From the IMG/VR virus record IMGVR_UViG_3300030328_000546, positions 1 through 21,374 of that record: a stretch of 21,374 nt of DNA, one strand, 5' to 3'. The notes beneath the pieces are model-generated. The model saw nothing but the letters and a program-made list of their open reading frames with translations, had not been told where the DNA came from and did no database searches. Of the stretch, positions 1 through 21,374 are shown in pieces. The translations under genes were made by a program, and so were the position numbers. Every line of letters begins with the position of its first letter. The stretch's first letter is position 1. The DNA is from a virus.

Positions 1-2272
1 CCTCTGTATAAAACAAATTAGCGTATGGAATATTATAACGCAAGTTTTTCCAAACATCTTCTGCATCTTTGTTTCCCGTTGTCAACCCTACAAATAATTC
101 GCCAAAATCTTTAAATGTTGCATATCCTGCTCCTAATGTTGCTTCATCCCATTTATGATAGTACCTACCATACTCTCCTGCAAGGAAATCTCCAAACATC
201 CCTGCAAAGCCACTTTGCACTAAAGCATCAATTAATACTGCTGGATCATCATATGCTGGCGGTTCTTTGCCTTTAAGCATGTTTTTAGCGGCAATTGATG
301 CATATCCTAGACCTACTGCTGGCAATAAATGAACAACTCCCGGTAATCCGAGTTCCATTGTTCTTGGATAAGTGTTCATTACAATACTCATTGTATGGGT
401 TCTGAATTCCCAAAACAAATGAGTTGCCGCATCTGGCAGTGTACCTCTATTAAAGCTACCATACATTAACGCACGTTCTTTGCCTGTAGCTTCTGGTACA
501 CCAAACTTAGATTCGTGAATAAAGAATCTATCTAGCTTCCTAGCAATTGTTTCCGGGCCTTTTTGTTGCCTAATCCAATCTCCAGATATGTAATTATTAC
601 TGGCATTACCATCTATTCTAAAGTCTTTTTCATTAAATGTACCAATTTCTTTTAATTTTCTCCAATCTTTATCAGTAATTCCATACTCTTTCATTAATTT
701 AGCGAATCTAGGGTCAAGATTATCGAAGTTCTTGGATAGTATCTGATTGGCAAAATGGTTTGAGGACATCATTGTAAAGCCTTCTCTCATCCAGTTTGTC
801 CATCCGTGAGAGCCATTCCATGTTAAAAAATGATCCTGTAATCTCGATAACCTACCAGCAATAGGTGTTGACATTACTGATCTAGCAGATGCACCAAATA
901 CACCTTCAAAGCCAATTCCTAACATCCTAAGAACTGAACGTTCCTTATCACCTACTTTTTGGAATACTCGTCTATATAAATGATTAACCATCCCCAAATA
1001 TGCAGTATCAGGTGAAACTCCCTGATAATGTAGGTTTATTGATGTTGACCACAAATCGCCAAAGGAACTGACCATTTGTTTACCTAGTTTTGTAACTGTT
1101 TGCCATGCTTGCCATCCAACTACAAACTTTGCTAGGGATGCATTACCAACTATATATGATTCCCCTGAAACCTGATAAAGTGCCGCTTTAAGTCGCCATT
1201 CATCTATTTTTGATATTTTTCCTGTTACACGTTCATGTTCAATTAATCTATTTAATTCCTTTTCTGGTAATACATTTTTTGTTGTAGTTGTACCATCTGG
1301 TGCATTAACTTTTTCTGTCCATCCATATCCTAGTGTTTCACCTAATGCCAAATGATTGTCCATTGTGTCCATATTGGCAAAAATAGACTTACCTATGTTA
1401 TAGTACCCGAATGCATCATTGTATTTCATGATGGAAGATTTATCGTTAAATACGAGTATTCTTTGTACTTCCATCAATTGTTTTAATGGTGTAACCCTAT
1501 CAAATCTATCTCCTAATATTTCTGAGGCTCTTTGGAATGTATTTGGTTTTCTTTTCTCTTTTAATCTGTGAGTTATACTATCATAAATATCATCAAGCAA
1601 TTCATCTATATTTGTACCAGATTTAACATTATCTAATGTTTTGCGATGATCAATTAAACCTTTTATCTGATCTATCCATTGTTCTTTTGGAGTATCTAAT
1701 ACCCTTACAGGATCATGCCATGTTGTAGTTACATGATCATCTCTCCAAAACATACCAGCACCGTATGCGTTTGCTTCAGCAACTTGGAGCTTTTTCTCAT
1801 CATTTAGTAGTTTTGCCAGTTTAAATGCTTGTTCATTACCTGATGTAGATGTTCCGTTAAAAGGATAAAGTTCGTCTACTAAATCTTCTACAAATAATGG
1901 ATCATCCAATAATTTAACCATTTGTCGATTAGTTAGATTCATAGATGTTAATATACGAGCATTTCTAGCTTCTGATCGTGCTTGTGCATTAATCCATAAT
2001 CCATTTTTACCTACTAAAAAATTCCATAATACTTTAAATGGTTTATCTGAATTTTCTATTCCTTCTCTGAGTGCCGCTAACGATTGCTGGCTACGTCTTT
2101 TAGAAATTTCTCTTGATATAGTAAGTTTTTGATTCGCTTCAGATTTAGAAGAAATATCTTTTACAAAATCGGTTATTGACTCCGAATTTGGTAAATCATT
2201 AATTATATGTTCTACTTCATCATCAACAAATCCTGCTTCAGTTAGATATTTACGACATGCATCAACACTCAT
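1..2272 (-). CDS. Large internal virion (ejection) protein, gp16-like, 3' end cut by window edge
   Basis: A single reading frame is open for 757 codons from the ATG at 2272-2270 to the left edge with no in-frame stop, so the C-terminus lies outside. The protein begins MSVDACRKYLTEAGF and is mostly helical in character, with a hydrophobic stretch (GVVHLLPAVGLGYASIAA, near residue 645) and a visible end NTPYANLFYTE that recalls the conserved closing segment of large podovirus internal proteins. T7 gp16 (about 1318 aa) is ejected into the host and spans the envelope; this is the likely counterpart of its central and C-terminal part. No lytic transglycosylase motif is visible. The start overlaps the upstream stop as ATGA, and AGAGGT lies six bases before the ATG, so it has its own ribosome binding site. 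Assignment rests on size, position after gp14/gp15-like genes and overall character, not on a motif proof. Confidence 0.72.
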   Translation of the reverse strand, partial: MSVDACRKYLTEAGFVDDEVEHIINDLPNSESITDFVKDISSKSEANQKLTISREISKRRSQQSLAALREGIENSDKPFKVLWNFLVGKNGLWINAQARSEARNARILTSMNLTNRQMVKLLDDPLFVEDLVDELYPFNGTSTSGNEQAFKLAKLLNDEKKLQVAEANAYGAGMFWRDDHVTTTWHDPVRVLDTPKEQWIDQIKGLIDHRKTLDNVKSGTNIDELLDDIYDSITHRLKEKRKPNTFQRASEILGDRFDRVTPLKQLMEVQRILVFNDKSSIMKYNDAFGYYNIGKSIFANMDTMDNHLALGETLGYGWTEKVNAPDGTTTTKNVLPEKELNRLIEHERVTGKISKIDEWRLKAALYQVSGESYIVGNASLAKFVVGWQAWQTVTKLGKQMVSSFGDLWSTSINLHYQGVSPDTAYLGMVNHLYRRVFQKVGDKERSVLRMLGIGFEGVFGASARSVMSTPIAGRLSRLQDHFLTWNGSHGWTNWMREGFTMMSSNHFANQILSKNFDNLDPRFAKLMKEYGITDKDWRKLKEIGTFNEKDFRIDGNASNNYISGDWIRQQKGPETIARKLDRFFIHESKFGVPEATGKERALMYGSFNRGTLPDAATHLFWEFRTHTMSIVMNTYPRTMELGLPGVVHLLPAVGLGYASIAAKNMLKGKEPPAYDDPAVLIDALVQSGFAGMFGDFLAGEYGRYYHKWDEATLGAGYATFKDFGELFVGLTTGNKDAEDVWKNLRYNIPYANLFYTE

Positions 2273-3201
2273 AAAATACCTCTACAGTTATTATAATTAA
2301 TAATTCCTTCTTCTCGTTTTTGTAAATCTATTGGTTCTTGCTTAAATTCAGCAGATTGCCTATCTAAATTAGATTGATGCAATTGAATTTGTTTTTGTCT
2401 AAATTCTATATCATTAATTGTTAATTCCATAGTTGGAGGTGTTGTTGTTACAGGATCGAGATCATTTACTAACATATTACTTGTAGGAGTACTTTCACCA
2501 TTAGTCGTTAAAGCTACTGCTAAATTTTGTTGATGGGTATTTTGATCTGTACTAGCAATTTTTTTTCTTAATCCACTTAATTTCCCTAATCCACCAAATC
2601 CAAATCCTAATACTCCGGCAATTCCTACATCTGCCATTGCACCTAACCAATTAACATCTCTTCCTAAACTTTTTAAATGTGTTTGTTTAACTACTTCAAA
2701 TGCTGTTTGTCCTGCCATTGCATTTGCTGACATTGCTAACATGGGCATCTTATTCGCTATTCGTGCAACTTTAGATATTCTACCAGCCCATCCTACAAAT
2801 GGGATATAGTTAATTGGATCAGGGATACTTCCTGCAATCATTCCAGTTATTCCTCCAAAACTAAGCATACTTGTATTTTTCATGTATGTAGCATAAAACT
2901 TATCTCTTTCATTCATTTGTTGTAATACATTTGCTTGAGTATCAGTCATTCCTTCTTTGTATTGAACTCCTGATTCTGCATATCCTTTTTCTTTAAATTG
3001 TTCTTCTGATATTACTTCACTATCAGTTAATGAATCTATATAATCAATTGCATGAACAAATGAGTTGTCATGGAATGCATAATTAGCAGATTGTTTTAAT
3101 ACACCCCACGATGAAGGTACATAATTATTAATCGCTTCATTAACAAACATTTGCTGATACATTCCTTCTTGCCATTCAAAAGGATATTCAGGTAATATCA
3201 T
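2269..3201 (-). CDS. Probable internal virion/ejection protein with hydrophobic segments (310 aa)
   Basis: The preferred start is the ATG at 3201-3199, which overlaps the preceding TAA as TAATG; a TTG three codons upstream (3210) would give 313 aa but lies inside the previous gene. Residue numbers here follow the ATG start. An acidic N-terminal third is followed by glycine-rich hydrophobic segments around residues 112-138 (GGITGMIAGSIPDPINYIPF) and 184-205 (GVAGVLGF-type helices), the second ending in a basic GLRKK. The xDPxNxxPF pattern inside a hydrophobic stretch is a recurring feature of large podovirus ejection proteins of the gp16 type. The last about 90 residues are polar, Thr/Gln-rich and probably disordered. 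It ends in an ATGA overlap with the large gp16-like gene. I infer that the two are products of a split ejection protein, inserted together in the host membrane. Membrane activity is inferred from composition only. Confidence 0.6.
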   Translation of the reverse strand: MILPEYPFEWQEGMYQQMFVNEAINNYVPSSWGVLKQSANYAFHDNSFVHAIDYIDSLTDSEVISEEQFKEKGYAESGVQYKEGMTDTQANVLQQMNERDKFYATYMKNTSMLSFGGITGMIAGSIPDPINYIPFVGWAGRISKVARIANKMPMLAMSANAMAGQTAFEVVKQTHLKSLGRDVNWLGAMADVGIAGVLGFGFGGLGKLSGLRKKIASTDQNTHQQNLAVALTTNGESTPTSNMLVNDLDPVTTTPPTMELTINDIEFRQKQIQLHQSNLDRQSAEFKQEPIDLQKREEGIINYNNCRGIL

Positions 3202-4442
3202 TAGTTCCAAATTTCTCTAAGATTAATATCAAGTTCCCACAAGTTATTAATAAATCTTGCGGCAGGAACAGTCCAATCTGCTCCCGGTAACTGTTGTAAG
3301 AATGTAAATGGTCTGTTAAATCTATCCATAAATTCACGAAGTACATCTTGTGCTTGTTCTTCATCTAAAAATGTTTGTCCTTCTACATATTTATCACCAT
3401 GTACTTCTTTCGCTTTATCTTCAAGCATTTTATATAAGGGTTTTATAGCATATTGAAATTCTAAATCACCAATATCACCAGTTAATTTAGAAACTCCTCT
3501 TCTTAAACCAGCAAATGAAGTCCATGCGTCTTCTTTACCTTTTTCAAATTCTTCTGTAGTTACAGCAGTACCCCAACCTTCTTCACGATTTGCAGGATTT
3601 ACACCTTCTTTATATAAATTTCTTACATTCTCATGATTATAATCAAAAAACCAACTTGTTAAGTATTCTAATATCTGATCTGAAGCAGAAGCACCTAGTA
3701 ATTCTTCATTACTTACAACATGCTTTTGCCCTTCTTTATTTATCATTGCACCAATTAATTTAGCATTTGTAGGTGATGTTCCTTCTGGATGCCAGAATAC
3801 CCCTATCCAGTAACCTTCTTGACCACCACTTTTAGGTATTAATGCTTTATACATATATGGTGCATTACCTCTCATTAAATCATCTAATATTTGTTGTTCT
3901 AATCTGGCTTCAGCAGAAATTTGTTGCCCTTGCTCATTCATTCTTGGTATTTTTGCCGCCAATCCGGGTGCAATCATAGGATTATTTATATCAACTAAAC
4001 CAGCATTTAACCCTTTTGCTATAGTTTGTTGTTTGTATTCATCATATTTTTCTTGAGACATTAATTCCCTATTTAATCCAAATATGAGATCAGGAGTTTG
4101 ATTTGCTATAAATATTGATCCTTTTGCTACCATTTCAGGGCTTTGTTTTGCCGCTTCAAATTTTTTAGATGGATATAATAAATTTAATCTTTGACCTTCA
4201 TTTCTTAAAGGAGCAACATTCCAATCCTGAAGAACTGGATCAGTTTCATATATATTTTTAATTACATCATAAGGAGAAGAATTTTTATCAATTCTTTGGT
4301 TTTGCCACAAAAAATTAACACGACCTGTAATTTCTCGTCTAAGTTTATCTCTCATCACAGGGGACATCATACCACTCATATGGTAAGTATGTTCCTGTTT
4401 AAAGGCTTCATCATGAAAATCTTTTAATGTACTATCCCACAT
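3201..4442 (-). CDS. Unknown protein of the ejection-protein block (413 aa)
   Basis: I do not recognise a family. The ATG at 4442-4440 follows the stop of the gp15-like gene by five bases, and the stop overlaps the next ATG as TAATG, so it is translated as part of the ejection-protein cluster. Upstream is only a weak purine-rich AGTAAGAAAT. The protein is soluble-looking, mixed alpha/beta in character, rich in Glu, Asn and Gln, and has no signal peptide or membrane segment. It has a Trp-rich C-terminal region (residues 390-413, including ADWTVPAARF and LWELDINLREIW). By position it may be an internal core or ejection protein, either a detached C-terminal part of gp15 or a detached N-terminal part of gp16. 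Both are inference; no catalytic motif, including that of a transglycosylase, could be picked out. Confidence 0.6.
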   Translation of the reverse strand: MWDSTLKDFHDEAFKQEHTYHMSGMMSPVMRDKLRREITGRVNFLWQNQRIDKNSSPYDVIKNIYETDPVLQDWNVAPLRNEGQRLNLLYPSKKFEAAKQSPEMVAKGSIFIANQTPDLIFGLNRELMSQEKYDEYKQQTIAKGLNAGLVDINNPMIAPGLAAKIPRMNEQGQQISAEARLEQQILDDLMRGNAPYMYKALIPKSGGQEGYWIGVFWHPEGTSPTNAKLIGAMINKEGQKHVVSNEELLGASASDQILEYLTSWFFDYNHENVRNLYKEGVNPANREEGWGTAVTTEEFEKGKEDAWTSFAGLRRGVSKLTGDIGDLEFQYAIKPLYKMLEDKAKEVHGDKYVEGQTFLDEEQAQDVLREFMDRFNRPFTFLQQLPGADWTVPAARFINNLWELDINLREIWN

Positions 4443-4447
4443 ATTTC

Positions 4448-7000
4448 TTACTTAATTTTGGCTCTTGTTGCTTGATTTACTTGTATCCATTTTTCTTGAA
4501 CTCTATCTGTTGGAATAACTTGCCCTTTTTGTATCATTTGTGCTAACCAATCCCATTCCATAGGAAGATAATGTTCCATTTGAGCAAATGCCATAAGTCT
4601 TTGTTGCGAGTTTACAGTACCATATTTATCTAATTCTTGTGGTAATGTATTAAGATACTCAGCTAACGCTTCTGGAGTAGGAAGTTGACCAATATTTGAT
4701 AATTTAGTAAGAGTATCTTTTGAAAGAACATTATATTTATTTTCTTCAAAAATGCCCTTACTATTTAACCATTTAAAATATTCCGGTAAATTGTACACAC
4801 CATTTTTAGCAAGAAAGGCTTCCTGCTGTGATTCATCAAATCCTGTTTGTTGTGGTTCTTGTTCTAATTGAGTTATTCTTGCTCTAAAATGATTATTAAT
4901 TGTATCAGTTAATGCTCGATGCTGTTTTTCCAATTGTATGGGTGCAGATGTATTGTTTAAATTACCATCTATTCCATTTTGCATGTGAAATTTAAGTTGA
5001 TCTACTGTATATGAATCTTTATGATAGGCTAATTGCATTAATCCATTCATATGGTTGTATAATGCATTTATTTCTGCTAATTGATTAGCATCTGGAATAT
5101 TTTTACCAAATGTTGGAAATGTATTTTGAAATGATGCACCTCCTGCTGTCAGGTGATTTTTTAGATTTGCTATATATACACTAGCAATTTGGTCTTTATG
5201 TGCATTGAATTCACCTACTTTAAATTTTGCTTCTTCTGCATCCTTTTCCGCTTTTATTAAAGCCTTTTTTTGAGCCTCAGTATATTTCTTTTGTGCAATT
5301 GATGCTTTATTAATAACATCTGCCATTACTGCTTGTCTAATTGCAATAACGTCTTGATATTTGCGGTCTGGATCAGATAAGTCTCTTCCTATACCAGCTT
5401 GTAGTAATTGTTTACCCCCTGCTGTTTTATCATCTAATTTTGTATGATCAACAATCCATACATCATCACCATTAACTTTTACTCGTTTTCCATATTTAAG
5501 TAATATCGTTGCATTTGCACCGGGGCCTGAATTTATTAAGTTATATAGCTGACTAACAAAAGTATTTTTCTTTGCATTGGCAATTGTGGTTTCATGTTTC
5601 TTTTCTAATCCCTTTTGGGTTGCTTGATCAGTTCTTACTTTTGCTTCTATTATTTTACTGATATGGCGTGTTCTTAACTCAGGATTTAATTTTTTAAGTT
5701 CCTTATTATCTTTAGGTTGCCATTTACCATCTATTACATCTGCATATTTACTTATATTACCATCAAAATCTCTAGTTAATTCTAATGACATTCCTGCTAA
5801 TAAATCACCTAAATCATTAAGATCGGAATCTCTTTTCTCAGATTTATCTGTTTTCTTTTTTTGTTCTGCTTCTCTTTCTCTTCTTAGTTCTTCCCTCCAT
5901 AGCATTTCATAGCGTTCTGATTTAGATATTTTTCCATAAACTTCATCATTTCCAACTGTTTGCCATAGATTATTAAAATTAAAATCTTCTCTTGCATACT
6001 GCTGGCGCATAAATCCTAATAAACTTTCACGCTGAGTATCCCTAGTTGCAGATTCAATATCTGATACAGTTTTGTTATGTATCCTGTCTTTATCTTTAAA
6101 AAGAAAGTTATCATAATAAATACTGTCTAAAGTAATTATATCACCATTTTCATTTTTATATTTATAATTACCTTTTACTGCTTGTTGTAAAATTCCTTCT
6201 CTATATTTAACTGGGTCTTGTCCTTCAGGAGTATTCCAATATTGTCCTGAAAACTCAGCATTTAACATTAATTGTCCAAAATGGTGCTTTTTATCTGATA
6301 CTTCTTGTGGTGTCCATGTTCCTAGATGTCCTAATTCTTCAATTTCTTGAATCATTTTTAAACGTAAATTATTAGCTTCTTTAGCTCCTGCATATCTTCC
6401 TTGTGTTTGATAAATTCTCATTACATCTTGCTTAAATTTAGCTTCATGTTGATTTAATACTGCAAGAGTCTGTTTACCTTGTAATTGAGTAACTTGACCA
6501 ATTAAATCACTAACAATATCAGTTTCATCACTTATCCATTGATCTTCAACCATAGAACGAACTTCTTCAGATAAATCATCTGGCATTTCCATTCCAGTAA
6601 TATTATGTTGAAGTTCATTCCCAAGATATAAATCAGATTTACCATCTACATCTTTTGTTCTATATTTATCTAATACATCTTTTAGTTTAAGATGCTGATA
6701 ACCAGTATTAGGAAGTTCAGTTGCAAGTAATTCCCTAATACGCTGTGTATCTTTTGCTTTTTCTAATAAAAGACTTTTTGCTTGAAGAACATTCGCAGTT
6801 TTTTCTGAGTTTGCATATATTTCTTGATACTGGTTAAGACTCCCAATAAGAGAATCCATAACATTTGAAACAGTTAATACTTTGTCTGGTATATTAGAGG
6901 GACGAGTAAATTCCTCCCGAGCAGGAGTAACTTGATATACTCTTCTATCTTGAGGATATTGTTTTGGATTATGATATTGTGGTTTTTCTATAGTTGCCAT
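4448..7000 (-). CDS. Internal virion protein, gp15-like (850 aa)
   Basis: A long hydrophilic, highly charged and helical protein placed directly after the gp14-like gene, as gp15 follows gp14 in T7. T7 gp15 is 747 aa and forms part of the internal core stacked on the portal and of the ejected periplasmic tunnel; this protein is about 100 residues longer. Visible features are a polar N-terminus, helical segments rich in Gln, Lys and Glu throughout, and a strongly charged coiled-coil-like patch near residues 365-395 (REELRREREAEQKKK). The Ala/Lys/Glu-rich stretch around residues 570-600 is similar. No membrane segment is evident. The ATG abuts the preceding TAA with no gap. An excellent ribosome binding site, AGGTGGAG, lies eight bases before the start inside the gp14-like gene. 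Assignment is by size, composition and gene order. Confidence 0.72.
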   Translation of the reverse strand: MATIEKPQYHNPKQYPQDRRVYQVTPAREEFTRPSNIPDKVLTVSNVMDSLIGSLNQYQEIYANSEKTANVLQAKSLLLEKAKDTQRIRELLATELPNTGYQHLKLKDVLDKYRTKDVDGKSDLYLGNELQHNITGMEMPDDLSEEVRSMVEDQWISDETDIVSDLIGQVTQLQGKQTLAVLNQHEAKFKQDVMRIYQTQGRYAGAKEANNLRLKMIQEIEELGHLGTWTPQEVSDKKHHFGQLMLNAEFSGQYWNTPEGQDPVKYREGILQQAVKGNYKYKNENGDIITLDSIYYDNFLFKDKDRIHNKTVSDIESATRDTQRESLLGFMRQQYAREDFNFNNLWQTVGNDEVYGKISKSERYEMLWREELRREREAEQKKKTDKSEKRDSDLNDLGDLLAGMSLELTRDFDGNISKYADVIDGKWQPKDNKELKKLNPELRTRHISKIIEAKVRTDQATQKGLEKKHETTIANAKKNTFVSQLYNLINSGPGANATILLKYGKRVKVNGDDVWIVDHTKLDDKTAGGKQLLQAGIGRDLSDPDRKYQDVIAIRQAVMADVINKASIAQKKYTEAQKKALIKAEKDAEEAKFKVGEFNAHKDQIASVYIANLKNHLTAGGASFQNTFPTFGKNIPDANQLAEINALYNHMNGLMQLAYHKDSYTVDQLKFHMQNGIDGNLNNTSAPIQLEKQHRALTDTINNHFRARITQLEQEPQQTGFDESQQEAFLAKNGVYNLPEYFKWLNSKGIFEENKYNVLSKDTLTKLSNIGQLPTPEALAEYLNTLPQELDKYGTVNSQQRLMAFAQMEHYLPMEWDWLAQMIQKGQVIPTDRVQEKWIQVNQATRAKIK

Positions 7001-7909
7001 TTAATATGCTCCACCTGTTCTATACCATGAATGTGATCCACCGCTAGATCCTCTTGATTTAAAATTACCATATTTAGTTCTTTTATTCCAACTCCAACCT
7101 TTTGCTCTCATTTCACCTTTACCAATTGGGCCGCCCATTGATCCCGGCCCTCCTTTTCTTGTAGATGCTGTTCGTGATCCCGGAGTTGCCGCATGTCTCC
7201 TGTTAGGTTGTCTCCTGTTAGGATTAATCTTATAGTGTCTTCTACGATTTGCTCTACTGTTATCTGATCTACGTTCTAATTTAGTATTACTTTTATTAGC
7301 ATCAGATATGCCTTTAACTTCAGAAGCTACTTTTGCACCTTGCAAACCCCATGTAAATGCTTTAGTACCCCCTGCTGTTCCTGCGGAATAAACACTAGCG
7401 GCAGTTTGTGCAATATCTGCTACAGCTTGCATTCTTGAATTATCGATAGTCCTTTTAGCATCTCTTTTTAATCCACTAGCATAAGCATTTGCTTGGTTCC
7501 ATTCAGTTTTATTCTGATTTTCTGTATCACGTCGAATAGCTTTCATTTGGTTTTTAGTATTTAATATAGCACCCATTTGGGCATGTAATCCTTCTTGTGC
7601 TATATTACTCAATACTGCTTGAGGTGTACCACCATCAACAACTGCCCCACTAGCACCAGCAGATGCTTTTGCAGAACCTTCAGCTTGCATTGCACCAGTT
7701 TGAATCTGACTTGCAACTTTATGGCCTTGTTCTAATGTTTGGAACTGGTTATATTGAGCTTCTTTTTTCCTTTGATTAACATTATATCTGGCGGTTAATA
7801 AACTGTCCCTACCAGCATCTAACATGCCTTGTGCTTGATTCCTAGCACCAGCTAATCCACTAAGTACTTTTGCTCCCCCTGCTACTGCGGCAATTGTTGC
7901 AAATGCCAT
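7001..7909 (-). CDS. Internal virion protein, gp14-like, with Arg/Gly-rich C-terminal extension (302 aa)
   Basis: The N-terminal about 200 residues have the typical gp14/internal virion protein B pattern. There is a short Ala/Gly-rich hydrophobic start (MAFATIAAVAGGAKVLSG), then long Ala/Gln-rich helices (residues 21-75) and a Gly/Ala-rich turn containing SAKASAGASGAVVDGGTP (79-96). Further helices follow to about residue 200. T7 gp14 is 196 aa and is ejected into the host outer membrane to open the channel. The extra about 100 residues here (205-302) are Arg/Gly/Ser-rich and basic, with a tandem PNRRQ-PNRRH, and look disordered. The start overlaps the stop of the tail tubular B gene as TAATG, with AGGGGG six bases upstream. 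Order with gp12-, gp15- and gp16-like neighbours matches T7. The extension is unusual for the family and may bind DNA or RNA; that is a guess from charge. Confidence 0.8.
   Translation of the reverse strand: MAFATIAAVAGGAKVLSGLAGARNQAQGMLDAGRDSLLTARYNVNQRKKEAQYNQFQTLEQGHKVASQIQTGAMQAEGSAKASAGASGAVVDGGTPQAVLSNIAQEGLHAQMGAILNTKNQMKAIRRDTENQNKTEWNQANAYASGLKRDAKRTIDNSRMQAVADIAQTAASVYSAGTAGGTKAFTWGLQGAKVASEVKGISDANKSNTKLERRSDNSRANRRRHYKINPNRRQPNRRHAATPGSRTASTRKGGPGSMGGPIGKGEMRAKGWSWNKRTKYGNFKSRGSSGGSHSWYRTGGAY
7194..7222 (-). repeat. 14-base tandem direct repeat, period 15
   Basis: The sequence TGTCTCCTGTTAGG occurs twice, at 7194-7207 and 7209-7222, with a period of 15 bases, exactly five codons. 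On the coding strand it gives the tandem PNRRQ-PNRRH in the basic tail of the gp14-like protein. The near identity at DNA level suggests a recent slippage or duplication that lengthened the arginine-rich tail in frame. Confidence 0.8.
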
Positions 7910-10900
7910 TACGAACCCCCTGTTTCTGCTTCAATAATAATTGCGTTCAATTGCATCGGGAAAGGCCCATTAGAGAGTATTTTTAAGCTATGTGTATCCC
8001 AACCTATACCTGATAGTGATAATTTCCTCATACCAGAGAATAAAGGTACTTGTCGTCCCATTGCATTTACTGTTGTTCTAAATAATAATTCTTCTAATAG
8101 ATTATTGTATTCTAACTGTATTCCTAATGATTCTTCAACTAATACTGCAATTTTAATTAATCTTTTAGTATATGAAAACTGATTCTGTGGTGAAGATGGT
8201 TCTAAAGTAACTAATTCTGCATCATATGGTAGTCCTGTTACATGCTCATTTCCCTGAGTATGACTTAATATAACTTCTTCTGTACCACCAGTTGCAGTAA
8301 CAGTTAAGTCGTTATGTTGCATACCTTCATAATAAATCTGAACTACTTCACCTTTTAAATGGGCTAAAGTGTTAATTGTTTTATTTGTAGTAACAGGGCC
8401 AGTAACAGCACTATCAGAGAACACATATTCATTCCTAGTTAATGCACCTTCAGTTGGGAATCTACCTAAAGTTTCAGCATAATATTTATCTACTCCATCA
8501 ATAGTTCTTTTTACTTTAAACCATATCTGGTCATGGCTTGCAGTTGGTATCATCTCCATATCAACTACTTGTGCATGTCCTTCTGTTTCATCAGAGATAC
8601 GAGGATTCCTGCCTGATATTGCTTCTGTTGTATTTGCTAATCCTGATGAATCAAAATCAGTAGTAATCTCTGTATCTGTACTTGCATTTACTGTAACATT
8701 AATAACTCTTTGCGTAGAATTCCAATCACTAATAGAATAACCTGACAATATAACATTTTTATCTACAGTATAAAGGCTGGCATTATCTCCATCTACAGTA
8801 TAAATAGTAGGCTTATTCCATTTGTGTGTCCCTGAGCCATCATCAGTATAAGCTATTGCTCCACCAGTAGCAGTAGTTGCAAGTTTAAAGTTATCATCAG
8901 TTTTGTCTCTTACATAATAATTTGTACTTAAACTTAAACCAGCAGGAAGAGTGCCAGTTGTAGTTACTTGTATAATAGTACCATTGGTTAAACCGTGAGA
9001 GTTATCTGTCAATAATAAGCCACTTGAACTGCTAGTTGTGAATGAAGCTGGTATAGTTGATTGTGAAGTAGTAATAATTTTTCGATATATTGATCCTCCT
9101 AATAGATGCTCTGACCATGCTTTAAATTCTTCGCCTCTATCATAACTCAATGTTAATAATCTGCCATCTGCCATCATTATCCAGATTAAGTTATTAGGTC
9201 TTTCTTGCCATACCATCTTTTTAATTTCAGAGGTTTTAATAATATCATAACCTTTCATTGATATTTTACTAGCTAACCATTGATTAGCTGAACCTCCTTC
9301 TAATTCCAGCGATTGTACGTCCTTGCCTCCAATTTGAGCATATAATAAAGCATTTGATACAACAATTGGTGCTGTATTAGTTGCAGAAAACGATGTTTCT
9401 CTATTAATAGTAAATCTAAATGGTGTAACTGATAGGTTTGTTTCTGATCCATAAAGCATATATACACCAGCAGAAGTACCCATTGTCAACTTTTTAGATT
9501 CTGCTAACCATTTTATTTCATCTAATGTATCTGAATCTAATGTAAACGTGAGTGCGCTGGAATCTACTATTATTTCTGTTGCTACACCATCAGTAAATGA
9601 TTGCTGAGTACCTTGATCTGCAAGAACAGTTGGCGCAAAAGAATAAAATTGTGCTGTTTCTGATAACCATATTGTTGATGGTTGAATTGTATTTGCGGCA
9701 AGTACCATACGTTGCTGATAGATTTGTGCAACATGAGGCCAACCTTGACCATCACTAAATGCACCTAATCTAAACTCAGAAGTACCATAAGTCCCTCTTG
9801 TATTAGACAATTCTGTTTTAGTTGTAATGGTTATAACACCATTTGTTCCAGAATTATCTACTGCTGTAATAACTCCCCATGACCATTTAATTCCACCAAT
9901 TAGACTGCCAGCTTTCATTAATGGATTAATCCTTATTAACCTACCTACATCATCTGGATCTTTAAAATAAGTTTTTGTTGCGGCTTGTGAGCCAGAACCA
10001 TTATTTAAAAATAACTTTAATTGTATCCCTGTAGTCCCACCAGCATAAGCATATTTATATACTTTGACTTCAGCATTAGCAGAAGTTGTGATTGGTTCAT
10101 CTTCAAATAAATCAAATTTTCTTACATCTCCACCATCATCGTCAGAAAATTGAAAGGCAGTACCAGAAGAATTAACTACATATCTATCATCAAGATTAAA
10201 TACATCTGTGCCACTTCCAGTTGCGCTACCATTCATTTTTGTTTGAGTTGAACTCCCTGAAGTTACACGTTGTCTTACATTACCCCACCCTGTACCAGTT
10301 GATCTTAAAGCTACTTTCTGTCCAGTTTGTAATCCATGATTAGATAAAACTAAAGAATCATCTACTGTATTAAATTCTACTGTACCTATTGCCTCTGATA
10401 TTACTCCGGGTTCTGATACTAATTTTAAACTAAATCTCTTAGCCGCATCATCTTCTGACCAATGATTAATTGCCCCATAAGGCCCATCAGTCATTACATA
10501 CTCATCAATTGTCCATTGGCTATCATCTGCGGCTCTTGTACCGGAAGTAACTAATTTTCTGAATATACGATATGGTTTTCTTGTAGGACAACAAACAAAT
10601 ATTATATCTCCACTTTGAGTAAACTTTAAGGTTTCTAATTCTGCTTCAGTCCAATGCTGTGTACTTGCAGATTCATATATATCTGTTGTACTTGTACTAG
10701 AGCCACCACCGCTTCCAGTTCTTTCATATAATAATTGGTTTTGTGACCAGACTCTTAAATAGCCTGTTGAAGAAGATATACCTAATTCTAGGATATAAGT
10801 ATTATCTTTATCTTTGAAGAATGGGACAAATACTGCGGTAGGATCTTTAACCTCCCCAATAAAATTAGTACCGGGACGTTTCACAACCGGGCCTGAGAGA

Positions 10901-11022
10901 ACAGGAATCATATTCTTGGACTCTTTGTATCCAAAAGAATAAAATTCTTCACTAGAACGACCCTGAAGACTTTTTGCTAATACACCTTCTGTAAATTTAG
11001 GTTGAAGAAATTCATACTTCAT
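7909..11022 (-). CDS. Tail tubular protein B (gp12-like nozzle), enlarged (1037 aa)
   Basis: The N-terminus has the family's hallmark layout: LQPKFTEGV, then a tyrosine/glycine segment and KNMIPVLSGPVVKRPGT (residues 36-52), equivalent to the NxxPxxxGxxxRRPGT pattern of podovirus tail nozzle proteins. A second family-like block is QGWPHVAQIYQQRMVLAA (426-443). The protein forms the hexameric nozzle at the tail tip below the gp11-like adaptor. It is about 240 residues longer than T7 gp12 (794 aa). Part of the extra length appears to be two inserted beta modules with an HGL-x-x-G motif, near residues 211-305 and 657-737. Gly/Ser-rich linkers occur (SGGGSSTSTT, 104-113). The ATG overlaps the stop of the gp11-like gene as ATGA with GGAAG five bases before it, and its own stop overlaps the gp14-like start. 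Confidence 0.92.
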   Translation of the reverse strand: MKYEFLQPKFTEGVLAKSLQGRSSEEFYSFGYKESKNMIPVLSGPVVKRPGTNFIGEVKDPTAVFVPFFKDKDNTYILELGISSSTGYLRVWSQNQLLYERTGSGGGSSTSTTDIYESASTQHWTEAELETLKFTQSGDIIFVCCPTRKPYRIFRKLVTSGTRAADDSQWTIDEYVMTDGPYGAINHWSEDDAAKRFSLKLVSEPGVISEAIGTVEFNTVDDSLVLSNHGLQTGQKVALRSTGTGWGNVRQRVTSGSSTQTKMNGSATGSGTDVFNLDDRYVVNSSGTAFQFSDDDGGDVRKFDLFEDEPITTSANAEVKVYKYAYAGGTTGIQLKLFLNNGSGSQAATKTYFKDPDDVGRLIRINPLMKAGSLIGGIKWSWGVITAVDNSGTNGVITITTKTELSNTRGTYGTSEFRLGAFSDGQGWPHVAQIYQQRMVLAANTIQPSTIWLSETAQFYSFAPTVLADQGTQQSFTDGVATEIIVDSSALTFTLDSDTLDEIKWLAESKKLTMGTSAGVYMLYGSETNLSVTPFRFTINRETSFSATNTAPIVVSNALLYAQIGGKDVQSLELEGGSANQWLASKISMKGYDIIKTSEIKKMVWQERPNNLIWIMMADGRLLTLSYDRGEEFKAWSEHLLGGSIYRKIITTSQSTIPASFTTSSSSGLLLTDNSHGLTNGTIIQVTTTGTLPAGLSLSTNYYVRDKTDDNFKLATTATGGAIAYTDDGSGTHKWNKPTIYTVDGDNASLYTVDKNVILSGYSISDWNSTQRVINVTVNASTDTEITTDFDSSGLANTTEAISGRNPRISDETEGHAQVVDMEMIPTASHDQIWFKVKRTIDGVDKYYAETLGRFPTEGALTRNEYVFSDSAVTGPVTTNKTINTLAHLKGEVVQIYYEGMQHNDLTVTATGGTEEVILSHTQGNEHVTGLPYDAELVTLEPSSPQNQFSYTKRLIKIAVLVEESLGIQLEYNNLLEELLFRTTVNAMGRQVPLFSGMRKLSLSGIGWDTHSLKILSNGPFPMQLNAIIIEAETGGS
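8812..9054 (-). other. Inserted HGL-type beta module in the tail nozzle protein
   Basis: Residues about 657-737 of the tail tubular B protein carry LTDNSHGLTNGTIIQVTTTG, then LPAGLSLSTNYYVRD, NFKLATT and DGSGTHKW. This is a recognisable small beta module, found scattered in phage tail and fibre proteins, in which HGL-x-x-G opens the domain and a YYV...NFKLA pair of strands follows. It is absent from the short T7 gp12. A more degenerate copy lies near residues 211-305. The module probably faces outward and may touch the host surface or a fibre; that role is inference. Confidence 0.6.
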
Positions 11023-11648
11023 TTAGTCTTCCATGCTTGCATATCAACCTCATAACCAATTGTAGGAGTATTAAAGGTTCTATGAGTAACAGAATATCTT
11101 CCTTTTTTAGCATCTAGCCATGAGGATCTTTCTCTATGATCAGGTGTTCTGTCTTTAGAATTAGCACCTCTGGCTTCTTGTAATGCTACAACAAATTTTT
11201 GCATCATTTCATTCTTTAATCCTTCTTTACTTGTAAGCGTTTCTGCAACTTCTACTGCAAGTTTCATTGCAATTGCTTCTGCAAGTAGTGAATCTAGATT
11301 ATTAATATCTGTTGGAGTTGCTACATATAGAAGATATAAAGATGTTTCATTTGATAAAATGTATTTCTTTTCTACCTGAAATTTAGATACAGGCTCAACT
11401 TCTACTACTTTTATACAATCAGCAGGAAGTTGATAAGAATAGTTCCATCCAAAAATTGGTGTTTCTCCTGACACTAATTGTTGACGTTCTAAGGCAGAGT
11501 TCCAGACATGCATCCGTAGAATAGTCTCTATTACACCATCTATTCTTGCACTACATGCTCTAGCTCTTGCGCTATCTTCTGTTAATGATTGTATTCTAGC
11601 TTCACCTAGATTGCTCAAGGCAAGGTTAGCTATACCAGTTTTGTCCAT
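11019..11648 (-). CDS. Tail tubular protein A (gp11-like head-tail adaptor), 209 aa
   Basis: The start MDKTGIANLALSNLGEARIQ matches the typical opening of gp11-type tail tubular A proteins, with an N-terminal helical pair ending in the segment TILRMHVWNSALERQQL. There follows a short beta region (PIFGWNYSYQLPADCIKVVEV) and a helical C-terminus containing LLAEAIAMKLAVEVAETLT. The length (209 aa) is close to T7 gp11 (196 aa). The protein forms the dodecameric ring joining the portal to the nozzle. The gene starts 55 bases after the decoration-protein gene, just past a GC-rich hairpin. No Shine-Dalgarno sequence is apparent (TAACAGTTTAAAT before the ATG), but the N-terminus fits the family so well that I keep this start. 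It ends in an ATGA overlap with the tail tubular B gene. Confidence 0.93.
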   Translation of the reverse strand: MDKTGIANLALSNLGEARIQSLTEDSARARACSARIDGVIETILRMHVWNSALERQQLVSGETPIFGWNYSYQLPADCIKVVEVEPVSKFQVEKKYILSNETSLYLLYVATPTDINNLDSLLAEAIAMKLAVEVAETLTSKEGLKNEMMQKFVVALQEARGANSKDRTPDHRERSSWLDAKKGRYSVTHRTFNTPTIGYEVDMQAWKTK

Positions 11649-11665
11649 ATTTAAACTGTTAGAAA

Positions 11666-11688
11666 TGGGGGCTAGTTCCCCAACCCCC
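11666..11688 (-). terminator. GC-rich hairpin, possible partial terminator between head and tail genes
   Basis: In the 55-base gap between the decoration-protein and tail tubular A genes, the transcript can form a stem TGGGG/CCCCA (11678-11682 with 11666-11670) with a seven-base loop, followed by TTTCT. A second run GGGGG (11684-11688) offers an alternative pairing with CCCCC (11667-11671). This is the most GC-rich spot of an AT-rich region. T7 has its terminator T-phi in the same place, after the capsid gene and before gene 11. The stem is short and the U-tract poor, so leaky termination or RNA processing is more likely than full stop. Confidence 0.5.
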
Positions 11689-11703
11689 GATTATTAATTG
11701 ATG

Positions 11704-12192
11704 TTAGTCAATTGAATAGTGACACATCAAACTTATTACTACATCTGCATTTGGGTCAGCCCCAAGAAGTGTCGCAACTATATCTGCTTCATCAGGTATA
11801 GATGTAGGGGCAATTGCAATACCCTTATTCCCTGATGCAGTTGAAGCTCCACCAACCTTCCAAAAAGAGAGGGCGGTTTCACCAGATATACCATCGTGCC
11901 AACCATCAAGGTCTGTATTTGCTGACGTTGCCGTTGCAGATACAGCTTGCCAGCCGACATCAATTGTTGAACTACTTCCTAGTGTAGCAGAAGTTTGAAT
12001 TGCAACTTCCCATACCTTGCTATCTGGTGGTAATCTACCAAAATATACAACATCATTTTGGGCTGTTGCCGCTACTACTGTGTAAGTGTCATACAAAACA
12101 CGCATTCTCCCGCCCTGCGTAGCTACATTAGTTAGCTTTGCTGGAACGGTTGAGAATCGTTTTGCATAATCTACTGCATATACATTAGCCAT
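11704..12192 (-). CDS. Probable capsid decoration/head structural protein (162 aa)
   Basis: A small beta-rich protein, rich in Ala, Thr, Ser and Val and lacking long helices. It follows the major capsid gene by 21 bases with a good ribosome binding site (AAAGGA, CAAT, then ATG). The middle part, DVVYFGRLPPDSKVWEVAI (47-65) then STIDVGWQAV (75-84), has the pattern seen in small structural proteins encoded next to the capsid gene of many tailed phages: a beta-sandwich with a G-x-L-P-x-x-x-x-V turn. Such proteins usually sit on the outside of the capsid as cement or decoration. T7 lacks a separate gene here. Its place between capsid and tail genes and the strong translation signal suggest high copy number. 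The exact role is inferred from context; a tail or head-completion role cannot be excluded. Confidence 0.7.
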   Translation of the reverse strand: MANVYAVDYAKRFSTVPAKLTNVATQGGRMRVLYDTYTVVAATAQNDVVYFGRLPPDSKVWEVAIQTSATLGSSSTIDVGWQAVSATATSANTDLDGWHDGISGETALSFWKVGGASTASGNKGIAIAPTSIPDEADIVATLLGADPNADVVISLMCHYSID

Positions 12193-12213
12193 ATTGTCCT
12201 TTCATGTTATGGG

Positions 12214-13194
12214 TTAAGCTGTTTTGAAACAGTCGATTTGAATGACCATTTCTTCCCAAACACGAGTTGCTCCAATATCCATTTCAAAATATGCATATGG
12301 TACAAACGATTTGTCGGAACGTCTTTCAATCTCAGTTATTGGTTCTTCCCAAGAGCAGAAAGTCAGTCCTTGCGGATGGAATGCAAGTACTTTCTCAACT
12401 AATGAATCACCAGTACCAGTAGTAGGCATATTTTCATACCTAATGAACTGGAAGCCAGCAAAATAATTAGTTTGCCCTTCTACCAATGCACGAATGTTAT
12501 TATAATCCGAGCTTTGGATTTGTTGGGAATGTAGCAATGACTCAATCTGAGAAGCTGAACAGACTATAAAATAAAGTGGATTACCACCTTCATCATATTG
12601 ATCTGCTTCTTGCTCAGATAGAATTCTGCGAGCCTTTAACAGTTTGTCGATTGATAATGACCTAGCATTAGATGCTGAGTTATCAATACCACTCATATCA
12701 ACTGTTGCTGTGCCAACAGAGTAGTCTTTACCAATGAACTGTTTAGGGAAGTTTGTATCATTCCAAACGATCTCAGTTGCTCCGTCCATTGCTCCACCGT
12801 CTGATTCATAAGCTGAACCAAAAGCGGCATCAACGATAGTTGCATCCATTTTCCGAGACATAGCCATTGAAGTAGCTTCTGCATAAGGCTGGAACACATC
12901 ATAGTTCATTCTACGAGTGTCAAAACCTTCTACAAAGAATCCAGCATTTTTAGGTTGTGCTGATACTCTCCTACGTTTATGGGCTATGGCTTGTACTGGT
13001 GAATCTGCAAATCGAGCAACTTTGTCAAGTGCTTCGTTAGTTCCGATCTTATCAATGAACTCTGCGACACCCTGACAATTTGGTTTGTTCGTAACGAAAT
13101 TACGAATCCTTGTTGTCTTTTGCTGAAGCGCATGTAATACATCAGCAGAATAGCGATGTATATACGACGTTTCAATGTCATAAAAATTAGCCAT
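12214..13194 (-). CDS. Major capsid protein, HK97-fold type (326 aa)
   Basis: The length is near that of T7 gp10A (345 aa), and the gene sits immediately after the scaffold gene. The sequence begins MANFYDIETSYIHRYSADVL, with an N-terminal helix followed by mixed alpha/beta. It contains the basic AHKRRRVSAQP (71-81), the segment KLLKARRILSEQEAD (184-198) that corresponds to the spine-type helix followed by a strand (YFIVCSASQIESLL, 208-221), and a C-terminal block of strands with GATRVWEEMVIQIDCFK. It forms the icosahedral shell around the scaffold. The ATG is preceded by AAAGG at six bases' spacing, one of the best signals in the window, and by a 163-base leader with several hairpins, both consistent with strong dedicated expression. 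The family is assigned from pattern and position. Confidence 0.9.
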   Translation of the reverse strand: MANFYDIETSYIHRYSADVLHALQQKTTRIRNFVTNKPNCQGVAEFIDKIGTNEALDKVARFADSPVQAIAHKRRRVSAQPKNAGFFVEGFDTRRMNYDVFQPYAEATSMAMSRKMDATIVDAAFGSAYESDGGAMDGATEIVWNDTNFPKQFIGKDYSVGTATVDMSGIDNSASNARSLSIDKLLKARRILSEQEADQYDEGGNPLYFIVCSASQIESLLHSQQIQSSDYNNIRALVEGQTNYFAGFQFIRYENMPTTGTGDSLVEKVLAFHPQGLTFCSWEEPITEIERRSDKSFVPYAYFEMDIGATRVWEEMVIQIDCFKTA

Positions 13195-13217
13195 AATTTA
13201 CCTTTTATAGAAATCTC

Positions 13218-13234
13218 ATGCACACTATGTGCAT
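13218..13234 (-). other. Perfect 7-bp hairpin just upstream of the capsid ribosome binding site
   Basis: ATGCACA and TGTGCAT pair perfectly around a three-base loop, TAG on the coding strand. The hairpin ends 12 bases before the AAAGG ribosome binding site. It may protect the mRNA end or serve as a protein-binding site. There is no U-run directly behind it, so a terminator is unlikely. Confidence 0.7.
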
Positions 13235-13277
13235 AAATTAAAGTCACTCTAACCTAGAGATTATCCATAAAGGGTCT

Positions 13278-13324
13278 CAAGAGGATGTCGATAGGGCATA
13301 TGCTTGTCTACCTATTCCCTCTTG
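13278..13324 (-). other. Extended imperfect stem-loop in the capsid leader
   Basis: CAAGAGG (13278-13284) is the exact reverse complement of CCTCTTG (13318-13324). After an asymmetric internal loop, ATAGG (13291-13295) pairs with CCTAT (13311-13315). The apical part contains the palindrome GCATATGC (13296-13303). Such a stem with an asymmetric internal loop could be an endonuclease (for example RNase III) target; that is inference. Confidence 0.55.
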
Positions 13325-13335
13325 TGTCGGCCTTA

Positions 13336-13350
13336 CCTCCACTATGGAGG
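13336..13350 (-). other. 6-bp hairpin after the scaffold stop codon
   Basis: CCTCCA and TGGAGG pair around a TAG loop, starting seven bases after the TAG stop of the scaffold gene. No U-tract follows on the minus strand (TAAGGCC comes next), so it is not a classic intrinsic terminator. Its apex shares CATAGTG with the hairpin at 13218-13234. Confidence 0.6.
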
Positions 13351-13357
13351 GGTGAAA

Positions 13358-14179
13358 CTACCTTACTCGTTGTTGAGATGGATATGCCGCTTTAAACAAC
13401 CTATCCATTTTCTTCATCGCAGTTGCATGATTAGGATCTGTGTTGTCACGATATGACTTTGAAAAATCCTTATCACTATAAAGAGCCTGAATCTCTTCCT
13501 GCGCAGATTGCGGTGACATTTGATTACGACCTAATCCTGTCCCTACCGCAAGTGATTCTTCACCTAACATTTGTCCAATCTTAGAAAAAGCCTTGATCAC
13601 TTCAGGATGATTCCCAAGACCTGTATCATCTAAAACTTCAGACAATTCTGGTGAAGCAAATTGTGCATAAGCTCTTTTAGCATAATCCATATTACCATCA
13701 AAATTTTTGCCCCATTCACGTTGCAATTGAATAGTAGAATGAACTTCTAAATCTTTTATGCTTTTTTGAAAATTTTCTGCTTCTTCTTCTTGAATACTTT
13801 CATAAGCACCAAGAATACTTTCTGCTTGATTTTGGCTTAATCCGACTTCATGTGCAAATTCTTTATAATTATCAAGAATTCCTTCGTCATCTTCACCAAG
13901 ATCATAACCACTAGGTTGTTCTGGTCTTCCAAGTTGGTTATATAGACCATCCATACTTTCTCCTTCTTGTGGAAGGGAAATAAGATTGTCTGGATTGCCA
14001 CCAATCATCTTGACTGCACTAACGTAGGACTTAGCGAGTTTATCTACTGAGTCAAATGTTTGGAGACTAGGTTCATCCCTTAAACCTTCTGGCATAGAGG
14101 ATGCGTTAAATTGTAAAGCCGAAGATTCGCCACTATCAGCTTGCCCTGATCCTTCAGGAGCTATTGCTTCTTCTGACAT
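13358..14179 (-). CDS. Capsid assembly scaffolding protein (gp9-like), 273 aa
   Basis: A strongly acidic, Gln/Glu/Ser-rich protein directly before the major capsid gene, with the make-up of T7-type scaffolds. It has a disordered acidic N-terminus (MSEEAIAPEGSGQADSGES), a short LAKSYVSAVKMIG helix (48-60) typical of podovirus scaffolds, and a long helical middle (AESILGAYESIQEEEAENF, about 138-156). The positively charged C-terminus (MKKMDRLFKAAYPSQQRVR) is the part that normally contacts the capsid protein. T7 gp9 is 307 aa. The protein assembles inside the procapsid and leaves before or during packaging. There is no obvious Shine-Dalgarno before the ATG (TAACTAAAAAAACT), in contrast to the capsid gene. 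It lies 18 bases after the Bbp19-like gene. Confidence 0.88.
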   Translation of the reverse strand: MSEEAIAPEGSGQADSGESSALQFNASSMPEGLRDEPSLQTFDSVDKLAKSYVSAVKMIGGNPDNLISLPQEGESMDGLYNQLGRPEQPSGYDLGEDDEGILDNYKEFAHEVGLSQNQAESILGAYESIQEEEAENFQKSIKDLEVHSTIQLQREWGKNFDGNMDYAKRAYAQFASPELSEVLDDTGLGNHPEVIKAFSKIGQMLGEESLAVGTGLGRNQMSPQSAQEEIQALYSDKDFSKSYRDNTDPNHATAMKKMDRLFKAAYPSQQRVR

Positions 14180-14197
14180 AGTTTTTTTAGTTAAAGG

Positions 14198-14467
14198 TTA
14201 TGCTCGTCTTTCAACACGAGCCTGTTCCTGCAAGTCAATTCTTTTTCTTATTGCCTCTAAATCTGCACCAACGAGATTAATAATCTCCATTACTACAGTT
14301 CTTTGGCCTTCTTGCCATGCAGATGTATAAGGGTCACTAGCATGAGAAGTTCTAAAAACAAAATGAGCATTGGCTAAAGCCGCAATTACATCTTGTCCTT
14401 CTTCTCCACTAAAGACCTCTTTAAACCGTGTACGTTTTTCTTTCTCTTGTAACCAGCGTGAAATCAT
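14198..14467 (-). CDS. Bbp19-like small phage protein (89 aa)
   Basis: The block FSGEEGQDVIAALANAHFVF (19-38), then DPYTSAWQEGQRTVVMEIIN (45-64), matches the pattern of the small Bbp19 family named after a Bordetella phage protein. That pattern is a helix ending in G-x-x-V/L-x-x-L, a conserved DP and T-x-x-x-x-E-G-x-R, then a helix. Members lie beside portal and scaffold genes of podoviruses; their function is not known to me with certainty, though a head or portal-associated role is likely. The ATG overlaps the portal stop as ATGA, so translation is probably coupled to the portal. A basic Arg-rich C-terminus (QEQARVERRA) ends the protein. Confidence 0.75.
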   Translation of the reverse strand: MISRWLQEKEKRTRFKEVFSGEEGQDVIAALANAHFVFRTSHASDPYTSAWQEGQRTVVMEIINLVGADLEAIRKRIDLQEQARVERRA

Positions 14468-16122
14468 GCCGCTTTAGAGTCTGCTCTAAGTGATTCTGCT
14501 TTTGCCATTGATTCATTCAATTGACCAGCTACTTGAGCCTGTTGCATTTGTTCTTGTGCTTGTTGTTGTCTTTGTTGTTCTTGTACCATTGCATCTACTT
14601 CTTCTTTTGTTCTAAGATTAGAAGTTGGTATTTGTAATACTTCAGCAGTATTTTTGAGTATTTGCTGTGTATTAAAATACATTGGTATAGTTTGATCAAT
14701 TTGTGCAAGAGGCATTATCATTTCAAAAAGTTGATTCATAGAACTTATTTCACCTGATCTCATGGAAATTGATACAGGGTTAATATATTCTATCTTAAAC
14801 TGATTCTGCATTTCTTCAGGCATTTCAGGTAGTTGGAATGATCTCATAAGGATATTAACTGTTCTTCTTATAAGAGGATCGAGAAATTCTCCTTCCTGTC
14901 TAGCTAAAATTGGCCCAAGTATAGGCATTCTTTGTCTCATTCTTACCGAGACTTCTGTTGCACTAAATCTCATAACGTCACCATCAGGAGCAACAGGGCC
15001 GGGTAACTCAAGTAAGTCTAAGAAATAACCTTCTCGTATATTTGCAGTACATTTAGCATTTAACCTCTCAGCATATTCAGGTCTTGCTCTTGTTGGTACT
15101 TCAAATATCTCGTCTTTTCCCCCTAGACCGACTGAATAATAATTTATTGCATCAGGGGTAGTATCTAGGGGGTCAAGTAGTCCAGAATCCGGTACAAACA
15201 GAGGCGGTGAGACCGCTTTCTGAACTGCTTTTAAATATGTTCTATCGATTTCTGTAATTAATCTAATATCGGGCATTATTTCCCAAGTTGGCCCTCTACC
15301 ATAAATTTCACGATCCGATCTTTCCCATCTAGCACAGATATATGGCATTTCTTCATATGCACTAAATGCCAATATAGATTTCTTTTCTTTTAAGTAATGA
15401 ACAGAGACAAAAGGCTTATTAAAACCTTCTGGCAGAAACCCTTGTACTGTCCATGATGGGAATACTGCATGAACTACATCATATTCATCTAACATTTTAG
15501 ATCCATATGCTTTCTCTACTATCTGCTCTGGTAGAGTCTCTGGATCAAATCTGGATACTAAGTCTTTTGCAGTTTGTTTGTAGTTCCGAAAAACTGTGTC
15601 AATCTCCATTTCACTTCCAGAACCCAATATACAATCCGAAAGAGGAAAATTGCGATAACGAGGGCCAAATCCGGGTTGATCTTCAACAAATATGATCCCA
15701 GTACCGAAAGACCCTGCTTCCAAATAGTATTGATATACTGCACTTTGAAAATTAGATGATGGTCGTGATATATGATGTTTAACAATCTTAGTTGCTTCAT
15801 CCATCCATATAGCTACATTACGATTCTTATCTAACTCAGAAATTCCTGTAGTTAGTTTGAACCATTCTGCACCCATTGGAGTGAAGACATTGTGTATGTT
15901 TGATGCAAAGCGTTTTAATAACCGCATAGCAGTACCTTCAAACGCCATCCCCATTCTATCATCACCTTTTGAATGAGTTGTAGTGAAGTCAGAACGATGA
16001 GGCAAGACATATTCTGCCATCTCCTGCCATTCTCGTTCCCAAGTTCTGCGATTATTTTTTAACTTCTCATGGTGTCTATCAATAATAGCACCAAGATCAC
16101 CAGATTGTGTATCTTCAGGCAT
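14464..16122 (-). CDS. Portal protein (head-to-tail connector, gp8-like), 552 aa
   Basis: The size is close to T7 gp8 (536 aa) and the sequence follows the podovirus connector family. The N-terminal helix RTWEREWQEMAEYVLPHRSDF (26-46) leads to GMAFEGTAMRLLKRFASNI (58-76) and PMGAEWFKLT (82-91). Further on come ERSDREIYGRGPTWEIMPDI (267-286) with the conserved GRGP, and the C-terminal LPGPVAPDGDVMRFSATEVS (371-390) followed by RMRQRMPILGPILARQEGEF. The last about 40 residues are Gln/Ala-rich coiled coil (QQRQQQAQEQMQQAQ). The portal forms the dodecameric channel through which terminase packs DNA and to which the gp11-like ring attaches. The start comes four bases after the previous stop and lacks a clear ribosome binding site (CGTCTTAATTTT), so coupling from the upstream gene is likely. 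Confidence 0.95.
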   Translation of the reverse strand: MPEDTQSGDLGAIIDRHHEKLKNNRRTWEREWQEMAEYVLPHRSDFTTTHSKGDDRMGMAFEGTAMRLLKRFASNIHNVFTPMGAEWFKLTTGISELDKNRNVAIWMDEATKIVKHHISRPSSNFQSAVYQYYLEAGSFGTGIIFVEDQPGFGPRYRNFPLSDCILGSGSEMEIDTVFRNYKQTAKDLVSRFDPETLPEQIVEKAYGSKMLDEYDVVHAVFPSWTVQGFLPEGFNKPFVSVHYLKEKKSILAFSAYEEMPYICARWERSDREIYGRGPTWEIMPDIRLITEIDRTYLKAVQKAVSPPLFVPDSGLLDPLDTTPDAINYYSVGLGGKDEIFEVPTRARPEYAERLNAKCTANIREGYFLDLLELPGPVAPDGDVMRFSATEVSVRMRQRMPILGPILARQEGEFLDPLIRRTVNILMRSFQLPEMPEEMQNQFKIEYINPVSISMRSGEISSMNQLFEMIMPLAQIDQTIPMYFNTQQILKNTAEVLQIPTSNLRTKEEVDAMVQEQQRQQQAQEQMQQAQVAGQLNESMAKAESLRADSKAA

Positions 16123-16126
16123 AAAA

Positions 16127-16603
16127 TTAAGACGTTAGCATTGTTGCTGTTTGTCCTGCGGTTAAATTAGCCGCACCTCTTCCTGCTGATTGTTTTCTCT
16201 TTTGGTTTTGTGCAGTTAATGCACCTTGAGCATCAACTTCTTCTGCCGCTAATTCTGGAGCCGCAACTGCTTCTTCTTCAGTTTTCCCCTGCGCACCCTC
16301 AACCAGACCTTTTAAAGTGCCACCATAAAGTGAATTTGCCATATCGCCAAATGAACCACCCGGGCCACCTGCCACTGTTCCAGCAGGATCTTTGATAGCA
16401 TTTACCGTACCTGAAACAGCATCATCTACAAATCCTGAAGTTCCCTTTACTGCTTTATTTATAGTTTTTGTGATAGGATTACCACCACCACCACCTCCGC
16501 CTCCGCAGAGTGCGATGTCACCCGAGTATTCAAAAGATTCTGATGATGTTTTTACTAACTCACCATCTTTCCACTCATAATTTACTTCTGTATATATTTT
16601 CAT
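16127..16603 (-). CDS. Small Gly/Ala-rich virion protein, possibly gp7.3-like (158 aa)
   Basis: The protein has three parts. A beta-like N-terminus (MKIYTEVNYEWKDGELVK, then SFEYSGDIALC) is followed by a run of eight glycines (34-41) straight after Cys33. Next comes a Lys/Ala/Gly-rich middle (NPITKTINKAVKG) and an acidic Ala/Glu stretch (about 107-123). The tail is QKRKQSAGRGAANLTAGQ. T7 gp7.3, encoded just before its portal gene, is also small, begins with a Lys/Val/Ala-rich stretch and ends in a basic K-K-x-R-A-G-G type tail; the similar tail and identical position suggest a tail-assembly or virion role. This is a compositional argument, not alignment proof. AAAGG with five bases' spacing precedes the ATG, much like the capsid gene. 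It ends four bases before the portal start. Confidence 0.6.
   Translation of the reverse strand: MKIYTEVNYEWKDGELVKTSSESFEYSGDIALCGGGGGGGGNPITKTINKAVKGTSGFVDDAVSGTVNAIKDPAGTVAGGPGGSFGDMANSLYGGTLKGLVEGAQGKTEEEAVAAPELAAEEVDAQGALTAQNQKRKQSAGRGAANLTAGQTATMLTS
16481..16504 (-). repeat. Glycine-codon microsatellite (8 GGN codons)
   Basis: Eight consecutive glycine codons, five of them GGT in tandem, form a trinucleotide repeat that encodes Gly34-Gly41 of the small virion protein. Such a run is prone to in-frame slippage, so linker length may vary between close relatives. Confidence 0.85.
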
Positions 16604-16622
16604 AATTACCTTTACTTTAGGG

Positions 16623-17051
16623 TTATAGTTGTTTCCTTAACAAAATACAATGTTCATTGTACTCTTTCAATACTTTTTTCCATCCTTTCCTACCATAGAT
16701 GTCCATATGGCTACATCCATTATTTTTAGACCATTCCTCTAATGCATGTAAATGAAACGTAAGCCATTCATGCATTCTAGTCCCTCCGATGCTCACGACA
16801 CGACTTATTCTATGTCTAACATATTGAACAATTTCAATAATAACAACTGCTACAATATCTTGAGTATCTTTACTTCTTACGAGCCATAATATATAATATC
16901 CTTCTTTTAATAAAGTTTTTATATCATGGTGATCTAAAAATTCACAATCGGTTCTTTTAATTTCGTCTTTGACTTGATCCCATACATCATCTATTTCATT
17001 TTGATCATATATAATACTTTCAAACGTATGCCCCTTCTTGATGACCTCCAT
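16623..17051 (-). CDS. GNAT-like phage protein, T7 gp13 type (142 aa)
   Basis: The pattern fits the degenerate N-acetyltransferase fold common in phage late operons. A strand GYYILWLVR (51-59) is followed by DIVAVVIIEIVQYVRHRISRV (65-85), then SIGG and a helix MHEWLTFHLHALEEWSKNN (93-111). The end is GCSHMDIYGRKGWKKVL (112-128), where C-x-x-M/V-x-I-Y-G-R-x-G-W is the strongest signature. The Arg/Gln-x-x-Gly-x-Gly/Ala acetyl-CoA loop is not clear, so enzyme activity is doubtful. T7 gp13 is about 138 aa and is needed for virion morphogenesis. The ATG lies 32 bases inside the end of the large terminase gene, with no ribosome binding site before it, so it is probably translated by coupling. In T7 the gp13 gene comes after the tail genes; here it sits between terminase and portal. 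Confidence 0.68.
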   Translation of the reverse strand: MEVIKKGHTFESIIYDQNEIDDVWDQVKDEIKRTDCEFLDHHDIKTLLKEGYYILWLVRSKDTQDIVAVVIIEIVQYVRHRISRVVSIGGTRMHEWLTFHLHALEEWSKNNGCSHMDIYGRKGWKKVLKEYNEHCILLRKQL

Positions 17052-18456
17052 AGTAATCGTATCTATTTATTGCTTTTCGTGGTCTGTTCTTAGGTCTTCC
17101 AGTAGAAGCAAACTTTAAAGATTGCGATGCATATCTAGTTGCACTCATCAAATCATCATGTATTTTTACTATCTTACCTTCTTTCCTATGATACATCCTA
17201 AGTTCTTCAAACCATAAATTCAAGTAATTAAATACTTTAAATCTACCAGTTTGCATTCTCTGAAGCATATCCATGATTCCCGGTTCTACTGAAATACCAC
17301 CATTCGGGTTCTCAAAATGCTTATGTGCCATATTGACACCTTGCTTTCTATATAACTCTGCTAACGGCTTTCCTGAACCTTTATCATGTTGCGAACCATC
17401 GTGAGGCCAAACGACAGGAACCCAATCACCTCTTTCTCTAATAGCGGCTGAGTGGATAACAGGCGTTTCAGCAGATTTACGATAACAGTCATAAACATAT
17501 ATCTTATCAGTATCCCTATCCCATGCCAACCAAACTGCGGCAGTAGGGTGATCCCAACCAAAATCTAAGCCACATAGTCTAGGCCAATGTTCAGGTATAG
17601 CAAAAGGTTCAACTTTCAATTCATCTTCACTTACAGGGAATACAAGTCCTGAACCTAAAACTGGTACTCCTTTAGAACGCATATCTCTTTCATGCGGAGG
17701 TAATGCGGCTAAAATCTCTTTCTTTACATCTTCATCTAAGTGTACCGCATCATCCCATGTAGCATGATATAAAGCCTGTGACTGACCTAACTTCGTCATA
17801 AACTGTGTTACAACTTCGGTCATTCCACTCTCAGGGGTGAAAGTCATAAAGACAATACCACCACTTTTAAGTGCGGCTCTTAGAGCTTGAGAATATATAT
17901 CTTGTGGCGGTTCCTCATCTAACCATGTGACATCTACCGCTTTACCCATCCATTGCATCTTGCCCTGCTCATAGGACTTGAATATCAATTTAGAGTTTTT
18001 ACCAGATACATGTTTAACATTCAAACTCTGGTATGCATTTGGTACACCGGGCATTCTCAAGGGTGCGCCAGAGATATATTGTTTTGGTATTGCGCCTTTA
18101 CCAAATTCGTCTTCATCACCCGGTTCTCCGAGTAGTTCTGCTTGTACTATATCTCTTGTATTAGCGGTAGTATTTCCAGCCGCCCATGCAGTAATTGGTC
18201 TTGAGAACCTAGCACCTTGCCACCATTGGGGGTATCGTCCAGTTAAGTGAAAAGCCAACTCTGAAGCACCGCAAAATGTTTTACCAGTTTTGTTTGCCGC
18301 CATTAACAGACGTTGCCTTGCCAAACGACCCCCCATGTCTTTAGCATCATGGAATCGTTTCTGATACTCATAAGGCACATATTCTAGCAGACGATTAGTT
18401 TCATAGAGTTCAGTAATCTTCTCTGCTATATCAATAGCCTTTTCTGCGTTATTCAT
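17020..18456 (-). CDS. terL: Terminase large subunit (packaging ATPase/nuclease), 478 aa
   Basis: All the key motifs of a large terminase can be read. Walker A is AANKTGKT (53-60), Walker B is VTWLDEE (176-182) with the catalytic Asp-Glu pair, and the coupling motif is MTFTP (204-208). The RNase H-like nuclease domain has its acidic residues in GLDFGWDH (297-303, first Asp at 298), WPHDGS (350-355) and KIHDD (431-435). The protein cuts concatemeric DNA and drives it through the portal. The length is shorter than T7 gp19 (586 aa) but complete from ATPase to nuclease. The start overlaps the stop of the 629-aa gene as ATGA, with AGAAG just upstream. The end overlaps the GNAT-like gene by 32 bases. 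Confidence 0.96.
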   Translation of the reverse strand: MNNAEKAIDIAEKITELYETNRLLEYVPYEYQKRFHDAKDMGGRLARQRLLMAANKTGKTFCGASELAFHLTGRYPQWWQGARFSRPITAWAAGNTTANTRDIVQAELLGEPGDEDEFGKGAIPKQYISGAPLRMPGVPNAYQSLNVKHVSGKNSKLIFKSYEQGKMQWMGKAVDVTWLDEEPPQDIYSQALRAALKSGGIVFMTFTPESGMTEVVTQFMTKLGQSQALYHATWDDAVHLDEDVKKEILAALPPHERDMRSKGVPVLGSGLVFPVSEDELKVEPFAIPEHWPRLCGLDFGWDHPTAAVWLAWDRDTDKIYVYDCYRKSAETPVIHSAAIRERGDWVPVVWPHDGSQHDKGSGKPLAELYRKQGVNMAHKHFENPNGGISVEPGIMDMLQRMQTGRFKVFNYLNLWFEELRMYHRKEGKIVKIHDDLMSATRYASQSLKFASTGRPKNRPRKAINRYDYYGGHQEGAYV

Positions 18457-20342
18457 GCATATCTTCTATATTTCTTAGCCGATAACTTCGTAAGCGGAAC
18501 TTGTCTCTTTCTTAAATGAGGTGCTTTGCTTCCCCCTCCACCTCTAACTCTCATATTTGCTCTTTCCGCATTAGAAGCGGCACGTTCACCAAATGCCTCA
18601 TTAGGTAACATTTGTAATGCACCACCACCGAGAATAAATGGAGTTAATGCTTTTAACGGAGCAGAAGCACTTCTAACTGGTGGTCTATATTTTAACTTAC
18701 CATGTTTTGCCCTGCCCCCATATGCACCTTCTTTTACTTTTGCTCTTACTTTAGCATCCTTTTGTGCTTGGGTTTCTTTTGGCATATCAACATCAGATAT
18801 ATGTTCTAATGTTTTAGATTGCCTATCCCATTTATGAGGATCAGGTTGTCTTGTTAATAATGTTTTACCTGTAATTGGTGGTTTCCCTGCTTTCTTTAGT
18901 TTCTTATTTTTTCTTTCAATAGATTTATAAATTGGTTTTTGTTTCTCAATATTTTCAAGATCCTGTGTAAGCTCATTCTGTTGTTTTTCACCATATGTTT
19001 CTTGATGCCGTTGAATATTACCACCACCACCTTTATCCGATGTAGAACCTTCTATATCTATGGGTTTTACATCTTGTAATGACTTACGTTTTGCTTCTTT
19101 ATGTTCTGGTTCTTCCTCATTACTCATCATAAATTGAGTTAGAGATGACTGACCATAAGCATCCGGCCCGATATTCTTTTTAGCAAGTTCTATATTTTCC
19201 TGTTTAGTCCCTGTAAGAAGAGTTTTATTTACTGGTTTAAATTTTTTCTTATCCTTAACATTGTCACTTGTAGTACCCTCATCATATGCATCTTCAAACT
19301 TTTCTACATATCTTCTTTCTATAAAATCTGAAGAGTCTGCAAGTTTAACTCTTTTTGGTTTACCTTTACCTAATGTTTTAGCAAAAGTTTTACGTCGTTG
19401 TTGACCTCCTTTACCATACCCTACAGCATCCTTCAAAAATGGTATCCGGGGTTTTTGTAGTAATACTTTAGTCTGTGGTTTAGGTTTACTTTGTATATCA
19501 TCTATTTCAAAACGTATTTTTGCTCCTTTGGGCAATGTATCTTCTTCTTGTCTATATAAAAAGTCTGTAACATCTGCTGATGGCCTATTCAACCGTGTTT
19601 TTAAATCTTCATTATATTCTCTCAAATAACCTAGACCAGCTTCACGTTTTGCTGAACCTACAGGATGATCACTTATTTCATCCATTAATGCATTAATAGG
19701 TTTATATGCTTGTGTATTTTTACTTTTCTTAGGACTACCATCTTTTTTCTTAAATTTCAGGGAACGCCAACGACCTTCTTTTTTAATTTCACCCAATCGT
19801 TTTCTCCAGTTATCTCTTTCTAAGCGATCAGGAGCAATAGCACTTAATTTGCCTTCCTGAGAATAAGATACCCTGAATACTTTCCCTGCATCTACTCCTT
19901 TTTGTCTAGCAATTTCTCTATTCTTATACCCTTCTTTTTTATTTGGATCAGGATTATAATCAGAATGGCTTATTGGCCTATCTTCCATTGTTGGCAAATT
20001 ATGCTTTTTTGCCACTCTTGCTACAAAAGCTGAGGTCTTATTACTAGGATTATAATCATGTGCTATTTGTGCGGAACCATACTTCTTTTCAAAGTTCCTG
20101 AAGTTTCTTACTAACTGCTTTTCGTGACCTTCAGTAAATTCAAAGTCTTTTGCTCCTGATACGAGGAAAGTCTTTTTACCACCTTTAGGTAGTGTAGTTA
20201 CAGGCTGTTTAGGAGAGGCAGGGGTACTATCGAATTTAGGATCAACTTTAGTAGGATCCAATTTCAAGGCACGACTATAGTCAGCAGTACGACCATAACC
20301 AGTTATAATAGGTCTTTTTGTCAGGATACTTTTTTTAGCCAT
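18453..20342 (-). CDS. Lysine-rich protein with degenerate SLOG/DUF2493-like domain (629 aa)
   Basis: No known structural gene matches this protein between the two terminase subunits. Residues 57-145 follow the layout of the DUF2493/YspA branch of the SLOG superfamily. A first strand KTFLVSGAKDF (57-67) is followed by a helix EKQLVRNFRNFEKKYG, and a strand SAQIAHD (90-96) by a helix SAFVARVAKKHNLP (104-117). A strand and KNREIA (140-145) correspond to the usual NRE. The expected GG-x-x-GAD nucleotide-binding loop is replaced by DYNPSNKTS, so binding may be lost or changed. The rest (150-629) is low-complexity, Lys/Pro/Gly-rich and probably disordered, with one hydrophobic stretch (APLKALTPFILGGGALQML, 561-579) and a GGGGS linker. 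The strong positive charge suggests nucleic-acid or virion binding. The gene overlaps its neighbours by 8 and 4 bases and has no clear ribosome binding site. Confidence 0.6.
   Translation of the reverse strand: MAKKSILTKRPIITGYGRTADYSRALKLDPTKVDPKFDSTPASPKQPVTTLPKGGKKTFLVSGAKDFEFTEGHEKQLVRNFRNFEKKYGSAQIAHDYNPSNKTSAFVARVAKKHNLPTMEDRPISHSDYNPDPNKKEGYKNREIARQKGVDAGKVFRVSYSQEGKLSAIAPDRLERDNWRKRLGEIKKEGRWRSLKFKKKDGSPKKSKNTQAYKPINALMDEISDHPVGSAKREAGLGYLREYNEDLKTRLNRPSADVTDFLYRQEEDTLPKGAKIRFEIDDIQSKPKPQTKVLLQKPRIPFLKDAVGYGKGGQQRRKTFAKTLGKGKPKRVKLADSSDFIERRYVEKFEDAYDEGTTSDNVKDKKKFKPVNKTLLTGTKQENIELAKKNIGPDAYGQSSLTQFMMSNEEEPEHKEAKRKSLQDVKPIDIEGSTSDKGGGGNIQRHQETYGEKQQNELTQDLENIEKQKPIYKSIERKNKKLKKAGKPPITGKTLLTRQPDPHKWDRQSKTLEHISDVDMPKETQAQKDAKVRAKVKEGAYGGRAKHGKLKYRPPVRSASAPLKALTPFILGGGALQMLPNEAFGERAASNAERANMRVRGGGGSKAPHLRKRQVPLTKLSAKKYRRYA
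19908..20174 (-). other. SLOG/DUF2493-like domain region (residues about 57-145)
   Basis: The order strand-helix-strand-helix-strand-NRE and the spacing agree with small DUF2493 proteins, whose consensus runs roughly V-x-V-x-G-x-R-D-F, I-x-x-x-H-G-G-A-x-G-A-D, A-x-x-x-G-I-P, R-N-R. Here GAKDF, IAHDYNPSN, AKKHNLP and KNREIA stand in the corresponding places. The match was made by eye and needs a profile search. Confidence 0.5.
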
Positions 20343-20544
20343 TAGTCAATAATGTCTTTTTATTCTTATTATAGAATTTCTTCATCCAATGGTGTGTATC
20401 GGATCTATACTTTGCCCACTTATTTGCAGTATCTTCACTTTTAAAACGTCTAAGCACCTCTCCTTGAGGCTTCTTTTTATCTGAAGGATACTTTCTTACC
20501 TCTGCAAGACCTTTATGCATCCATGTCTGTGAATTTTCATGCAT
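20335..20544 (-). CDS. Small basic unknown protein between terminase genes (69 aa)
   Basis: A short, strongly basic protein rich in Lys, Arg, Trp and His. It has a likely helix FKSEDTANKWAKYRSDTHHW (34-53) and a C-terminus YNKNKKTLLTNG. I recognise no family. It overlaps the small terminase stop by 8 bases and the 629-aa start by 8 bases, so it is probably translated by coupling and is a genuine gene despite its size. The KKTLLT ending resembles short segments in the next protein (NKTLLT, GKTLLT and KKSILT). Its place between the terminase genes suggests a packaging accessory or DNA-binding role, but nothing in the sequence proves it. Confidence 0.6.
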   Translation of the reverse strand: MHENSQTWMHKGLAEVRKYPSDKKKPQGEVLRRFKSEDTANKWAKYRSDTHHWMKKFYNKNKKTLLTNG

Positions 20545-20971
20545 CAGTCAGTTGTGGGCCTGTAATTACTTTCCTACTCTTAAACGCACCAACGAGCATC
20601 TTAGCACCATCTTTACCGACTAAGGCAACTAATTGTGCATTAAGCTCTTCTATGGTACGTCCTGTGTCCATTTCATTAAATATCTTATGACCACCCCTGT
20701 CAAGCATTTCTTTTGCCGCATTGAGCTTTACAGTATCACTATCGCTAGTAACCATTAAGCGTTCAATTACACCTAATGCTCTTGGGCCACCTTCTTTCAA
20801 CCGGGCATTGAACTTCTTGTCAACCTCATCTCGGTTAGCTTCTAAAATCTCACGGCCTTTTAACTTGACTTTATAGGCATTCTTCTCTGTTGAACCAGCA
20901 TCTTTCATTGCGACAAGATAATCTCCTGTCTCAACAAAAGAATCTATAAACTTTTCTGTACTAAGAGCCAT
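20537..20971 (-). CDS. terS: Terminase small subunit (144 aa)
   Basis: The N-terminus has the layout of small terminase DNA-binding domains. A helix STEKFIDSFVETGDYLVAMK (4-23) leads into a helix-turn-helix-like DAGSTEKNAYKVKLKGREIL (24-43). A charged helix follows (NRDEVDKKFNARL). The middle LGVIERLMVTSDSDTVKLNAAKEMLDRGG (residues 66-94) is the oligomerisation-type region with the frequent K-x-x-A-A-K-x-x-L-D-x-x-G pattern of phage terminase small subunits. The C-terminal part (about 105-144) probably contacts the large subunit. The protein recognises the packaging start on phage DNA. The ATG overlaps the upstream gene's stop as TAATG. The large subunit follows two genes later rather than directly. 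Confidence 0.85.
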   Translation of the reverse strand: MALSTEKFIDSFVETGDYLVAMKDAGSTEKNAYKVKLKGREILEANRDEVDKKFNARLKEGGPRALGVIERLMVTSDSDTVKLNAAKEMLDRGGHKIFNEMDTGRTIEELNAQLVALVGKDGAKMLVGAFKSRKVITGPQLTDA

Positions 20972-21374
20972 TAAACATCACCACTAAGTCTAAGTTTTTC
21001 TCTTGCTTCATCTATATCTCTTTTTTTAGTTCTACCTTTTTCTCTGCCAGCTTGTTTAAGATCATAATACCATTTGCCCCATTTTTGACTCATTTTTTTA
21101 AAGATAGGATTAGAATCTTTAGCCCCTTTTCGGAACATATACATTAAATGATCTGGCTCTGTGCCTAAAGCTGGTGGGGGGATATGTGTTGCTCTATATT
21201 TACCATCAGTATTGTATTTCCTCCTAGACCACTTGTTTAGAGCTTTTCTATCAGATTGCTTCTTTTCAATAGCTGTTATAGCAGTTGATCTTTCAGGATG
21301 TTTTGCTTCGGCAGTTTTTTCAGTGTTTTTTTGTATACGCTTAGAGAGAAATGCTATACCAAATCGCCTTACTC
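20971..21374 (-). CDS. Basic unknown protein, 5' end outside the window
   Basis: An open frame of about 134 codons enters from the right edge and stops at the TAA at 20973-20971, which overlaps the terS ATG as TAATG. The start lies outside. The visible protein is Lys/Arg-rich and hydrophilic, with a central ATHIPPPALGTEPDHLMYMF segment flanked by basic helical regions (KKQSDRKALNKWSRRKYN and KKMSQKWGKWYYDLKQAGRE). I do not recognise the family. The tight overlap with terS and same-strand reading make it a real gene of the packaging block. The Trp/Lys-rich helices could bind DNA, but that is only a reading of composition. Confidence 0.6.
   Translation of the reverse strand, partial: VRRFGIAFLSKRIQKNTEKTAEAKHPERSTAITAIEKKQSDRKALNKWSRRKYNTDGKYRATHIPPPALGTEPDHLMYMFRKGAKDSNPIFKKMSQKWGKWYYDLKQAGREKGRTKKRDIDEAREKLRLSGDV

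Follow-up and report, generated by a model that had tools for sequence, protein, structure and literature searches.

The window analysed here is a 21,374-base IMG/VR virus record, and it derives from an uncultured marine podovirus. Gene calls and matches to Pfam and PHROGs show podovirus-type late genes on its minus strand. The series begins with a probable terminase small subunit (TerS; 20537..20971; phrog_2538, E 0.0019), followed by a 69-aa ORF with KKTLLTNG at its C-terminus (20335..20544), the 629-aa protein that is our subject (18453..20342), the terminase large subunit (TerL; 17020..18456; Terminase_6N and Terminase_6C), a 142-aa protein and a 158-aa protein. It continues with the portal (Head-tail_con), a scaffold-like protein, the major capsid protein and tail-tube proteins. 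The 629-aa gene is an open frame that occupies the same place in related contigs. It shares a few bases with the 69-aa ORF and with TerL, the overlap with the latter being ATGA, in an operon-like arrangement. Among isolated phages, Pelagibacter phage Baldr has the nearest TerL (56%). The 142-aa protein (16623-17051; phrog_25629) lies between TerL and the portal, and a putative acetyltransferase is annotated at its position in Baldr. One relative contig of 5.5 kb (L171 / L069) is binned in a SAR86 cluster MAG, a weak hint at the host.

The 629-aa protein falls into three parts, all on the minus strand. An N-terminal domain at residues 56-192 (19767..20177) is a degenerate, YspA-like member of the SLOG superfamily, as judged by an iterated HMM, hhalign, AlphaFold2 models and fold comparisons with the BFVD and the PDB. 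It is followed by a helical module (19536..19706; helices 213-224, 231-251 and 256-269 in the full-length AlphaFold2 model), in which a recurring motif, LDE[IVL]xD, can be read across the relatives and appears in the window as MDEISD. The remainder, residues 270-629 (18456..19535), is a basic tail, mostly predicted to be disordered (pLDDT mostly <50). In the full-length model only the SLOG domain and helices 213-269 are predicted with confidence, and a further helix spans 450-485. Lysine and arginine make up 22% of the whole protein, and aspartate and glutamate 13%. A hydrophobic segment recognized by hydropathy, LKALTPFILGGGALQML, lies near the C-terminus (residues 563-579; 18606..18656); it stands weakly above shuffled tails (z about 2 in the window), and most relatives have a comparable segment.

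The initial annotation had put a SLOG/DUF2493-like domain at 20174..19908, which is residues 57-145 exactly, in a late-gene product that carries a long basic tail, and the position between TerS and TerL and the composition bear out that description. The motifs it named are exactly where it put them: GAKDF at 63-67, HD at 95-96, DYNPSNKTS at 96-104, KKHNLP at 112-117 and KNRE at 140-143. Its span holds these motifs but is too short, as the confident domain extends to residues 56-192. In the alignments, strand 1 and the loop after it (residues 58-67; 20142..20171), ending in GAKDF, correspond to xLVxGGRDF of YspA, the replaced ligand loop HDYNPSNKTS (residues 95-104; 20031..20060) corresponds to HGGARGAD, and KNRE (19914..19925) is the counterpart of the invariant RN of YspA. 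Against the GxR[DEK]F-type loop and the third-helix RN, GAKDF and KNR are conservative, partial matches.

By itself the window protein is hardly recognizable. Searches of Pfam, PHROGs, PADLOC and PDB sequences gave only chance-level matches (DUF592, 0.15; phrog_11376, 0.4). Searching the isolated phages in the collection with tblastn gave no credible match to the 629-aa protein, and the domain alone reached only E 10 in phages. One weak match, to MT837355 (E 0.4), was set aside; most of it falls in a 397-aa frame that by eye looks like a transcription regulator. The Baldr proteins between the corresponding genes have no similarity to the 629-aa protein.

Scans with the 629-aa protein, TerL and TerS were used to collect related contigs, most of them short. 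Where TerL is >=75% identical and the upstream region is present, most have a gene of 530-1,200 aa directly before TerL, or else before an HNH-like gene which in turn precedes TerL. An iterated HMM started from residues 53-205 of the window protein gathers 38 sequences, namely the window protein, 35 ORFs from the list of upstream genes, and L019 and L048, which are the same gene but were missed by the list; no gene other than that upstream of TerL falls below E 1e-3. The reverse search, in which an HMM of 18 phage YspA proteins was run against 1,059 ORFs, ranks the same genes at the top, several of the matches being short or within tails. A profile from alignment A3 found no relative among PDB sequences. 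Other proteins occur close by in these contigs. Sister contigs encode a smaller protein between the SLOG-type gene and TerL (L067 1952-2842, L070 4186-4995, L115 3904-4707, L117 3705-4982); that of L070 has a weak HNH/GmrSD_C match (HNH_4, E 9e-4), and the other three are HNH-like by eye. In more distant contigs the position immediately before TerL is taken by a conserved 108-aa protein (L134 2630-2953, L145, L147, L151), which looks nuclease-like by eye; that of L134 has no Pfam match.

It is the wider family that reveals the fold. Aligned with phage YspA/DUF2493 by hhalign, the family gives a probability of 95 (P 4e-8) and a score of 48.7, against 17.5 for the best of 100 column-shuffled decoys. 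By subgroup the scores are 36.1 for B, 30.9 for C and 20.5 for the window subgroup. The last is weak (P 4e-4 to 5e-3), with shuffled decoys nearly as good, and as it is not decisive alone, the SLOG assignment rests on the wider family and on structure. The Pfam family matched by most members is YAcAr (PF10686; six of 32, best E 1.7e-4), although in whole-record scans members reach at best 22.7 bits against a curated cut-off of 28.2. An AlphaFold2 model built from a 32-sequence alignment is a confident alpha/beta domain (pLDDT 81) whose strands and helices follow the SLOG order. Its first match in the BFVD is a YspA/cpYpsA SLOG protein, and seven of the top 16 rows are named YspA or DUF2493. 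A second model, of the whole protein and from a different alignment, has the same elements, with YspA proteins again among the top rows.

Comparison with the PDB is less telling. Foldseek returned nothing at E <= 0.001 for the domain model, and a second look placed Bacillus subtilis YpsA first (2nx2; Z 6.6, rmsd 4.2 over 113 residues), a match that is weak by itself, as Z is under 8, below the level that excludes a merely common arrangement. The SLOG domain of ThsA, at rank 29 in the PDB structure search, was not taken as evidence. One might argue from this low Z, from the failure of the window protein to match Pfam and from the near-decoy level of its subgroup that the resemblance is a coincidence and the domain some other Rossmann-like or unrelated fold. 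We regard this as highly improbable, as the family profile, the Pfam tally and the viral structure search all indicate YspA. The predicted structure, its BFVD matches and the family alignment agree on a YspA-type Rossmannoid fold, and profile and model together support homology to the SLOG superfamily in the broad sense. The two tests set beforehand for the SLOG reading, a profile search and a predicted structure, were both run and neither refuted it: the family profile matches YspA/SLOG, and the model is ordered and SLOG-like despite the replaced GGxxGAD loop. Of the narrower assignment to DUF2493/YspA, the fold stands, but membership of Pfam YAcAr does not, the window protein being below the usual threshold. 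On these profiles and models, the modular late protein does contain a SLOG domain, though a strongly diverged one.

The window protein shares with phage YspA proteins the predicted fold and its order of strands and helices, and matches them in part at GxxDF following strand 1 and at KN(R) in the third helix. It differs in that its domain is followed by a helical module and a long tail, GGxxGAD is replaced, and the second YspA loop, FPGGxGT, is lost as well, with SQEGKL in its place. The ligand loop is about two residues longer in the family than in YspA. Where YspA has HGGARGAD, members of the family have HGGR...S.ID, YGGYKGSDTD, FRGSRTSQAD, FRDISKKDSGD or FDGWDYSQAN, and the window lineage has HDYNPSNKTS. 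GG..D is retained in other subgroups and is absent from the window loop. In the aligned sequences the decay of the loop is stepwise, through YGG..D, FRG..D and FDG..N, with the window as the extreme. The canonical glycines and the aspartate of the loop are gone, so the window domain is no more than a candidate nucleotide binder.

Loss of the canonical loop does not mean that the gene is decaying. HDYNPSNKTS is identical in six homologs, and HDYN and TS are retained in L050, whose domain is only 42-44% identical. In comparisons with L002, L003, L004, L011 and L069, dN/dS is 0.08-0.18 for the SLOG domain and 0.36-0.46 for the tail; against L050, the most distant, it is 0.35 and 0.64, and the closest pair, with L001, is uninformative. 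These values are approximate because some dS are near or above 1. The SLOG domain is the most constrained part of the protein and is under purifying selection, and since the loop is conserved and domain dN/dS is low, degeneration of the canonical site is to be distinguished from decay of the gene. A loop in which GG and D have all been replaced, and which is nevertheless invariant in six homologs at low dN/dS, is what would be seen if the domain had lost its ligand altogether and acted as a decoy through protein-protein contact, for example by poisoning the assembly of host SLOG or TIR proteins. This is unlikely in our estimate: no host partner is known, an altered ligand explains the conservation equally well, and the retention of GG and D by other subgroups implies that the ancestor probably bound a ligand.

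An indication of what the gene may do comes from its relatives, in which two or three recognizable domains are found where the window protein has one. A cpYpsA SLOG domain (PF12694) occurs in the same open frame of L041, L047, L048, L118 and L128 (E 1.7e-20), NADAR in the same gene of L126 and L128 (E 1e-8) and DUF7831 in that of L063 (E 4.6e-42), with weaker matches to macro (L046, L047) and ASCH (L053). In L128 the cpYpsA domain directly precedes the matched part of NADAR and appears to be inserted in a NADAR-like region. The NADAR-containing genes lie upstream of TerL, at 2364-4694 in L126 and 1351-4422 in L128. When 50 whole records were scanned in six frames for four families, every match to cpYpsA (6), NADAR (2), YAcAr (6) and macro (3) fell in this gene. 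The SLOG subtype of the window is found on two types of tail, and so is subtype C. The gene is therefore modular, its SLOG subtypes and C-terminal tails being exchangeable among the sequences compared.

This modularity bears on whether the protein is an accessory in DNA packaging or processing, working with TerS and TerL through a SLOG fold that binds DNA as that of DprA does. The gene sits between the terminase subunits with overlapping frames, its product has a basic tail, a sister clade has an HNH-like protein between it and TerL (L070, HNH_4, E 9e-4), and phage YspA proteins are often annotated as DprA-like. The modules fused in relatives, however, handle ADP-ribose or nucleotides rather than DNA, N-termini and tails are swapped rapidly, unlike packaging parts, and isolated phages with TerL 52-57% identical do without the protein. 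The module context points to nucleotide or ADP-ribose signalling more than to DNA processing alone, with the sponge, decoy and DNA-processing roles suggested by the initial annotation as candidates. Position and basic tail keep the packaging role in play, and we consider it unlikely.

A short motif recurs in this region. The 629-aa protein has three copies of the pattern [ST][ILM][ILM]T, with limits on the flanking residues, against 0.02 expected: KSILTK (20316..20333), KTLLTG (19209..19226) and KTLLTR (18849..18866), all on the minus strand. The pattern is also present at the C-terminal ends of the 69-aa ORF and the 158-aa ORF, and the remaining window proteins examined lack it. Across loci it is present in at least half of the members of 15 protein clusters, where 1.2 such clusters would be expected from shuffling the representatives, and of 172 copies 49 are <=15 residues from the C-terminus. 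As the pattern was chosen after the sequences had been seen, this enrichment is descriptive. The form [ST][IL]LT[RKGENS] is strongly enriched in unrelated proteins around the terminase and portal, often at the C-terminus, among them the protein at window positions 16127-16603. A literature search on LLTG-type motifs gave nothing relevant among the matches listed. The sole part common to the internal proteins of T4 is a leader that directs their packaging (PMC12373910), and with this precedent a role in targeting to the virion is a natural hypothesis; by analogy, the short motif may be a virion or assembly address.

The long disordered basic tail, the C-terminal hydrophobic segment and a motif common to small proteins around TerL and portal could belong to an ordinary internal or ejection protein, in which the SLOG fold is a recycled module with no immune role. 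That leaves unexplained why macro-like, NADAR, cpYpsA and DUF7831 modules have repeatedly been fused at one place, and we think this reading quite unlikely.

Immune signals derived from NAD and ADP-ribose are the predicted targets of phage SLOG domains, which often occur in fusions with macro and NADAR domains, and it has been proposed that the proteins of this NAD-ADPr network whose genes lie near terminase and portal enter the virion and are injected (PMC9503650; PMC7824862; PMC5512222). The family fits this picture in context and module content. Like the large polyvalent or head-packaged NAD-ADPr proteins (PMC5512222; PMC9503650), its members occur in a terminase-portal context, and relatives combine several NAD/ADP-ribose-type modules. 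Unlike them, the family belongs to a podovirus clade, occupies a constant position between TerS and TerL, has a degenerate SLOG as its core module and is a putative virion component; the window protein shares the portal-terminase context but lacks the several effector domains. The circularly permuted SLOG cpYpsA is of the same superfamily and is an extra module in relatives but absent from the window protein. ThsA of the Thoeris system, which is activated by cyclic ADP-ribose isomers (PMC11204291), likewise has a SLOG domain of this superfamily, with no sequence match and a loop different from that of the window.

The explanation that we prefer, at a little short of an even chance, is that the 629-aa protein is a modular late protein of the polyvalent type that uses its SLOG domain to bind or mimic the nucleotide signals of the host. 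The protein would be made together with the packaging proteins of an uncultured pelagiphage-like podovirus clade, would probably be carried in the virion and injected, and would then counter host nucleotide signalling. Its shared N-terminal module is a SLOG domain drifted from YspA, in which the phosphate-binding GGxxGAD became HDYNPSNKTS in the window lineage; with the loop so altered, a changed ligand or a protein partner is likelier than the ancestral cleavage of N-glycosidic bonds. Relatives have added modules that handle ADP-ribose or nucleotides (macro-like, NADAR, cpYpsA-SLOG, DUF7831 and ASCH-like) to the same scaffold. Against this preferred explanation, the window protein has a degenerate SLOG domain alone and no extra effector module. 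A bolder version, which we hold to be doubtful, makes the slot between TerS and TerL a dedicated, capsid-delivered cassette of nucleotide-signal modules exchanged on a delivery scaffold, with [ST][IL]LT, which other small head-region proteins also carry, as the virion address, and the window loop rebuilt to capture a signal that known SLOG domains do not bind.

Phages are known to sequester immune second messengers with sponges such as Tad1 and Tad2 (PMC12043709), and phage SLOG, macro and NADAR domains have been proposed to blunt NAD-derived immune signals and to favour phages with larger genomes (PMC9503650). The fusion of different modules to one scaffold is consistent with an arms race, and their swapping would fit a weapon that evolves against the immune signals of the host and may travel inside the virus particle. 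This clade of marine podoviruses reserves one rapidly diversifying gene, between its terminase subunits, for such modules. If packaging and ligand binding are true, the family would offer a natural series of loop variants, from GG..D to DY..S, for ligand change in a nucleotide-sensing fold, and would hint that marine bacteria use defences based on signalling.
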